Part shown: in pieces, positions 1-64,000 of the stretch
Position numbering within the stretch: the first letter of the stretch is position 1
How the letters are laid out: the number at the start of each line of letters is the position of its first letter
NCBI RefSeq assembly: GCF_900105415.1
Contig: NZ_FNSM01000001.1
Coordinates: 5,543,501-5,607,500 of the forward strand
Reading direction: 5' to 3'
DNA: 64,000 nt
Source: Streptomyces sp. TLI_105
GTDB lineage: Bacteria; Actinomycetota; Actinomycetes; Streptomycetales; Streptomycetaceae
The notes under the pieces: model-generated
Databases searched by the model: none
What the model was told of the DNA's origin: nothing
The model's input: only the letters and a program-made list of their open reading frames with translations
Program-made: the position numbers and the translations under genes

Positions 1-474
1 CGCTACACCCGCACCGACTGCCCCCGGGCCGCCGCCCGCGCCCTCGCCGACAAGGTCCGCTACGCCGTCGTCACCCTGGGTGCCGAGGGCGCCTACGCCG
101 TCGACGGCGCCACCGGCGAGACCGCCGAGGTCCCCGCCATCCAGGTCTCCGCCCTCGACCCGACCGGCGCGGGGGACGTCTTCGTCGCCGGTTTCGTCAC
201 CGGCACCCTCGCCGACTGGCCGCTCGCCGACCGGCTCGCCTTCGCCGGCCTGACCGCGGCGCTGTCGGTGCAGGAGTTCGGCGGCTCGCTGTCCGCCCCG
301 ACCTGGGGCGAGATCGCCGCCTGGTGGCAGCACGTCCAGGGCCACGCCCGGCAGGACCCCGAGGCGCTGCGCGGCCGCTACGCCTTCCTGGAGCGGCTCC
401 TGCCCGCCCCCGCCCGCGCGTGGCCGCTGCGCAGGGCCGTGCCGACGATCGGGTTCAGGGCGGCCCACTCGTAA
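1..474 (+). CDS. PfkB-family sugar/nucleoside kinase, C-terminal part (5' end outside window)
   Basis: The reading frame is open from the first base and ends at TAA 472-474, so only the last 157 codons are present. The family phosphorylates sugars or nucleosides with ATP in the cytosol. The visible part carries the second PfkB signature, DPTGAGDVFVAGF at about residues 53-65, whose GAGD forms the anion hole and whose Asp is the catalytic base. A helical tail of about 90 residues follows. The substrate cannot be told because the N-terminal lid and sugar-binding half is missing. It is separated from phoH by about 100 bases and is probably not in its operon. Confidence 0.85.
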   Translation, partial: RYTRTDCPRAAARALADKVRYAVVTLGAEGAYAVDGATGETAEVPAIQVSALDPTGAGDVFVAGFVTGTLADWPLADRLAFAGLTAALSVQEFGGSLSAPTWGEIAAWWQHVQGHARQDPEALRGRYAFLERLLPAPARAWPLRRAVPTIGFRAAHS

Positions 475-580
475 ACCGCTACGGGCTTGTCGGCACCTGG
501 TCGTAGGCTTGGTAGCCGAGAGGTCGTCGAGCGGCGAGGACCCCGCAACGGGAGGTATGTGCAGGCCACAGTGCCGGCCC

Positions 581-1627
581 ATGACTCACACACCCACAGC
601 CCACGACGGAGCGCCCCGCGAGGAGGCGCCCGGACAGGCCCGCGCCCACTTCACCGTCCCCGCGAAGCACCCCATGGTGACCCTGCTCGGCTCGGGTGAC
701 GCCCTGCTCCGCGTGATCGAGCGGTCGTTCCCCGAGACCGACATCCATGTGCGGGGCAACCAGGTCAGCGCGGCCGGAGACGCGGCGGAAGTCGCCCTGA
801 TCCAGCGCCTGTTCGACGAGATGATGCTGGTGCTCCGCACCGGTCAGCCGATGACGGAGGACGCAGTGGAACGCTCGATCGCCATGCTCAGGGCGAGCGG
901 GAACGGATCGGCGGAGGGCGGCGAGGAGACCCCCGCCGAGGTGCTCACGCAGAACATCCTCTCCAGCCGGGGGCGCACGATCCGCCCCAAGACGCTCAAC
1001 CAGAAGCGGTACGTCGACGCGATCGACAAGCACACGATCGTCTTCGGCATCGGCCCCGCCGGCACCGGCAAGACCTATCTCGCCATGGCGAAGGCGGTCC
1101 AGGCCCTGCAGTCCAAGCAGGTCAACCGGATCATCCTGACCCGCCCCGCCGTCGAGGCGGGCGAGCGTCTCGGCTTCCTGCCCGGCACGCTCTACGAGAA
1201 GATCGACCCGTACCTGCGGCCGCTCTACGACGCCCTGCACGACATGCTCGACCCGGACTCCATCCCCAAGCTCATGGCGAGCGGGACGATCGAGGTCGCG
1301 CCGCTGGCGTACATGCGCGGACGGACGCTGAACGACGCGTTCATCATCCTCGACGAGGCACAGAACACGAACCCCGAGCAGATGAAGATGTTCCTCACCC
1401 GCCTCGGCTTCGACTCGAAGATCGTCATCACCGGTGACGTCACCCAGGTCGACCTGCCGAACGGGACGAAGAGCGGTCTGCGGCAGGTCCGCGACATCCT
1501 GGACGGCGTCCAGGACGTGCACTTCTCGACGCTCACGTCGCAGGATGTCGTCCGGCACAAGCTCGTCGGCCGTATCGTCGACGCGTACGAGCAGTACGAC
1601 AGCCGCAACGGCCGCAACGGGAAGTAG
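581..1627 (+). CDS. phoH: PhoH-family ATPase
   Basis: A cytosolic P-loop ATPase related to the helicase-like PhoH proteins that are usually linked with ybeY in RNA metabolism. The 348-residue protein has an N-terminal KH-like stretch (about 30-90), Walker A GPAGTGKT at 158-165 and Walker [10 protein letters not shown] in the C-terminal half. I chose ATG 581 ([10 protein letters not shown]) because homology begins there. A strong GGAGG at 551-555 lies 26 bases upstream, nearer an alternative ATG at 557 and a TTG at 509, so the true start is uncertain. It is first gene of phoH-ybeY-CNNM-yjbR, with only 12 bases to ybeY. Confidence 0.93.
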
Positions 1628-1639
1628 TACACAAGCACC

Positions 1640-2137
1640 ATGTCGATCGACGTCAACAACGAGTCCGGTACCGAGGTCGACGAGCAGGCGATCCTCGACA
1701 TCGCCCGCTACGCGCTCGCGCGCATGCGCATCCACCCGCTCTCCGAGCTCTCGGTGATCGTCGTGGACGCGGAGGCGATGGAGCAGCTCCACATCCAGTG
1801 GATGGACCTGCCCGGACCGACGGACGTCATGTCCTTCCCGATGGACGAGCTGCGCCCGCCGTCGAAGGACGACGAGGAGCCCCCGCAGGGCCTCCTCGGC
1901 GACATCGTGCTCTGCCCCGAGGTCGCCACCCAGCAGGGCAAGGACGCGCCGACGCAGCACTCCATGGACGAGGAGCTCCAGCTCCTCACCGTCCACGGGG
2001 TGCTGCACCTGCTCGGGTACGACCACGAGGAGCCGGACGAGAAGGCCGAGATGTTCGGCCTCCAGGCGGCGATCGTCGACGGCTGGCGCGCGGAGAAGGG
2101 GCTCACCGGCCCGTCCCCGGCCCCGACCGTCTCCTGA
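1640..2137 (+). CDS. ybeY: Endoribonuclease YbeY (16S rRNA maturation)
   Basis: YbeY is a single-strand-specific zinc endoribonuclease acting in 16S rRNA 3'-end maturation and ribosome quality control. The 165-residue protein carries the zinc motif [11 protein letters not shown], with three histidines in H-x3-H-x5-H spacing, in its C-terminal third, and the conserved [10 protein letters not shown] segment before it. The length is normal for the family. It follows phoH by 12 bases and precedes the CNNM gene by 5, so the three genes are probably co-transcribed. The phoH-ybeY linkage is conserved in many bacteria and supports a joint role in RNA processing. Confidence 0.95.
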
Positions 2138-2142
2138 CCCCG

Positions 2143-3438
2143 ATGGACGCTTCGCTGATCTTCGGCGCGGTCGCGCTGGTCGTCGTCGCCTGGCTCGCCG
2201 CCTGCGCCGAGGCCGGTCTCGCCCGCGTCTCCAGCTTCCGCGCCGCCGAGGCCGTCCGGTCCGGGCGGCGCGGGTCGGAGAAGCTCGCCCAGATCGCCGC
2301 CGACCCGACCCGCTATCTCAACGTGGCGCTGCTCGTCCGCGTCGCCTGCGAGATGGCGGCCGGCGTCCTCGTCACGTACGCCTGCCTGGAGGCCTTCCCG
2401 GAGACCTGGGAGGCGCTCCTCGTCGCCATCGTCGTGATGGTCCTCGTCTCGTACGTGGCCGTCGGCGTCTCGCCGCGCACCATCGGCCGCCAGCACCCGC
2501 TGAACACGGCGACCGCCGCCGCGTACGTGCTGCTGCCGCTGGCCCGGATCATGGGCCCGATCCCGCAGCTGCTCATCCTCATCGGCAACGCGCTGACCCC
2601 GGGCAAGGGCTTCCGCAAGGGCCCCTTCGCCTCCGAGGCCGAGCTGCGGGCCATGGTCGACCTCGCCGAGCAGGAGTCGCTGATCGAGGACGAGGAGCGC
2701 CGGATGGTGCACTCGGTCTTCGAGCTGGGCGACACCCTCGTCCGCGAGGTGATGGTGCCCCGGACCGATCTCATCTGCATCGAGCGGTACAAGACGATCC
2801 GTCAGGCCCTCACCCTCGCGCTGCGCTCCGGCTTCTCCCGGATACCGGTCACCGGGGAGAACGAGGACGACATCGTCGGCATCGTCTACCTGAAGGACCT
2901 GGTCCGCCGGACCCACATCAACCGGGACTCCGAGGCCGACCTGGTGTCCACCGCGATGCGGCCCGCCGCCTTCGTGCCCGACACCAAGAACGCCGGCGAC
3001 CTGCTGCGCGAGATGCAGCAGGAGCGCAACCACGTCGCCGTCGTCATCGACGAGTACGGCGGCACGGCCGGCATCGTCACCATCGAGGACATCCTGGAGG
3101 AGATCGTCGGCGAGATCACCGACGAGTACGACCGGGAGCTGCCGCCCGTCGAGGAGCTCGGCGAGGACCGCTATCGGGTCACCGCCCGCCTCGACATCGG
3201 CGACCTCGGCGAGCTGTACGGCTTCGGCCCCGACGAGTACGACGACGAGGACGTGGAGACCGTCGGCGGTCTGCTCGCCAAGGCCCTCGGCCGGGTCCCG
3301 ATCTCGGGCGCCGAGGCGGTCGTGAAGCTGCCGGACGGACGCTCGCTGCGGCTGACGGCCGAGGCCTCCGCCGGCCGCCGGAACAAGATCGTCACCGTGC
3401 TCGTGGAACCGCTGGAACCGGAGGAGAAGCCGGCGTGA
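2143..3438 (+). CDS. CNNM/CorC-HlyC type membrane protein with CBS pair
   Basis: A 431-residue inner-membrane protein of the CNNM/CorC ('hemolysin C') family, whose members are implicated in Mg2+/Co2+ transport; its own substrate is not shown. An N-terminal DUF21 region with about four hydrophobic segments (residues 1-150) is followed by two CBS domains beginning at [15 protein letters not shown] (about 200-330; nucleotide binding in homologues) and a C-terminal CorC/HlyC transporter-associated domain (about 345-425). ATG 2143 lies 5 bases after the ybeY stop. The 3' end overlaps yjbR by 4 bases (GTGA), indicating translational coupling. Confidence 0.92.
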
Positions 3439-3788
3439 CCCCCGACGAGCTGCGCACCTTCTGCCTGGACTTCAACGACGCGTCGGAGGAGTTCCCGTTC
3501 GGCCCGGACGTCTCCGTCTTCAAGGTCGCCGGGAAGATGTTCGCGCTGTCGTGGCTCGACGGCCGGCCGCTGCGGATCAATCTCAAGTGCGACCCGGACG
3601 AGGCGGTACGGCTCCGCGAGGAGCACCCGGCGATCGCTCCCGGCTACCACATGAACAAGCGGCACTGGAACACCGTGACCGTCGGAGAGCTCCCGGACCG
3701 GATGGTCCGGGAGCTCGTCGAGGACTCGTACGACCTGGTGGTCGCGGGCCTGCCGAAGGCGGTACGGCTCCGCCTCGACCGGCCGTAG
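3435..3788 (+). CDS. MmcQ/YjbR family protein
   Basis: A 117-residue cytosolic protein of the MmcQ/YjbR family, a small CyaY-like alpha/beta fold sometimes annotated as DNA-binding but without a settled function. Family landmarks are FPFGPDVSVFKV near residue 22, the LRINLKCDP strand and the terminal MNKRHWNTV segment. GTG 3435 overlaps the CNNM stop, so it is the last gene of the operon. The final codons and stop form the first unit of a 42-bp tandem array running into the spacer, so the extreme C-terminus (RLRLDRP) is encoded by repeat sequence. Confidence 0.88.
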   Translation: MTPDELRTFCLDFNDASEEFPFGPDVSVFKVAGKMFALSWLDGRPLRINLKCDPDEAVRLREEHPAIAPGYHMNKRHWNTVTVGELPDRMVRELVEDSYDLVVAGLPKAVRLRLDRP

Positions 3789-3901
3789 TCGAGGCCGGGG
3801 TCGTGCGGCTCCGGCCCTGACCGGCCGTAGTCGAGGCCGGGGTCGTGCGGCTCCGGCCCTGACCTGCCGTAGCCGAGGCGGAGGTCGTACGGCTCCGGCC
3901 C
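3776..3901. repeat. 42-bp tandem repeat, three units
   Basis: Units begin at 3776, 3818 and 3860 and share the core GGCCGTAG...GGGGTCGTGCGGCTCCGGCCC. Units 1 and 2 are nearly identical and unit 3 has several substitutions. Unit 1 contains the last codons and stop of yjbR, and a weaker relative can be traced back into the coding sequence from about 3734, so the array looks like amplification of the gene's 3' end. It fills the whole spacer between the convergent yjbR and MFS genes. Confidence 0.9.
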
Positions 3902-3915
3902 TCGCCGGCCGCGGT

Positions 3916-5340
3916 TCAGGACCGGCGTCGCAGGCCGAGGGCGACCAGGGCCGCAGCGCCCAGCACGATCGCCGCGTCCAGGGCGATGACCGTGCGGACA
4001 CCGGCGAAGAGGTCCGTGCCGGTGGTGGCGAGCACCCCGAGCAGCGGGATGCCGACGGTGAGACCGACCTGCTGGGTGGTGGTGACCAGACCGGTCGCGA
4101 GCCCCTGCTCCTCGTCGCGGACGCCGGAGGTGACGGTCACGCCGTACGAGATGATCGCGCCGAGGTGCAGCATCGACGCCAGGGAGACGGCCACGGTCGC
4201 CAGGACCGCGCCGGACTCCCGGCCGATGCCGAGGATCCCGGCGGTGAGCAGGCCCTGACCGGCGAGCGAGACCACCAGGGTGCGGTGGGCCCCGATCCGG
4301 CCGATCACCTTCGGGGTGATCATGCCGGCGAGGACCGAGAAGGCGCCCTGGACGCCGAAGACGATGCCGGAGGCGAAGGCCGAGAGGCCGAGGGTCTCCT
4401 GCAGGTACAGGGTCAGGACGAAGACGATCGTCGACATCATCGAGAAGGTGACCAGGCCGCCCACGTTGCCGAAGGCGACGGTACGGCGGCGCAGCACCGG
4501 CAGCGAGACCAGCGGGGCCGGGTGCCGGGACTCGATCACGCCGAAGGCCACGAGCAGCAGCACGCCCAGGGCGAGGGTGACCGGGACGTCCACGCCGCCG
4601 AAGCCGCGCTCGGCCGCCGTCGTCAGGGCGTAGATCAGGGAGAGCAGACCGCCGGTGACGGTCATCGCGCCGGGCACGTCGAGGCGGGGCCGCTCGGGGG
4701 TGCGGGACTCGGGCAGCAGGCTCGGGGCGAGCGGCAGCACGATCAGCGTGAAGACGGCGAGCAGGGCCATCGTGGAGCGCCAGCCGAGGGTGTCGGTCAT
4801 GACGCCGCCGAGCACCATGCCGATGGTGAAGCCGAGGGACATCAGGGTGCCGGAGATGCCGAGCGCCCTGGCCCGCAGCGGGCCCTCGGGGAAGACGGTG
4901 GTGAGCAGCGCCATGCCCGTCGGCACGATCGCCGCCGCGCCCAGGCCCTGGAGGGCCCGGCCGGCGAGGAAGGCGCCGGGGCTCCAGGCGAGGGTGGCGA
5001 GCAGGGAGGCCGCGCCGAAGAGCACGAGGCCGGAGAGGAAGAGCTTCTTGCGGCCGAAGAGGTCGCCGATCCGGCCGAAGAGCAGCAGGAAGCCGCCGGA
5101 GGGCAGGGCGAAGGCGGTGACCGCCCACTGGAGGGCGGACGGGTCGAAGCGCAGATCGGCGCCGAGGACGGGCAGCGCGACGTTCAGGACGGAGAAGTCG
5201 AGCGCCACCATGAACTGGGCGGCGCACAGGACGAAGAGGACGAGCCGGTCACGGCCGGTGAGGGCCGGGGGAGCGGCCGGGGCGGCCGGGGAGGCGGAGG
5301 GGGAGGTGGGGGACTCGGGCGGGGTGGTCGTCGTTGCCAT
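3916..5340 (-). CDS. MFS transporter, DHA2-like drug exporter
   Basis: A 474-residue proton-driven exporter of the DHA2 (EmrB/QacA-like) branch, located in the cytoplasmic membrane. After a Ser/Pro/Ala-rich N-terminus of about 28 residues comes TM1 with FMVALDFSVLNVALP (DHA2 motif D1-like), then motif A as GRIGDLFGRKKLFL between TM2 and TM3 and motif C-like GFTIGMVLGG in TM5. Hydrophobicity suggests 12-14 segments. It is transcribed divergently from the MmyB-type regulator at 5443, with 102 bases between the starts, so that regulator probably controls it. The exported substrate cannot be inferred. Confidence 0.88.
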   Translation of the reverse strand: MATTTTPPESPTSPSASPAAPAAPPALTGRDRLVLFVLCAAQFMVALDFSVLNVALPVLGADLRFDPSALQWAVTAFALPSGGFLLLFGRIGDLFGRKKLFLSGLVLFGAASLLATLAWSPGAFLAGRALQGLGAAAIVPTGMALLTTVFPEGPLRARALGISGTLMSLGFTIGMVLGGVMTDTLGWRSTMALLAVFTLIVLPLAPSLLPESRTPERPRLDVPGAMTVTGGLLSLIYALTTAAERGFGGVDVPVTLALGVLLLVAFGVIESRHPAPLVSLPVLRRRTVAFGNVGGLVTFSMMSTIVFVLTLYLQETLGLSAFASGIVFGVQGAFSVLAGMITPKVIGRIGAHRTLVVSLAGQGLLTAGILGIGRESGAVLATVAVSLASMLHLGAIISYGVTVTSGVRDEEQGLATGLVTTTQQVGLTVGIPLLGVLATTGTDLFAGVRTVIALDAAIVLGAAALVALGLRRRS

Positions 5341-5442
5341 GCCCCCACCTTCGGCGGACGGGAACAATGCCGGGGAGCGGGTACTTATCCTGTTGGTCGC
5401 ACCACCAGGCATCCACCATGCGTCCAGGGGGAGGAAGCACAC
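5341..5442. promoter_or_regulatory. Divergent promoter region, MFS exporter / MmyB-type regulator
   Basis: This 102-base spacer must hold both promoters. It includes a locally AT-richer stretch around GTACTTATCCTGTTGG (5380-5395) and the regulator's ribosome binding site GGGGGAGGAAG (5427-5437), 5 bases before GTG 5443. I see no convincing palindrome, so an operator is inferred from gene arrangement only. Confidence 0.5.
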
Positions 5443-6330
5443 GTGGCCACCGCTCTCGAGAGTGCCGGCGCGAAGCAGCACCGACTCGGCGAACTGCGCG
5501 AGTTCCTGATGAGCCGTCGGGCCCGGGTCAGCCCGGCCGAGGCGGGACTCCCGGACGGCGGCGCGCGCCGCCGCACCCCGGGCCTGCGCCGTGAGGAGGT
5601 CGCGGTCCTCGCGGGCGTCGGGGTCTCCTGGTACCAGTGGCTGGAGCAGGGCCGGGACATCACGGTCTCCCCGCAGGTCCTCGACTCGGTGGCGCGGGTG
5701 CTGCGGCTGAGCCCGGCCGAGCGGCGCCATCTGTACGTCCTGGCTGCGCTGAACCCGCCGCCGCTGGAGGCGGCCCCGGAGGACCTGGACATGTGCCAGG
5801 GCCTGCGGCGGCTCATCGACGCGTGGATGCCGTTCCCGGCGCACATCATGGACCAGTACTGGAACACCGTGATGTGGAACGACGCGGCGGCGATCGTGCT
5901 CGGCATGCGCAAGGAGATCGTGCAGAACTGCCTGACCGCGTTCTTCACGGACCCGCTGTACCGCTCGCGGTCGAAGCGCTGGGAGGAGCTGGCGCCGAAG
6001 GTCGTCGCGCAGTTCCGCTCGGCGTGCTCCGAGTGCCCGGACGACGAGGGCTTCCGGGCGGTGGTCGAGGAGGCCAAGGAGCTCAGCCCGGAGTTCGCGG
6101 AGCTGTGGGAGCGGCGGGACATCCTGCCTGGCGGCCAGAACCGCAAGGAGATGGAGCACCCGCTGGTCGGCACGCTGGTCGTCGAGGCCACCCAGCTCAG
6201 GGTCCCGGCCCGCCCGGACCTGGTGATCGTGATGCACACCCCGCTCCCGGAGGCGGACACGGCCGAGAAGCTGGAGTGGCTGGTCTCGCCGGAGGGGCGC
6301 CGCGGGGCGATGTACCCGGTCGCGGGCTGA
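5443..6330 (+). CDS. XRE-type regulator with MmyB-like ligand domain
   Basis: A 295-residue transcription factor. The N-terminal helix-turn-helix (about 12-75) contains RRRTPGLRREEVAVLAGVG and WYQWLEQGRDITVSPQVLD, the signature of this actinobacterial group. Residues about 100-275 form an MmyB-like PAS-fold ligand-binding domain. GTG 5443 is supported by a strong Shine-Dalgarno at 5427-5437. It is divergent to a DHA2 exporter, the usual arrangement for a local repressor that senses the exported compound; a very similar regulator/exporter pair lies at 36082-38531. Specific ligand unknown. Confidence 0.9.
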   Translation: MATALESAGAKQHRLGELREFLMSRRARVSPAEAGLPDGGARRRTPGLRREEVAVLAGVGVSWYQWLEQGRDITVSPQVLDSVARVLRLSPAERRHLYVLAALNPPPLEAAPEDLDMCQGLRRLIDAWMPFPAHIMDQYWNTVMWNDAAAIVLGMRKEIVQNCLTAFFTDPLYRSRSKRWEELAPKVVAQFRSACSECPDDEGFRAVVEEAKELSPEFAELWERRDILPGGQNRKEMEHPLVGTLVVEATQLRVPARPDLVIVMHTPLPEADTAEKLEWLVSPEGRRGAMYPVAG

Positions 6331-6339
6331 CCCTCGGAC

Positions 6340-6432
6340 CGGTCGCCTGTCGACCCGGGCCGGTCGCCGGTCGCCGTCGTCGGCCGACCGGGGCCGGTCG
6401 CCGTCGTCCGTCGGCCCGGCCCGGTCGCGGGG
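6340..6432. repeat. Imperfect GC-rich direct repeats
   Basis: The spacer after the regulator repeats variants of GGGCCGGTCGCCGTCGTC with GGCCGACC at uneven spacing, about three degenerate copies. No hairpin with a T-tract is visible, so a terminator role is not clear. It is one of several short arrays placed just after a coding sequence in this window. Confidence 0.55.
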
Positions 6433-6500
6433 TGAGACCCGGGGCGATCACGGGCTGAGACCGGAAGGGGCGCGTGCGGACCTCGACCTATGCTCGGGGC

Positions 6501-6863
6501 ATGACACTCAGCAGCGAGCACGGCGACCTCGGCGCCGAGGACCTCAAGATCATCACCCTTGCGCGGAGCGCCCGCGCCCGTAACGGCGTGCCCGAGGGCG
6601 CGGCCGTGCGCGACGAGACGGGCCGCACCTATGTGGCCGGCACCGTGGAGCTGGAGTCGCTCAAGCTGAGCGCCCTGCGGACCGCGGTCGCCATGGCCGT
6701 GGCCAGCGGCGCCGAGTCCCTGGAGGCGGCGGCCGTGGTGTCGAACGCCGAGGCCGCCTCGGAGGAGGACCGCGCGGCCGTACGCGACCTGGGCGGGCCG
6801 GAGACCCCGGTGCTGCTCGCGGGCCCCGACGGCAAGCTGCGCACGGCGGTCACCGCCGGCTGA
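6501..6863 (+). CDS. Cytidine deaminase-like protein lacking catalytic residues
   Basis: A 120-residue protein whose layout follows a short cytidine deaminase: VAGTVELESLKLSALRTAVAMAVASG aligns with the family's GxNVE...CAExxAxxxAxxxG block. The zinc-ligand/catalytic CAE is SAL here, and the downstream PCxxC is missing (DLGGPETPVLLAG instead). It therefore cannot bind zinc or deaminate in the usual way, though it is a full open frame, probably maintained. Streptomyces commonly keep a small cytidine-deaminase-like gene close to era. ATG 6501 follows the hexamer TATGCT (6489-6494) by exactly 6 nt with no ribosome binding site, pointing to a leaderless mRNA. Confidence 0.75.
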   Translation: MTLSSEHGDLGAEDLKIITLARSARARNGVPEGAAVRDETGRTYVAGTVELESLKLSALRTAVAMAVASGAESLEAAAVVSNAEAASEEDRAAVRDLGGPETPVLLAGPDGKLRTAVTAG

Positions 6864-6887
6864 GCCGAGCGGCGGGAACGGGACGAT

Positions 6888-6914
6888 GAGGGTCCGGCGG
6901 CGCGCCGGGCCCTC
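6888..6914 (+). terminator. Hairpin terminator after the deaminase-like gene
   Basis: A 12-bp stem (6888-6899 with 6903-6914, one G-T pair) around a 3-nt loop, followed by a T-rich tract ending in TTTGTGTGTTTGTG. Confidence 0.75.
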
Positions 6915-6995
6915 ACGTCTTTGTGTGTTTGTGAAGGATCACCGCATCTTCTCTTGCCTTCCCCGGCGGTCTGCGCGTCAATGACAGCGGTTCGT

Positions 6996-7010
6996 CCGAC
7001 GGACCGTCAG
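6996..7010. promoter_or_regulatory. CYGAYG-N3-CRTCAG palindrome upstream of secreted protein gene
   Basis: CCGACG-GAC-CGTCAG, a 6-3-6 inverted repeat with one mismatch, centred 72 bases before ATG 7075. The same arrangement occurs at 7662-7676 and 58680-58694, each upstream of a gene for an exported, cysteine-paired protein. Probably an operator, function inferred. Confidence 0.5.
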
Positions 7011-7074
7011 ATCTCCATCGTTCACGCAGTGCCCGCACCCCTGCGTTCGTCATCGGAAGGGGTTCGAACCCGCC

Positions 7075-7554
7075 ATGAGAAGCAGAAGCACCTTAGGGAC
7101 CGTCGCCGTGCTCACCGGGGCGCTCGCCGCCGCCGGACTCGCCTTCGCCCCGACGGCCGGCGCCGTCTCGCCGGGCTCGGCCACGGCGACGTACGACTGC
7201 GGCAGCTGGGGCGGCGGCGCCGCCACCCTCACGGCCACGCAGAGCGGCACCTCCGCGACCGTCACCATCAGCTCCTCCGTCACCACGCCGATCGCGGTCG
7301 GTACCGACACCATCAGCTCGACCCTGACGCTGGCCAAGGCCGGTGGCGGCACCCGGGTCTTCACCGGGAAGAAGAACCCGGCCCGGGCCGCCGGGCAGTC
7401 CGTCGTCATGGGCCCGCTCAGCGGGACCGTGGCCTCGGGCGACAGCCTCAACTCGTACTTCGCTGGGGTCGCCCTCAAGATGGTGATCTTCGGGGTCACG
7501 GTGAACTGCGACGCGGTGACCTCGCAGTCGCCGGGCCCGTTCGTCTTCAGCTGA
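7075..7554 (+). CDS. Small secreted protein, Ig-like/DUF6801-type domain
   Basis: A 159-residue exported protein with a clear Sec signal peptide (RSR start, hydrophobic core to about residue 31, cleavage near AGA-VS). The mature part is rich in Thr/Ser/Ala/Gly beta-strand sequence and has just two cysteines, in TYDCGSWGGG near its start and VNCDAVTS near its end, likely a disulfide. This layout resembles the N-terminal domain of the next protein (7758), which has the same early/late Cys pair. No enzyme motif is visible. It belongs to the surface module 7075-10108 and has its own upstream palindrome and terminator. Confidence 0.75.
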   Translation: MRSRSTLGTVAVLTGALAAAGLAFAPTAGAVSPGSATATYDCGSWGGGAATLTATQSGTSATVTISSSVTTPIAVGTDTISSTLTLAKAGGGTRVFTGKKNPARAAGQSVVMGPLSGTVASGDSLNSYFAGVALKMVIFGVTVNCDAVTSQSPGPFVFS

Positions 7555-7570
7555 GCCCCGTCTCCACCCG

Positions 7571-7599
7571 GACCGGTGTCGCCCTCGGCGGCACCGGTC
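7571..7599 (+). terminator. Hairpin terminator
   Basis: A 13-bp stem (7571-7583 with 7587-7599, one G-T pair) with a 3-nt loop lies 16 bases after the stop of the 7075 gene. It separates that gene from the next transcription unit. Confidence 0.7.
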
Positions 7600-7651
7600 T
7601 CTGTCGTGACCAGAGGCCGTGACCTGCGGAAACGAGGGAAAACCGCCGATC

Positions 7652-7676
7652 TTGACAGTGTCTGATGGGTCATCAG
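7652..7676 (+). promoter_or_regulatory. TTGACA box plus perfect CTGATG-N3-CATCAG palindrome
   Basis: TTGACA at 7652-7657 resembles a -35 element. CTGATG-GGT-CATCAG at 7662-7676 lies in the expected -35/-10 spacer, an ideal position for a repressor site, and is centred 89 bases before ATG 7758. It is a perfect 6-3-6 inverted repeat like the one at 58680. Confidence 0.55.
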
Positions 7677-7757
7677 TCGGTGGAACTCGATTCCATTGAC
7701 TTCTCTCCGCCCGCAGCCGTCAATGGCGCCCACTCATCCCTCAGGAGGGGGCACACC

Positions 7758-9092
7758 ATGGCATTCACCCGATCCCGGGCGGCGTCCCGAAGACGGCGCT
7801 GGACCGCCGTCCTCGGCGTCACCGCCCTCGCGGCCGCCGGCGCGGGCGCGCTCGCCGCCCCGGCCGGCGCGACGACCACCTCGCAGTCGGTGGACTTCCA
7901 GACCCGCTGCGTCCCGCCGCCGATCGCCCAGATCCCGCCGATCGAGGGCACCACCACCGCCCAGATCACGGTCGACAAGGCCAGCCCCAAGGTCGGCGAG
8001 ACCGTGACCGTCACCTACACCGTCACCAAGCCCGCCGCGTCCAACCCCGTCGACCTCGCGCTCCCGGCCGACATCATGACGCCCAGCGGCAAGGTGGTCC
8101 TCGGCGGCGCCCAGACCGGCACGGTCACCGTCACCGGCCCCAAGAAGAACCCGCCGGTCCCCGGCAAGGGATCCTTCCCGGCCTTCTCCATGACGGGCAC
8201 CTTCACCGCCACCGAGGCCGGGTCGATCACCCTCTCGCCCGGCGACTACAACATCCACACCAGCTACCTCATGGAGCTGGACACCCCCTGTACGGTGCTC
8301 AACCCGCCCGCCCCGGTCTCCGAGACGGTCGTCGCGAGCCCCGTGACCAGCCCCAACACCCGCGCGCTCCAGCTCGACAGCGCCTCCGGCGACCCCGGCG
8401 TCCGGGTCACCGTCACCGGCGCCAGGTTCACCCCGCTCACCGAGGTCACCGTCGTCGGCCGCGCCGGAGCGGCGGAGACCGCCGACCGGATGACCGTCAC
8501 CACCGACAGCGAGGGCGGCTTCGCCGCGCGCCTGAAGGTGAACGACCCGGCGACCACCGGGATCGTGGCGTACGAGGGCACGGCCTGGGACCCCGAGAAG
8601 GGCGCGGGTCCCGCCGCGTACAAGGTCGTCGTGCCGGCGCCGCCGAACAGCCAGACGATCACCGCGGCCGTCACGGCGGGCGAGCTGTCCATGACACAGG
8701 CCGGGGACGCCGTCCAGCTGTCCTCCGTCGACTTCGGCGCGGGCGGCGCGGCCACCGGCGCGCTGCAGACGGTGACCGTCAAGGACTTCCGCGGCGGCCC
8801 CGCCGGCTGGTCCCTGACCGGCAAGGTCACCGACTTCACCGGCCCCGGTGGCGCGATCGGCGCCGGGAACCTCTCCTGGACCCCCGCCTGCACCGCCAAG
8901 GCCGGCAGCCCCAGCACCTGCGCGGCCGGCTCGGCGGGACCGGTCGGCAGCGGCGGCGCGACCCTCGCCTCCACCCCGAACGGCACCCTCACGGGCGGCG
9001 AGTTCACCGTCGACGCGCAGCTCTCCCTCGACGTCCCGGCGTTCACCGCGCCCGGCTCGTACGCGGGCGTGCTCACGCTGACCCTGTCCTGA
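7758..9092 (+). CDS. Secreted surface protein with C-terminal WxL-like domain
   Basis: A 444-residue exported protein. ATG 7758 has an AGGAGGGG site at 7743-7750. Residues 1-36 are a Sec signal peptide with a long RRRR n-region. Residues about 40-190 are an Ig-like domain with one Cys near each end (QTRCVPPP, TPCTVLNP). About 195-295 form a second Ig-like domain (DPGVRVTVTGARF). The last 145 residues resemble the WxL cell-surface domain: a WSL motif in GWSLTGKVTDF and a terminal VPAFTAPGSYAGVLTLTLS that matches the YxxxLTWxL end motif except Leu for the second Trp. The next gene encodes a DUF916-type partner, the usual WxL companion. Binding to cell wall is inferred. Confidence 0.72.
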   Translation: MAFTRSRAASRRRRWTAVLGVTALAAAGAGALAAPAGATTTSQSVDFQTRCVPPPIAQIPPIEGTTTAQITVDKASPKVGETVTVTYTVTKPAASNPVDLALPADIMTPSGKVVLGGAQTGTVTVTGPKKNPPVPGKGSFPAFSMTGTFTATEAGSITLSPGDYNIHTSYLMELDTPCTVLNPPAPVSETVVASPVTSPNTRALQLDSASGDPGVRVTVTGARFTPLTEVTVVGRAGAAETADRMTVTTDSEGGFAARLKVNDPATTGIVAYEGTAWDPEKGAGPAAYKVVVPAPPNSQTITAAVTAGELSMTQAGDAVQLSSVDFGAGGAATGALQTVTVKDFRGGPAGWSLTGKVTDFTGPGGAIGAGNLSWTPACTAKAGSPSTCAAGSAGPVGSGGATLASTPNGTLTGGEFTVDAQLSLDVPAFTAPGSYAGVLTLTLS

Positions 9093-9099
9093 CCGTCCC

Positions 9100-9129
9100 G
9101 CGGGCCGGGCGCGCACCCGGCCGGCCCGC
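9100..9129 (+). terminator. GC-rich hairpin between surface-protein genes
   Basis: GCGGGCCGGG pairs with CCCGGCCGGCCCGC across a 6-nt loop with a small bulge, and no T-tract follows. It may attenuate read-through into the 9161 gene or stabilise the upstream mRNA. Confidence 0.35.
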
Positions 9130-9160
9130 TCCGCCATCCGCACCCCGGGGGTCCGCACCC

Positions 9161-10108
9161 GTGCGCACGAAGCCGTACGTCCTCCTCCTGAGCACGCTCC
9201 TCGTGCTGCTCGGCCTCGCGCCGGGCGCCCGGGCCGCCGAGAACGGCGAGTGGGCCGTCTACCCGGCCGCCTCCCGGCTCGGCGGCCGCCCGTACTTCTA
9301 CCTCTCCGCCGATCCCGGCACGACGCTCACCGACCGCGTCACCGTGGCCAACAAGACGTCCGCCCCGCTCACCTTCCGGCTGTACGGCGCCGACGCCTAC
9401 AACACCGACCGGGACGGCGGCTTCGCCGTCCGCACCCGGCAGGAGAAGCAGACCGGCGCCGGGGCCTGGATCAGGCCCGAGCGGACCCGGATCACCGTCC
9501 CGGCCCGCTCCGCCGTCACCGTCCCCTACACCCTGACCGTCCCCGCCGACGCCGACCCCGGCGACCATCCCGGGGCCCTCGTCGCCCTCGACGAGCGGAT
9601 CGCCCGGGGCGGGAAGGGCTCCGTCGCCGTCGGCGTCCAGCGCGCGGTCGGCGCCCGCGTCTACCTCCGGGTCAACGGGCCGACCGTCCCCGCCCTCGCC
9701 GTCGAGGACGTCACCCTCGACCAGGACCGGCCGCTGGTCCCCGGCACCCGCACGAGCAGCGCCCTCGTCTCGTACACCCTGCACAACCGGGGCAACGTCA
9801 CCCTCAACCCCAAGGTCGTCCTGAAGGCCCGGGGCCTGTTCGGCCGCACCCTCCTCGACCGCGACCTGGCCAAGGTGCCGGCCGAGCTGCTGCCCCGCCA
9901 GAAGATCCGGCTCACCGAGCGCTGGACCGGCTCCCCGCAGCTCGACTGGGGCGACGTGACCCTCACCGCCACCGCCAAGGACGTCGAGGAGACCGGCACC
10001 GTGTCCTTCCTGGCCCTGCCCTGGCTCGCCGCCGCGGTCCTCGTCGTGGGCGGCGCGGCGGGGCTCCACGGCCTGCGGATACGGCGTCGCCGGGCACTGA
10101 GTGCGTGA
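9161..10108 (+). CDS. DUF916-type (WxL-interacting protein-like) membrane-anchored protein
   Basis: A 315-residue surface protein. Signal peptide 1-26 (cleavage near ARA-AE), then an extracellular domain starting WAVYPAASRLGG with a DxVTVANKTSAPLTFRLYG strand, as in the peptidoglycan-binding half of DUF916/WxLIP proteins. A second beta domain (about 165-275) is followed by one transmembrane helix (about 280-303) and an RIRRRR cytosolic tail. In Firmicutes such proteins bridge WxL proteins and peptidoglycan. GTG 9161 has only a weak ribosome site, so coupling to the 7758 gene 68 bases upstream is possible. Family call is by pattern; a search would settle it. Confidence 0.75.
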   Translation: MRTKPYVLLLSTLLVLLGLAPGARAAENGEWAVYPAASRLGGRPYFYLSADPGTTLTDRVTVANKTSAPLTFRLYGADAYNTDRDGGFAVRTRQEKQTGAGAWIRPERTRITVPARSAVTVPYTLTVPADADPGDHPGALVALDERIARGGKGSVAVGVQRAVGARVYLRVNGPTVPALAVEDVTLDQDRPLVPGTRTSSALVSYTLHNRGNVTLNPKVVLKARGLFGRTLLDRDLAKVPAELLPRQKIRLTERWTGSPQLDWGDVTLTATAKDVEETGTVSFLALPWLAAAVLVVGGAAGLHGLRIRRRRALSA

Positions 10109-10138
10109 CGCGGGCGCTCATCGGGGACAATGGCCCCC

Positions 10139-11080
10139 ATGAGCGCTCGCAACCAAGAAACCGAAGCCGTCCACCGGGCCGGCTTCGCCTGCTTCGTCGG
10201 CCGCCCCAACGCGGGCAAGTCCACCCTCACGAACGCTCTGGTCGGCCAGAAGGTGGCCATCACCTCGAACCGGCCGCAGACCACCCGGCACACCGTCCGC
10301 GGCATCGTGCACCGCCCGGACGCGCAGCTGATCCTGGTCGACACCCCCGGCCTCCACAAGCCGCGCACCCTCCTCGGCGAGCGGCTCAACGACGTCGTGC
10401 GCACCACCTGGGCCGAGGTCGACGTCATCGGCTTCTGCCTGCCCGCCGACCAGAAGCTCGGCCCCGGCGACCGCTTCATCGCGAAGGAGCTCGCCGGGAT
10501 CAAGAAGACCCCGAAGGTCGCGATCATCACCAAGACCGACCTGGTCGACTCCAAGACCCTCGCCGAGCAGCTGATCGCCATCGACCAGCTCGGCAAGGAG
10601 CTCGGCTTCGAGTGGCAGGAGATCGTCCCGGTCTCGGCCGTCGGCGACAAGCAGGTCCAGCTCGTCGCCGACCTGCTCATCCCGCTCCTGCCGGAGTCCC
10701 CGCCGCTCTACCCGGAGGGGGACCTCACGGACGAGCCGGAGCAGGTCATGGTCGCGGAGCTGATCCGCGAGGCCGCGCTCGAAGGCGTACGGGACGAGCT
10801 GCCGCACTCGATCGCGGTGGTCGTCGAGGAGATGATCCCGCGCGAGAACCGCCCGGCGGACCGGCCGCTGCTCGACATCCACGCCAACGTGTACATCGAG
10901 CGCCCCAGCCAGAAGGGCATCATCATCGGCCCCAAGGGCAGCCGCCTCAAGGAGGTCGGCATGAAGTCCCGCAAGCACATCGAGGCGCTCCTCGGCACCC
11001 CGGTCTTCCTCGACCTCCACGTGAAGGTCGCGAAGGACTGGCAGCGCGACCCGAAGCAGCTGCGCAAGCTCGGGTTCTAG
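10139..11080 (+). CDS. era: GTPase Era
   Basis: Era is an essential GTPase that binds the 3' end of 16S rRNA during 30S assembly. The 313-residue protein has G1 GRPNAGKST near residue 22, G3 DTPG, G4 TKTD near 133 and a C-terminal KH domain (GIIIGPKGSRLKEV), the standard layout and length. I prefer ATG 10139 over ATG 10130 because the hexamer GACAAT (10126-10131) then sits 7 nt upstream, as in leaderless Streptomyces genes. The last codons (PKQLRKLGF) recur as a 29-bp copy 125 bases downstream. Confidence 0.95.
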   Translation: MSARNQETEAVHRAGFACFVGRPNAGKSTLTNALVGQKVAITSNRPQTTRHTVRGIVHRPDAQLILVDTPGLHKPRTLLGERLNDVVRTTWAEVDVIGFCLPADQKLGPGDRFIAKELAGIKKTPKVAIITKTDLVDSKTLAEQLIAIDQLGKELGFEWQEIVPVSAVGDKQVQLVADLLIPLLPESPPLYPEGDLTDEPEQVMVAELIREAALEGVRDELPHSIAVVVEEMIPRENRPADRPLLDIHANVYIERPSQKGIIIGPKGSRLKEVGMKSRKHIEALLGTPVFLDLHVKVAKDWQRDPKQLRKLGF

Positions 11081-11203
11081 GAGTCCCACCACCGTCCGGC
11101 CGGAGGCCGGCGCAGCCGCCCGGAGCCCGTGGGGCCCCTGGGGCCGAGCGGTGCGAGGACGGCAGGAAAAGAGTCCCGAAGCAGCTGCGCAAGCTGGGGT
11201 TCC
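11050..11203 (+). repeat. Direct repeat of the era 3' end
   Basis: The 29 bases 11050-11078, encoding PKQLRKLGF at the end of era, recur at 11175-11203 with only two mismatches (CTCGGG to CTGGGG, and the last base). In the copy the frame continues past the Phe codon without the stop. The 125-base period suggests a partial duplication of the gene end, or the footprint of an integration/excision event. Confidence 0.85.
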
Positions 11204-11216
11204 AGGCCCCGAAAGC

Positions 11217-11471
11217 TCAGGCGCCTTCCTTGAGGACCCTCGTGATGAGGGTCCTCTGGGCGTCCGTGAGGCGGGGGTCGCGGCAGTGGACCGTGCGGCC
11301 GTCGACGGTGATCTCGTACGAGAAGCCGTCCGGCACGCCCCGGCCGTCGTCGCCGTCGCCGTCCGCGAGGACGGTGGAGGACAGGGACTCCCACTCGGGT
11401 CCCGAGACCTCCACCTCCGCCGACCGCTCGATGCCCGCGAAACCGCCCGTGCGTCGCACTCGAATCCGCAT
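11217..11471 (-). CDS. Emfourin-type inhibitor of M4 metalloprotease
   Basis: An 84-residue protein (MRIRVRRTGGFAGIERS...) with the basic beta-strand start and GFAGI motif of emfourin, the inhibitor of protealysin-like M4 proteases. The C-terminal part has SYEITVDGRTVHCRDPRLT then a helix. It has no signal peptide, so it acts in the cytoplasm. It lies 20 bases downstream of the M4 protease gene on the same strand, the arrangement known for protealysin-emfourin operons, and presumably keeps the intracellular protease inactive. It is a bit shorter than the Serratia founder. Family assignment rests on sequence pattern and context. Confidence 0.8.
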   Translation of the reverse strand: MRIRVRRTGGFAGIERSAEVEVSGPEWESLSSTVLADGDGDDGRGVPDGFSYEITVDGRTVHCRDPRLTDAQRTLITRVLKEGA

Positions 11472-11491
11472 GGGCCCTGTCTACCAGGCGG

Positions 11492-12538
11492 TCACTCGGC
11501 GGGCACCCCCACCGCCGTCCAGGCCTTCAGGACGGCCTGGAGCTCCTCCCCGTCGCCGTACAGCGCCTTCGCCGTCGCCACGGTGGCCCGCGCGAACTCC
11601 GAGAAGCGGGCCTCCTCGGTCAGCGTGCCGCCGGTCATCACGGCGTACCAGATCTGTCCGGCCCGCTCCCAGGCGTTCCCGCCGAGCTCGGTGGCCAGCA
11701 GGTAGAAGGCGTGGTTGGGGATGCCGGAGTTGATGTGCACGCCGCCGTTGTCGGAGCTGGTGCGCACGTAGTCGGCCATGGTGGCCGGCTGCGGGTCCTT
11801 GCCGAGGACGTCGTCGTCGTAGGCCGTGCCGGGCTCCTTCATGGAGCGCAGCGCGACGCCGTTGTCGATGGCGGGGCCGAGGAGCCCGGCGCCGATCAGC
11901 CAGTCGGCCTCAGCGGCGGTCTGGCCCAGGGCGTACTGCTTCACGAGCGAGCCGAAGACGTCGGAGACCGACTCGTTGAGCGCCCCGGCCTGGCCGTAGT
12001 AGGCCAGGTTGGCGGTGTGCTGGGTGAAGCCGTGCGCCAGCTCGTGGCCGATGACGTCGACGGGGAGCGTGAAGTCGAGGAACAGCTCGCCGTCGCCGTC
12101 GCCGAACACCATCTGCTCGCCGTTCCAGAAGGCGTTGTCGTACTTCTCGTCGAAGTGGACGCTCGCGAGGAGCGGCATGCCCGCGCCGTCGATCGAGCGG
12201 TGGCCGTAGACCTTCGCGAAGAGGTCGAAGGTCGCGCCGAGCCCGGCGTAGGCACGGTTCACGGTGGCGTCCTTCCCCGCGGCGTCCCCCTCGCCGCGCA
12301 CCTGGGCGCCGGGCAGCTCCGTGCGGTGCCCGGCGTCGTAGACGGTGCGCTTCGGCTTGTCGGAGGGCCCGGCGTCCGCGGGGGCGGCCGGCCCCTGCGT
12401 GCGCGCCGCGCGCTGCGCCGTGTCCACCAGGAGCGTGCGCCGGGCGGCCTCGGAGATCGCCGGGTCGTCGGACGCGGCGAGCCGCTCCAGGAGGTGCGGC
12501 GGGACGATCGTGCAGAAGGCAGACGAGTGCTGATTCAT
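11492..12538 (-). CDS. Protealysin-like M4 metallopeptidase
   Basis: A 348-residue thermolysin-family zinc endopeptidase. No signal peptide is present; the short propeptide begins MNQHSSAFCTIVPPHLLERL, with the Pro-Pro motif typical of protealysin-like precursors, and ends near residue 60. The catalytic domain has HELAH at 165-169, the third zinc ligand in NESVSDVFGSL, and the His of HINSGIPNHAF. ATG 12538 is chosen because the propeptide motif starts there; longer frames upstream lack similarity. It forms an operon with the emfourin-like gene, suggesting a controlled intracellular protease, or one released by lysis or an unknown route. Confidence 0.9.
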   Translation of the reverse strand: MNQHSSAFCTIVPPHLLERLAASDDPAISEAARRTLLVDTAQRAARTQGPAAPADAGPSDKPKRTVYDAGHRTELPGAQVRGEGDAAGKDATVNRAYAGLGATFDLFAKVYGHRSIDGAGMPLLASVHFDEKYDNAFWNGEQMVFGDGDGELFLDFTLPVDVIGHELAHGFTQHTANLAYYGQAGALNESVSDVFGSLVKQYALGQTAAEADWLIGAGLLGPAIDNGVALRSMKEPGTAYDDDVLGKDPQPATMADYVRTSSDNGGVHINSGIPNHAFYLLATELGGNAWERAGQIWYAVMTGGTLTEEARFSEFARATVATAKALYGDGEELQAVLKAWTAVGVPAE

Positions 12539-12622
12539 CCCTCGAATGTGGCACTGTGTGATGTCGCTGTCACGAGCTGAGACGAGGATTGGCGAAATGG
12601 AGTGATAGGTCACCTTTCGCCC

Positions 12623-12650
12623 TTGACGTGACGGCCGTCCCGCATACTGA
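12623..12650 (+). promoter_or_regulatory. Candidate promoter of the leuA leader
   Basis: TTGACG at 12623-12628 is a good -35 match. TACTGA at 12645-12650, 16 bases later, is a plausible but imperfect -10. Transcription would start about 30 bases before the leader peptide start. Confidence 0.4.
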
Positions 12651-12682
12651 AACAGGACGTCCGTCTTCCACGGACCTGGGCT

Positions 12683-12726
12683 ATGGTGACGCACATCATG
12701 CGTTTCGGGCTGCTTCTCCTTAGCTG

Positions 12727-12745
<19 letters not shown>
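12683..12745 (+). CDS. leuA leader peptide (attenuator)
   Basis: A 20-codon frame, MVTHIMRFGLLLLSCRGEGL, ends at TAG 12743-12745. ATG 12698 in the same frame is an alternative start. It has four consecutive leucine codons (CTG CTT CTC CTT, 12710-12721), so ribosome stalling here senses charged tRNA-Leu. The tail codons (SCRGEGL) lie on the 5' arm of the terminator hairpin at 12727-12738, which explains why that tail is conserved in Streptomyces leader peptides. Together with leuA 127 bases downstream this is a ribosome-mediated attenuator. Confidence 0.82.
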
Positions 12746-14644
<1,899 letters not shown>

Positions 14645-14675
14645 CGCCTCCGATGCGCTGACGCGCTTCACGACC

Positions 14676-14714
14676 GCTGCCCCGCACCCTTCCTCCCGGA
14701 GGGTGCGGGGCAGC
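14676..14714 (+). terminator. leuA terminator
   Basis: A perfect 15-bp stem (14676-14690 with 14700-14714) and 9-nt loop, 31 bases after the leuA stop, followed by TCTCTC. Confidence 0.85.
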
Positions 14715-14746
14715 TCTCTCGGCGAGCCGCGTCACAGCCCGGGCCT

Positions 14747-15556
14747 ATGTGCGGTGTTGTCACTGGTGCGGGCCAGGTCGATGGCGTGAAGATCGCCGTG
14801 CGGGTCAAGTCGGTGCCGGATGCCGTGCGGGCACCTGTCATCGGTGTGACCCTGCGCACGGCCGGTGAGCCGGCGAACCGGGTGTCGCAGGTGGCGTTCG
14901 AGCGCGGTGTGCCGCGTGAGTACGAACTGCGCAAGGCCCCGCTCAACGAGAATCCGTCCGGATTCATCGGCGTAGACCTCGGGATCGTCAACATCGCGAC
15001 CACGTCCACCGGCTATCGGGCCGCCGGGCGCGGCCTGAACCGGCACCGCAAGCGCCAGCTGGAACTGCGCCGCAAGCTCCAGGCCAAGGGCACCAAGTCC
15101 GCCAAACGCCTGCTCAAGCGGCGCAGCCGGCGCGAGCAGCGTCACGCCGCGAACGTCAACCACATCATCGCGAAGCAGATCGTCACCACCGCTGAACGCA
15201 CCGGCCGCGGCATCGCCCTGGAAGACCTCACGGGCATCCGCGACCGGGTACGGCTCCGCAGGGACCAGCGGGCACCACCGCACTCGTGGGGCTTTCACCA
15301 GCTGGGCCGGTTCATCGCCCACAAGGCGCTGCGGACCGGGGTGCCGCTGGTGTACGTCGATCCGGCGTACACCAGCCAAACCTGCTCCGAGGGCGGACAC
15401 CTCGACCGGAAGAACCGGGTCGATCAGGCAACGTTCGCGTGCAGGGCCTGCGGGTTCCTCGCCGACGCGGACGACAACGCGTCCCACGACATCGACCGCA
15501 AGGGCGAAGCCGTGTGGACTGCGGGGCGTGAGTCACGCGTCCCAGCCACCCCATAG
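14747..15556 (+). pseudogene. N-terminally truncated TnpB (IS200/IS605 family)
   Basis: The frame encodes 269 residues. From about residue 73 (FIGVDLGIVNIAT) it matches the C-terminal half of TnpB, the RNA-guided nuclease of IS200/IS605-type elements: RuvC Asp in GVDLG, Glu in ALEDLTGIRDR, then the zinc ribbon and final Asp in ADADDNAS. About 190 N-terminal residues are missing and replaced by unrelated sequence. The first zinc knuckle is TCSEGGH instead of the usual TCSECGH, losing a cysteine, while the second (CRACG) is intact. No TnpA is nearby. It is therefore most likely an inactive relic that keeps its right end (15557-15640). Confidence 0.8.
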
Positions 15557-15640
15557 GTGGTCCGGACGGAGGAGGCCACATCACAGCCGGTGATGCCCTA
15601 CCTCCAAGCCCGGCCCTTCAGGGCCGGGCCGAGCTGACGT
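15557..15640 (+). ncRNA. Right end / omega-RNA-like tail of the TnpB relic
   Basis: Immediately after the tnpB stop lies a perfect hairpin, GCCCGGCCC-TTCA-GGGCCGGGC at 15608-15629, then CGAGCTGAC. IS200/IS605 right ends carry such a subterminal palindrome and give the scaffold of the guide RNA; the sequence beyond the end would be the guide. Element boundary is inferred to be near 15637. Confidence 0.4.
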
Positions 15641-15658
15641 TCGCTTGAGGAAGCCGGA

Positions 15659-15829
15659 ATGCCGACGCCGGCTCCCTCCGCCACCCCGGAGGGTGATCTC
15701 GCGACGACCGGTTCGGCCATCGGGCCCGGAGCGATCGGCGCCGCCGTGGCCGCCGTCGCCCTCGGCGGAGGCTTCCTGGCCTTTGCGAAGCGCCGCCGCC
15801 GCGCTCACGGAGGCCTCCCGAACCGGTGA
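15659..15829 (+). pseudogene. Orphan sortase sorting signal (C-terminal fragment of a surface protein)
   Basis: A 56-codon frame, in phase with an upstream stop at 15635, encodes a Pro/Thr/Ser-rich stretch, then LATTGSAIG, a hydrophobic segment of about 22 residues and AKRRRR. This is the LAxTG plus membrane anchor plus basic tail of a class E sortase substrate in Streptomyces. There is no signal peptide or extracellular domain, so it must be the 3' remnant of a larger gene. A GAGGA at 15647-15651 precedes ATG 15659 by chance or could still drive translation. It abuts the right end of the TnpB relic, suggesting the insertion or a deletion removed the rest. Confidence 0.6.
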
Positions 15830-15869
15830 CGTGTCTCGGCCATCTCCGGGGCGAAGTCCCCACGGGGTG

Positions 15870-15899
15870 CTGACGTCACATCAAGGATGTGGCTAACAT
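15870..15899 (+). promoter_or_regulatory. Candidate promoter for the TerB-like gene
   Basis: CTGACG (15870-15875), 18-base spacer, TAACAT (15894-15899): a good match to Streptomyces housekeeping promoters, about 45 bases before GTG 15944. Confidence 0.5.
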
Positions 15900-15943
15900 C
15901 ACGCCAACGCCGGCAGTGCAGCCGGGCCGTTGAGGAGGTGCGT

Positions 15944-16636
15944 GTGCGATCTGCCCGGAATTCACGTGGTGGGAAAGTGGGCGTCTGCGGGATCCGCACC
16001 TCCTGGAACACGGTCGGAGACGGCGAGTTCTTCTGCGAGGAGTGCGGGGGCGACCGCAATTACCGGCGGCGCACCGGCCGCCGCAGATTCGCCGTCCTGG
16101 GCGTCCCCGTCCTGCCCCGGGGCTGTACCGGCCCCGTCGTCGAGTGCGCGGCCTGCCACACGCACTTCGGTACGGAGGTGCTCGACCACCCGACGACGAG
16201 CCGCTTCTCCGCGATGCTGCGGGACGCCGTGCACACCGTCGCCCTCGCCGTCCTCGCGGCCGGCGGCACCGACTCCCGCGAGGTCCTGGACCGGGCCGTC
16301 ACCGCCGTCCGGTCCGCCGGCTTCGCCGAGTGCACGGCCGTCCAGCTCGTCGACCTCGTCGAGGCACTGGAGGCCGACACCGGACGCTTCATGCCCGAGG
16401 TGAACCCCGAGGGCACGCTCCTGTCGATCGAGCTCCACGAGGCCCTGGAGCCGCTCACCCCGCACCTGGCGCCCGCCGGGCGGGAGTCGATCCTGCTCCA
16501 GGCCGCCCGGATCGCCCTCGCCGACGGGCCCTACGCCCCGGCCGAGACGGAGGTCCTCGGGACCGTCGGCAACGCCCTCGCGCTCGCCCCCGAGGACACC
16601 GTCCGCCTCCTCGCCTCGGCCCGCACCGTCTCCTAG
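15944..16636 (+). CDS. Zinc-ribbon/TerB-like protein
   Basis: A 230-residue cytosolic protein with an N-terminal zinc ribbon (FFCEECGGDRNY and VECAACHTHFG, two CxxC pairs about 45 apart) and a helical C-terminal region (about 75-230) like TerB, the tellurite-resistance-associated fold with acidic surface. Exact function is unknown. GTG 15944 has GAGGAGG at 15932-15938. The stop region overlaps by 4 bases with the stop of the convergent oxidase gene. A gene of this type next to leuA and recO is common in Streptomyces, so it belongs to the core rather than to the neighbouring scar. Confidence 0.8.
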   Translation: MRSARNSRGGKVGVCGIRTSWNTVGDGEFFCEECGGDRNYRRRTGRRRFAVLGVPVLPRGCTGPVVECAACHTHFGTEVLDHPTTSRFSAMLRDAVHTVALAVLAAGGTDSREVLDRAVTAVRSAGFAECTAVQLVDLVEALEADTGRFMPEVNPEGTLLSIELHEALEPLTPHLAPAGRESILLQAARIALADGPYAPAETEVLGTVGNALALAPEDTVRLLASARTVS

Positions 16637-18003
16637 GGGACGACGTTCTGGTTCAGCCGGAACACGTTGTCGGGGTCGTACCGGCGCTTGACCGCACGCA
16701 GCCGGTCGTAGTTCTGGCGGTAGTTCACCCGCACCCGGTCCTGGTCGTCGGTGTCCATGAAGTTCACGTAGCCGCCCTCCTGGGTGTGCGGGCGCAGCGC
16801 CCTGTCGTAGGCGCGGGTCCAGGCGATGTTCCGCTCCGAGTCCGCAGGGTCGGTCCACGTGCCGCCGAAGGAGTGCGAGAAGGCGGCGTCCCGGTAGGCG
16901 AACGCGGTCTCCTCCGGTCCCACCTCGTGGCAGGCGCCGTCGATCGGGAAGATCGCCGTGTCCGACTCCATCGACGGCATCGTCGCGCCGAACTCCATGT
17001 GGGCCGCGATCGCCCCGTCCGACAGCTCGCGGCTGAAATTGCCCTTCCAGTAGTGGTAGAGCCCGGGCGGCAGCTGCTCGTCGAAGAGGGTGTTGACCAG
17101 GGGGTACGGCATCCGGTCCATGAACCGGCCGATGACCGGACCCAGTCCGTCCAAGCGGGCGAGGACCTTCTCGTCCTCCGTCGGCGGGCCGCTGAAGCAG
17201 GTGAACGCGGCGCAGATCGGGCGCCCGTGCCACCGCTCCGGCAGGAACGGCTCCTCCGGGCCCAGCGCCAGGACGAGGATCACGTTCAGTTCGACCGGCG
17301 CGGCGGCGTTCATCTCCCGCCAGGCGCGGGCCACGTCCCCGTCGAGCGGATAGCAGGTGATCCCGCCGAGGATCACGTCGACGGGGTGCAGCCGGTACGC
17401 GAGCGAGGTGACGACACCGAAGTTCCCGCCGCCGCCGCGCAGCGCCCAGAACAGGTCGGGGTGCCGGTCCCGGTCGCAGGAGACGAGCGTGCCCTCGGCG
17501 GTCACCACGTCCGCCGCGATCAGGTTGTCGCAGCTCAGGCCGCAGCGCCGGGCCAGATGCCCCATGCCGCCGCCGAGCGTCAGACCGCCGAGGCCGGTCG
17601 TCGAGACCACTCCGCCGGTGGTGGCGAGCCCGAAGGCGTGGGTCGCGTGGTTGAAGTCGCCCCAGGTGGCGCCGCCCTCGGCCCGCGCCGTACGGGCCTC
17701 CGGGTCGACCCGGACGCCGCGCATCCGGGACAGGTCGACGACCAGACCGTCGTCCACGGTGCCGAAGCCGGCGACCGCGTGGGAGCCGCCGCGCACGGCC
17801 AGCGGGAGCTCGTGCTCCCGGGCGTACAGCACCGCGGCGATCACGTCGCCTGCGTCCACGGCGTGCACGACGACGGCGGGGTGGCGGTCGTGCAGGGCGT
17901 TGTAGACCCGGCGGGAGACGTCGTACGACGGGTCACCGCGGGTCACGACGGTGCCGCGCACGGCACCGCGAAGCGCGTCCAGGGGGTGGGTGGTGGTGGT
18001 CAT
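16633..18003 (-). CDS. BBE-type FAD-linked oxidase
   Basis: A 456-residue oxidoreductase of the berberine-bridge/PCMH FAD family. RGGSHAVAGFG near residue 67 holds the His that covalently binds FAD, GLGGLTLGGGMGHLARRCGL is the FAD-binding loop, and the C-terminal VNYRQNYDRLRAVKRRYDPDN is the BBE motif. The position of the second covalent Cys in bicovalent enzymes is Thr/Ser (VVSTTGLGG), so attachment is probably single. No signal peptide. Substrate unknown; such genes oxidise sugars or secondary metabolites. It ends convergently into the TerB-like gene and is preceded by the repeat-filled spacer 18004-18548. Confidence 0.88.
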   Translation of the reverse strand: MTTTTHPLDALRGAVRGTVVTRGDPSYDVSRRVYNALHDRHPAVVVHAVDAGDVIAAVLYAREHELPLAVRGGSHAVAGFGTVDDGLVVDLSRMRGVRVDPEARTARAEGGATWGDFNHATHAFGLATTGGVVSTTGLGGLTLGGGMGHLARRCGLSCDNLIAADVVTAEGTLVSCDRDRHPDLFWALRGGGGNFGVVTSLAYRLHPVDVILGGITCYPLDGDVARAWREMNAAAPVELNVILVLALGPEEPFLPERWHGRPICAAFTCFSGPPTEDEKVLARLDGLGPVIGRFMDRMPYPLVNTLFDEQLPPGLYHYWKGNFSRELSDGAIAAHMEFGATMPSMESDTAIFPIDGACHEVGPEETAFAYRDAAFSHSFGGTWTDPADSERNIAWTRAYDRALRPHTQEGGYVNFMDTDDQDRVRVNYRQNYDRLRAVKRRYDPDNVFRLNQNVVP

Positions 18004-18199
18004 GCTCCCGGTGTAGCCCGCCGGGGCCGGGGCCCGCATCGCCGGAACCGCCCATGCTGCGGCGCGGGCGGGGTGGGCGATTCGACCCATCCCCGGGGTG
18101 GGCGGTGTCCCCGTCCACCCCGGGTGGGGGCGCGCCGGCGGGGCGGTGCCCCCACCCACCCCGCCGTGTGGGCCGCCCCCGGCGGTGCCCCACTCCCGC
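18004..18199. other. G-run-rich noncoding spacer
   Basis: About 200 bases of repeated GGGTGGG, GGGGCGG and CCCCACCC tracts, with no supportable gene. The runs could form G-quadruplexes on either strand. Promoter of the oxidase gene must lie at its left edge near CTACAC (rc of 18012-18019). Confidence 0.5.
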
Positions 18200-18445
18200 C
18201 CGTGTGGGCAATCGTCCCGCTGGGGCGAGGGGGTCCCCCCTGCTCGAGCGAAGCCGAGAGCTTGGGGGAGGGTGGGCACACGGGACGGCGCCCTGAGCGG
18301 CGCCTCCGCGTTCCGCGCCTGGACCCGCACCACGAGCTAGGCGCACAGAGTGGTGCGGGTGAGGGCGCGGGAGCCTGGGCCCGGCAAGGGCGCCGTTCCG
18401 TTGTGCCCACCCGTTCCGCCCCGGCGGAACGCATGCCCACAACGG
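18200..18445. mobile_element. MITE-like palindrome-ended element, copy A (interrupted)
   Basis: Starts CCGTGTGGGCAATCGTCCCG and ends with the inverted counterpart GGCGGAACGCATGCCCACAACGG. The ends match, with few changes, the ~50-bp terminal inverted repeats of the element at 55235-55439, and part of the interior (GGACGGCGCC...GGCGCCTCCGC) is shared. The left arm is split by the REP-like repeat at 18227-18270. No protein is encoded. Confidence 0.7.
18227..18270 (-). repeat. REP-like repeat, copy 2, nested in element A
   Basis: Reverse complement of the repeat at 12799-12841 with about one base change in the core. It replaces about four bases of the left arm of element A (compare CTGGGCGGGACGGGTGGGC in copy B), so it entered after element A. 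Confidence 0.8.
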
Positions 18446-18540
18446 GGTGGGCGAGGGGTGGGCACCGTCCCGGCGGGCACGCGCCCACAACGGGGGCGCG
18501 AGGGGGGCACCGCCCCAGCGGAACGATTGCCCACAACGGG
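18446..18540. repeat. Two tandem half-copies of the element's right end
   Basis: Segments 18446-18493 and 18494-18540 each run from a GGGGTGGGC- or GGGGGGCACC-type start to GCCCACAACGG, repeating the right terminal repeat of element A with drift. With element A they fill the spacer up to the LuxR-type gene. Confidence 0.65.
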
Positions 18541-18548
18541 GCGGCCCG

Positions 18549-20255
18549 TCAGACCAGGTCGTGGGCGTACGCGTACGCCGTGGCTGCCGTGCGGGAACCC
18601 ACGCCCAGCTTCGCGAAGATGTTGTTCAGGTGGCGGCCCACCGTGTGCTCGCTGATCACCAGCGCCCGCGCGATCTCCTTGTTCGTCCCGCCCGAGGCGA
18701 CGAGCCGCAGCACCTCCGCCTCCCGCGCCGTCAGCCCGCCCGGCAGTCGCCTTCGCGCCCCGCCGGTCAGCAGGGCCGCCGCCCGCCGGGCGTCCGGCCC
18801 GGCCCCGAGCCGCTCGAACACCGCCCGTGCCGCGCCCAGCTCCAGGCGGGCCGCCTCCTCGTCGCCCACGGTCCGGTCGGCCGCCGCGAGCAGCATCCGT
18901 ACCTGCGCCGCCTCGTACGGCACGCGCAGCTCCAGCCAGCCGGCGAGCGCCCGGCGCAGCAGCCGCAGCGCGGGCTCCGGCCGGGCCTCCGCCAGGGCCA
19001 CCGCGCCCCGCGCCGTGTCGGCCATCGCCCGGAGCAGCGGTACGTCCCCGGCCAGCACCTCCAGCTCCGCCGCCGCGCCCGCCGCCCCGGGCACGTCACG
19101 CACGGCGAGGGCCACCTCGGTGCGGGCGGCGAGCAGCCGGGCCCGGCCGAGGAGGTCGTGGCGGGGGTCGCTCTGGCAGGCCAGCGCCAGGTCGACGCCG
19201 ACCACGGCGGCCTCGGCCCGGCCCTGGGCGAGGCGCAGCAGCGCGAGGCCCGGCTGCGGGATCCGGCCCAGTTCGTGGGCGTGGGCGTACGAGACGGCGG
19301 CCTCCTCCAGACGGCCCTGGCGCCGCTGGACGTCCCCGGCGGCGTAGTACGCGGCGGCCGCCGACTCCAGGCAGTCCACCGGCACCTCCCGGCACGCCTG
19401 CCGGGCCTCCGCCTCGGCGAGCGCCCATGCCCCGAGGAGGTCGAGCACCGCGACCCGGTGCGCCCGGCACACACCCCGGAAGGGGTTCTCGCCGGAGGGC
19501 GTGACACCGAGCGGCGGCGTCTCCTCGTCGCGGCGGCCCGTCCACGGCGGGGCGCACCACTCCATCGCGGCGTTCGTCCATTCCACGGCGCGGGCGAAGT
19601 CCGCGGACTCCATGCACTGGGTGATGGCCAGGCAGTACAGGAAGCCCGTGAACATGCCGCTCAGTTCGCCCGCCGTCACCGCGCACATCGCCTCGTCGAG
19701 GTGGGTCAGCGCCTCGGCGCGGCGGCCCTGGGCCAGGAGGGCGGCGGCGGTGGCCTGGCGGGCGAGGGCCAGCAGGTCGGGGCTCTGGGCGCGCAGGGCG
19801 AGGCGGGTCATGCGGCCGGTCGCCGCGAGGGCCGCCGCGTGGTCGCCGCGCGCGGTGGCCTCCTCGGCGTCCGTCCAGGCGAGGAAGCAGTGCTCGGGGC
19901 CGGGCGGCAGGCCCTCCAGGTGGTGCCGGGCGCGGTGCAGCCAGCCGGCCGCGGCCGCGGGACGCCCGAGGCCGGCGTACTCGTAGTGGAGCCACCAGGC
20001 GGCGAGGCCGGCGCCCCGGTGGTCATGGGCCGCGACGTACGCGGCGTGCGTCCGCAGCCGGGCGGCGACGGACTCGTCGACGTGCCCGGACCACCAGGCC
20101 GCGTCGGAGAGGACGTCGAGGTCCTCGGCGGTCAGGGCGCGCGTGGGGTGCCGGTCGGCCTCGCGCAGCAGTACGTACGCCTCGGCCCAGGACTCCCGGG
20201 CCGCCGCGGTCCGCGCCCGCTCGACGGCGGGGGCCTGCTCGACGGGGACGGCCAT
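18549..20255 (-). CDS. LuxR-family regulator with TPR-like sensor region
   Basis: A 568-residue transcription factor. The last 65 residues form a LuxR/GerE helix-turn-helix ([21 protein letters not shown], then [20 protein letters not shown]). The remaining 500 residues are Ala/Leu/Arg-rich helical hairpins typical of TPR arrays. There is no N-terminal Walker A, so it is not a complete LAL regulator. A protein ligand or partner is likely but unknown. The 3' end abuts the repeat spacer by 8 bases. A GAAGGGAAG site precedes ATG 20255. Confidence 0.88.
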
Positions 20256-20340
20256 CGCCGCTCACTTCCCTTCCGGGTCCTTCCAGGATAGGAGCGCGTA
20301 CGACCCCGGGCCCGTCGGCCGGGGCCTCGGGGAGAAACGG

Positions 20341-20377
20341 CCGGGCCCCCACCGGTCACGTGCCGGTGGGGGCCCGG
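20341..20377 (-). terminator. Terminator of the ferredoxin-NADP reductase gene
   Basis: A perfect 15-bp stem (20341-20355 with 20363-20377) and 7-nt loop, 20 bases after the stop of the reductase gene on the minus strand. Confidence 0.75.
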
Positions 20378-20396
20378 GAGACGGGGGGCGGGTCCG

Positions 20397-21770
20397 TCAG
20401 CCGAGGTCGACGCCGGACGCGCGGAGCATGTCCTCGCGCTCGACGATCTTCACGCGCTCGCGGCCCTGCGCCTCGCCGAGGGCCTTCTCGGCGGCGTCCA
20501 GGGCGTACCAGCCCTCCCAGGTGGTGTACGTGACGCCCTTGCCCTCCAGGAAGGACACGACCGCGTCCTCCTCCGGGGCGTCCGGGGCGAGCAGGCGTCC
20601 GTTCGCGAAGTCGTCCAGGAGGTTCGCGACGGTCTCGTTGGCGTCGCCCTTGGTGTGGCCGATGAGGCCGACGGGGCCGCGCCGGATCCAGCCGGTGCAG
20701 TAGGTGGAGGCCATGTGCGCGCCGGTCTCCTCGATGACGCGGCCGCCCTCGTCCGGGACGGTGCCGGAGACGGCGTCCCAGGGGAGCTTGGGCAGCTCGT
20801 CGGAGAGGTAGCCGACGGCGCGGTACACGGCCTGGACGTCCCAGTCCGTGGTCTGGCCGGTGCCCTTGACGTTGCCGGTGCCGTCGAGCTCGGTGCGCTC
20901 GGTGCGCAGGCCGACGACCTGGCCGTCCTCGCCGAGGATCTCGACGGGGGACTCGAAGAAGTGCAGGAAGAGCTTGTGCGGACGGTCGCCGACGTCGCGG
21001 ATCGCCCAGTTCTCCAGGGTCTTGGCGACCATGTCGGTCTGCTTGTTCTTGCGGCGCTCGGCGATCGAGCCCTCGTCGTAGTCGATGTCCTCGGGGTTGA
21101 CGATGACCTCGATGTTCGGCGAGTGGTCGAGCTCGCGCAGCTCCATGGGGCTGAACTTCGCCTGCGCCGGGCCGCGGCGGCCGAAGACGTGGATCTCGAC
21201 GGCCTTGTTGGCCTTGAGGCCGTCGTAGACGTTCGCCGGGATCTCGGTCGGGAGGAGCTCGTCGGCCGTCTTGGCGAGGATGCGGGCGATGTCGAGCGCC
21301 ACGTTGCCGACGCCGAGGACGGCGACCTTCTCGGCCTGCAGGGGCCAGGTGCGCGGCACGTCCGGGTGGCCGTCGTACCAGGAGGCGAAGTCGGCGGCGC
21401 CGTACGAGCCGTCCAGCTCGACGCCCGGGACGCGGAGCTCGCGGTCGGCCATGGCGCCGGTCGAGAAGATCACCGCGTCGTAGAAGGCGCGCAGGTCGTC
21501 GAGGTGGACGTCGGTGCCGTAGTCGACGTTGCCGAAGAGGCGGACCTGCGGCTTGTCGAGGACCTGGTGGAGGGCGGTGATGATGCCCTTGATGCGGGGG
21601 TGGTCGGGGGCGACGCCGTAGCGGATCAGGCCGAAGGGGGCGGGCATCCGCTCGAAGAGGTCGATCGACACGCCCGGCTCGGCGGCGGCCTCGGACTTCA
21701 GCAGCGCATCGGCGGCGTAGATTCCGGCGGGGCCGGCGCCGACGATCGCGACCCGGAGGGGGCGGGGCAT
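20397..21770 (-). CDS. Ferredoxin/flavodoxin-NADP+ reductase (FprA/adrenodoxin reductase type)
   Basis: A 457-residue FAD enzyme that moves electrons between NADPH and ferredoxin, for example to cytochromes P450. N-terminal FAD site VAIVGAGPAGIYAADAL (7-23), then the adrenodoxin-reductase-type MPAPFGLIRYGVAPDH, a NADP site VAVLGVGNVALDIARIL near 150, and the FGRRGPAQAKFSPMELREL block. Length matches FprA. ATG 21770 is preceded by GAAGGGAAA. The upstream region carries a possible iron box (21817-21830) and a palindrome (21874-21892), consistent with iron or redox control. Confidence 0.93.
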   Translation of the reverse strand: MPRPLRVAIVGAGPAGIYAADALLKSEAAAEPGVSIDLFERMPAPFGLIRYGVAPDHPRIKGIITALHQVLDKPQVRLFGNVDYGTDVHLDDLRAFYDAVIFSTGAMADRELRVPGVELDGSYGAADFASWYDGHPDVPRTWPLQAEKVAVLGVGNVALDIARILAKTADELLPTEIPANVYDGLKANKAVEIHVFGRRGPAQAKFSPMELRELDHSPNIEVIVNPEDIDYDEGSIAERRKNKQTDMVAKTLENWAIRDVGDRPHKLFLHFFESPVEILGEDGQVVGLRTERTELDGTGNVKGTGQTTDWDVQAVYRAVGYLSDELPKLPWDAVSGTVPDEGGRVIEETGAHMASTYCTGWIRRGPVGLIGHTKGDANETVANLLDDFANGRLLAPDAPEEDAVVSFLEGKGVTYTTWEGWYALDAAEKALGEAQGRERVKIVEREDMLRASGVDLG

Positions 21771-21816
21771 GACGGGTTTCCCTTCGCAAGCGACGTGGCG
21801 GCGAGGCCGCCGACAC

Positions 21817-21830
21817 TTAGGCCACCCTAA
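21817..21830. promoter_or_regulatory. Candidate DmdR/IdeR iron box
   Basis: TTAGGCCACCCTAA matches 12 of 14 bases of the right part of the actinobacterial iron-box core TTAGGCTCACCTAA. The outer left repeat is missing, so binding could be weak. It lies 47 bases upstream of the reductase start. Confidence 0.4.
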
Positions 21831-21873
21831 ATAACCCTGTGCGTGAGGTGGTACCCGCCCCCGGTCTATGGCC

Positions 21874-21892
21874 TCATAAGGTGAACTTATGA
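21874..21892. promoter_or_regulatory. 7-5-7 palindrome TCATAAG-N5-CTTATGA
   Basis: A perfect inverted repeat in an AT-richer island, about 105 bases upstream of the reductase start and 16 bases past the end of the 21908 gene. A further CATAAG half-site follows (21896-21902). Regulator unknown. Confidence 0.5.
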
Positions 21893-21907
21893 CTTCCATA
21901 AGGAGGG

Positions 21908-22741
21908 CTAGGCGGTTCCGGAGATCGCCTCGGGGTCGACGAACGCGGCGACGGTCAGTGTGGCCAGGGCGGCGAAGCCGACCAGCGCGAAGAGCGTGAA
22001 GAACAGTCCGAGCGCGAGCTCCCCGCGCCGGAAGAGGGCGGTCCTGGGCAGGACGACGTTCCCCGGGTCTACGGGGTCGTAGCTGACCTTGACGGCGATG
22101 CCGCCCGCCCAGGTGAACACGTGGCGGATCAGCCCCGCCGGGTCCGTGTAGAGGTACATTCCCGGCCTGTCCGGGACCTCGGCGGCGAAGGTCGTGATGC
22201 CGTGCCGGATCAGGCGCCACTCGCGGTACCAGTTGGCCAGCGCGTTCGCGCCGATGGCGAGGGCCCCCGTCAGGACGAGGCCTCCGGGTACGAGGGCGAC
22301 CATGGCGACCGGTTCCCCGGCGACGGCGACGAGCACGCACGCGACGACGAGCAGACCGAGAGCGCCGGCCGACAGCCCCATGATGCGGCGCAGCTTTCTC
22401 GTCCGTCTGCTCATGGGGAGCGTGCGCGTCTCGACGAGCACGGTCCCGTCGGCCGTGGTGTCCCGGCCCGCCACGCCGGGCAGGGCGGCGTTCACGGTCT
22501 CGGCGAACATGGCGGCCCCCGCCTCGCTCGCTCCGGCGATCCGGTGCACGTACCGCGTGGTGCCCGACGGGGCCGTCAGCTCGACGGTGACCGACCGCCC
22601 CTCGGCCCGGATCCGCTCGATCGCCGCCAGCGGGACGCGGGCCTCCTCGTGCGGGGTGCTCAGCAGCACGGCGTCGCCGTCGAGCCGGAGGGAGGTCTTC
22701 TTGGCGCCCTGGACGACGGGTGTGGAGGGGGTGATCGACAT
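21908..22741 (-). CDS. Membrane protein of unknown function
   Basis: A 277-residue protein that I cannot assign. Residues 1-105 look like a PH-like beta domain (VLLSTPHEEARVPLAAIERI, then SVTVELTAPSG). Then come two membrane helices (about 120-165) separated by a glycine-rich turn, a soluble segment containing FAAEVPDRPGMYLYTDPAG, and a last hydrophobic stretch (about 240-270). ATG 22741 is preceded at 7 nt by TACGAT, consistent with a leaderless transcript. The gene stands alone between the reductase and a divergent serine hydrolase. Confidence 0.7.
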   Translation of the reverse strand: MSITPSTPVVQGAKKTSLRLDGDAVLLSTPHEEARVPLAAIERIRAEGRSVTVELTAPSGTTRYVHRIAGASEAGAAMFAETVNAALPGVAGRDTTADGTVLVETRTLPMSRRTRKLRRIMGLSAGALGLLVVACVLVAVAGEPVAMVALVPGGLVLTGALAIGANALANWYREWRLIRHGITTFAAEVPDRPGMYLYTDPAGLIRHVFTWAGGIAVKVSYDPVDPGNVVLPRTALFRRGELALGLFFTLFALVGFAALATLTVAAFVDPEAISGTA

Positions 22742-22926
22742 GGCGGTGATCGTAGGGGCCGATCACCCGGCGCAGAAGCCCACCGGCAGGCCGCGGGGCC
22801 CCGACACCGGCCGTGCCCCCGACCCCGAACCGGTGCGGAGGAGGTCACACCCCAGGGGACGCCTCGGGGTGGTTCCAGGGCCATCCCGGATAGGCCGTCA
22901 CCAGCGCGGCCGAAAGACTGGTGGGC

Positions 22927-24024
22927 ATGACGAAGTCGCTTTCCCGAAGCCCCCGTTGGATTGCCCTGGCCGCCGTGTGCGCCGCTCTGGTGACGGTCAC
23001 GGCAGCCCTTCCCGCCGGTGCGGCGGCCCGGCAGCATCCGGCCCCGGCCGCCCTCGGCGTCCCGGAGCGGATCGACCCGGCCGTGCTCCGAGCCTCCCTC
23101 GGCACTCCCGGCGACGGACTGTTCGCGGGAGCCATGGCCCGCGTCGGGGGACGCGACGGACGGTGGACGGGAACGATGGGCGCGGTCTCCGCGGACCCGG
23201 ACGCCTCCTTCCGGATCGGCAGCGTCACCAAGCTGTTCACCTCCACCGTCGTGCTCCAGCTCGTGGCCGAGGGCAGACTCTCCCTCGACACCCCGGTCCA
23301 GCGGCTCCTGCCCGGCACGCTCCCGGCCCACTGGCAGCCCATCACCGTGGCCCAGCTGATCAGCCACACCAGCGGCCTGCCGCGCGCCGCCTGCTGGGAC
23401 CCGCACGCCGTGTACACCCCGGCCGACCTGGTGAGAACGGTCACCGAGTGCCCCGAGGCCGGTGAGCCGATCACCGGACCCGACATCCCGCAGGTCTACA
23501 ACGGCGTCAACTACTTCCTCCTCGGCATGGTGGTCGAGAAGGTCACCCACCACTCGTACGCCCATGAGGTGAGCCGCCGCATCGTCCGCCCGCTGGGCCT
23601 GCGCCACACCTACGTCCCCGCGTGGGGAGAGACGGCGCTTCGCGCGCCCGCGCTGGCACCGCAGCTTCCGCCCACCGACCCGTGGCCCTGGGCCGAGGGC
23701 GGAATGGTCTCCGACGCCCCCGACCTGGAGCGGTTCCTGGGACAGCTGCTGCGCGGCCGCCTCCTGCCGCCGGCCCAGCAGAAACTGCTGTTCGAGCTCC
23801 CTCGGCACGCCGAGCGCGGCTTCACCCGTGGCGGCGTGCAGTACGCGAAGCTCCCGGACGGTACCGAGGTGTACGGCAAGAGCGGGAGCTACGGCGGCTA
23901 CACCAACGGCGTCTTCGCCACCCGAGACCTCCGCCGGAGCCTCGTCTACTCGCTCGTGCCGCTCACCACCGACGACAGGGAGATCGCGAAGCGCTACCTG
24001 AGCATCGCGGACGCCGCGTTCTGA
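22927..24024 (+). CDS. Secreted serine hydrolase (beta-lactamase class C/DD-peptidase fold)
   Basis: A 365-residue exported hydrolase. A Sec signal peptide ends near AGAAA at about residue 35. The SxxK nucleophile motif is SVTK near residue 97. The second motif, normally YxN (YSN), reads YNG in VYNGVNYFLLG, and the third is KSG in GKSGSYGGY. Such enzymes act outside the membrane on peptidoglycan peptides or beta-lactams/esters; the YNG change makes the activity uncertain. ATG 22927 was chosen; GTG 22921 is two codons earlier. Its end is close to the decayed cassette at 24055. Confidence 0.85.
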   Translation: MTKSLSRSPRWIALAAVCAALVTVTAALPAGAAARQHPAPAALGVPERIDPAVLRASLGTPGDGLFAGAMARVGGRDGRWTGTMGAVSADPDASFRIGSVTKLFTSTVVLQLVAEGRLSLDTPVQRLLPGTLPAHWQPITVAQLISHTSGLPRAACWDPHAVYTPADLVRTVTECPEAGEPITGPDIPQVYNGVNYFLLGMVVEKVTHHSYAHEVSRRIVRPLGLRHTYVPAWGETALRAPALAPQLPPTDPWPWAEGGMVSDAPDLERFLGQLLRGRLLPPAQQKLLFELPRHAERGFTRGGVQYAKLPDGTEVYGKSGSYGGYTNGVFATRDLRRSLVYSLVPLTTDDREIAKRYLSIADAAF

Positions 24025-24054
24025 GGCACGGGGCGGCGGTGGTCGGTTCGTGAT

Positions 24055-24233
24055 GCCGGCGACGAGGGCGGCCCGGGCGGTGGCCGGCACGATCAGGACG
24101 GGACCGTCGACGACTTGCTGTCCCGGACCGGGACGACGCCGGGGATGTCGTCGAGGACCTCGACGCGGTTGCCGCCGCCGTCACTGTAGGAGCTCTTGCG
24201 CCGACGGGCGTTGCTCAGGTCGTACGCGTGCGT
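24055..24233 (-). pseudogene. DUF397 gene, frameshifted and start-less
   Basis: The minus strand encodes AYDLSNARRRKSSYSDGGGN, VEVLDDIPGVVPVRDSK and, in another frame, DGPVLIVPATARAALVAGI, which together are a near-complete DUF397 domain. The shift is near 24109-24114 (DSKSST in place of DSK-x-DG). The expected ATG before HAYDLS is ACG at 24231-24233. DUF397 proteins accompany XRE/DUF5753 regulators in Streptomyces as small partners. Confidence 0.8.
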
Positions 24234-24640
24234 CGTCCGTGGTCCTCCGCCACCGACTCGATCAGGGGCAGGGACGCCTCCGGCGACAGGGCGGCTGCGT
24301 CCCTGAGGATCGCGGAGCGGTCCAAGCGGCCCTTTGGCAGTGACTTCGATTCCATGTCCTCCAGCTCGGCGGCGGCCTGGAAATAGGACGCGTACGGCGA
24401 CTTGTCGATGAGCTTGCGTCGCGTACGTTCGAAAATACCGCCGGTTTGCAGGACTTCGTCGATTCACCGCGCCACATCCAGCTGCGGCTTTCGAATTCCC
24501 TGCTCGAACAGACCGATGTGCACCCCGGATACGAACACCCGTCTGCCCAGTTCGCCCTGCGAGAGCCCCGCAGCCTCCCGGCGTTCCTTCGGGAGCTCGC
24601 CGAAGAACTCCCACGCGTCCTGCCGCCTGCCTCTGACCAT
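24215..24640 (-). pseudogene. XRE/DUF5753 regulator, internal stop and deletion
   Basis: From ATG 24640 the frame reads a helix-turn-helix (FFGELPKERREAAGLSQGEL, FVSGVHIGLFEQGIRKP), then an in-frame TGA at 24464-24466 after 58 codons. The same frame resumes with IDEVLQTGGIFERTRRKL and ends with a DUF5753-like C-terminus (ALSPEASLPLIESVAEDH). The total of 141 codons is half the family's usual length, so about 130 codons of the ligand domain are deleted. It overlapped the DUF397 gene by a few bases, as intact pairs do. Confidence 0.8.
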
Positions 24641-24772
24641 GGACTAACTTCCCCACCGCACGCCGCAGTTGTACGGCCTGCGCATCTGCCGATTCTACGG
24701 ATCTGCCCCCGCCCTGGAGAGGCGAAGCGGGAAATGGATTCAGAAAGGCATACGTTGGTGAAGGAAGACATC

Positions 24773-24993
24773 ATGAAGGCGACCACGGGGGCACTCGGAA
24801 CCGCACAGGAGGCAGTGGCGGAATTGCGCGAGGCCCTCGCGAGGGCGGGAATCACGCTTCCCTCGCTCGGGCTCGACGTCGTCACGCTCGCGGCGGAGCC
24901 CCGCGGCCGCTCGTGGAATTGGGATGCTGCACGGTGGAAACGGCCCGGCTCCTCGCCGCCGCCGTACTGCCGAGGGAGGAGGGTCGCTCATGA
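24773..24993 (+). pseudogene. Small partner protein of XRE/DUF397 cassettes, frameshifted
   Basis: MKATTGALGTAQEAVAELRE continues to AEPRG and then shifts frame near 24906: one missing base in the GGCCG run. The other frame continues PLVELGCCTVETARLLAAAV to LPREEGRS and a TGA that overlaps the next start (ATGA). This is the small protein commonly encoded divergently from XRE/DUF397 pairs. An AAGGAAG site precedes ATG 24773. Confidence 0.75.
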
Positions 24994-25205
24994 CGCTGCC
25001 CATCGGGTCGTACGTCGTCGAGATCCGCACCGGACGGGTCGGGAGGCTCATGGGGCGCGAGGGCCCTTATGTCCAGATCCGTCCGCTGGGCGGCGGCCGG
25101 GAGTGGGACGTGGAGCCGGAGGGGGTGCGGGAGGCCACCTCGGCGGAGCGGCTGAGCGCGGCCACGGCGCACGTCAACGCCCGGAGCCGGGGCGAGGTGC
25201 CGTGA
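24990..25205 (+). CDS. Small conserved hypothetical protein
   Basis: A 71-residue protein (MTLPIGSYVVEIRTGRVGRL...) with a beta-rich start resembling a small SH3-like barrel (GRVGRLMGREGPYVQIRPLGG). It overlaps the preceding frameshifted gene by ATGA and has a strong GGGAGGAGGG site at 24974-24983, so it is an originally coupled member of the XRE/DUF397 cassette and the only one still intact. Function unknown; it may be an accessory of the regulator. Confidence 0.7.
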   Translation: MTLPIGSYVVEIRTGRVGRLMGREGPYVQIRPLGGGREWDVEPEGVREATSAERLSAATAHVNARSRGEVP

Positions 25206-25338
25206 GTCCGCTCGGGTGAAGCACGGTTTGCGCGGCGTGTTGGTCCATCCGCCGCGCCCGCGCTGCACGCGTCTCGCCGCACCGGTTACGTGGTTGCCGC
25301 GAACCAGTTCGCGTTCGTCGACCACGAAAGGAGACGAG

Positions 25339-26649
25339 GTGTTCGGCATGGTGGGACGAGGCCGGGTCGCGAGACCGGCGTACCGGCTGGCGGCGGTGTC
25401 CGCGGCGGCAGGGGCATTGCTGGTGGGGGGACTTACGGGGGCGAGGGCGGCGGAGCCGGAGGGGCGGTACATCGTCGTCCTCGACGACTCGGCACGCGGC
25501 CGGGCCGACTCGGTCGAGCGGGGGCACGGACGGGACCACGGGGTGCGGGTGGGCTTCCGGTACCGGCACGCGCTGGTCGGGTACTCCGCGGTGATGCCGG
25601 AGTCCCAGGTGGCCGCGCTGCGGGCGGACCCGAACGTGAAGGCGGTGGCGCCCGACCGGCCCGTGCACGCCACCCGGCAGGTGCTGCCGACCGGGGTGGA
25701 CCGGATCCAGGGCGACGCGAGCAGCACGCTCTCCGGGAACGGGACGGGTGACGTCGACACGGCGGTGGCGATCCTCGACACCGGGATCGACACCGGGCAC
25801 CGCGATCTCAACGTGGCCGGCGGGATCAACTGCACGAATCTCTCGCGGCCGGGCGACTACCGGGACAACAACGGCCACGGCACCCATGTGGCCGGTACGG
25901 TCGCCGCCCGGGACAACGGCGACGACGTCGTCGGGGTCGTGCCCGGCGCCCGGCTGTACTCGGTGAAGGTGCTCGGCGCCAGCGGCAGCGGATCCGCCTC
26001 CAACATCCTCTGCGGGCTCGACTGGCTGGAGGAGAACGCCGCGGGCCTTGGCATCAAGGTCGCGAACATGAGCCTCGGCGGCGACGGCACCGACGACGGC
26101 AACTGCGGGCTCACCAACAACGACCCCGAGCACCAGGCGATCTGCAGCGTGGTCGCCGCCGGCGTCACGATGGTGGTCGCGGCCGGCAACAGCACCGACG
26201 ACTTCGCCAACCACACCCCCGCCGCCTTCGACGAGGTCCTCACCGTGACCGCCATGGCCGACTTCAACGGGCAGCCCGGTGGCGGTGCCGCCGCGACCTG
26301 CCGGACGAGCAACCAGGACGACACCGCGGCGAACTTCTCCAGCTTCGCCGTCAGCGACGCGGACGCCGCCCACACCATTGCCGGTCCGGGGGTGTGCATC
26401 AGGTCCACCCGCAACCACAGCACCACCGTCGTCTTCTCCGGCACCTCCATGGCCTCGCCGCACGTGGCCGGCACGGCCGCGTTGTGCCTCGTCACCGGGC
26501 AGTGCACGGACCCGACCCCGGCCGGTGTGATCGCCAAGCTCCGCGCCGACGCCGCGGCCCGGCCCGCCTCGTACGGCTTCGCGGGCGACCCGAACGCGCC
26601 CGTCGACGGGCGCTACTACGGGCACCTCGTCCACGCCGGCGGCTACTGA
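25339..26649 (+). CDS. Secreted subtilisin-like serine protease (S8)
   Basis: A 436-residue exported endopeptidase. A signal peptide with a long n-region runs to about residue 36 (TGARAAEP), an I9 inhibitor propeptide follows (RYIVVLDDSARG to about 115), then the S8 domain with Asp in AILDTGID, His in NGHGTHVAGT and Ser in GTSMASPHVAG. Five or more cysteines suggest disulfides. There is no C-terminal P-domain. GTG 25339 lies 5 bases after AAGGAG (25328-25333); ATG 25348 is an alternative. A clear terminator follows. Confidence 0.92.
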   Translation: MFGMVGRGRVARPAYRLAAVSAAAGALLVGGLTGARAAEPEGRYIVVLDDSARGRADSVERGHGRDHGVRVGFRYRHALVGYSAVMPESQVAALRADPNVKAVAPDRPVHATRQVLPTGVDRIQGDASSTLSGNGTGDVDTAVAILDTGIDTGHRDLNVAGGINCTNLSRPGDYRDNNGHGTHVAGTVAARDNGDDVVGVVPGARLYSVKVLGASGSGSASNILCGLDWLEENAAGLGIKVANMSLGGDGTDDGNCGLTNNDPEHQAICSVVAAGVTMVVAAGNSTDDFANHTPAAFDEVLTVTAMADFNGQPGGGAAATCRTSNQDDTAANFSSFAVSDADAAHTIAGPGVCIRSTRNHSTTVVFSGTSMASPHVAGTAALCLVTGQCTDPTPAGVIAKLRADAAARPASYGFAGDPNAPVDGRYYGHLVHAGGY

Positions 26650-26662
26650 GCCGCTCCCGCAC

Positions 26663-26696
26663 GACGGAGCTCCGGGTCCCGGCCCGGGGCTCCGTC
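26663..26696 (+). terminator. Terminator of the subtilase gene
   Basis: A 14-bp stem with one T-G pair (26663-26676 with 26683-26696), loop of 6, between the subtilase stop and recO. Confidence 0.7.
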
Positions 26697-26717
26697 GGTG
26701 TGCGCGAGAATGGGGGC

Positions 26718-27467
26718 ATGAGTCTGTTCCGCGACGACGGCATCGTGCTGCGCACCCAGAAGCTGGGTGAAGCGGACCGCATCATCACCATCCTCACGCG
26801 CGGTCACGGCCGCGTACGCGCCGTCGCGCGCGGCGTGCGCCGGACGAAGTCGAAGTTCGGGGCGCGCCTCGAACCCTTCTCGCACGTGGACGTGCAGTTC
26901 TTCGCCCGGGGGAGTGAGCTGGTCGGGCGCGGCCTGCCGCTGTGCACGCAGAGCGAGACCATCGCCGCGTACGGCAGCGGGATCGTCACCGACTACGCCC
27001 GGTACACCGCCGGCACGGCCATGCTGGAGACGGCGGAACGGTTCACCGACCACGAGGGCGAGCCCGCCGTGCAGCAGTACCTGCTGCTCGTCGGCGGTCT
27101 GCGGACGCTCGCCCGGGGCGAGCACGCGCCGCACCTCATCCTGGACGCCTTCCTGCTCCGCTCCCTCGCCGTGAACGGCTACGCGCCCAGCTTCGACGAC
27201 TGCGCGAAATGCGGACTCCACGGGCCGAACCGGTTCTTTTCGGTCGCGGCGGGCGGGGTCATATGCGGCGACTGCCGGGTGCCCGGAAGCGTCGTACCCT
27301 CTGCGGAGGCCATCGGCCTGCTCAGCGCGCTGCTCACCGGCGACTGGGCGACGGCGGACGCGTGCGAGCCGCGTCACGTCAGGGAGGGCAGCGGACTCGT
27401 GTCCGCCTATCTGCACTGGCACCTGGAGCGCGGCCTGCGCTCCCTGCGGTACGTAGAGAAAAGCTAG
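26718..27467 (+). CDS. recO: DNA repair protein RecO
   Basis: RecO binds single-stranded DNA and SSB and, with RecF/RecR, loads RecA during gap repair. The 249-residue protein has the N-terminal OB fold (DDGIVLRTQKLGEADRII), a helical middle and the zinc knuckle CAKCGLHGP...CGDC near 180-205. ATG 26718 follows the hexamer GAGAAT (26706-26711) by exactly 6 nt without a Shine-Dalgarno, so the mRNA is probably leaderless. uppS starts 13 bases after its stop, a conserved recO-uppS pairing. Confidence 0.94.
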   Translation: MSLFRDDGIVLRTQKLGEADRIITILTRGHGRVRAVARGVRRTKSKFGARLEPFSHVDVQFFARGSELVGRGLPLCTQSETIAAYGSGIVTDYARYTAGTAMLETAERFTDHEGEPAVQQYLLLVGGLRTLARGEHAPHLILDAFLLRSLAVNGYAPSFDDCAKCGLHGPNRFFSVAAGGVICGDCRVPGSVVPSAEAIGLLSALLTGDWATADACEPRHVREGSGLVSAYLHWHLERGLRSLRYVEKS

Positions 27468-27479
27468 GAGAGACCACTC

Positions 27480-28304
27480 ATGGCCATCGCACGACTCCTC
27501 GGGCGCCAGCGTCGGGAGTACAGGACCCCCGAGCCGCACCCGTCCGGTGCACGCCCGCCGAGGCTCCAGACCGAGCTGGTCCCGGAACACGTCGCGATCG
27601 TCATGGACGGCAACGGCCGCTGGGCCAAGGAGCGCGGGCTGCCGCGCACCGAGGGGCACAAGGTCGGCGCCGAGCAGGTGCTCGACGTGCTCCAGGGCGC
27701 GATCGAGATGGGCGTGGGGGCGATCTCGCTGTACGCCTTCTCCACCGAGAACTGGAAGCGCTCGCCCGAGGAGGTGCGCTTCCTGATGAACTTCAACCGC
27801 GACTTCATCCGCAAGACGCGTGACCAGCTCGACGAGCTCGGCATCCGCGTGCGCTGGGTGGGCCGGATGCCCAAGCTGTGGAAGTCGGTCGCCAAGGAGC
27901 TCCAGGTCGCCCAGGAGCAGACCAAGGACAACACGAAGCTGACGCTGTACTTCTGCATGAACTACGGCGGTCGAGCGGAGCTCACGGACGCGGCGCAGGC
28001 GCTGGCGGAGGACGTGAAGGCGGGCCGCCTCGACCCGGCGAAGATCACCGAGAAGACCATCCAGAAGTACCTGTACTACCCGGACATGCCGGACGTGGAC
28101 CTCTTCCTGCGGCCCAGCGGCGAGCAGCGCACCTCCAACTACCTGATCTGGCAGAGCGCGTACGCCGAGATGGTCTTCCAGGACGTGCTGTGGCCCGACT
28201 TCGACCGCCGCGACCTGTGGCGGGCCTGCGTCGAGTACGCCCAGCGCGACCGTCGCTTCGGCGGCGTCGACCCGGCCGACCTCGCCGTCCTCGACAAGGC
28301 CTGA
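27480..28304 (+). CDS. uppS: Isoprenyl transferase (undecaprenyl diphosphate synthase type)
   Basis: A cis-prenyltransferase that extends allylic diphosphates with isopentenyl diphosphate to make the C50-C55 lipid carrier for cell-wall glycans. The 274-residue protein has the catalytic Asp in [16 protein letters not shown] near residue 42, the TEGHKVGAE block, and [17 protein letters not shown] near the C-terminus. ATG 27480 has AGGAGAG overlapping the recO stop, so it is translated from the recO mRNA. Product chain length cannot be told from sequence. Confidence 0.94.
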
Positions 28305-28311
28305 GCCGGCC

Positions 28312-28824
28312 GTGGGGGAGAAGCTGGAGCTCGTCTACTCGGCCGAGTTCGCCGAGGTGCACGAGGCGGTACGGGTCAGGCTGCGGTCGACCCGCTGGTG
28401 GCGGTTGTTCCGGTGGGGCACCCGCGTCGTCGGCGCGCTGGCCTTCCTGGTGGCCGGTGCGGGGCTGCTGGTCGGCGAGGTGGCGGAGCCCGTCAAGCTG
28501 GTCCTCCTCGGCGTGGTGGCCGTGGCCTGCGCCGAGCTGGTGCCGTGGGCGTCCGCCCGCAGCCTCTTCCGGCTGATCGGATCCCAGGGCGAGGCCCGGG
28601 CGGTCGTGGACGAGGACGGCGGGCGGTGGATCTCCCGGGACACCGACATGACGATCCGGTGGGCGCTGCTGACCCGGTACGCGGAGACGCCCCGGCTCTT
28701 CGTCCTCTTCACGGACCGCACGTCCGGCACCGGCTTCGCGTACCTGCCCAAGCGCGGGCTCGCCGGCCCCGGCGACGAGGAGCGGCTGCGGGCCATCCTG
28801 GACCGGAGCACCACCAGGGCATGA
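28312..28824 (+). CDS. YcxB-like membrane protein
   Basis: A 170-residue protein that starts with GTG 28312, 7 bases after uppS. Two adjacent membrane helices (about 38-80, ALAFLVAGAGLLVGEV and VVAVACAELV) are followed by a YcxB-like soluble domain (ISRDTDMTIRWALLTRYAET, RTSGTGFAYLPKRGL). The family has no known function. It closes the recO-uppS operon at a bidirectional terminator. Confidence 0.75.
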   Translation: MGEKLELVYSAEFAEVHEAVRVRLRSTRWWRLFRWGTRVVGALAFLVAGAGLLVGEVAEPVKLVLLGVVAVACAELVPWASARSLFRLIGSQGEARAVVDEDGGRWISRDTDMTIRWALLTRYAETPRLFVLFTDRTSGTGFAYLPKRGLAGPGDEERLRAILDRSTTRA

Positions 28825-28831
28825 GACGACG

Positions 28832-28867
28832 AAAGGCCCGCACCGAAGAGGTTCGGTGCGGGCCCTT
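28832..28867. terminator. Bidirectional terminator between ycxB-like gene and zur
   Basis: GGCCCGCACCGAA (28835-28847) pairs perfectly with TTCGGTGCGGGCC (28852-28864), loop 4 nt, flanked by AAA and TT, so it can serve both converging genes. Confidence 0.8.
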
Positions 28868-28878
28868 CGTACGTCAGG

Positions 28879-29289
28879 TCACTTCTCGGCGCACTCCGCG
28901 CACGTGCCGAAGATCTCGACCGTGTGCGCCACGTTCACGAAGCCGTGCTCCGAGGCGATCGTCTCGGCCCACTGCTCCACCATCGGGCCCTCCACCTCCA
29001 CGGCCTTGCCGCAGACGCGGCAGACCAGATGGTGGTGGTGGTCGCCGGTCGAGCAGCGGCGGTAGACCGTCTCGCCGTCGCTGGTGCGCAGCGCGTCCAC
29101 CTCGCCCGCGTCCGCGAGGGACTGGAGCGTGCGGTAGACGGTGGTGAGGCCGACGGAGTCGCCGCGGTGCTTGAGCATGTCGTGCAGCTCCTGGGCGCTG
29201 CGGAACTCGTCCACCTCGTTCAGTGCCGCCGACACCGCGGCCCGCTGCTTGGTCGAGCGGCCGCGTACGGGGGGTCCTGCCGTCGCCAC
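28879..29289 (-). CDS. zur: Zinc uptake regulator Zur (Fur family)
   Basis: A 136-residue dimeric repressor using Zn2+ as corepressor. N-terminal winged helix (RGRSTKQRAAVSAALNEV to TVYRTLQSLADAGEVD), then the metal hinge with GDHHHHLVCRVCGKAVEVEG and a final CAECAEK giving the structural CxxC pairs. It is last gene of znuA-znuC-znuB-zur, which makes it the zinc rather than iron member of the family. GTG 29289. The operon promoter carries Zur-box-like repeats, so it probably represses its own transcription. Confidence 0.93.
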   Translation of the reverse strand: MATAGPPVRGRSTKQRAAVSAALNEVDEFRSAQELHDMLKHRGDSVGLTTVYRTLQSLADAGEVDALRTSDGETVYRRCSTGDHHHHLVCRVCGKAVEVEGPMVEQWAETIASEHGFVNVAHTVEIFGTCAECAEK

Positions 29290-29360
29290 GGGGGCCTCCT
29301 TGGATGCTTGTCTGCCCCGCCATTCTGCCAGCCCCCCGTGCCCCCGGGATCAGTCGAGGA

Positions 29361-30254
29361 TCAGACCTTCACATCGTCCGTGGGCCGCCGGGTGGCCGGA
29401 ACCTTCGCGTCGCAGGCTTTCGTGGCCGCTTCCGCCGCCCGGGCCCGCCGCTTGGCGAGCGGGGTGGCGAGCAGGGTCAGGAGGATGAAGACCGCGATCG
29501 CGTACAGGACGATCGTCGCGCCGGGCGGGGCGTCGACGTAGTACGTGGTGACCGTGCCGGACAGCGTGACGGTGACGCCGATGAGGACCGCGAGCGCGAA
29601 GGTCGTGCGGAAGGAGCGGGACAGCGACTGGGCGGCCGCGACCGGGACCACCATCAGCGCGCTGACCAGGAGCAGGCCGACGACCCGCATGGCGACGGTG
29701 ACGGTCACCGCGGCCGTGACGGCGATCAGCAGGTTCAGGGCGCGCACCGGCAGGCCGGTGACGCGGGCGAACTCCTCGTCCTGGCTGACGGCGAAGAGCT
29801 GCCGGCGCAGGCCGACCGTGACCAGGACCACGAAGCCGGCCAGGATGCCGATCGCGGTGATGTCCTCGGGCGAGACGGTGGTGAGCGAGCCGAAGAGGTA
29901 CGAGGTCAGGTTCGCGTTGGAGCCGGTGTCCGAGAGGTTGATCAGCATGACGCCGCCGGCCATGCCGCCGTAGAAGAGCAGCGCGAGCGCCATGTCGCCC
30001 CGGGTCTTGCCGTACGCCCGGATCAGCTCCATGACGACCGAGCCGACGACGGCGACCAGGGTCGCCATCCACACCGGGTTGGCCGACATCAGGAAGCCGA
30101 GGCCGACACCGGTCATCGCGACGTGGCCGATGCCGTCGCCCATGAGCGCCTGGCGCCGCTGGACGAGATAGACGCCGACGGCGGGCGCGGTGATGCCGAT
30201 GAGCAGGGCGGCGAGCAGGGCCCGCTGCATGAAGGCGTCGTTGAGGAATTCCAT
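29361..30254 (-). CDS. znuB: Zinc ABC transporter permease ZnuB
   Basis: A 297-residue inner-membrane permease of the ABC-3 family, with about 8-9 helices. Conserved features include GDGIGHVAMTGVGLGF near the N-terminus and VVGLLLVSALMVVPVAAA in the second half. The last 35 residues are a soluble basic tail. It imports zinc with ZnuC and ZnuA. The gap to znuC is a single base, and zur follows 71 bases downstream. Confidence 0.92.
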   Translation of the reverse strand: MEFLNDAFMQRALLAALLIGITAPAVGVYLVQRRQALMGDGIGHVAMTGVGLGFLMSANPVWMATLVAVVGSVVMELIRAYGKTRGDMALALLFYGGMAGGVMLINLSDTGSNANLTSYLFGSLTTVSPEDITAIGILAGFVVLVTVGLRRQLFAVSQDEEFARVTGLPVRALNLLIAVTAAVTVTVAMRVVGLLLVSALMVVPVAAAQSLSRSFRTTFALAVLIGVTVTLSGTVTTYYVDAPPGATIVLYAIAVFILLTLLATPLAKRRARAAEAATKACDAKVPATRRPTDDVKV

Positions 30255-30255
30255 G

Positions 30256-31020
30256 TCAGGTCAGCAGTCCCGTGCGGAGCGGCTCGTCGGCCGCGTGCGG
30301 ATGAACGTGGTCGTGGCCGGGCAGGGCGTGCTGGCCGAGGGCCTCGGGCGGCGGACCGTCGTGGACGACGCAGCCGTCGCGCAGGACGACCGCGCGGTCG
30401 ATCAGCGGCTCCAGGGGGCCCAGCTCGTGCAGGACGAGGAGGACGGAGGTGCCGCCGGCGACCTGCTCGCGCAGGGTCGCGGCGAGGATCTCCTGGCTCG
30501 CGAGGTCCACGCCGGCCATCGGCTCGTCCATGATCAGGAGTTCGGGCTCGGAGGCCAGGGCGCGGGCGATGAGGACCCGCTGGTGCTGGCCGCCGGAGAG
30601 CGCGGAGACGGAGTCGGCGGCGCGGTCGGCGAGGCCGACGAGGTCGATGGCCCGCTCGACGGCGGCCCGGTCGGCCTTCGTCAGCCAGCCGAACTTCCGG
30701 CGGGAGAGCCGGCCGGAGGAGACGACCTCGCGGATGGTGGCGGGGACGCCACCGGCGGCGGTGGTGCGCTGCGGCACGTAGCCGACGCGGGCCCAGTCGC
30801 GGAACCGCTTCCGGTCGGTGCCGAACAGCTCGATCGTGCCGCCGGTCAGCGGGACCTGGCCGATGATCGAGCGGACGGCGGTGGACTTGCCGGAGCCGTT
30901 GGCGCCGAGCAGGGCGACGACCTCGCCGGCGTGGACGGCGAGGTCGACGCCCCGGAGGACGGGGCGCGCGCCGAGGGCCGCCGTGGCTCCGCGGACGGAG
31001 ATGACGGGCTTGTCGCTCAC
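30256..31020 (-). CDS. znuC: Zinc ABC transporter ATPase ZnuC
   Basis: A 254-residue ATPase with Walker A GANGSGKST near residue 38, signature LSGGQHQRVLIARAL near 140, Walker B LLIMDEPMAGVD and H-loop VLHELG. The C-terminal tail is histidine-rich (QHALPGHDHVHPHAADEP), common in zinc importers and perhaps a metal buffer. GTG 31020. It lies between znuA (9 bases) and znuB (1 base) in one transcript. Confidence 0.93.
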   Translation of the reverse strand: MSDKPVISVRGATAALGARPVLRGVDLAVHAGEVVALLGANGSGKSTAVRSIIGQVPLTGGTIELFGTDRKRFRDWARVGYVPQRTTAAGGVPATIREVVSSGRLSRRKFGWLTKADRAAVERAIDLVGLADRAADSVSALSGGQHQRVLIARALASEPELLIMDEPMAGVDLASQEILAATLREQVAGGTSVLLVLHELGPLEPLIDRAVVLRDGCVVHDGPPPEALGQHALPGHDHVHPHAADEPLRTGLLT

Positions 31021-31029
31021 GACTGCCTC

Positions 31030-31986
31030 CTACTTGGCGCCGAGCGCGGTCTTCAGGGCGGCGAGGTTGGACCGCATGACCTCGATGTAGTCATCGCCCT
31101 TGGACTGCTTGGTGATTCCCTCCAGCGGGTCGAGCACGTCGGTCTTCAGACCGGTGTCGCCGGCGAGGGTCTTCGCGGTCTTGTCGCTCGCGAGGGTCTC
31201 GAAGAAGACGGTGGAGACCTTGTCCTTCGCGGCGATGTCGTGGAGTTCCTTGACGCGGGCGGGGCTCGGCTCGGACTCGGGGTCGATGCCGGTGATGCCC
31301 TCCTGCTCCAGGCCGTAGCGCTCGGCGAGGTAGCCGAAGGCGGAGTGGGTGGTGATGAAGGTCTTCGTGGCGGTGTTCTTCAGGCCCGTCTCGAACGCCG
31401 TGTTCAGGTCGCCGAGCTTCTTCACCAGGGCTTCGGTGTTCTTCTTGTAGTCGGCGGCGTGGTCCGGGTCCGCCTTCTCCAGGGCGCTGCCGACGCCCTT
31501 GGCGACCTCGGCGTACTTCACGGGGTCGAGCCAGACGTGGGGGTCGGCGCCGACCTCGCCCTCGTGGGCCTCTTCGCCCCCGTGGTCGTGGCCGACCCCG
31601 GTGCCGTGCTCCTCGAGTTTGGTGAGGGTGGCGGCGTCGATCGTGTTCTTCACGCCGGCCTGGGCGATGGCGTCGTCGACGGCGGGCTGGATGCCCTTGA
31701 GGTAGAGGATGACGTCGGCCTCGCCGAGCTCGCCGATCTGCTTCGGCTTGAGCTCCAGGTCGTGGGGTTCGACGCCGGGCTTGGTGAGCGTGTTCACGGC
31801 GACGTGGCCGCCGCCTATCTGCTCGGCCAGGTACTGCATGGGGTAGAACGACGCCACCACGTCCAGCTTGCCGCCGCTCCCCTTGTCCGCGGCGTCGGAG
31901 GTCCCGGAGCAGGCGGAGAGGGAGACGACGCCGAGCGCGACGGCTCCGGCGAGGGCGGTGGTGGGTATCAGGCGACGTACGTTCAT
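31030..31986 (-). CDS. znuA: Zinc-binding lipoprotein ZnuA
   Basis: A 318-residue cluster A-I solute-binding lipoprotein. The signal peptide ends in the lipobox LSAC (near residue 23), so the Cys is lipid-anchored outside the membrane. A His/Asp/Glu-rich loop (GVGHDHGGEEAHEGEVGADP) follows the first metal ligand His (VEPHDLEL) and precedes the next. It delivers zinc to ZnuB/C. ATG 31986 is preceded by GAAAAT at 7 nt and no ribosome site, so a leaderless mRNA is likely; ATG 31995 lies inside the Zur box and is less likely. Confidence 0.93.
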   Translation of the reverse strand: MNVRRLIPTTALAGAVALGVVSLSACSGTSDAADKGSGGKLDVVASFYPMQYLAEQIGGGHVAVNTLTKPGVEPHDLELKPKQIGELGEADVILYLKGIQPAVDDAIAQAGVKNTIDAATLTKLEEHGTGVGHDHGGEEAHEGEVGADPHVWLDPVKYAEVAKGVGSALEKADPDHAADYKKNTEALVKKLGDLNTAFETGLKNTATKTFITTHSAFGYLAERYGLEQEGITGIDPESEPSPARVKELHDIAAKDKVSTVFFETLASDKTAKTLAGDTGLKTDVLDPLEGITKQSKGDDYIEVMRSNLAALKTALGAK

Positions 31987-32023
31987 GACAGTCATTTTCA
32001 ACAAAGATGGAAACGGTTGTCAA
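31986..32023 (-). promoter_or_regulatory. znuA promoter with two Zur-box-like repeats
   Basis: On the minus strand TTGACA (32018-32023), an 18-base spacer and GAAAAT (31994-31999) form a near-ideal promoter. Two 15-base sites resemble the Streptomyces Zur box TGAAAATGATTTTCA: TGACAGTCATTTTCA at 31986-32000 (about 13/15, over the -10) and TGGAAACGGTTGTCA at 32008-32022 (about 11/15, over the -35). Repression would block polymerase directly. Confidence 0.7.
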
Positions 32024-32141
32024 TTGCCCTGTCTGTGTTCCCGGCCACCGGGTCCCGGGGGCGGAACCGATTTGATACGGGGGGCGTGCGCGCCGGTAAC
32101 CTGTGGCATTCGCACTTCGTCGTCGTAATGAAGAGAGCACC

Positions 32142-33521
32142 GTGGCCGCCGACAAGATCGACACCATCGTCAGCCTGAGCAAGCGCCGTGGCTTCGTCTA
32201 CCCGTGCAGCGAGATCTACGGCGGCCAGCGTGCCGCCTGGGACTACGGACCGCTGGGTGTCGAGCTGAAGGAGAACCTGAAGCGCCAGTGGTGGCGTTAC
32301 ATGGTCACCGCGCGCGAGGACGTCGTCGGCATCGACTCGTCCGTCATCCTGGCCACCGAGGTGTGGGAGGCGTCCGGTCACGTCGCGACCTTCACCGACC
32401 CGCTGACCGAGTGCACCTCCTGCCACAAGCGCTTCCGCGCCGACCACCTGGAGGAGGCGTACGAGGAGAAGCACGGCCGTCTCCCCGAGAGCCTCACCGA
32501 CCTCAACTGCCCCAACTGCGGCAACAAGGGCACCTTCACCGAGCCCAAGCAGTTCTCCGGCCTGCTCTCCACGCACCTCGGCCCGACCCAGGACACCGGC
32601 TCCGTCGCGTACCTGCGCCCCGAGACCGCCCAGGGCATCTTCACCAACTTCGCCCAGGTGCAGACCACCGCGCGCAAGAAGCCCCCGTTCGGCATCGCGC
32701 AGATGGGCAAGTCCTTCCGGAACGAGATCACTCCGGGCAACTTCATCTTCCGCACGCGCGAGTTCGAGCAGATGGAGATGGAGTTCTTCGTCAAGCCGGG
32801 CGAGGACGAGCAGTGGCAGGAGTACTGGATGGAGCAGCGCTGGAACTGGTACACCGGCCTGGGTCTCCGTGAGGAGAACATGCGCTGGTACGAGCACCCG
32901 CAGGAGAAGCTCTCCCACTACTCGAAGCGCACCGCCGACATCGAGTACCGCTTCTCCTTCGGCGGCAGCGAGTGGGGCGAGCTCGAGGGCGTCGCCAACC
33001 GCACCGACTACGACCTGAGCGCCCACGCCAAGGCCTCCGGCGCCAACCTGATGTTCCACGAGCAGGAGACCGGCGAGCGCTACACGCCGTACGTCATCGA
33101 GCCCGCGGCCGGTGTCGGCCGCGCGATGCTGGCCTTCCTGCTCGACGCGTACATCGAGGACGAGGCCCCGAACGCCAAGGGCGTCATGGAGAAGCGCACC
33201 GTGCTGCGCCTCGACCACCGCCTGGCCCCGGTCAAGGTCGCGGTCCTCCCGCTCTCCCGCAACGCGCAGCTCTCCCCGAAGGCCAAGGGCCTCGCGGCGG
33301 ACCTGCGTCAGAACTGGAACATCGAGTTCGACGACGCCGGCGCCATCGGCCGCCGCTACCGCCGTCAGGACGAGATCGGCACGCCGTTCTGCGTGACCGT
33401 CGACTTCGACACCCTCGACGACAACGCGGTGACCGTGCGCGAGCGCGACACCATGAAGCAGGAGCGCGTCTCCCTCGACCAGATCCAGGGCTACCTGGGC
33501 AGCCGTCTGCTGGGCTGCTGA
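32142..33521 (+). CDS. glyS: Glycyl-tRNA synthetase, class II alpha2 type
   Basis: Charges tRNA-Gly. The 459-residue protein is the single-chain homodimeric form: N-terminal [18 protein letters not shown], an insertion with CxxC pairs ([16 protein letters not shown]), motif 2 [23 protein letters not shown] and a C-terminal anticodon-binding domain. GTG 32142 ([10 protein letters not shown]) fits the family start and has AAGAGAG upstream. It is divergent from the znu operon with about 155 bases between starts, and ends at a strong terminator. Confidence 0.95.
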
Positions 33522-33545
33522 ATCCGGTCGCCCTCTCGCTCGCAC

Positions 33546-33586
33546 GGGAAAGCCCCCGGTCCCGTCTCGGAACCGGGGGCTTTCCC
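33546..33586. terminator. glyS terminator, possibly bidirectional
   Basis: GGGAAAGCCCCCGGT (33546-33560) pairs with ACCGGGGGCTTTCCC (33572-33586). The A/T base pairs near the stem foot give U-tracts on both strands, so it can also serve the converging 33594 gene. Confidence 0.82.
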
Positions 33587-33593
33587 CTGTGCG

Positions 33594-34289
33594 TCAGGCG
33601 ATCGCCGCCGCGGCGGCCGCCTCCGCCTCGGCCTGGCGCCGGGCCCCCTCCGCCGCGCGGCGCTTCCCGAACCAGGCCGTCCACACGCCGAGGGCGCCGA
33701 GGACTCCGTAGATCATGATCGGGCTGAGCGTGACCATGGTCTTGGTCGGCAGCGCGTACGCGAGGGCGATGCGGACCAGCGCCTCCGTCACGTACGCCAC
33801 GCCCCACACCAGCGTCATCGTGCGCATGGTGGAGCGGAAGCCCTCGAACTGCCACATGCCGTTCCACCAGGCCGTGCTCGCCGGGGTGCCGTCGGTCGCG
33901 AACTTGCGGCCGAAGTAGAACATCAGCGGGCGCGGGGCGAGCAGCGTCACCAGGCAGAGCAGGCCGAACAGACCCGTGACCGACGAGTCCTTGATCAGGA
34001 GCGCGCGGGCGGTGTGGGCGCCGACCAGCGAGACCACGGCCGTGATCACCAGGAAGACCAGGGTGACCATGGCGAACTCGTCGATCTTGCGGCGCCAGGC
34101 GGCCATGATCGCGGTGTCGAGGACCGGCCACGCGCTGCTGAGGAGCAGGGCGGAGAACTCGGACCAACCGTGGTCCTCCGTCAGCGTGTTGTACGTGACG
34201 ATCGGCGCGACGACGTTGAGGCCGATGGTGAGGACCCACCCGATCGCGGAGGCCCCGCCTGATCGGGCCGGCTTGGCGGGTGTGGACAT
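33594..34289 (-). CDS. VC0807-type multi-pass membrane protein
   Basis: A 231-residue integral membrane protein with about six helices and an Ala/Glu-rich cytosolic tail. Features such as LTIGLNVVAPIVTYNTLTED, WPVLDTAIMAAWRRKIDE and PRPLMFYFGRKFATDGTP fit the VC0807 family of uncharacterised membrane proteins. No catalytic residues can be named. It is a single gene convergent with glyS. Confidence 0.75.
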   Translation of the reverse strand: MSTPAKPARSGGASAIGWVLTIGLNVVAPIVTYNTLTEDHGWSEFSALLLSSAWPVLDTAIMAAWRRKIDEFAMVTLVFLVITAVVSLVGAHTARALLIKDSSVTGLFGLLCLVTLLAPRPLMFYFGRKFATDGTPASTAWWNGMWQFEGFRSTMRTMTLVWGVAYVTEALVRIALAYALPTKTMVTLSPIMIYGVLGALGVWTAWFGKRRAAEGARRQAEAEAAAAAAIA

Positions 34290-34404
34290 GGTTCCCCCTG
34301 GGTGTTTCTACGGTCTTGCGGTCGCGGTGCGGGAGAACGCTAGTCATGCACCGGACAGGGAAGGGGAAACTCCACGCCAAATGATCTTCAAAACGGGAGG
34401 TTTT

Positions 34405-34995
34405 TCAGGCCCGTAGTGCTCGCTGCACCAGGGAGACGACCGCCGTGAACGCGTCCTCGACGTCCGGGGCCGACCAGTCGGCCGCGTGCGCCGGGTTGTG
34501 GAAGCGGTCCGTGGCGTGGAAGACCGCGCGCGCCGTGGTCGTGAAGTCCCGCTCCGGGGCCGTGAACAGGCCCTCGCGGTGACCGTCCTCCAGGATGTGG
34601 GCGATCTGCTCGACGAGGTGCTCCTCGTGCCGGTCGACGACCTCGCTGTTCTCGCCGATCAGCACCTGGAAGGTGGCCATCAGCTCCGGATCGCCGCCCG
34701 CCTTCTTGCGCTTGAGGGCGAAGAGGGCCGTGAGCCAGCCGGTCAGCCGCCGGTCCGCCGGACCGTCGCCCTCGGCGTACGGCCGGAGCTCGGTGACGGT
34801 CCGCTCCAGCCACCGCTCGGTGACCGCCTCGCGCAGCGCCGCCTTGGTGCGGAAGTGGCGGTAGACGCTGCCGTGACTGACGCCGAGGACCCGGGCCACG
34901 TCGACGACGGTCGCCTTCGCCGGGCCGTAGCGCCGCAGCACCTCCTCGGTGGCTTCGAGGATGCGCTCTGCGGTCAGGGTCTCGGTGGCGGCCAT
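34405..34995 (-). CDS. TetR-family transcriptional regulator
   Basis: A 196-residue regulator: N-terminal helix-turn-helix (ILEATEEVLRRYGPAKATVV, VSHGSVYRHFRTKAALREAV) and an all-helical ligand domain. It lies 16 bases downstream of the aldo/keto reductase on the same strand, so it can be co-transcribed. TACTGT placed 6 nt before ATG 34995 suggests a second, leaderless promoter of its own. It may control the reductase; no operator palindrome was found by eye. Confidence 0.9.
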   Translation of the reverse strand: MAATETLTAERILEATEEVLRRYGPAKATVVDVARVLGVSHGSVYRHFRTKAALREAVTERWLERTVTELRPYAEGDGPADRRLTGWLTALFALKRKKAGGDPELMATFQVLIGENSEVVDRHEEHLVEQIAHILEDGHREGLFTAPERDFTTTARAVFHATDRFHNPAHAADWSAPDVEDAFTAVVSLVQRALRA

Positions 34996-35011
34996 GCAAT
35001 GACAGTACCCG

Positions 35012-36040
35012 TCAGTGCTCGCTGTCCAGGTGGGACATCTGGACCTCCGGGTAGCGGGCGCCGGCCGCCGCGCCCGCCGGGACGGCCTCCTCGATCGCGG
35101 CCAGGTCGGCGGCGTCGAGCGTGACGTCCAGGGCGCCGAGCGCCTCCGCGAGCCGGTCGCGGCGGCGGGCGCCGACCAGGGGCACGATGTCCCGGCCCTG
35201 GGCGAGGACCCAGGCGATCGCGGTCTGGGCGACCGTGACGCCCTTGGCCTCGGCGACCGCGCGCAGCCGGTCCACCAGGTCCAGGTTCCGGCCGAGGTTC
35301 TCGCCCTGGAAGCGGGGGGACATCCCGCGGAAGTCACCGGCGCCGAGCTGCCGGTCCCGGGCGAAGTGGCCGCTGATCAGACCGCGGGAGAGGACTCCGT
35401 ACGCGGTGATGCCGATGCCCAGTTCACGGGCGGTCGGCAGGATCTTCTCCTCGATGCCCCGGGAGAGGAGCGAGTACTCGATCTGGAGGTCCGCGATCGG
35501 GGCGACGGCCGCCGCCCGGCGGAGGGTGTCCGCGCCGACCTCGGAGAGGCCGATGTGCCGGACGTGCCCCGCCTCGACCAGCTCGGCGATGGCGCCGACG
35601 GTCTCCTCGATCGGGACCTCCGGGTCGACGCGGGCGATCCGGTAGACGTCGATGTGGTCGGTGCCGAGGCGCTGGAGCGAGTACGCCGCGAAGTTCTTCA
35701 CGGCGGCCGGGCGGCCGTCGTAGCCGGTGAAGCCGCCCTCGACCGTGCGCAGGGCGCCGAACTTCACGCTGGTCAGCGCCCGCTCGCGGGCGGCGGCCGG
35801 CGCCGTCCGCAGTGCCTCGGCGATGAGCAGCTCGTTGTGGCCCATCCCGTAGAAGTCGCCCGTGTCGAGCAGGGTGACCCCGGCGTCCAGGGCCGCGTGG
35901 ATCGTCGCGATCGACTCCGCGCGGTCGCTCTCGCCGTACAGCGCGGACATGCCCATGCAGCCGAGGCCGAGCGCGGAGACGGCGGGGCCGGTGGTGCCGA
36001 GCGGGCGGATGGGGAGGGAGGTCTTCGGTGTCGTGGTCAT
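35012..36040 (-). CDS. Aldo/keto reductase
   Basis: A 342-residue NADPH-dependent reductase with a TIM barrel. The family Asp and Tyr are in LLDTGDFYGMGHNELLI, and the Lys in LTSVKFG. The usual catalytic His in YxxHR is replaced: the segment reads VYRIARVDP, with Ala at that place, as in some other actinobacterial members. NADPH site near the C-terminus (PLVGARRRDRLAEAL). It probably reduces small aldehydes; substrate unknown. First gene of a two-gene unit with the TetR regulator. Confidence 0.9.
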   Translation of the reverse strand: MTTTPKTSLPIRPLGTTGPAVSALGLGCMGMSALYGESDRAESIATIHAALDAGVTLLDTGDFYGMGHNELLIAEALRTAPAAARERALTSVKFGALRTVEGGFTGYDGRPAAVKNFAAYSLQRLGTDHIDVYRIARVDPEVPIEETVGAIAELVEAGHVRHIGLSEVGADTLRRAAAVAPIADLQIEYSLLSRGIEEKILPTARELGIGITAYGVLSRGLISGHFARDRQLGAGDFRGMSPRFQGENLGRNLDLVDRLRAVAEAKGVTVAQTAIAWVLAQGRDIVPLVGARRRDRLAEALGALDVTLDAADLAAIEEAVPAGAAAGARYPEVQMSHLDSEH

Positions 36041-36081
36041 GGAACAACAATGACATGACCGATGACAGCTTTCAATATCTG

Positions 36082-37521
36082 TCACTTCACCGTGCGGGGG
36101 AGGCGCAGGCTCAGCAGCAGCGTCAGCGCCACCACACCCAGCTGGACCAGGAGCGTCGTCCTCAGCGCCGTTCCCATCTCCGCCGGCGAGGAGGCCAGCG
36201 ACAGGAAGAGCGAACCCAGCGTCGCCACGCCCAGCGTCAGCGCCGACTGCTGCGTGGTCACCATGACCCCGCTGCCCACGCCCGCCCGCTCCGACGGGAC
36301 CTCGGACAGCACCACCCGGAACAGCACCGGCAGCTGGAGCCCCTGACCGAGACCCGCCACCGCCATGCCCGGCACCAGGTCCCACACGGAGAGCCCCTGC
36401 CAGTCGTGTCCCACCGACCACGCGATGGCGGCCACACCGAGCCCCTGGAGCACGGCCCCCGCCGGCACCACCCGGGTGCCCCAGCGCCGTACGAGACGCG
36501 GCCCCGCCAGCGAGGCGCCGAAGAACGCGAGCGCCATCGGCACGAGCGCCATGCCCGAGGCCACCGCCCCCGTCTCCAGGCCCTGCTGGAGCGCCACCGC
36601 GATCACGAACATGAAGCCGCTGAAGCCCAGCGAGAGCGGCAGCACCACCATCAGCCCGCGCCGCAGCGGGACCAGGGCGAGCAGGCTCGGCGGGACCAGC
36701 GGCACGGCGCCCCGGCGGTCCGCCCGCCGTTCCACCCACCAGAAGGCCCCCGCCGCGAACGGGAACAGCGCGAGCGACACCCAGGTCCACAGCGGCCAGC
36801 CCGCCGCCCGGCCCTCGGTCAGCGGCGCGAGCAGGGCAAGGAGTGCGAGCGCGAGCAGCAGCGTGCCCGGCACGTCCACCGGCGCCGGACGGTTCGAGCG
36901 GGTCTCCGGCACGGTGCGCAGGGCGAGGACCAGGCCCGCCACCGCCACCGGCACGTTCACCAGGAACACCGAGCGCCAGCCGGAGCCCGCGATGTCGGCG
37001 GTCACCAGCACCCCGCCCAGGATCTGGCCGCCCGCCATCGCGAGACCGGCCGTCGCCCCGTACAGGCTCAGCGCCCGCGCCCGGCGCGGCCCCTCCGTCG
37101 AGGAGTGGATGGTCGCGAGCACCTGCGGCAGCATCAGCGCCGCCGCCGCGCCCTGGGCCACCCGCGCCGCGACCAGCGTCCAGGCGTCCGGGGCGAGGCC
37201 GCAGGCGAGCGAGGTCAGGCCGAAGGCGGCCATGCCGGCGAGGAAGAGGCGCCGGCGGCCGAAGAGGTCGCCGAGTCGCCCGCCGAGCACGAGCAGCACC
37301 GAGTACGCCAGGCCGTACCCGGCGACGACCAGCTCCAGGAGCGCCGGTCCCGCGGCCAGGTCGTGGTCGATGGACGGCAGGGCGACGTTGACGATGAAGA
37401 AGTCGATGAGGGGGAGCGCGGCGCCGAGGAGGACGGTGAACAGGCCGAGGGTGCCGAGCGCCGCGGGCGGCGCCTGGCGGCCGGTCGGGGCCGCGGTGCG
37501 GACGGAAGCGGTGGTAGTCAC
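36082..37521 (-). CDS. MFS transporter, DHA2-like drug exporter
   Basis: A 479-residue exporter with about 14 predicted helices. TM1 has LPLIDFFIVNVALPSID (DHA2 D1 motif with the Asp), motif A reads GRLGDLFGRRRLFLAG, motif C lies in GLAMAGGQILGG. GTG 37521 (VTTTASVRTAAPTG) is preceded by GGAGG. It is divergent from the MmyB-type regulator at 37632, with operator-like CTGGTAC repeats in the 110-base spacer. Substrate unknown, likely a toxic small molecule. Confidence 0.88.
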   Translation of the reverse strand: MTTTASVRTAAPTGRQAPPAALGTLGLFTVLLGAALPLIDFFIVNVALPSIDHDLAAGPALLELVVAGYGLAYSVLLVLGGRLGDLFGRRRLFLAGMAAFGLTSLACGLAPDAWTLVAARVAQGAAAALMLPQVLATIHSSTEGPRRARALSLYGATAGLAMAGGQILGGVLVTADIAGSGWRSVFLVNVPVAVAGLVLALRTVPETRSNRPAPVDVPGTLLLALALLALLAPLTEGRAAGWPLWTWVSLALFPFAAGAFWWVERRADRRGAVPLVPPSLLALVPLRRGLMVVLPLSLGFSGFMFVIAVALQQGLETGAVASGMALVPMALAFFGASLAGPRLVRRWGTRVVPAGAVLQGLGVAAIAWSVGHDWQGLSVWDLVPGMAVAGLGQGLQLPVLFRVVLSEVPSERAGVGSGVMVTTQQSALTLGVATLGSLFLSLASSPAEMGTALRTTLLVQLGVVALTLLLSLRLPRTVK

Positions 37522-37548
37522 GGGACCGAGCCTCCGCCTCCGCTCAGC

Positions 37549-37580
37549 CTGGTACCAGAGTGTCTTTATCCTGGTACAAG
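37549..37580. promoter_or_regulatory. Operator-like CTGGTAC repeats
   Basis: A perfect palindrome CTGGTACCAG at 37549-37558, then a second half-site CTGGTAC at 37571-37577, 22 bases (two helical turns) apart from start to start. They lie between the divergent exporter and MmyB-type regulator starts, so they are the likely binding sites of that regulator. Confidence 0.6.
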
Positions 37581-37631
37581 CACTACCTGGAAACCGGCTG
37601 GCCACCCCGGCACCCTGGAGGCATGACCGTC

Positions 37632-38531
37632 ATGGCGATGAGCGGACCCGAGGCACCGAGCGAGAGCGACGTGCGGCGCCACGAGCTGGCGGCCTTCCTG
37701 CGCAGCCGGCGCGAGCGCATCACCCCCGAGCAGGTCGGCCTGCCCCGGGGCCGACGCCGCCGCACCCCCGGCCTGCGCCGCGAGGAGGTCGCGCACCTCT
37801 CCGCCGTCGGCGTCACCTGGTACACCTGGCTCGAACAGGCCCGTGACATCCAGGTCTCCCCGCAGGTCCTGGACGCCCTCGCCGGAGCCCTGCTGCTCGA
37901 CCCGACCGAGCGCAGCCACCTCTTCGCCCTCGCCGGAGCCGCCGACCCGCACCCCGAGGCGTCCTGCTCCGCCGTCACGCCCACCCTGCGCCGGCTGCTC
38001 GACCAGCTGGAGCCCGTGCCCGCCGCGATCCAGAACAGCCGCTACGACTTCCTCGCCCACAACCGCACCTTCGGGCAGCTCTTCTGCGACCTCGACGCGC
38101 TGCCCCGCGAGGACCGCAACTCCCTCTGGCTGGCCTTCACCAACGAGGACTTCCGGGCCTCCGTCACCGACCTGCCCGAGGTCATGCGCGCGCTCGCCGG
38201 GAAGCTCCGCGCCGCCATGGCCGAGCACCTGGCCGAGCCCGCCTGGAAGGAGCTCGTACGCCGCCTCGAAGAGGCCTCGCCCGAGTTCCGGGAGCTCTGG
38301 GCCCGGCACGAGGTGGTCGCCCCCGGCGGCCGCGTGAAGATCATCCGCAACGCCCGCGTGGGCCTCCTCGGCTTCGAGCACACCAACCTCTGGCTCGGCC
38401 CGAACGCCGGGACCCACCTCGTCACGTACGTCCCCGTGGACGACGCCACCCAGGCCGGCGTCGCCCGCCTCCTCGACCTCGTGGTCCGGGAGCGGGAGGC
38501 TCAGGGCGAGGGCGCCTTGGCCGTGGCCTGA
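37632..38531 (+). CDS. XRE-type regulator with MmyB-like ligand domain
   Basis: A 299-residue relative of the protein at 5443, with RRRRTPGLRREEVAHLSAVG and WYTWLEQARDIQVSPQVLD in the helix-turn-helix and a PAS-like MmyB domain afterwards. Three in-frame ATGs (37623, 37632, 37638) are possible; GGAGG at 37617-37621 favours 37632. It is divergent from the DHA2 exporter at 36082 and converges with, and overlaps by 31 bases, the exporter at 38501, so it may control one or both. Confidence 0.9.
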   Translation: MAMSGPEAPSESDVRRHELAAFLRSRRERITPEQVGLPRGRRRRTPGLRREEVAHLSAVGVTWYTWLEQARDIQVSPQVLDALAGALLLDPTERSHLFALAGAADPHPEASCSAVTPTLRRLLDQLEPVPAAIQNSRYDFLAHNRTFGQLFCDLDALPREDRNSLWLAFTNEDFRASVTDLPEVMRALAGKLRAAMAEHLAEPAWKELVRRLEEASPEFRELWARHEVVAPGGRVKIIRNARVGLLGFEHTNLWLGPNAGTHLVTYVPVDDATQAGVARLLDLVVREREAQGEGALAVA

Positions 38532-39967
38532 GTCCCGCCCTCCCGGCCGCCTTCCCTGCCGCCCTCCCGGCCCTCCTCCGGCGCCAGGCACCGCGCCGTC
38601 CGCTCCGCCGTGCGCCGGGCCCACGTCCCGCTGGTCAGTGCGCCGACCGCCAGGACGGCGAGCCCGCAGCCCGTGATGATCCAGTAGCCGGGGCGGGCCG
38701 CCGCCACGAACGCGTCCGCGTGCGGCGTGGCGCCGACCCCCGCCGCCAGGACCGTGCCGATCACCGCCACCCCCAGCGTCTGCCCGACCTGGCGGCTCGT
38801 CGAGGCCACCGCCGCCGCCACCCCGGCCTGCGCGCGGGGCATCCCGGAGACGGCGGTGTTCGTGATCGGGGCGTTCACCAGGCCGAAGCCGATGCCGAAG
38901 ACCACGTACCCGGTGAAGAGCAGCGCGTCGCTCGTCTCGGCGGCGAAGGCCGCGAAGAGCAGCGGCCCGGCCGCCATCGCCGCCCCCGCGAGCAGCAGCG
39001 AGGGGCGCGGCCCGCGCACCGCCGTGAGGCGCCCCGACAACGGGGCGAAGACGAAGGTCATGCCGGCCATCGGCAGCATCCATAGACCGGCGGACAGCGG
39101 GGAGAGCCCGCGCACGTCCTGGAGGTACAGCGTGTTCAGGAAGAGGAAGCCGCCGAGCGAGGCGAAGGCGCAGACCGCGATGACGGTGGCCCCGCTGAAC
39201 GGCGCGCTGCGGAAGAACCGCAGGTCGATCAGGGGCTCGTGGCGCCGGGGCTCGTAGAGGAGGAGACCGGCGAGCGCGACGGCCGCGAGGCCGCCGAAGA
39301 GCGGGTCGGTCTCGATGATCGCGTACGTGAGCGAGCCGAGGAGCACCGTCACCAGGACCTGCCCGACGGGGTCGGGGCGCCGGGGCCGGGGCGCGCGGGA
39401 CTCGGGGACGTACCGCAGGGTCAGGAGCAGGGCGGCGAGGGCGACCGGCAGGTTCACCCAGAAGATCGCCCGCCAGCCGACCGACTGGACGAGCACCCCG
39501 CCCACCAGCGGCCCGGCGGCCATGGAGACGCCGACGACCCCGCCCCAGACCCCGATGGCACGCGCGCGTGCCGCCGGGTCCGTGAAGGTGTTGGTGATGA
39601 TCGACATGGCGACCGGGTTCAGCATCGAGCCGCCCACGGCCTGGACCGCCCGGAAGGCGATCAGGGCCTCCAGGTTCGGCGCGAGGGAGCAGAGCAGCGA
39701 GCCGAGGGCGAAGACGGCCAGGCCCGTGACGAAGACCTTGCGGCGGCCGATCCGGTCGGCGGTGGAGCCGGCGAGCATCAGCAGGGAGGCGAGGACCAGG
39801 GTGTAGGCGTCGATCACCCACTGCATGCCGGCGACGGTGGCGTCGAGATCTTCCCGCATGGCGGGCAGGGCGACGTTCAGGGCGGTGTTGTCCAGGCTGA
39901 CGATCAGCAGGCTCATGCAGCAGATCGCGAGGACGACGAGGCGGCGACCGCGTGTGAGCTCGGGCAT
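38501..39967 (-). CDS. MFS transporter, DHA2-like drug exporter
   Basis: A 488-residue exporter with about 14 helices: SLLIVSLDNTALNVALPAM in TM1, motif A GSTADRIGRRKVFVTGL and motif C GVVGVSMAAGPLVGG. The C-terminus is an unusual soluble tail with EGREGGREGGREGG repeats, encoded partly in the 31 bases that overlap the regulator gene's end. ATG 39967 follows TACGAT by 6 nt, suggesting a leaderless transcript that diverges from dusB. Confidence 0.88.
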   Translation of the reverse strand: MPELTRGRRLVVLAICCMSLLIVSLDNTALNVALPAMREDLDATVAGMQWVIDAYTLVLASLLMLAGSTADRIGRRKVFVTGLAVFALGSLLCSLAPNLEALIAFRAVQAVGGSMLNPVAMSIITNTFTDPAARARAIGVWGGVVGVSMAAGPLVGGVLVQSVGWRAIFWVNLPVALAALLLTLRYVPESRAPRPRRPDPVGQVLVTVLLGSLTYAIIETDPLFGGLAAVALAGLLLYEPRRHEPLIDLRFFRSAPFSGATVIAVCAFASLGGFLFLNTLYLQDVRGLSPLSAGLWMLPMAGMTFVFAPLSGRLTAVRGPRPSLLLAGAAMAAGPLLFAAFAAETSDALLFTGYVVFGIGFGLVNAPITNTAVSGMPRAQAGVAAAVASTSRQVGQTLGVAVIGTVLAAGVGATPHADAFVAAARPGYWIITGCGLAVLAVGALTSGTWARRTAERTARCLAPEEGREGGREGGREGGTQATAKAPSP

Positions 39968-40019
39968 GTGCGGATCGTATGGCTGTCTAAGAAACTCCGC
40001 AGTGCGGGACAATGGCCGA

Positions 40020-41156
40020 ATGACCGCGTTCACTCCTCTCGCCATCGGGCCGCACATCGTGCAGCCGCCGGTGGTGCTCGCCCCGATGGCAGGCATCACC
40101 AACGCCCCCTTCCGTACCCTCTGCCGTGAGTTCAGCGGTGGCAAGGGGCTGTTCGTGAGCGAGATGATCACGACGCGCGCCCTGGTCGAGCGCAACGAGA
40201 AGACGATGCAGCTCATCCGCTTCGACGAGACGGAGAAGCCGCGCTCGATCCAGCTGTACGGAGTCGATCCGGTGACGGTCGGCAAGGCCGTGCGGATGAT
40301 CGTCGACGAGGACCTGGCCGACCACATCGACCTGAACTTCGGCTGCCCGGTCCCCAAGGTGACCCGGAAGGGCGGCGGCTCGGCCCTGCCGTACAAGCGG
40401 CCGTTGCTGCGGGCGATCCTGAACGAGGCGGTGTCCAACGCGGGCGACCTGCCGGTCACGATGAAGATGCGCAAGGGCATCGACGACGACCACATCACCT
40501 ACCTCGACGCGGGCCGGATCGCGGTCGAGGAGGGCGTCACGGCGATCGCCCTGCACGGGCGGACGGCGGCGCAGCACTACGGCGGCACGGCCGACTGGGA
40601 CGCGATCGCGCGGCTCAAGGAGCACGTGCCGGAGATCCCGGTGCTCGGCAACGGCGACATCTGGTCGGCGGACGACGCCCTGCGGATGATGCGCGAGACG
40701 GGCTGCGACGGCGTCGTCGTGGGCCGCGGCTGCCTGGGCCGCCCCTGGCTCTTCGGAGACCTGGTGGCGGGCTTCGAGGGCACCGGGGCCTACGCGCAGC
40801 CGGGCCTGCGGGAGGTCGCGGACGCGATGGTGCGGCACGCGCGGCTGCTCGGCGAATGGCTGGGCGACGAGGCACGTGGTGTCATCGACTTCCGCAAGCA
40901 CGTGGCCTGGTACCTGAAGGGCTTCGCGGTCGGTTCCGAGATGCGCAAGAAGCTCGCGATCACCTCTTCCCTGGACGAGCTGCGCGCTCAGTTGAGCGAG
41001 CTGGACCTGGACCAGCCCTGGCCGGTGGGTGCGGACGGCCCCCGGGGTCGTACGTCCGGAAACAACCGGGTTGTCCTGCCGGATGGCTGGCTGAAGGACC
41101 CGTACGACTGCGCCGGGGTGAGCGAGGACGCCGAGCTGGACACGTCCGGCGGCTGA
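40020..41156 (+). CDS. dusB: tRNA-dihydrouridine synthase (DusB-like)
   Basis: An FMN enzyme that reduces uridines in tRNA D-loops with NADPH. The 378-residue protein has LAPMAGITNAPFRTLC near residue 22, the catalytic loop NFGCPVPKVTRKGGGSAL with its Cys near residue 110, the FMN-phosphate site GNGDIWSADD and GVVVGRGCLGRPWLF, then a helical tRNA-binding domain. ATG 40020 follows GACAAT (40008-40013) by 6 nt, a leaderless pattern. A terminator lies 90 bases after its stop. Confidence 0.93.
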   Translation: MTAFTPLAIGPHIVQPPVVLAPMAGITNAPFRTLCREFSGGKGLFVSEMITTRALVERNEKTMQLIRFDETEKPRSIQLYGVDPVTVGKAVRMIVDEDLADHIDLNFGCPVPKVTRKGGGSALPYKRPLLRAILNEAVSNAGDLPVTMKMRKGIDDDHITYLDAGRIAVEEGVTAIALHGRTAAQHYGGTADWDAIARLKEHVPEIPVLGNGDIWSADDALRMMRETGCDGVVVGRGCLGRPWLFGDLVAGFEGTGAYAQPGLREVADAMVRHARLLGEWLGDEARGVIDFRKHVAWYLKGFAVGSEMRKKLAITSSLDELRAQLSELDLDQPWPVGADGPRGRTSGNNRVVLPDGWLKDPYDCAGVSEDAELDTSGG

Positions 41157-41245
41157 GATTCGGCCCCTCCCGGGGGAGTGATCCTCGCCACCCTTGAGGG
41201 GGGTTGCGCTCAGATGAGCGGATCGCCGACAGCTGTACAGCCTGA

Positions 41246-41274
41246 AGGGGTGGCACCGAGTGCCACTCCTTTTG
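41246..41274 (+). terminator. dusB terminator
   Basis: AGGGGTGGCAC pairs with GTGCCACTCCT (one G-T pair), loop of three, followed by TTTT: a textbook intrinsic terminator. Confidence 0.85.
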
Positions 41275-41513
41275 TGTTCAAGAGTTGAACGCAAATGCTC
41301 GATTGGGCGCTCAGGAGAGCGGCTCTTCCCTGATTTGGGTCAACTGGCCTTCGGGGCGTGAAACCGGATACTTCGCATCGGTAACTTTCGAAGTGGTGGC
41401 GGATGGGTGGTTAAGACCGTGTGACCGGCAGGCGTACCTCCCTAGAAGCCTTCGATCTGGGTATGTTCCTCGCCGTCAGGGCAGCCAACCGAGTCGTCGA
41501 GGAGTCGAGACCC
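41275..41513 (+). other. Leader/promoter region of ppdK
   Basis: This 239-base spacer is less GC-rich than its surroundings. It includes a TTTGGGTCAACTGG segment (41333-41346) and GAGGAG (41499-41504), the ribosome site of ppdK. I could not place a convincing promoter or riboswitch. Confidence 0.4.
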
Positions 41514-44225
<2,712 letters not shown>

Positions 44226-44296
44226 GTCCACCGGGGCCGCCGTCGGTCACCTCTCGACCCTCACCGACGGGCGGCGGCTCCGGATTCAGAAAAGAG

Positions 44297-44334
44297 ACGG
44301 GACGGACACCTTTGTGCGGAGGTGTCCGTCCCGT
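44297..44334 (+). terminator. ppdK terminator
   Basis: A perfect 15-bp stem (44297-44311 with 44320-44334), 8-nt loop, followed by TGTTCGTTTGTTTG. Confidence 0.88.
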
Positions 44335-44368
44335 TGTTCGTTTGTTTGTCGAGCTGATGTGAGTCAAT

Positions 44369-44405
44369 GTTCAATTACGGCCGATTGAATTATTGGCCAT
44401 TGAAC
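44369..44405. promoter_or_regulatory. TTCAAT/ATTGAA operator-like repeats in an AT-rich island
   Basis: GTTCAAT (44369-44375), ATTGAAT (44384-44390) and ATTGAAC (44399-44405) are evenly spaced at 15 bases, the outer pair being a perfect inverted repeat. The island is strikingly AT-rich for this genome. It lies 310 bases upstream of the ArsR/DUF5937 gene, so the target is uncertain. Confidence 0.5.
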
Positions 44406-44716
44406 TTCTGGATTCTTCAGCGCAAAGAACGGGGCGGGCGCGGCCCCCGGATCCCCACCCGGAGGCCGCACCCCTTTCCGATGCCGGGCAGGTGAGCCAC
44501 AACCTCGCCGACCGCCGCCGGACGGGCAAAGCCCCCCACGGTCTTCACCACGTCACCTCGGTCCTGAAGGTTTCCTGCCCGACCCGTACAGCTTTTCGGT
44601 TCCCCCCTGATCGCCGCGATGCCTTTCAACTGTGGCTGAAACACCCTGGTAACGTGCAGTGATGCTGTGCATACTCGTCGTCGGGGGTGGTTGCGAGTGC
44701 ACAGGTGGGGACGTTC
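44406..44716. other. Noncoding spacer upstream of the ArsR/DUF5937 gene
   Basis: About 310 bases without a supportable gene; small frames on both strands lack codon bias and start signals. The last 60 bases (GTAACGTGCAGTGATGCTGT) have lower GC and probably hold the regulator's promoter, and GGTGGGGA (44704-44711) is its ribosome site. Confidence 0.45.
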
Positions 44717-45751
44717 ATGCTGCGGATTCATTTCACCGGAGACGACTTGGCGGGAGTGCGGACGGCCGCCCGGCCGGACGTTCTGTGGGAAACGATTCTG
44801 AGCTTTCACCGTTTAAGAGACCGGCGCGGCTCCGTCGTCTACGGAGAATGGCGCTCTGACGCCCGGATGCGGCTCGGCGGCGAGACCCGGCTCCTCGCCG
44901 CGCTCGTTCCCAGCCGCGGCTATTTTCCCGACTTCCTGACGCCCGCCGAAGGAGTTCACGGCCTCGACGAGGGCCTCCAGGCGATCCGCGCCACCGATCC
45001 CGGCCGGCTGCGCGGAGAACTCTCGCTGCTCGCCGCCGACCGCTCCGGCGGCCGGACCGTGCCCCACTCGCTGCGCGCCCTCGCCGACGGCGGCACGGAG
45101 CCCTTCGACCGGCTCGTGGGGGCCCTGCGCAGCTACCACCGGGCCACGATCGAACCGTACTGGCCGCACATCCGGGCCCGCGTCGAGGCCGACCGGGCCC
45201 GCCGCGGCCGGGCCCTCCTGGACGGCGGCGCCGAGGAGCTGCTCGCCTCGCTGCCGCCGATGCTGCGCTGGCGCGCGCCCGTCCTGGAGGCGGACTACCC
45301 GGTCGACCGGGACGTCCACCTCGACGGGCGCGGGCTGCTGCTCCAGCCCTCGTTCTTCTGCCGGGGGACCCCGGTGGTGCTGCGCGACCCCGCGCTGCCG
45401 CCGGTCCTCGTCTACCCCGTCACGCACGGCGAGGCGCCGACCGTCCGCGCGCCGGGCGGCTCCTCGCTGGCCAAGCTGGTCGGCCAGACCCGCTCGGCCG
45501 TCCTGCACGCCATCGGGGACGGCGGGACGACCAGCGAACTGGCCCGCAGGGCCGGGGTGTCGCTGGCCTCGGCCAGCCAGCACGCGGGCGTGCTGCGCGA
45601 GGCCGGGCTCATCGCGACCCTCCGCCACGGCAACGCGGTCCTGCACACGCTGACGCCGTTGGGCGCCGCCCTGCTCGGCGGCGCCCAGCGGGCGGTGGAC
45701 CTGCGCTGCTACCCGGGCGGTTACGCGAGGAACGGGCAGGTCACGTCATAG
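44717..45751 (+). CDS. ArsR-family regulator with DUF5937 domain
   Basis: A 344-residue transcription factor. The N-terminal 240 residues (MLRIHFTGDDLAGVRTAARP) match the DUF5937 sensor domain. The C-terminal winged helix (LVGQTRSAVLHAIGDGGTTS, LARRAGVSLASASQHAGVLR) is ArsR-like but has no CxC metal motif, so it is not a metal sensor of the classical type. The 3' end overlaps a 30-bp repeat array. Targets unknown; the PhoX-like gene converges with it and is not an obvious target. Confidence 0.85.
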   Translation: MLRIHFTGDDLAGVRTAARPDVLWETILSFHRLRDRRGSVVYGEWRSDARMRLGGETRLLAALVPSRGYFPDFLTPAEGVHGLDEGLQAIRATDPGRLRGELSLLAADRSGGRTVPHSLRALADGGTEPFDRLVGALRSYHRATIEPYWPHIRARVEADRARRGRALLDGGAEELLASLPPMLRWRAPVLEADYPVDRDVHLDGRGLLLQPSFFCRGTPVVLRDPALPPVLVYPVTHGEAPTVRAPGGSSLAKLVGQTRSAVLHAIGDGGTTSELARRAGVSLASASQHAGVLREAGLIATLRHGNAVLHTLTPLGAALLGGAQRAVDLRCYPGGYARNGQVTS

Positions 45752-45840
45752 CTACGCGCGGAGAGGGCCCGTCCCCCGCCGCCAGCCGCGGCACGGGCCC
45801 GTCACCCGCGGCTACGCGCGGAACGGTCCCTTCACCTCGT
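45751..45840. repeat. 30-bp tandem repeat, three units plus a diverged fourth
   Basis: Units at 45751-45780, 45781-45810 and 45811-45840 share GCTACGCGCGGA...GGCCCGTC. The third includes the last codons and stop of the PhoX-like gene, and the preceding 30 bases (45721-45750), the end of the ArsR-type gene, look related. The array fills the convergent spacer. Confidence 0.75.
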
Positions 45841-46969
45841 AGGTGATGCCGCCCGAGGAGCTGCCGGTCGTGCCGCGCTGGCTGGAGAAGTACAGGCGCG
45901 TGCCGTCGGGGGAGAAGGCCGGGCCGGTGATCTCGGAACCGGACTGGCCGTTGATCCGCAGGAACGGCGTCACGATGTCGTCCGGCGTGATCAGGCAGAT
46001 CTCCATGTTGCCGCCGTCCTCGGCGACGTACAGGTCGCCGGAGGAGGAGCCGGTGATGTTGTCGACGCCGGTCAGCGGGGCGCCGCCGCCGACGACCAGC
46101 GAGTCGTCGTAGGCCAGCTCGTACGTGCCGGCGGCCAGGTCGACCTGCCAGACCCGGTTGTCGCCCTTGGTGGTGAACCAGACGGTGTCGTTCGCGTAGT
46201 GGCAGCCCTCGCCGCCGTTGAAGTGCTTGGCGCCGGAGACCTGGGTGCGGGTGGTGGTCGGGGAGCCGTCCGGGTCCGGCACGTTCTGCCAGGCGAAGGT
46301 GCCGGAGGCGGCGGTGCCGGCCGTGAGCACCTGGAGGGTGCCGGAGGAGAGGTCGCCCCAGGTGGTGGGGACGAAGCGGTAGAAGCAGCCGTCCGTCTCG
46401 TCCTCGGTCAGGTAGATCACCCGGCGCACCGGGTCGGCGGCCGCCGCCTCGTGCTTGAACCGGCCCATCGCGTCCCGGCGGGTGGCGGTGCCGCCCCACG
46501 GGTTCGTCTCGTAGACGTAGCCGAGGGACACCTCCTCGCAGGACAGCCAGGTGTTCCACGGGGTCTTGCCGCCGGCGCAGTTCTGGCGGGTGCCGGAGAG
46601 GATGCGGTACGCGCCGGTGATCGTGCCCGCCGAGTCGAACCGCACCGCGCTCGCGCCGCCGCTCGGGTTGATCTCCGAGTTCGAGACGTAGATCCAGCCG
46701 GTGCCGTCGGCGAAGCAGGCGCCGCCGTCGGGGGCGTTGTGCCAGGCGTACGAGGTGCCGGTCACGGTCTGGCCGGACCGGGCGATCACCCGGCTGCTGA
46801 ACCCGGCCGGCAGCTGGATGCCGTTCGCGTCGGCCGCGCCGAGCGCCCCGTACGGGCCGGCGCCGGGCTGGGCGGGGGCGGCGACGGCCGCGCTCTGCCA
46901 CAGGCTGCCGCCGAAGGCGGCGGCCGAGGTGCCGATGACCGCTCCACGCAGGAAAGTGCGTCGCTCCAC
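45812..46969 (-). CDS. PhoX-like (DUF839) Tat-exported protein
   Basis: A 385-residue protein with a twin-arginine signal (MERRTFLRGAVIGTSAAA), so exported folded. The mature domain is a beta-propeller of the PhoX/DUF839 type (YAWHNAPDGGACF, SNSEINPSGGASAVRFD, WLSCEEVSLGYVYETNP, EDETDGCFYRFVP), which in PhoX binds Ca/Fe and hydrolyses phosphate esters. It is shorter than classical PhoX, so enzyme activity is uncertain. Upstream, on its strand, CTTCACC and GTTGATG lie near 47070 but do not make a clear PHO box. Confidence 0.82.
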   Translation of the reverse strand: MERRTFLRGAVIGTSAAAFGGSLWQSAAVAAPAQPGAGPYGALGAADANGIQLPAGFSSRVIARSGQTVTGTSYAWHNAPDGGACFADGTGWIYVSNSEINPSGGASAVRFDSAGTITGAYRILSGTRQNCAGGKTPWNTWLSCEEVSLGYVYETNPWGGTATRRDAMGRFKHEAAAADPVRRVIYLTEDETDGCFYRFVPTTWGDLSSGTLQVLTAGTAASGTFAWQNVPDPDGSPTTTRTQVSGAKHFNGGEGCHYANDTVWFTTKGDNRVWQVDLAAGTYELAYDDSLVVGGGAPLTGVDNITGSSSGDLYVAEDGGNMEICLITPDDIVTPFLRINGQSGSEITGPAFSPDGTRLYFSSQRGTTGSSSGGITYEVKGPFRA

Positions 46970-47137
46970 GTCTCACTCCTGAGAAGGGTGGTGCCCCGCC
47001 GCACCGGTCGGCGACGGGGTCGCGCGCTTCCGGAACCTAGGAGTACGGAATTGACTGGGCATCAACAAGCGGTGAAGCGGAAGTGGCGGGGACCGGGCGG
47101 GGACGGCGGTGTCGGTGCGGGGCGCTAGGTTCCCGCC

Positions 47138-48166
47138 ATGTCGATCCACGTACGCCTGAGCGGTTCCGTACGGCTGCCCGGAGGCCGGGCCCTGATCAAC
47201 GGCGATGTCTACGAGAGCCGCCGGGACGGCACCCGCCGCGCCCTGCTGCTCCACGGCGACGACCTGGAGGTCCACGACCTGGAGGACCTGTTCGCCGGGG
47301 AACGGGCACCGAGGACCGTCTTCCCGACGCCCTGGCCGGGCTGGGACCGGGGCGGCGTCTCGGTGAGCCCCGACGGCACCTTCGCGGTCTTCTCCGGGCA
47401 GCGGGCGGTACGGGCCGTCGGCGCGGACGGCACGGCCCTGTGGGAGTACCGGCACCCCTGCTGGGGCCCCGTCCTCGGCCATCCGCACACGGGGGACGAG
47501 CAGCAGGTCTGCGACGGCTCCGAGCACGGCTCGGTCCGGATCTCCGACGACGGCCGGTTCGTCTGGGCGCACGTCCTGGCCCCGGGGGAGGAGCAGCCCG
47601 AGGAGTGCTGGTCGGTCCTCGACGCCCGCGACGGCCGGGAGCTCGCCCGGCTGCCCCTCGACGACAGCGCGGCCGCCGGATCCCACCAGCTCTCCCACCC
47701 CGACGGCGTCCACACGGGACTCTGCATCGGCATGGGCCAGGACGGCATCCTGCTGTACTGGGCGCGCTGGGACGGCGAGCGGCCGACCGTCTGGGACCTC
47801 AACGAATCGCTCGACCGGATCCTCATGGACGTCCACCCGGCCCACGAGGGCTTCCTGACCCTGGAACACTACGGCGCCGACCTGAGCCTGCACGCCCTCG
47901 ACGGCACGGTCCTCGCCGAGCAGTCGGAGCTGACCTGGGACTACGCGGCCGGGTTCGTCGACGGCCACACCGTCATCGCGACCACCGGCGTCTCGTACGA
48001 AGAAGACCCCCGCCACTGGCTTCTCGACGCCCGCACCCTGGAGATCCGCGGGACCGTCACGTACCCCCACGGCCCCGTCGACGGCCTGGTCCGCCCCCTC
48101 GGCGACGGCAGTTGGCTCACGTACGACGAGAAGACCGGGACCCTCAGCCGCTGGACGGTCCGGTGA
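47138..48166 (+). CDS. Beta-propeller-like protein of unknown function
   Basis: A 342-residue soluble protein without signal peptide. Recurring WD/PQQ-like strands (GVSVSPDGTFAVFSG, VRISDDGRFVWAHV, SWLTYDEKTGTLSRW) suggest a seven-bladed propeller. I cannot assign a function. ATG 47138 follows TAGGTT (47126-47131) by exactly 6 nt without a ribosome site, so it is probably leaderless. A small truncated hemoglobin gene follows 51 bases later under its own signal. Confidence 0.7.
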   Translation: MSIHVRLSGSVRLPGGRALINGDVYESRRDGTRRALLLHGDDLEVHDLEDLFAGERAPRTVFPTPWPGWDRGGVSVSPDGTFAVFSGQRAVRAVGADGTALWEYRHPCWGPVLGHPHTGDEQQVCDGSEHGSVRISDDGRFVWAHVLAPGEEQPEECWSVLDARDGRELARLPLDDSAAAGSHQLSHPDGVHTGLCIGMGQDGILLYWARWDGERPTVWDLNESLDRILMDVHPAHEGFLTLEHYGADLSLHALDGTVLAEQSELTWDYAAGFVDGHTVIATTGVSYEEDPRHWLLDARTLEIRGTVTYPHGPVDGLVRPLGDGSWLTYDEKTGTLSRWTVR

Positions 48167-48217
48167 CGGGGACCTTCGGCACTGGGGCCCCGCCCGGCGG
48201 CGGGGCACACTGGGGGC

Positions 48218-48667
48218 ATGCGTGAGACCCCCGACATCGGCGACCGCCACGACCTCGACGTGCTGCTGAGGCGCTTCTACGGCGCTGCCTTCGCCGACCC
48301 GCTGATCGGGCCCTTCTTCACCGAGATCGCCGGGACCGACCTGGAGCTCCACCTGCCGCGCATCGCCGACTTCTGGGAGCGCGCCCTCTTCCGTACCGTC
48401 GGCTACGGCCGCGACGCCTTCGCCCCGCACGTCGCCCTGCACACCGCCCGGCCGCTCACCGCCGCCCACTTCGGCCGCTGGGTGCAGCTCTGGCAGGCGA
48501 GCGTCGACGGACTCCACAGCGGGCCCCGGGCCGAGCGGGCCAAGGCGCAGGGCCAGCGGATCGCCCTCGCCATGCTGCGCCGGCTCGCCGGGCCCGACGC
48601 GGACACCGGGGGCACGGGCGGCGGGTTCGTCCCGCTGGCGGCCCTCGAACTGCGCTCCGTCGCCTGA
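48218..48667 (+). CDS. Group III truncated hemoglobin
   Basis: A 149-residue heme protein. It starts with a helix containing LLRRFYGAAFADPLIGPFF (Phe/Tyr at the B9/B10 region), then LPRIADFWERALF, and the proximal histidine in the segment HVALHTARPLTAAHFGRWVQ, the usual group III layout. Oxygen, nitric oxide or redox chemistry is the family role. ATG 48218 is preceded at 6 nt by CACACT; a short GC hairpin (48187-48206) lies just before it and may end the upstream transcript. Confidence 0.88.
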   Translation: MRETPDIGDRHDLDVLLRRFYGAAFADPLIGPFFTEIAGTDLELHLPRIADFWERALFRTVGYGRDAFAPHVALHTARPLTAAHFGRWVQLWQASVDGLHSGPRAERAKAQGQRIALAMLRRLAGPDADTGGTGGGFVPLAALELRSVA

Positions 48668-48754
48668 GCGAAAAGACTCTCCGGGAGCGATGAGTTCCGA
48701 GAGGCAGGGCCGTCCTATCTCTCGACAGCACCGCACGACGGAAGAGAGAGCGCC

Positions 48755-49168
48755 ATGGCCCCGCAGATGATCTTCGTGAACCTGCCCGTCAAGAACGTCG
48801 ACGCCAGCAAGGCCTTCTTCGAACAGCTCGGCTACTCCTCGAACCCGCAGTTCAGCGACGAGAGCAGCGCCTGTGTGGTCATCAGCGACACGATCTACGC
48901 GATGCTCCTCGAAGAGCCCAAGTTCAAGTCGTTCATGGCGCCGGGCAAGGAGATCTCCGACGCGACCAAGACCACCGAGGTCCTGGTCACGCTGAGCGCC
49001 GAGAGCCGGGAGAAGTGCGACCGGCTCGCCGACGCCGCCCTCGCCGCCGGAGGCACCCCGGCGAAGGAGCCGCTGGAGATGGACTTCATGTACGGCCGCT
49101 CCTTCACCGACCTGGACGGCCACCACTGGGAGGTCTTCTGGATGGACCCGGCGGCCGTCCAGGGCTGA
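48755..49168 (+). CDS. VOC (glyoxalase/bleomycin-resistance fold) protein
   Basis: A 137-residue protein of two beta-alpha-beta-beta-beta units, typical of the vicinal-oxygen-chelate superfamily: MIFVNLPVKNVDASKAFFEQ at the start and YGRSFTDLDGHHWEVFWMDP at the end, with the Glu of WEVFW a likely metal ligand. The pattern is close to the 'lactoylglutathione lyase-like' family with unknown substrate. GAAGAGAGAG lies upstream of ATG 48755. Stands alone, converging on the SDR gene. Confidence 0.88.
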   Translation: MAPQMIFVNLPVKNVDASKAFFEQLGYSSNPQFSDESSACVVISDTIYAMLLEEPKFKSFMAPGKEISDATKTTEVLVTLSAESREKCDRLADAALAAGGTPAKEPLEMDFMYGRSFTDLDGHHWEVFWMDPAAVQG

Positions 49169-49184
49169 GTCGCCGAGGCCCCGA

Positions 49185-49949
49185 TCAGGCCGAGACGCCG
49201 CCGTCGATCACCAGGTCCGTGCCGACGGCGGAGCCCGCCTCGTCCGACGCGAGGTACAGCACCGCCGCCGCCACCTCGGCCGCGGACGAGATGCGGCCCA
49301 GCGGCGACTGCTCCTTCATGCGGACCTCCCGCTCGGCCTCCGTCTCGCCGGGCTGCAGCGACATCGCGGACTCGGCGGCGCCGGGGCTGACGGCGTTGAT
49401 CCGGATCCCGTCGCCGATGTGGTCCCGGGCCGCGGCCCGGGTGAGCGCCGAGACCGCCGCCTTGGAGACCTGGTAGCCGAAGACCCCGGGGATCCGGACG
49501 TGCGGGCCCAGGTTGGACGCGATGTTCACGATGGCCCCGCCGCCGTTCGCCCTCATGTGGCCGACCTCGGCCTGGAGGGCGTGCAGCACGCCCGTGACGT
49601 TGATGTCGAGCAGCGTCCGCCAGTCCTCCAGGGGGAGGTCGGCGGCGCTGTGGCCGCCGCCCCGGAAGACCCCCGCGTTGTTCACGGCGACGTCCAGGCC
49701 GCCGAACAGCTCGACCGTGCGCCGGACCAGCTCCCTGGTGGACTCGGCGCTCGACACGTCGGCGGTGACCGCGGCGGCGGTGCCCCCGGCGGCCTCGATC
49801 AGGGCGACCGTCCCGTCGAGGGACTCCGCCGTGCGGCCGGCGACGACGACCTTCGCGCCCTCGGTGGCGAACGCGAGCGCGATGGCCCGGCCGAGACCGG
49901 AACCGGCGCCGGTGACGAGGACGGTGCGGTCGGTGAAACGTGCGGACAT
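49185..49949 (-). CDS. Short-chain dehydrogenase/reductase
   Basis: A 254-residue classical SDR. The NAD(P) site is TGAGSGLGRAIALAF (near 14-28), then NNAG, the catalytic Ser in IVNIASNLG, and YxxxK as YQVSK in the C-terminal half. Arg in VVVAGRT after beta-2 suggests NADP(H). It follows the MFS gene by 5 bases on the same strand. With the TetR regulator upstream it forms an inducible export/modification unit. Substrate unknown. Confidence 0.92.
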   Translation of the reverse strand: MSARFTDRTVLVTGAGSGLGRAIALAFATEGAKVVVAGRTAESLDGTVALIEAAGGTAAAVTADVSSAESTRELVRRTVELFGGLDVAVNNAGVFRGGGHSAADLPLEDWRTLLDINVTGVLHALQAEVGHMRANGGGAIVNIASNLGPHVRIPGVFGYQVSKAAVSALTRAAARDHIGDGIRINAVSPGAAESAMSLQPGETEAEREVRMKEQSPLGRISSAAEVAAAVLYLASDEAGSAVGTDLVIDGGVSA

Positions 49950-49954
49950 GCTGG

Positions 49955-51310
49955 TCAGCCCTTCTGGTGGAGGAGTGCGGCGGCGAGGACGGTGAACAGG
50001 GCGGCCGCGGCCGCCAGCGACACCGCGTCGCCGCCGAGGGTGAGCAGGGCGGCGAAGAGCACGGTCGGGCCGAGCTCCATCGCCGTGTTCAGGACGCCGC
50101 CCGCGAGGCCCGCGCGGTGCGCCGGGACTCCGTCGGTGGCGAGGACCGCGGCGCCCGCGAAGGACAGCGCGGCGCCGGCCGGCAGCAGGAGCAGGCCGGG
50201 AAGCAGCCCGTACGCGTACGGGGCGGAGGTGTCGAAGCCGGTCGCGGCGAGCAGCCCGAGCCCGGCGGCGGCGGTGCCGAGCCCGGCGGCGGTCACCCGC
50301 CCGGGACCGTACCGCCCGATCAGCGGGCCCGCGAGCCGGCCCGAGGCGAGCAGGGCGACCGCGAAGGGCACGAAGGCGGCGGAGGTGAGCAGCGCGGACC
50401 AGCCGCGCCGCTGCTGGAGCGCGAGGGACAGCAGCACGAAGACCGTGGCCGTGCCGGCCGCCGTGAGTCCGATCGCCGCGAGGCCCAGGGCGCGGCGGCC
50501 GTCGCGCAGGAAGTCCGGGGGCAGGAGCGGGTCGGCGGCCCGCCGCTCGACGGCCCCGAAGGCGGCGAGCAGGACGAGCCCGGCGAGCAGGGGCACGAGG
50601 ACCGGGGCGGAGCCCCAGGGGCGGGCGTCGGTGAGGACGAGCCCGTAACTGGCGAGCGTGATCCCGGCGGTGGCGAGCAGCGCACCGGGCAGGTCGAGGG
50701 GGCGGCGGGAGCCGGAGGCCTGGGCGGGGCCCGGCAGGAGCCTCGGGGCCAGGAGCAGCGCCGTCGCCGTCACCGCGATCGGGACCGCGAAGGTGCCGCG
50801 CCAGGAGGCGGCCGCCGCGATGACCCCCGAGAGCAGGTTCCCCGCGGTCGCGCCGAGCACGGAGAGGCCGCCCCAGGTGGCCATCGCCCTGCCGTACGCG
50901 GCGGGTTCGGGGTACAGCGCCCGGAGCACCGCCATCGCGGCCGGGGCGACGAGCGCCGCGCCGACGCCCTGCCCGAACCGGGCGGCGAGCAGCGTCCCGT
51001 ACCCGGGGGCGAGCGGCGCGAGGGCGGAGGCGGCGCCGAAGACCAGGAGCCCGGTGGCGAGGGCCCGGCGGCCGCCGGAGCGGTCGGCGAGCCGGCCGCC
51101 GAGGAGGAGCAGTCCGGCGAAGGTCAGCCCGTAGGCCGCGCTCAGCAGGATCAGTTGGGCGCGGTCGAGGCGGAACTCGGCACCGATGCGGGGGAGCGGG
51201 ACGGCGAGGGAGGCGAGCGTGAAGATGAGCGTCGTCTGGACGGCGCCGAGCAGGAGGAAACCGCGGCGGGCTGTGGACCCGCGGACCTCCCGTACCACTG
51301 TCGTCGACAT
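49955..51310 (-). CDS. MFS transporter (DHA2-like)
   Basis: A 451-residue exporter with about 14 helices. TM1 lacks the usual D1 Asp (TLIFTLASLAVPLPRIG), motif A is present as GGRLADRSGGRRALATG, and motif C-like GATAGNLLSGV is in TM5. ATG 51310 has AGGGGGG upstream. It begins the MFS-SDR operon; its promoter carries a site (51327-51346) related to that before the TetR gene, so the TetR protein probably represses it. Confidence 0.87.
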   Translation of the reverse strand: MSTTVVREVRGSTARRGFLLLGAVQTTLIFTLASLAVPLPRIGAEFRLDRAQLILLSAAYGLTFAGLLLLGGRLADRSGGRRALATGLLVFGAASALAPLAPGYGTLLAARFGQGVGAALVAPAAMAVLRALYPEPAAYGRAMATWGGLSVLGATAGNLLSGVIAAAASWRGTFAVPIAVTATALLLAPRLLPGPAQASGSRRPLDLPGALLATAGITLASYGLVLTDARPWGSAPVLVPLLAGLVLLAAFGAVERRAADPLLPPDFLRDGRRALGLAAIGLTAAGTATVFVLLSLALQQRRGWSALLTSAAFVPFAVALLASGRLAGPLIGRYGPGRVTAAGLGTAAAGLGLLAATGFDTSAPYAYGLLPGLLLLPAGAALSFAGAAVLATDGVPAHRAGLAGGVLNTAMELGPTVLFAALLTLGGDAVSLAAAAALFTVLAAALLHQKG

Positions 51311-51326
51311 GCAGTCCCCCCTGAAC

Positions 51327-51346
51327 TTGACCGTACATTCCAATAT
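51327..51346. promoter_or_regulatory. TetR operator-like site before the MFS-SDR operon
   Basis: TTGACCGTACATTCCAATAT, a quasi-palindrome around GTAC, 17-36 bases upstream of the MFS start. Its reverse complement aligns with the site at 51987-52006 (shared TTGACCG..C.TTCCA.ATA). Confidence 0.6.
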
Positions 51347-51385
51347 GAGGGCCGAAGGAAGGGCGCCCTCGTGGGCGCCCTTTCC

Positions 51386-51970
51386 TCAGTCCAGCAGTCC
51401 CAGTGCCTGCTCCGCCGCGTCCAGGACCCGGCCGGGATCGCTCGACGCCTTGCCGACGACCCGGATGCCCTGCAGCAGGACGAGCAACATCCGCGCGAGC
51501 GCCTTCGGGTCGCGGTCCGCCGGGAGCTCGCCCCCGGCGCGGGCCCGGGTGAGCGCGCCGTGCAGCAGCGTCTCGATCTGCTCCCAGCTCAGCTCGACCC
51601 GCCGCGCGACCACCGCGTCGTGCGGCCCCAGCTCCGCGGCCGAGTTGGTGACGAAGCAGCCGTTCAACCGCTCCTCGTCCGCCGCCGCCTCGGCGGCGAA
51701 GCGGCGGACGAGGGTCCGCACGGCCGGCAGGGCCGGGCCCGGCGCGGACAGCTCCTCGACGATCCGCGGATCGCGGGTCTCCAGGTAGCGGTCCATCGCC
51801 TTCAGATACAGCTCGTGCTTGTTGCCGAAGGTCGCGTAGATGCTGGCGCGGCCGATGCCGAGGCGCTCCACGAGGTCCGACATCGTCGTCGCCTCGTACC
51901 CGCGCGCCCAGAACAGTTCGAGCGCTGCCTGGAGCGCGGCCTCCGGATCGAACTCCTTGGTCCTGGCCAC
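51386..51970 (-). CDS. TetR-family transcriptional regulator
   Basis: A 194-residue repressor: N-terminal helix-turn-helix (ALQAALELFWARGYEATTMS, IGRASIYATFGNKHELYLKA) and a TetR_C ligand domain with CFVTNSAAELGPHD. It is transcribed just upstream of, and in line with, the MFS-SDR operon. Operator-like sequences before both its own start and the MFS start suggest autorepression plus control of the operon. Its ligand is probably the exported compound. Confidence 0.92.
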   Translation of the reverse strand: MARTKEFDPEAALQAALELFWARGYEATTMSDLVERLGIGRASIYATFGNKHELYLKAMDRYLETRDPRIVEELSAPGPALPAVRTLVRRFAAEAAADEERLNGCFVTNSAAELGPHDAVVARRVELSWEQIETLLHGALTRARAGGELPADRDPKALARMLLVLLQGIRVVGKASSDPGRVLDAAEQALGLLD

Positions 51971-51986
51971 GAGAAGACCGTACGAC

Positions 51987-52006
51987 TATCTGGAACGATC
52001 GGTCAA
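51987..52006. promoter_or_regulatory. TetR operator-like site before the TetR gene
   Basis: TATCTGGAACGATCGGTCAA, centred on the palindrome CGATCG, 17-36 bases before the TetR start: the same distance as the partner site from the MFS start. Confidence 0.62.
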
Positions 52007-52007
52007 G

Positions 52008-52370
52008 TTACCTTGTCCGGACCGGATACACCGTCACCGCGACCTCGTCGTCGTCCAGGCACCGGCCCGTCTCCAGGTCGAAGCGCTGCTTCAGGAGCGG
52101 CGAGGCCACGAACGGCCGCCCGCCCGCCGAGCCGAGCAGCCCCCGGGACAGCACCTGCGCCCCCGTGAACGGATCGCGGTTGTCGATCGCGTACGTCCGG
52201 CCCGACCGGTCCCGGAAGACCGCCGCCTGCCGGCCGTCCGGCAGCAGCGCAGCCACGCCCCGGCCCGGGGTCAGCCGGGCCTCCTCGCAGACCGCCATCC
52301 AGGAGTCGGGGGACAGGTCGGGGGACAGGGAGAGTTCGAGTGTCCCCGCCGCTTCGAGTGTCGTCGTCAT
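52008..52370 (-). CDS. nirD: Nitrite reductase small subunit NirD (Rieske-like)
   Basis: A 120-residue small subunit of NADH-dependent assimilatory nitrite reductase, with the Rieske-type fold (LTPGRGVAALLPDGRQAAVF, YAIDNRDPFTGAQVLSRGLL, VASPLLKQRFDLETGRC). Cys-His cluster ligands are absent, as usual in NirD. ATG 52370 overlaps the nirB stop by 4 bases, so translation is coupled. It ends the operon close to the TetR promoter. Confidence 0.93.
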   Translation of the reverse strand: MTTTLEAAGTLELSLSPDLSPDSWMAVCEEARLTPGRGVAALLPDGRQAAVFRDRSGRTYAIDNRDPFTGAQVLSRGLLGSAGGRPFVASPLLKQRFDLETGRCLDDDEVAVTVYPVRTR

Positions 52371-54901
52371 CGGGAGGTGGCCCCTTCCAGCGTTCCGATC
52401 GTGAGAATCGTGAGGTCCGGCTTGATCTGGTCCCGCTCCGGCACGAACCGGACCGACGGGTCCGGCGCCCCGGGCGCGTTCACGAAGGAGACGAAGCGCC
52501 GCAGCCGCTCCGGGTCGTCCAGGGTCTCGGCCCACTCGTCCCGGTAGTCGGCGACGTGCGCCGCCATCAGCGCCTCCAGCTCGTCGCAGAGCCCGAGCGA
52601 GTCGTGCACCACCACGTCCTTGAGGTGGTCGAGCCCGCCCTCCAGGCGTTCCAGCCAGGTCGACGTCCGTTCCAGGCGGTCCGCCGTCCGGATGTAGAAC
52701 ATCAGGAACCGGTCGATGAGACGGACCAGTTCGGCGTCCGAGAGGTCCTGCGCGAGCAGGTCCGCGTGGCGCGGGGTCGCGCCGCCGTTCCCGCCGACGT
52801 ACAGGTTCCAGCCGTTGGCCGTCGCGATGATGCCGAAGTCCTTCGACTGCGCCTCCGCGCACTCGCGGGCACAGCCCGAGACCGCCGACTTCAGCTTGTG
52901 CGGGGCGCGCAGGCCCCGGTAGCGCAGCTCCAGCTGGATCGCCATCTTCACCGAGTCCTGGACGCCGTAGCGGCACCAGGTCTGCCCGACGCAGGACTTC
53001 ACCGTGCGCAGCGCCTTGCCGTAGGCGTGCCCCGACTCGAAGCCCGCGTCGACGAGCCGCGTCCAGATCGAGGGCAGCTGGTCCACCCGCGCCCCGAAGA
53101 GGTCGATCCGCTGACCGCCGGTGATCTTCGTGTAGAGCCCGAAGTCCCGGGCCACCTCGCCGATCACGATCAGCTTGTCCGGGGTGATCTCACCGCCGGG
53201 GATGCGCGGCACCACCGAGTAGGAGCCGTTGCGCTGCAGGTTGGCGAGGAAGTGGTCGTTGGTGTCCTGGAGGGAGGCCTGCTCGCCGTCCAGGATGTAG
53301 CCGCCCAAGCCGATGGTCGGGGCGAGGCTCGCGAGGATGGACCCGACGGTCGGCTTGCAGACCTCGCAGCCCTCGCCGCCCCGCGCCTCCTCCCGTCCGT
53401 GCGAGTCCAGCAGCGCCGCGAAGGAGGTCAGCCGCAGGGTGCGGGCGATCTCGTAGAGCTCGCTCCGGGTGTACGAGAAGCAGCCGCAGAGCCCCTTGTC
53501 GGTAGGGGCCGGCAGCAGCTTCTCGATCACCTTCACGCAACTTCCGCAGCCCGTACCGGCCTTGGTGCACTTCTTCACCTCGGCCAGCGACTCGCACTGC
53601 CCGATGGCGTGCTTGGTCACGTTGTGGCAGGAGCAGATCACCGCGTCGTCCGGCAGCGCCGAGGGGCCGAGCGCCACCGGCGCGCCCGCGCCCGCCGGGA
53701 GCACCAGCTGCTCGGGCGAGACCGGCGGCACGGTGCCGGTCAGCGGGCGGAGGAGGCCGTACTGCTCGGCGTCGCCGACCAGGACACCACCGAGCAGCAC
53801 CCCGTCGGCGGAGACCACCAGCTTCTTGTAGACGCCCGAACGGGAATCGGAGTACACGACGTCGAGGCAGTCCTCGGCCGTCCCGTGCGCGTCGCCGAAC
53901 GAGGCCACGTCCACGCCGAGCAGCTTCAGCTTCGTCGACATGTCGGCGCCCGTGAAGCCGTCCCCGGCCTGCTCCCCGGCGATCGCCGCCGCGGCCGTCT
54001 GCGCCATCTCGTAGCCCGGCGCCACCAGGCCGTACACCCGGCCGTCCGAGGCCAGCGCGCACTCGCCGATCGCGAAGACCGCCGGGTCCGACGTGCGGCA
54101 CAGCTCGTCGACCGCGATGCCGCCGCGCTCGCCGACCGTCAGGCCGCAGTCGCGGGCCAGCTGGTCCCGGGGCCGTACGCCCGCCGAGAACACGACCATG
54201 TCCGTGGCCAGCTCGGAACCGTCCGACAGCTTCATGCCCGTCACGGCGCCGTCCGTCGCCACGACCTCCTGCGTGCCCGTCCCCGTGTGGACGGTCAGGC
54301 CCATCTTCTCGATCGTGCGGAGCAGGGCCGCGCCGCCGCCCTCGTCGACCTGCACCGGCATCAGACGCGGCGCGAACTCCACGACGTGCGTGTCCAGGCC
54401 GAGGCCCTTCAGCGCGCCCGCCGCCTCCAGGCCGAGCAGACCGCCGCCGACGACCGCGCCGGTCGTCGCCGTCTTCGCGTACTCCTCGATCGCGAGCAGG
54501 TCCTCGATCGTGCGGTAGACGAAACAGCCCTTGGCGTCCTTGCCGGGGACGGGAGGCACGAAGGGATACGAGCCGGTGGCGAGGACCAGCGTGTCGTACG
54601 CGAAGACCCGCCCCGAACGGGCCGTCACCGTCCGGGCCTCCCGGTCCACGGCCTCCGCCGGGTCGTCGGTGTGCAGCTCGATGCCGTGCCGCTCCATGAA
54701 GCCGGCCTCGACCATCGACAGGTCGTCGGGCGTCTTGCCGGAGAAGTACGAGGTCAGCTGCACGCGGTCGTAGGCCGGACGCGGCTCCTCGCAGAGGACC
54801 ACGATCCTGGCCCGCTCGGTGACGCCACGGTCGGCGAGCGCCTCCAGGAACCGCTGGCCGACCATTCCGTGGCCGACCAGGACGATGGTGGGAGTGGTCA
54901 T
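52367..54901 (-). CDS. nirB: Assimilatory nitrite reductase large subunit NirB
   Basis: Reduces nitrite to ammonium with NADH in the cytosol. The 844-residue protein has an N-terminal FAD/NAD(P) part (IVLVGHGMVGQRFLEAL; second GxGxxG as VVGGGLLGLEAAGAL near 150), BFD-like [2Fe-2S] motifs (CSCHNVTKHAIGQC, CTKAGTGCGSC), then the sulfite/nitrite reductase half with the siroheme/4Fe-4S ligands CVGQTWC and CARECAEAQ near 665-715. Complete and of normal length. It lies between nirD (4-base overlap) and another reductase (4-base overlap). Confidence 0.96.
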   Translation of the reverse strand: MTTPTIVLVGHGMVGQRFLEALADRGVTERARIVVLCEEPRPAYDRVQLTSYFSGKTPDDLSMVEAGFMERHGIELHTDDPAEAVDREARTVTARSGRVFAYDTLVLATGSYPFVPPVPGKDAKGCFVYRTIEDLLAIEEYAKTATTGAVVGGGLLGLEAAGALKGLGLDTHVVEFAPRLMPVQVDEGGGAALLRTIEKMGLTVHTGTGTQEVVATDGAVTGMKLSDGSELATDMVVFSAGVRPRDQLARDCGLTVGERGGIAVDELCRTSDPAVFAIGECALASDGRVYGLVAPGYEMAQTAAAAIAGEQAGDGFTGADMSTKLKLLGVDVASFGDAHGTAEDCLDVVYSDSRSGVYKKLVVSADGVLLGGVLVGDAEQYGLLRPLTGTVPPVSPEQLVLPAGAGAPVALGPSALPDDAVICSCHNVTKHAIGQCESLAEVKKCTKAGTGCGSCVKVIEKLLPAPTDKGLCGCFSYTRSELYEIARTLRLTSFAALLDSHGREEARGGEGCEVCKPTVGSILASLAPTIGLGGYILDGEQASLQDTNDHFLANLQRNGSYSVVPRIPGGEITPDKLIVIGEVARDFGLYTKITGGQRIDLFGARVDQLPSIWTRLVDAGFESGHAYGKALRTVKSCVGQTWCRYGVQDSVKMAIQLELRYRGLRAPHKLKSAVSGCARECAEAQSKDFGIIATANGWNLYVGGNGGATPRHADLLAQDLSDAELVRLIDRFLMFYIRTADRLERTSTWLERLEGGLDHLKDVVVHDSLGLCDELEALMAAHVADYRDEWAETLDDPERLRRFVSFVNAPGAPDPSVRFVPERDQIKPDLTILTIGTLEGATSR

Positions 54902-56322
54902 GAGGAGCCTCCGTCGTGGGTGAGCAGGTGGAGCAGGGGGGCCTCGTCGGGCAGGGCTTCGTCGCCCTCCCAGGCCCGTGCGAGCGCGCCGACCGCGGCC
55001 AGGTCGCCGAGGAGGACGCCCCCGACGAGCCGGTCCCCGCGGACGACGACCTTCCGGTACGCGCTGCGCGTGGCGTCGGTGAGCTGGACGACGTCGTCAC
55101 CGGGGCGGGCGGTGACTTCGCCGAAGGCGGCGAGATCGAGGGGCCTCGGGCCGCCGAGGGTGAGGCGGGTGAGGGCGCGGGTGCCGGTGTACCGCGCTGC
55201 GGGGCCGCCTTCCGCCGGGGCGGCCACCTCTGCCCCGTGTGGGCAATCGTCCCGCTGGGCGGGACGGGTGGGCACACAGGACGGCGCCCTCGGCGGCGCC
55301 TCCGCCTCCGGTTCCTCCCCGCACCCCGAGGGCGAGGCGCTCTCGGTGCGGGTCCAGGCGCGGAGGGCGAAGGCACCCGCAGGGGTGCCGCCCGTTGTGC
55401 CCACCCGTTCCGCCCCGGCGGAACGCTTGCCCACAACGGACGTCAGGAGGTCCGCCAAGGCGTCCGCCTGTTCCAGCGCCGGGCCCGCCAGGCCGTACAC
55501 GCGCCCCGCGTGCTCCGCGCAGTCGCCGATCGCGTGGATGTACGGGTCCGACGTCCGCAGCTCGTCGTCGACCACGATCCCCGTCGCGACGGACAGACCC
55601 GCCTCCCGGGCCAGGGCCACCCGAGGCCGTACCCCGCAGGCGAGGACCACGACCTGTGCGTCGAGGACGAAGCCGTCGGCGAGTTCGACCGCCGTGACCG
55701 CCCCGTCCCGCTGCCGCAGGCCGCTGACCCGGCACTCGGTGTGGACCTCGACCCCGAGGGCCTCGACGTGCTCCCGGAGCAGCGCCGAGGCGTGCTCGTC
55801 GAGCTGCCGTTCCATGAGGCGCTCGCCCTGCTGGGTGAGGACCACGTCCGCGCCCCGCTCGGCGAGGGCCCGCGCGGCGGAGACCCCGAGGAGTCCGCCG
55901 CCGATGACCACGGCCCGCACCCCGGGCCGTACCAGGGCGCGCAGCTCCAGGCAGTCGTCGAGGGTACGGAAGGGGTGGACGCCGACCGGGAGCGCCGCCC
56001 CGCGCAGTCCGCGCAGCGGCGGGAGCACGGGGTTGGAGCCGGTGGCCAGGACGAGCCGGTCGTAGGCGACGAGCGAGCCGTCCGCGCACTCGACGGTCCG
56101 CGCCGCCCGGTCGATCCGCACCGCCCGCACCCCGAGCCGTACCGGCTCGCGGGTCCCGGGCAGGGCGATCACCTCGGGGGCGTACCGTCCGGCGAGGACG
56201 TCGGCGAGCAGCACCCTGTTGTAGGGGGCGTGCGGCTCCTCGCCGAGGAGGGTGACGGGCAGGCGCTGGGCGAGCCGGGCGCCCGCCGTCCCGCCCCCGA
56301 CCACCACGATCCGTGTACTCAT
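54898..56322 (-). CDS. NAD(P)/FAD oxidoreductase of the nitrite reductase operon, with in-frame element insertion
   Basis: A 474-residue FAD oxidoreductase related to the N-terminal half of NirB (VVVGGGTAGARLAQRL, VLATGSNPVLPPLRG, VVIGGGLLGVSAARAL, and the FAD-binding GDCAEHAGRVYGLAGPAL near 270-285). It presumably feeds electrons to NirB or another acceptor. Residues about 295-363 are encoded by the MITE-like element 55235-55439 and have no family similarity. The frame reopens in register at ARYTGTRALTRLTLGG, and the rest is normal. Without the insert it would be about 405 residues, the usual size. It starts the operon under the GlnR-like site, and its 3' end overlaps nirB by 4 bases (ATGA). 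Confidence 0.88.
   Translation of the reverse strand: MSTRIVVVGGGTAGARLAQRLPVTLLGEEPHAPYNRVLLADVLAGRYAPEVIALPGTREPVRLGVRAVRIDRAARTVECADGSLVAYDRLVLATGSNPVLPPLRGLRGAALPVGVHPFRTLDDCLELRALVRPGVRAVVIGGGLLGVSAARALAERGADVVLTQQGERLMERQLDEHASALLREHVEALGVEVHTECRVSGLRQRDGAVTAVELADGFVLDAQVVVLACGVRPRVALAREAGLSVATGIVVDDELRTSDPYIHAIGDCAEHAGRVYGLAGPALEQADALADLLTSVVGKRSAGAERVGTTGGTPAGAFALRAWTRTESASPSGCGEEPEAEAPPRAPSCVPTRPAQRDDCPHGAEVAAPAEGGPAARYTGTRALTRLTLGGPRPLDLAAFGEVTARPGDDVVQLTDATRSAYRKVVVRGDRLVGGVLLGDLAAVGALARAWEGDEALPDEAPLLHLLTHDGGSS
55235..55439. mobile_element. MITE-like palindrome-ended element, copy B, inside a coding sequence
   Basis: The left end CCGTGTGGGCAATCGTCCCG and the right end, read in reverse complement (CCGTTGTGGGCAAGCGTTCC), are about 50-bp terminal inverted repeats with a handful of differences; both continue CGGGTGGGCACA. 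The interior has a further palindrome (CGCACCCCGAGGGC...GCGCTCTCGGTGCG). No gene of its own is encoded. The element keeps the host frame open (about 68 codons), so it acts as a peptide insertion. It is related to the element at 18200-18445. No clear target duplication was found by eye. Confidence 0.8.
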
Positions 56323-56344
56323 ACCGGAAGGGTGCGGGGCCGGT

Positions 56345-56382
56345 GTTACCCGTCGGGATCCCGACTGTTTCCCGTACGGAAC
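56345..56382. promoter_or_regulatory. Probable GlnR box of the nitrite reductase operon
   Basis: GTTAC-N6-GGATC-N6-GTTTC-N6-GGAAC has the 11-base periodicity of the GlnR consensus GTNAC-N6-GAAAC repeated twice; 16 of 20 fixed or loose positions match by my count. It lies 23-60 bases upstream of the first gene. GlnR is known to activate nitrite reductase genes in Streptomyces. Confidence 0.7.
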
Positions 56383-56492
56383 GCTGATCTCCGTCCGGGC
56401 CGAGGGCCGCTGTGAGGCCGCAAGCTCTGAACCAGCTCAACGATCAGGCGATCGATGGACGGGGCAACGATCGCCTCCCTAGGCTCACGACC

Positions 56493-57278
56493 ATGCCCGA
56501 CATCTCGCTGACCACCCTTGTCCTGCTCTGTCTCGCCGCGCTCGTGGCGGGCTGGATCGACGCCGTGGTGGGCGGTGGCGGGCTGCTCCAGCTGCCCGCC
56601 CTGCTGCTCGGTCTTCCGCACGTCCCGGCCGCGTACGTCCTCGGCACCAACAAGGCCGTCTCGATCGTGGGCACCACGGGGGCCGCCGTCACCTATCTCC
56701 GCAAGGCGCCCGTCCATGTGTGGACGGCGGTGCGGATCGGGCTCGCGGCCCTCGCCGGCTCCATGGCCGGCGCCTTCTTCGCGGCCGGGATCAGCAGTGA
56801 GGTCCTGCGTCCGGTGATCATGGTGGTGCTGCTCGGCGTCGCGGCCTTCGTGATGCTGCGGCCCTCCTTCGGCGCGAAGGCCGAGGGTGAGGAGCGGGCG
56901 CCGCTGACCCGGGCGCGGATCGTGACCGCGATCGTGGTCGTCGGCGGCGGGATCGGGTTCTACGACGGTCTGTTCGGGCCGGGCACCGGCACCTTCCTGG
57001 TCCTCGCGCTGACCGCCGTGCTCCACCTGGACCTGGTGACCGCCTCCGCCACCGCGAAGATCGTCAACGTCTGCACCAACGCGGGCGCGCTCGCCATGTT
57101 CGCCTATCAGGGCACCGTGTACTGGCAGCTCGCGGCCGTCATGGCCGTCTTCAACCTCGTCGGCGGGACGCTCGGCGCCCGGATGGCGCTGAGCAAGGGC
57201 GCCGAGTTCGTCCGCGGGGTGCTGCTCGTCGTGGTGCTGTCGCTGGTCGCGAAGCTGGCCTTCGACCAGTGGGCCTGA
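56493..57278 (+). CDS. TSUP (TauE/SafE) family permease
   Basis: A 261-residue membrane protein with about eight helices in two halves. Signature segments: AGWIDAVVGGGGLLQLPALL with LGTNKAVSIVGTTGAAVTY, and FYDGLFGPGTGTFLVLAL with TASATAKIVNVCTN. TSUP proteins carry sulfite, organosulfonates or other small anions, in most cases as exporters. It is divergent from the nitrite reductase operon, but there is no proof it moves nitrite. ATG 56493 follows TAGGCT (56480-56485) by 7 nt, a leaderless pattern. Confidence 0.9.
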   Translation: MPDISLTTLVLLCLAALVAGWIDAVVGGGGLLQLPALLLGLPHVPAAYVLGTNKAVSIVGTTGAAVTYLRKAPVHVWTAVRIGLAALAGSMAGAFFAAGISSEVLRPVIMVVLLGVAAFVMLRPSFGAKAEGEERAPLTRARIVTAIVVVGGGIGFYDGLFGPGTGTFLVLALTAVLHLDLVTASATAKIVNVCTNAGALAMFAYQGTVYWQLAAVMAVFNLVGGTLGARMALSKGAEFVRGVLLVVVLSLVAKLAFDQWA

Positions 57279-57282
57279 GGCC

Positions 57283-57900
57283 CTATTTGACCCCGATGAG
57301 GTGGCCGAAGGCGACCACGTTCCCCTGATAGCCGTTCTTCTTCGAGAAGCCGCCGCCGCAGGTGATCACCCGGATCTCGGCCCGGTCGGCCTCGTCGTAC
57401 ACCTTGCGGTCCGGGAAGTGCTTGTTGTCGTAGACCTCGATCGCGTCGACCGTGAAGACGGCGGTCCGCCCGTCCGTCCGGACCACCTCGATCCGGTGGC
57501 CCTTCTTGAGCGCGCCCAGGGTGTAGAAGACGGCGGGCCCGTCGGCGTTGTCGACGTGGCCCGCGACGATCGCGGTGCCCTTGGCGCCGGGCGTGGTGCC
57601 GTCCCCGTACCAGCCGGCCAGGTTCCGGTCCGCGGCCGGCGGCACGTCGAGCGCGCCGTCCGCCGTGAGGCCGAGCCGGGTCACCGGGGCGTCCACGTCG
57701 GTCTCGGGGATCCGGAGCCGGACCGGCACCGAGGGCGGCAGCGGGTCGGCGGCGGCGTCGGTGTGCACGCTGGGTCCGGCGGCGAAGGCCTGCGCGGCCG
57801 ACGGGACGGGCGGAGTGACGTTCTCCGAGCCGTTGTGGACGAGCCAGATCCCGACGCAGGCGGCCGCGGCTATGCCCCAGCCCTTGCTCCTGTTGCTCAC
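57283..57900 (-). CDS. Class F sortase
   Basis: A 205-residue membrane-anchored cysteine transpeptidase. N-terminal helix (GWGIAAAACVGIWLVHNG) followed by a Pro/Ala linker, then the sortase barrel with the catalytic His in TAIVAGHVDNADGPAVFY, Cys in EIRVITCGGGF and Arg presumably in the following strand. The TCGGG active-site context and short N-terminus fit class F. GTG 57900. It lies downstream of a gene whose product ends in a sorting-signal-like tail, so that protein is its likely substrate. Confidence 0.9.
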   Translation of the reverse strand: MSNRSKGWGIAAAACVGIWLVHNGSENVTPPVPSAAQAFAAGPSVHTDAAADPLPPSVPVRLRIPETDVDAPVTRLGLTADGALDVPPAADRNLAGWYGDGTTPGAKGTAIVAGHVDNADGPAVFYTLGALKKGHRIEVVRTDGRTAVFTVDAIEVYDNKHFPDRKVYDEADRAEIRVITCGGGFSKKNGYQGNVVAFGHLIGVK

Positions 57901-57935
57901 CTGGGTTCCCTCGGTCGCGCTTCGTGGGGTGTGGC

Positions 57936-57978
57936 CCTGCCCCCGCCGGGCCGTGTGCGGGCGCGCGGCGGGGGCAGG
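57936..57978 (-). terminator. Hairpin between the sortase-substrate and sortase genes
   Basis: CCTGCCCCCGCCG (57936-57948) pairs perfectly with CGGCGGGGGCAGG (57966-57978), 17-nt loop. It may be a partial terminator that lowers sortase relative to substrate expression. Confidence 0.6.
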
Positions 57979-57991
57979 ACAGGCGGTGGTC

Positions 57992-58567
57992 TCAGTGGCC
58001 CTGCGCGCCGCTCGCCCGGCGCCGCAGGAGCCAGACACCGCCGACGGCAGCCGCGGCCAGCACCGCCGCGCCCGCCGTGACCTGGGCGGTGTCGGGGCCG
58101 ACGCTGCCCCCGACACCGGTCTGGACGTGGCCGCTCGGGCTCCGGTGCTTGACCCACAGGTCGCCCTTGGCGGTCTTGCCGTTGTCGCAGGCCACGCTGA
58201 TTCCGTAGGAACCGGCCTTGACGTGCTCCGGCACCGTGAACTGTCCGACCACGACTTCCTTGTGCGTGCTCGGCTTCAGCTGGAACTCGCCCGCGCCGAG
58301 CGAGTTCGCGTCGCCCACGCCGTGCCCGTGCTTGCCGCAGGCGAGCGTGTTCACGGTGACGGTCTCGCCCGGGGAGGCGGACGACGGGGAGAGCTCCAGC
58401 GACTCGTGGCCGCCGCCGCCCGAGTTCCAGTTCTCGCCGGTCGGGCTCCAGCTCTCGCTGTTCGAGTTCCAGCTGTCGTCGTTCGCGTATGCCGCGGGGG
58501 CGGCGAACGCCCCGATCGCGGCGACCGCCAGCGCGGTACCGGTGAGCAGGCGGGCAGTGGTGCGCAT
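57992..58567 (-). CDS. Secreted protein, probable class F sortase substrate
   Basis: A 191-residue protein: signal peptide 1-30 (cleavage near AYA-ND), a Trp/Ser/Asn-rich segment with repeats (SWNSNSESWSPTGENWNSGG), an Ig-like domain (LELSPSSASPGETVTVNTLA) with two cysteines (LACGKHG, VACDNGK), and a C-terminal VQTGVGGSVGPDTAQ, membrane helix and LLRRRASG. The xxTG-GGS before the helix resembles a noncanonical sorting motif, not LPXTG or LAXTG. The sortase gene follows 91 bases later on the same strand. A CTGATG/CATCAG palindrome lies upstream. Confidence 0.8.
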   Translation of the reverse strand: MRTTARLLTGTALAVAAIGAFAAPAAYANDDSWNSNSESWSPTGENWNSGGGGHESLELSPSSASPGETVTVNTLACGKHGHGVGDANSLGAGEFQLKPSTHKEVVVGQFTVPEHVKAGSYGISVACDNGKTAKGDLWVKHRSPSGHVQTGVGGSVGPDTAQVTAGAAVLAAAAVGGVWLLRRRASGAQGH

Positions 58568-58679
58568 GGGGGTCCTCCGGGGCGCGCGAGCGGTCATGCC
58601 GGCTGGTCCTGCCGGGAGGGACATCCCGGAGCCGGACCTTCTGAGACCGAGATAAGAGGCATGTCGCGCGCCCCGCCTC

Positions 58680-58694
58680 CTGATGAGGCATCAG
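58680..58694. promoter_or_regulatory. CTGATG-N3-CATCAG palindrome upstream of the sortase-substrate gene
   Basis: A perfect 6-3-6 inverted repeat centred 120 bases upstream of ATG 58567 on the minus strand, identical in arms to the one before the WxL-like gene. Confidence 0.5.
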
Positions 58695-58819
58695 GATTGC
58701 TCCGTCCGATACGGTGTGTCGCCTGGATTCCAGACGTTTCCGCAGGTCAGACCGGCCTACGGGCCGTCGGCCGGCGGCCCGTGCCGAACGGGTGAGCCGC
58801 CCCCGCGCGGCCCGGGACC

Positions 58820-59587
58820 CTAGGGCCGGATCTCGTCCCCCTTCACCGCCTCGTACGCCGCGAACACCCGCCCCATCAGCTCCTCGTCCACCGCGAACGT
58901 CAGCTCGTCGATCGCCGTCACGGGAGCGATCGTCCGGGAGTTGGTCACGAACGCGGCCCGGTAGCCAGGGAGGTCGGCCAGGGTGACCGGCCGCCGGACC
59001 GACTCCAGGTGCCGCTCCAGGAGGGCCATGGTGATGCCGGTGAGGCAGGGCGCCGACGGCCAGACCACCGAAGTGCCGTCCCAGAAGGCGATGTTGGTGA
59101 CCGCGCCCTCGGCGATCTCGCCGTACGGAGAGGTCAGCAGGGCCTCGTCGTAGCCGGCCCGGCGGGCCGCGTCGCCGTGGAAGCGCTGGCCGAAGCCGCC
59201 CAGGTGCTTGATGTGCGGCGCGGGCCGCCAGTAGTCGACGGCGGTCAGGCGCTGCGGGGCGCCGGGGCCGTCCGGGGCGGGGTCGGCGACGGTCACGGCG
59301 GTGCGGACGCCGGGGTACACGTACACCCGGACCGAGGCGTCCCGCCGCCCGGCGGTCGTGAGTGCCCCGGCGACGAGCTCGCGCACCCGCCCGCCCTCCA
59401 GCTCCCGGCCGAAGAGCTCGCGGGTCGAGCGGTCGAGGCGGTCGAGGTGCAGGTCGAGGCCCTTCACGCGCCCGTCCCGTACCTGCATCGCCGTGTAGTG
59501 GCCGTAACCGCTCATGAGGGCGGCGAGGAGCTGCGGATCGGCCGCCGGGGTGCCGTCGATCTCGATGTGCGCGGGAGGTGTCGTCAT
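58820..59587 (-). CDS. Class IV aminotransferase/4-amino-4-deoxychorismate lyase-like
   Basis: A 255-residue PLP enzyme of fold type IV. The Schiff-base Lys lies in PHIKHLGGFGQRFH near residue 130, EGAVTNIAFW near 160 carries the PLP-phosphate Glu/Thr region, and TGITMALLERHLE the next loop. It could be an aminodeoxychorismate lyase or a branched-chain/D-amino acid transaminase; I cannot decide. ATG 59587 follows TACGGT by 6 nt on the minus strand, so a leaderless mRNA is likely. Confidence 0.85.
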   Translation of the reverse strand: MTTPPAHIEIDGTPAADPQLLAALMSGYGHYTAMQVRDGRVKGLDLHLDRLDRSTRELFGRELEGGRVRELVAGALTTAGRRDASVRVYVYPGVRTAVTVADPAPDGPGAPQRLTAVDYWRPAPHIKHLGGFGQRFHGDAARRAGYDEALLTSPYGEIAEGAVTNIAFWDGTSVVWPSAPCLTGITMALLERHLESVRRPVTLADLPGYRAAFVTNSRTIAPVTAIDELTFAVDEELMGRVFAAYEAVKGDEIRP

Positions 59588-59660
59588 GCCCTCACCGTAC
59601 GGCGAGCGGGCGGTGCCCGACCTCGACCGGCTTGACGGAGGCGGTACTTGGCGGAGGCGG

Positions 59661-59788
59661 TACTCGGCGACGTGCGGGACCTGCGGCGCTCGGCGCGTGC
59701 GGGACCTGCGGTACTCGGCGGTGCGCGGGACCTGCGGTACTCGGCGGTGCGCGGGACCTGCGGCGCTCGGCGCGTGCGGGACCTGCGG
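59661..59788. repeat. 25/26-bp tandem repeat, five units
   Basis: Units start at 59661, 59687, 59712, 59738 and 59764 with core CTCGGCG...GCGGGACCTGCGG; units 2 and 5 are identical, as are 3 and 4. There are no spacers, so it is not a CRISPR array. It occupies the promoter region between the divergent aminotransferase and ABC exporter genes, ending 41 bases before the ABC start. Confidence 0.9.
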
Positions 59789-59829
59789 CGCTTGACCTCA
59801 ACCAAACTTGAGGGACCACGATCCTCGGC

Positions 59830-61563
59830 ATGCTGTTCCGACTGCTCGCTCCCCGCCTCCGGCCGTACGGGCCCCTCCTCGTCCTCCTCGTCGCCCTCCA
59901 GCTCGTCCAGACCCTCGCCTCCCTCGCCCTGCCCACCCTCAACGCCGGCGTCATCGACGAGGGCGTCCTGCGCGGCGACACCGGCCGCGTCATCGGCGGC
60001 GGCGCCGCCATGATCGCCGTCACCCTCCTCCAGGCCGCCGCGGCCGCCGCCGCCACCTACACCGGCGCCAAGGTCGCCATGGGCGTCGCCCGCGACCTGC
60101 GCTCCGAGGTCTTCCGCCGCGTCCAGGACTTCTCCGCCCGGGAGCGCGGCCGCTTCGGCGCCGCCTCCCTCATCACCCGGACCACCAACGACGTCCAGCA
60201 GATCCAGACGTTCACCGTCCTCGTCCTCACCATGCTGGTCGCCGCGCCCCTCCTCTGCGCCGGCGGACTCGTCATGGCCCTGCGCCAGGACGTGCCGCTC
60301 GCGCTCGTCCTGCTCCTCTTCGTGCTCGTGTTGACCGGCGCCGTCGGCGCCGTCGTCCTGCGCATGCGGCCCCTCTTCCGCGGCATGCAGGAGCGCGTCG
60401 ACCGCGCGGGCCGCGTCCTGCGCGAGCAGATCACCGGCGTCCGGGTCGTCCGTGCCTTCGTCCGCGACCGGCACGAGCGGGAGCGCTTCGCCGCCGCCAA
60501 CGACGAACTCCTCACCGTCGGCCTCCGGGCCGGCCGGCTCCAGGCCCTCATGTTCCCCACGGTCCTGATCGTCTGGCAGCTGACGACCGTCGCCCTGGTG
60601 TACGTCGGCGCCCACCGCATCGACGCCGGAGCCCTCCAGCCGGGCGGCCTGGTCGCCTTCCTCGGCTACCTCCTCCAGACCTCCATGTCCGTGATGATGG
60701 TCCTCTTCCTCCTCATGCACATGCCCCGCGCCGAAGCCGGCGCCGAGCGCGTCCGCGAGGTCCTCGACACCCGCCCCTCCGTCACCCCGCCCGCCCACCC
60801 CGTCCGGATCCCGACCGGCCCCGGTCGCCTCGACCTCGACGGCGTCGGCTTCCGCTACCCGGGGGCGGAGGAGTCGGTCCTGAAGGACGTGGCGCTGGTC
60901 GCCCGGCCCGGTGAGACCACCGCGATCATCGGCTCCACGGGCAGCGGCAAGTCGACGCTGCTGGGGCTGGTGCCCCGGCTCTTCGACGCCACCGGCGGCG
61001 AGGTCCTCGTCGACGGCGTCGACGTGCGCGAACTCGACCCCGCCCTGATGGCCAGGACCGTCGGACTCGTCCCCCAGAAGCCGTACCTGTTCTCCGGGAC
61101 GGTGGCCACCAACCTCCGGTACGGCAAGCCCGACGCCACCGACGAGGAACTCTGGCACGCCCTGGAGATCGCCCAGGCCGCCGACTTCGTACGCGATCTG
61201 GAGCAGGGCCTCGACGCCCCCGTCTCCCAGGGCGGCGCCAACTTCTCCGGCGGCCAGCGCCAGCGCCTCGCCATCGCCCGCGTGCTCGTCGCCCGCCCCC
61301 GCCTCTACCTCTTCGACGACTCCTTCTCCGCCCTCGACCCCCGCACCGACGCCCGGCTCCGCACCGCCCTGCGCGAGGAGACCGCCGACGCGACCGTCGT
61401 CATCGTCGCCCAGCGGGTCTCCACCATCCGGCACGCCGACCGGATCGTCGTCCTCGACCGGGGCCGGACCGTCGGCACCGGCACCCACACGTCCCTCATG
61501 CGGGACAACCCCACCTACCGGGAGATCGTCCTCTCCCAGCTCACCGAGGAGGAAGCCGCATGA
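59830..61563 (+). CDS. Heterodimeric ABC exporter subunit, degenerate-site half
   Basis: A 577-residue half-transporter: six-helix membrane domain (1-320) and nucleotide-binding domain. Walker A GSTGSGKST, signature FSGGQRQRLAIARVL, Walker B LYLFDDSFSALD: the catalytic Glu after Walker B is Asp, as in the BmrC/TM287 subunit of asymmetric exporters. It probably pairs with the next protein, whose signature is altered, giving one active and one inactive ATP site. The stop overlaps the next start (ATGA). Multidrug or lipid export is likely. Repeat array in its upstream region. Confidence 0.9.
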   Translation: MLFRLLAPRLRPYGPLLVLLVALQLVQTLASLALPTLNAGVIDEGVLRGDTGRVIGGGAAMIAVTLLQAAAAAAATYTGAKVAMGVARDLRSEVFRRVQDFSARERGRFGAASLITRTTNDVQQIQTFTVLVLTMLVAAPLLCAGGLVMALRQDVPLALVLLLFVLVLTGAVGAVVLRMRPLFRGMQERVDRAGRVLREQITGVRVVRAFVRDRHERERFAAANDELLTVGLRAGRLQALMFPTVLIVWQLTTVALVYVGAHRIDAGALQPGGLVAFLGYLLQTSMSVMMVLFLLMHMPRAEAGAERVREVLDTRPSVTPPAHPVRIPTGPGRLDLDGVGFRYPGAEESVLKDVALVARPGETTAIIGSTGSGKSTLLGLVPRLFDATGGEVLVDGVDVRELDPALMARTVGLVPQKPYLFSGTVATNLRYGKPDATDEELWHALEIAQAADFVRDLEQGLDAPVSQGGANFSGGQRQRLAIARVLVARPRLYLFDDSFSALDPRTDARLRTALREETADATVVIVAQRVSTIRHADRIVVLDRGRTVGTGTHTSLMRDNPTYREIVLSQLTEEEAA

Positions 61564-63434
61564 GCACGGCGACCGCGACCCGCGCCCCGAGCCCCACGAA
61601 GGCCCCCGCCCGCACCGGCCCCCCGCCCCAGCGCGGCCCCGGCCTCGCCACCCCCACCCTCGAACGCTCCCTCTCCTTCCGCTCCTCCGGCCTCCGCCTG
61701 CTGCGCACCCTCGCCCCCGACCGGGCCCGGCTGCTCGCCGTCCTCGCCGCCGGCGCCGCCGCCGTCTCCCTCTCCGTCCTCGGCCCCCTCCTCCTCGGCC
61801 GCGCCACCGACCTCGTGATCACCGGGGCCGCGGGTGCCGCCGGCGTCGACTTCGCGGCCGTCGGCCGGATCCTCGCCCTCTCCGTCGCCGTCGTCACCGG
61901 CTCCTCCGCCCTCACCTGGGTCCAGCTGCGGATCGCCACCACCGTCGTCCAGCGGGCCGGCCACCGGCTCCGCGAGCAGGCCCAGCACAAACTGGCCAGG
62001 CTGCCCCTCGCCTACCTCGACGGACAGCCGCGCGGCGAGGTCCTCTCCCGCACCACCAACGACATCGACAACATCACCCAGACCCTCCAGCAGGCCTTCA
62101 GCCAGATGACGCGCGCCCTGCTCACCCTGGTCGGCGTCCTCCTGATGATGTTCTGGATCTCCCCGGTGCTCGCCCTCGTCGCCCTCGCCACCGTGCCCGT
62201 CTCGGTCGCCGTCGCGGCCTTCGTCGGCAAGCGCGCCCAGCCCCAGTTCGTGAAGCAGTGGGCCGTCACCGGCCGGCTCGGCAGCCACGTCGAGGAGATG
62301 ATCACCGGCCACACCGAGGTCGTCGCCTTCGGCCGCCGCGCCGAGGCCGTCCGCCGCTTCGACGAGCTCGGCGAGGAGCTCTACCGGGCGAGCTTCCGCG
62401 CCCAGTTCGTCTCCGGCTTCATCCAGCCCGCCCTGACCCTCGTCGGCAACCTCACCTACGTCGTCGTCGCCGTCGTCGGCGGCCTGCGGGTGGCGAGCGG
62501 GACGCTGACCGTCGGCGACGTCCAGGCCTTCGTCCAGTACTCGTACGACTTCAACGGCCCCATCACCCAGGTCGCCGCCATGGCCAACCTCCTCCAGTCC
62601 GGAGTGGCCTCCGCCGAGCGGGTCTTCGACCTCCTCGACGCCGAGGAGGAGTCCCCGGAGCCCACCACGCCCCACAAGCCCGCCGAGCTCCGCGGCCGGG
62701 TCTCCTTCGAGAAGGTCGCCTTCCGCTACGAAGAGGACAAGCCGCTCATCGAGGACCTGTCGCTCACGGTGGAGCCGGGCCGGACGGTCGCCATCGTCGG
62801 CCCCACCGGCGCCGGCAAGACGACCCTGGTCAACCTGCTCATGCGCTTCCACGAGGTGACGGCCGGCCGGATCACCCTCGACGGCGTCGACACCGCCGCC
62901 ATGACCCGGGAGGAGCTGCGCTCCGCCACCGGCATGGTCCTCCAGGACACCTGGCTCTTCGGCGGCACCATCGCCGACAACATCGCCTACGGAGCGCCCG
63001 GAGAGGTCTCCCGCGAGCGGATCGTCGCCGCCGCGAAGGCCGCCCGCGCCGACCGGTTCGTCCGCACCCTGCCCGCCGGGTACGACACCGTCCTCGACGA
63101 GGACGGCGGCGGCCTCAGCGCCGGCGAGAAGCAGCTGATCACCCTCGCCCGCGCCTTCCTCTCCGACCCGGTGATCCTCGTCCTCGACGAGGCCACCAGC
63201 TCCGTCGACACCCGCACCGAGCTCCTCGTCCAGCAGGCCATGACCTCCCTGCGCGCGGGCCGCACCAGCTTCGTCGTCGCCCACCGGCTCTCCACGGTCC
63301 GGGACGCCGACACGATCCTGGTGATGGAGGGCGGCTCGATCGCCGAGCAGGGCACCCACGAGGAACTCCTCGCCGCCGGAGGGGCCTACGCCCGGCTGCA
63401 CGCCGCCCAGTTCGCCCGTACGGTGGAGACGTGA
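61560..63434 (+). CDS. Heterodimeric ABC exporter subunit, catalytic half
   Basis: A 624-residue half-transporter with a 45-residue Pro/Arg-rich N-terminal extension, six helices (about 60-340), and an NBD with Walker A GPTGAGKTT, Walker B ILVLDEATSSVD (canonical Glu present) and a signature GLSAGEKQLITLARAF, i.e. LSAGE for LSGGQ. Such a signature belongs to the degenerate site formed with the partner's Asp Walker B. It overlaps the upstream gene by 4 bases and the next by 4, so three genes are translationally coupled. Confidence 0.9.
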   Translation: MSTATATRAPSPTKAPARTGPPPQRGPGLATPTLERSLSFRSSGLRLLRTLAPDRARLLAVLAAGAAAVSLSVLGPLLLGRATDLVITGAAGAAGVDFAAVGRILALSVAVVTGSSALTWVQLRIATTVVQRAGHRLREQAQHKLARLPLAYLDGQPRGEVLSRTTNDIDNITQTLQQAFSQMTRALLTLVGVLLMMFWISPVLALVALATVPVSVAVAAFVGKRAQPQFVKQWAVTGRLGSHVEEMITGHTEVVAFGRRAEAVRRFDELGEELYRASFRAQFVSGFIQPALTLVGNLTYVVVAVVGGLRVASGTLTVGDVQAFVQYSYDFNGPITQVAAMANLLQSGVASAERVFDLLDAEEESPEPTTPHKPAELRGRVSFEKVAFRYEEDKPLIEDLSLTVEPGRTVAIVGPTGAGKTTLVNLLMRFHEVTAGRITLDGVDTAAMTREELRSATGMVLQDTWLFGGTIADNIAYGAPGEVSRERIVAAAKAARADRFVRTLPAGYDTVLDEDGGGLSAGEKQLITLARAFLSDPVILVLDEATSSVDTRTELLVQQAMTSLRAGRTSFVVAHRLSTVRDADTILVMEGGSIAEQGTHEELLAAGGAYARLHAAQFARTVET

Positions 63435-64000
63435 TCGTCACCGTCCGCACCACCACCGACGCGCGCGCCAAGGCCGACGCCCTGGCGCGCGGCGCCGTCG
63501 AGGCCCGGCTCGCCGCCTGCGCGCAGATCTCGGGGCCCGTCACCTCCGTCTTCCACTGGCGGGGCGCGATCGAGACCTCCGAGGAGTGGGAGGTGGTGTT
63601 CAAGACCACCGAGGCCCGCTACCAGGCCCTGGAGGCGCACCTCCTCGCCGCCCACGACTACGAGACGCCCGAGATCCTCGCCACCCGGGTGACCCGGGTC
63701 AGCGAGCGCTACGCCCGCTGGGTCGAGGAGGAGACCGCGGCGGCCGCGGAGATCGAGGCCCCGGCGCCCGACGAGCGGCCGTTCTTCGTCTACGGGACGC
63801 TGCGTCCGGGCGCGTACAACCACGACCGCTTCCTCGCCGGCCGCATCGGCACCGAGGCGGACGCCGTGCTGCACGGGGCGGTCCTGCACGACGGACCCGG
63901 CTATCCGTACGTGGTCCCGGCGGACAAGGGCCAGGTGGTCGGCACGCTGCTCACGCCCGCGCCCGGCGCGTACGGCGAACTGTTCGGCCTGCTCGACCGC
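63431..64000 (+). CDS. CutA domain fused to gamma-glutamylcyclotransferase-like domain (3' end outside window)
   Basis: GTG 63431 overlaps the ABC stop (GTGA). Residues 1-105 are a CutA fold (VEARLAACAQISGPVTSVFH, ETSEEWEVVFKTTEARYQAL, HDYETPEILATRV), linked to metal tolerance and forming trimers. From about residue 116 a second domain starts (FFVYGTLRPGAYNHDRFLAG), with the YGTLRxG motif of GGCT/AIG2 enzymes, which cleave gamma-glutamyl amino acids to 5-oxoproline. At least 190 residues are visible; the end lies outside. A fused form is uncommon as far as I know. Confidence 0.85.
   Translation, partial: MIVTVRTTTDARAKADALARGAVEARLAACAQISGPVTSVFHWRGAIETSEEWEVVFKTTEARYQALEAHLLAAHDYETPEILATRVTRVSERYARWVEEETAAAAEIEAPAPDERPFFVYGTLRPGAYNHDRFLAGRIGTEADAVLHGAVLHDGPGYPYVVPADKGQVVGTLLTPAPGAYGELFGLLDR

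Follow-up and report, generated by a model that had tools for sequence, protein, structure and literature searches.

Bacterial MITEs are short dispersed elements with inverted ends. The parts of PMC10969869 that deal with them give a length of ~200 bp, inverted ends and a dispersed distribution, and other parts of the same paper describe the Rickettsia palindromic elements, short palindromes of ~150 bp that lie in frame inside protein genes, in many unrelated genes and with a conserved peptide. REP and BIME sequences (GTAG- and CGTC-tagged) appear in sections of PMC3733652 as small hairpin units, often in inverted pairs and in high copy; the word Streptomyces does not occur in the main text of that paper. 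The enterobacterial RU repeats with open reading frames are presented in part of PMC2759123 as mobile intergenic repeats that are also found intragenically, and the tandem repeats of Borgs, according to part of PMC9879509, create disordered protein regions.

Here, we analyze a 64,000-nucleotide stretch of the Streptomyces sp. TLI_105 genome (the window), in which a 205-bp palindromic repeat lies in frame within an oxidoreductase gene. We consider it likely, with a probability of about 0.78, that this insert is a REP/MITE-like passenger, a dispersed repeat tolerated as unselected filler, whose frame is kept by selection on the enzyme. The repeated use of one linker by the repeat is the new point of this analysis. 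No recognized description of the 205-bp repeat, or of a 34-mer repeat associated with it, turned up in our search, which was confined to open-access literature.

The insert and its host gene

The 205-bp core starts with CCGTGTGGGC and finishes with GCCCACAACGG (Table 1). At either end lies an imperfect hairpin (46 and 48 nt, respectively), and the two are related as inverted copies. The best ungapped match of the arms covers 27 nt with 81% complementarity, and the core matches its own reverse complement at 73% over 201 nt. Pfam assigns Pyr_redox_2 to residues 4 to 285 of the reductase and Rubredoxin_C to residues 396 to 444, with the insert between both. The gene lies directly upstream of nirB, which is followed by the gene for the nirD-type Rieske_2 protein. 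An in-frame insertion into an otherwise intact gene, as an earlier note made from the sequence alone had described it, is what the stop-free 474-aa reading frame displays.

Table 1. Features of the window discussed in the text
Feature	Position in window	Strand	Details and basis
Intergenic full copy	18199..18445	+	Second 34-mer repeat interrupts the A end; flanked by array units on either side
nirD-type Rieske_2 protein	52011..52370	-	PF13806, 118.2 bits; nirD is a label assigned here
nirB, nitrite reductase large subunit, downstream neighbor of reductase	52367..54901	-	TIGR02374, 1017.5 bits versus cut-off 578.35
FAD/NAD(P) oxidoreductase gene	54898..56322	-	474-aa ORF, stop-free; Pfam and homologues
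Whole interdomain linker of reductase, residues 283-377	55192..55476	-	285 nt; position derived from residue numbering
Probable degenerate flanking half-unit of array, CCGCCGGGGCGG type	55196..55234	+	By eye against flanks of 55 copies
Palindromic repeat core, 205 bp	55235..55439	+	A end first on +, hence B end first in the gene's sense
A-end hairpin, arms GTGT/ACAC and TCCC/GGGA	55235..55280	+	Sequence and alignment
Middle of core, containing a separate GC stem and a variable loop	55281..55391	+	Alignment, folding
B-end hairpin, arms GTTGT/ACAAC and TTCC/GGAA	55392..55439	+	Sequence and alignment

The linker of the reductase measures 285 nt versus 60, 72, and 66 nt in three empty relatives, which amounts to a net gain of 75, 71, and 73 residues, and the gain is 78 residues relative to the 396-aa insert-free homologue P0022. 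In the empty relatives P0022, L049, L055, and L059, the linker spans 51 to 72 nt. The earlier figure of ~68 added residues is therefore right for the 205-bp core and too small for the whole linker, whose net gain is 71 to 78 residues. The extra stretch of linker at ~55196-55234, judged by eye, is probably a degenerate flanking unit of the repeat array.

A dispersed repeat of intergenic spacers

With the element as query, at least 113 aligned segments were found in the own genome (G000), where 40 of 426 first-look candidates were scored. The end motif TGCCCACCCGTYCCGCCC occurs there 50 + 50 times with at most one mismatch, versus 0 for the control. These 100 occurrences group to 79 sites, of which 78 were analyzed, the remaining one being the 18.2-kb spacer copy in the window. 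By profile coordinates, 58 of the 78 are full-length; 57 of these are intergenic, and the only one in a gene is the window's own. Of the 20 partial copies, 16 are intergenic, 3 fall within genes, and 1 lies at an unassigned edge, with all gene and spacer calls made by a codon-usage gene finder built for this analysis. Dispersal of the repeat, as supposed in the earlier note, is thus borne out by dozens of copies in the own genome, most of them intergenic. Its view that such insertions are rare is correct across genes (1 of 58 full copies) and does not extend to one linker, where the repeat recurs among related Streptomyces.

The 57 intergenic full copies lie between tandem (35), convergent (19), and divergent (3) genes, whereas other spacers of at least 60 bp from the same stretches and the window number 38 tandem, 7 convergent, and 20 divergent. 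Convergent spacers are enriched and divergent ones depleted (P = 3.5e-5 for the convergent versus divergent bias, from a small sample). A preference of this kind would be in keeping with the repeat avoiding promoters or acting like a terminator. In most of the copies inspected by eye, arrays of 40- to 48-bp half-units lie on both sides of the core, so that what occupies a spacer often extends beyond the core.

The copy at about 18199-18445 of the window belongs to the same family, as had been claimed for the spacer at 18200-18540, and it is interrupted by a second repeat. This is an almost invariant 34-mer, CCAAGCTCTCGGCTTCGCTCGAGCAGGGGGGACC, seen at window positions 18232 to 18265 (G000:C1:5561732-5561765) and 12803 to 12836. 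It has 61 matches in G000 with three mismatches or fewer (control, 0), and for 37 of the 61 sites, an end motif of the 205-bp repeat family is no more than 250 bp away. The 34-mer is nested in one end of 33 of 55 full copies, 18 times in the A end and 15 times in the B end, in mirrored orientation; as the longest full copy is 251 bp, it is too short for two 34-mers.

Partial end hairpins are also found in frame in three other genes of the own genome (L122:1479-1539, L126:1508-1553, and L131:1474-1520). These genes are of the MbnB/TglH-family, UvrD/PDDEXK, and acyl-CoA dehydrogenase types, and the peptide VGxRSAxAERVGT occurs in two of the three.

Across the genus, at least 35 of 121 sampled genomes matched the element at an E value of 1e-5 or lower, with six candidates scored per genome. 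Among the matches listed, those that are near full-length with at least 78% identity come from G004, G015, G076, and G098 in addition to the own genome, and G008 has two at 69 to 71%. A spacer with the element, L012, has counterparts without it in relatives, measuring 432 bp here versus 63 bp in G004 and 422 versus 61 bp in G015. In G240, a full copy (L261, G240:C1:1577664-1577872) lies inside a weakly scored predicted ORF; this is possibly a second gene with an insert, or else a false ORF prediction.

Recurrence in one linker of related Streptomyces

Among 120 homologues listed of 6,912, a list biased toward the insert because the query carried it, linker length runs from 17 to 172 residues. 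In 24 of the 120 proteins, the query included, this same linker holds a copy that is full or nearly so (tblastn and inspection by eye). The orientation is A in 21 and B in three (the query, P0002, and P0003), and P0005 and P0007 carry an A-orientation element without the left hairpin. Ten more of the listed proteins have hairpin-only remnants, and in the other 86 no full or hairpin-only copy was assigned; empty sites do exist in the host linker. The tblastn search, run on 199 linkers, matched the element in 48, and the final counts of 21 A, 3 B, and 10 hairpin-only rest on judgement by eye: P0063, P0090, P0098, P0112, L045, P0108, P0118, and P0100 were dropped as low-complexity, P0044 and P0045 were dropped as well, and P0008 was reassigned from B to A. 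A protein domain common to many genera, with conserved residues, is not what this survey returned, since the 23 other listed full or near-full carriers are all named Streptomyces and the residues are not conserved.

Samples were also taken at the DNA level. Of the 79 genome-contig loci that could be read, three (L040, L046, and L048) had a full or near-full element; these loci were drawn from the best 80 of 194 in a search in which one of six peptide patterns derived from the insert, favoring insert carriers. In the 121-genome sample (85 matched), inspection by eye of the 30 best host loci revealed a full or near-full element in a single one, the own locus; in a 392-genome sample (271 matched), four of the 30 best had it: the own locus, L220, L221, and L232. 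The linker DNA of L220 and L040 is identical, and hence the locus sets overlap.

Near-identical hosts can differ in their linkers. P0018 carries the element and P0093 a hairpin only; P0034 has it and P0022 does not; P0003 and P0005 have it in opposite orientations, B and A, respectively. On a FastTree phylogeny of the protein body (184 rows, linker left out), the fewest changes needed are 11 for presence or absence and 14 for A, B, or none, on a tree with many weak branches where such counts do not separate gain from loss. Searches of 5.77 billion proteins with the A and B peptide regions, covering proteins of 0.55 to 1.75 times the query length that have exact 5-residue words in common with the query, yielded 310 and 283 candidates and matched this protein family only (15/15 and 3/3 matches, queries included).

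In other Streptomyces, the linkers of P0098, P0063, P0090, L045, L071, and L110 contain long low-complexity or tandem inserts that by eye seem unrelated to the element. The linker thus seems to be tolerant of insertions in general.

Relationships of the linker copies

On a tree of 93 DNA copies, the six distinct linker copies whose DNA is known occupy three separate positions. L048 and L040 group beside copies of the own genome, several of which have the nested repeat. The window, L046, and L221 group with L033 and L034, both of which come from other genomes, in a five-member set (support, 100/98). L232 groups with two intergenic copies of its own genome, G240 (support, 100/91, the bootstrap being not fully settled). 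It is 94.7% identical to these two over 208 columns, versus 89% to the nearest G000 copies and 71 to 82% to the five other linkers. The left flank of L232 resembles that of P0025 by eye.

A single clade of all six linker copies was rejected in the fullest set of 6 versus 87 copies, with an approximately unbiased (AU) P value of 0.032 that is just below 0.05 and comes with an unsettled bootstrap; smaller sets did not reject a single origin (AU P = 0.27 for 4 linkers versus 58 and 0.37 for 6 versus 83). The set of 6 versus 83 had left out four copies of other genomes, L031 to L034, which the set of 6 versus 87 restored. A clade of the window, L046, and L221 had a support of 99 in the former and was not exclusive once L031 to L034 were restored; held exclusive, it had a log likelihood 39 lower (AU P = 0.11).

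Our reading of these placements is that there may have been at least two acquisitions, or that an older insert was replaced by gene conversion. The linker has probably received the repeat more than once, and the likeness of L232 to intergenic copies could reflect gene conversion of an old insert. Since the cluster of the window and L046 (both B) with L221 (A) also includes L033 and L034, inversion in place stands only as a possibility.

Disorder, folding, and codon-level evidence

An AlphaFold2 model built from 41 diverse rows has a mean pLDDT of 77.1, with residues 304 to 373 below 50 and free of secondary structure; a helix (280-303) precedes this stretch and a strand (385-389) follows it. 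An earlier model from 47 close homologues was poor (mean pLDDT, 49.7). The insert is accordingly modeled as occupying a disordered linker between two domains, in agreement with the flexible loop that had been proposed. Solved relatives of P0022 include 1xhc and 3klj (NirB-family N-terminal domain), and the matches end near the linker, at query residues 302 and 305.

At the nucleic acid level, the fold of the 205-bp DNA has a z score of -8.3, and that of the RNA of 55225-55450 (minus strand) has one of -10.2; 0 of 200 shuffles were as good in either case. A search of Rfam gave no match within 54800-56400 at E values up to 1, and a structured RNA family was rejected on this ground. Covariation for the fold was absent: none of 71 predicted pairs (0/71) had changed on both sides.

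The insert and the body of the gene diverge differently. Between the window and L046, the insert has 5, 8, and 5 differences at codon positions 1, 2, and 3 over 67 codons, while 43 of the 56 differences in 350 compared codons of the body fall at third positions; 1 synonymous and 13 nonsynonymous codons in the insert compare with 38 and 9 in the body (Fisher P = 8.8e-7). The inserts of L048 and L040 differ at 15, 17, and 16 sites of the three positions, with 7 synonymous and 25 nonsynonymous codons, and pairs of intergenic copies are likewise flat (1,253, 1,312, and 1,331). The flat distribution indicates that the insert drifts like noncoding DNA, with the body under ordinary purifying selection. 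On this codon-position evidence, we rejected the reading of the insert as a protein domain.

Nor does the open frame need the selection that had been offered as one explanation for it. Of the 58 full copies in the own genome, three low-scoring ones were set aside; the other 55, among them that of the window, are open in 44, 46, and 48 cases in the frames of one strand and 33, 27, and 32 in those of the other, i.e., in 49 to 87% of cases by frame, and an open reading frame in the insert is expected without selection on openness. The start of the core is read in one frame in all A-type proteins, as R[DN]GA in 21 of 21, and as TDGA in L232. This single core frame, despite other frames being usually open, may point to selection on the residue content of the insert, perhaps in favor of small, polar residues over tryptophan or arginine. 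In L232 (G240), at bases 2529 to 2740, translation of the left hairpin follows a frame different from that of the other A-type inserts (PLWAIVPLGG) ahead of the usual core frame (DGALSGASA).

Proposed origin and alternative readings

The mechanism that we favor would begin with a dispersed GC-rich palindrome having two different inverted hairpin ends, a ~110-bp core, and usually half-unit arrays outside. It normally resides in intergenic spacers, and one copy lies in the disordered linker between the FAD/NAD and C-terminal domains. Stop codons are scarce in every frame of the repeat, so that many insertions into the linker would be survivable. Selection on the enzyme would remove those that break the frame, leaving only frame-keeping copies to be seen, and the peptide would be unselected and apparently harmless filler. 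In related Streptomyces, the same linker carries the repeat in both orientations, full, trimmed, or enlarged, and always in frame where read. Presumably the insert is translated and the enzyme works. The acquisitions, whatever their number, would have come about by transposition, or by gene conversion and hairpin-driven repair.

A classical MITE, i.e., a non-autonomous transposon with a DDE transposase acting on its ~50-bp terminal inverted repeats and one or a few insertions into the linker, would account for the inverted ends, the core of ~205 to 210 bp, the dozens of copies, and the empty sites. Yet inspection by eye of the linker and of L012 resolved no target-site duplication in comparisons with distant empty relatives, and even the closest genomes compared are too distant for such a duplication to be readable. 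Inverted pairs of the end motif consist of 141- to 148-bp cores and then only of pairs at 7.2 and 8.8 kb formed by separately identified copies. With no inverted pair between 148 bp and 7.2 kb among the 100 end-motif matches, a larger parent element with the same ends was rejected within that set, which is not exhaustive because copies with an interrupted end lose one motif. Mobilization of the RAYT/IS200 kind was rejected as well, as the own genome has no Y1/IS200 (TnpA_REP) transposase (0 matches to PF01797; a control search matched 5 of 14 genomes). The ends, moreover, merge into half-unit arrays. The label "MITE-like" in the earlier note thus fits a short, multicopy sequence with terminal inverted repeats and is not supported in the strict sense, given that no target-site duplication was resolved, no IS200-type transposase was found, the 100 end-motif matches include no inverted pair between 148 bp and 7.2 kb, and the core, judged by eye, is embedded in arrays; we regard the classical MITE as unlikely. 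Turnover by recombination, in which gene conversion and hairpin-driven slippage, drawing on the numerous genomic copies, would overwrite or enlarge the linker copy and its inverted ends might let it invert in place, is possible, if somewhat doubtful. It would explain why L232 is so close (94.7%) to two intergenic copies of its own genome, why half-unit arrays occur in linkers as they do in intergenic copies (by eye), why the near-identical hosts P0003 and P0005 have opposite orientations, and why the window, L046, and L221 share a five-row cluster in spite of their B, B, and A orientations. Against the last point, that cluster also has L033 and L034 from other genomes, and the exclusive clade has the lower likelihood given above (by 39; AU P = 0.11).

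A domesticated protein module with its own function in the reductase could be argued from the recurrence at one site, the one core frame of all A-type proteins, and the restriction of peptide matches to this family (15/15 and 3/3, queries included). We hold it to be very improbable, as the insert has no codon-level constraint, is disordered in the model, has no assigned copy in 86 of 120 listed proteins, and yields different peptides in its two orientations. There is similarly little to be said for a hairpin acting in the messenger, by attenuation, stability, or processing between the reductase and nirB: the fold is very stable and the family favors convergent over divergent spacers, but the hairpin lies within an ORF, is absent from many relatives, and had neither an Rfam match (54800-56400, E up to 1) nor any of 71 pairs changed on both sides. 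Bolder than our preferred reading, and in our estimation rather improbable, is the idea that the linker is a standing landing site, in which the repeat would be installed time and again, replaced by sequence from intergenic copies, and perhaps turned around in place, with the frame always kept, so that related strains would make different disordered peptides and the repeat would serve as a homology-driven diversifier of the linker.

Comparison with known systems

Taking the passenger reading as our basis, the locus is an example of repeat DNA becoming disordered protein without visible selection on the peptide, and a place in which movement of the repeat can be tested. The case affords clean contrasts: many intergenic copies that serve as a neutral yardstick, strains with and without the insert, and both orientations. 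Because the host enzyme adjoins nirB, its loss should give a testable nitrogen phenotype.

In anatomy, the repeat resembles REP/BIME units and MITEs as portrayed in the parts of PMC3733652 and PMC10969869 concerned; strict MITE status is unproven, and so is membership of the REP/BIME group. With MITEs it has in common a length of ~200 bp, inverted ends, and dispersal, and it differs in that no target-site duplication or partner element was identified here. Unlike REP/BIME, it has 46- to 48-nt ends around a ~110-bp core and a genome with no Y1/RAYT transposase. The RU repeats are known from other hosts, and their description in part of PMC2759123 says nothing of one linker being used repeatedly. 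The Borg repeats, as far as the relevant part of PMC9879509 goes, likewise turn repeat DNA into disordered protein, but they are tandem direct repeats of archaeal extrachromosomal elements, whereas ours is a dispersed palindrome.

The Rickettsia palindromic elements, in the portions of PMC10969869 devoted to them, share the central feature of a palindromic repeat in frame within a coding gene. Unlike those elements, the repeat studied here has only 1 of 58 full copies in genes (together with 3 of 20 partial copies, in three genes), its peptide matched one protein family only in the region searches, and the encoded peptide is without codon-level constraint (window versus L046 and L048 versus L040). 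The reductase linker offers a parallel to the Rickettsia case in a free-living actinobacterium.
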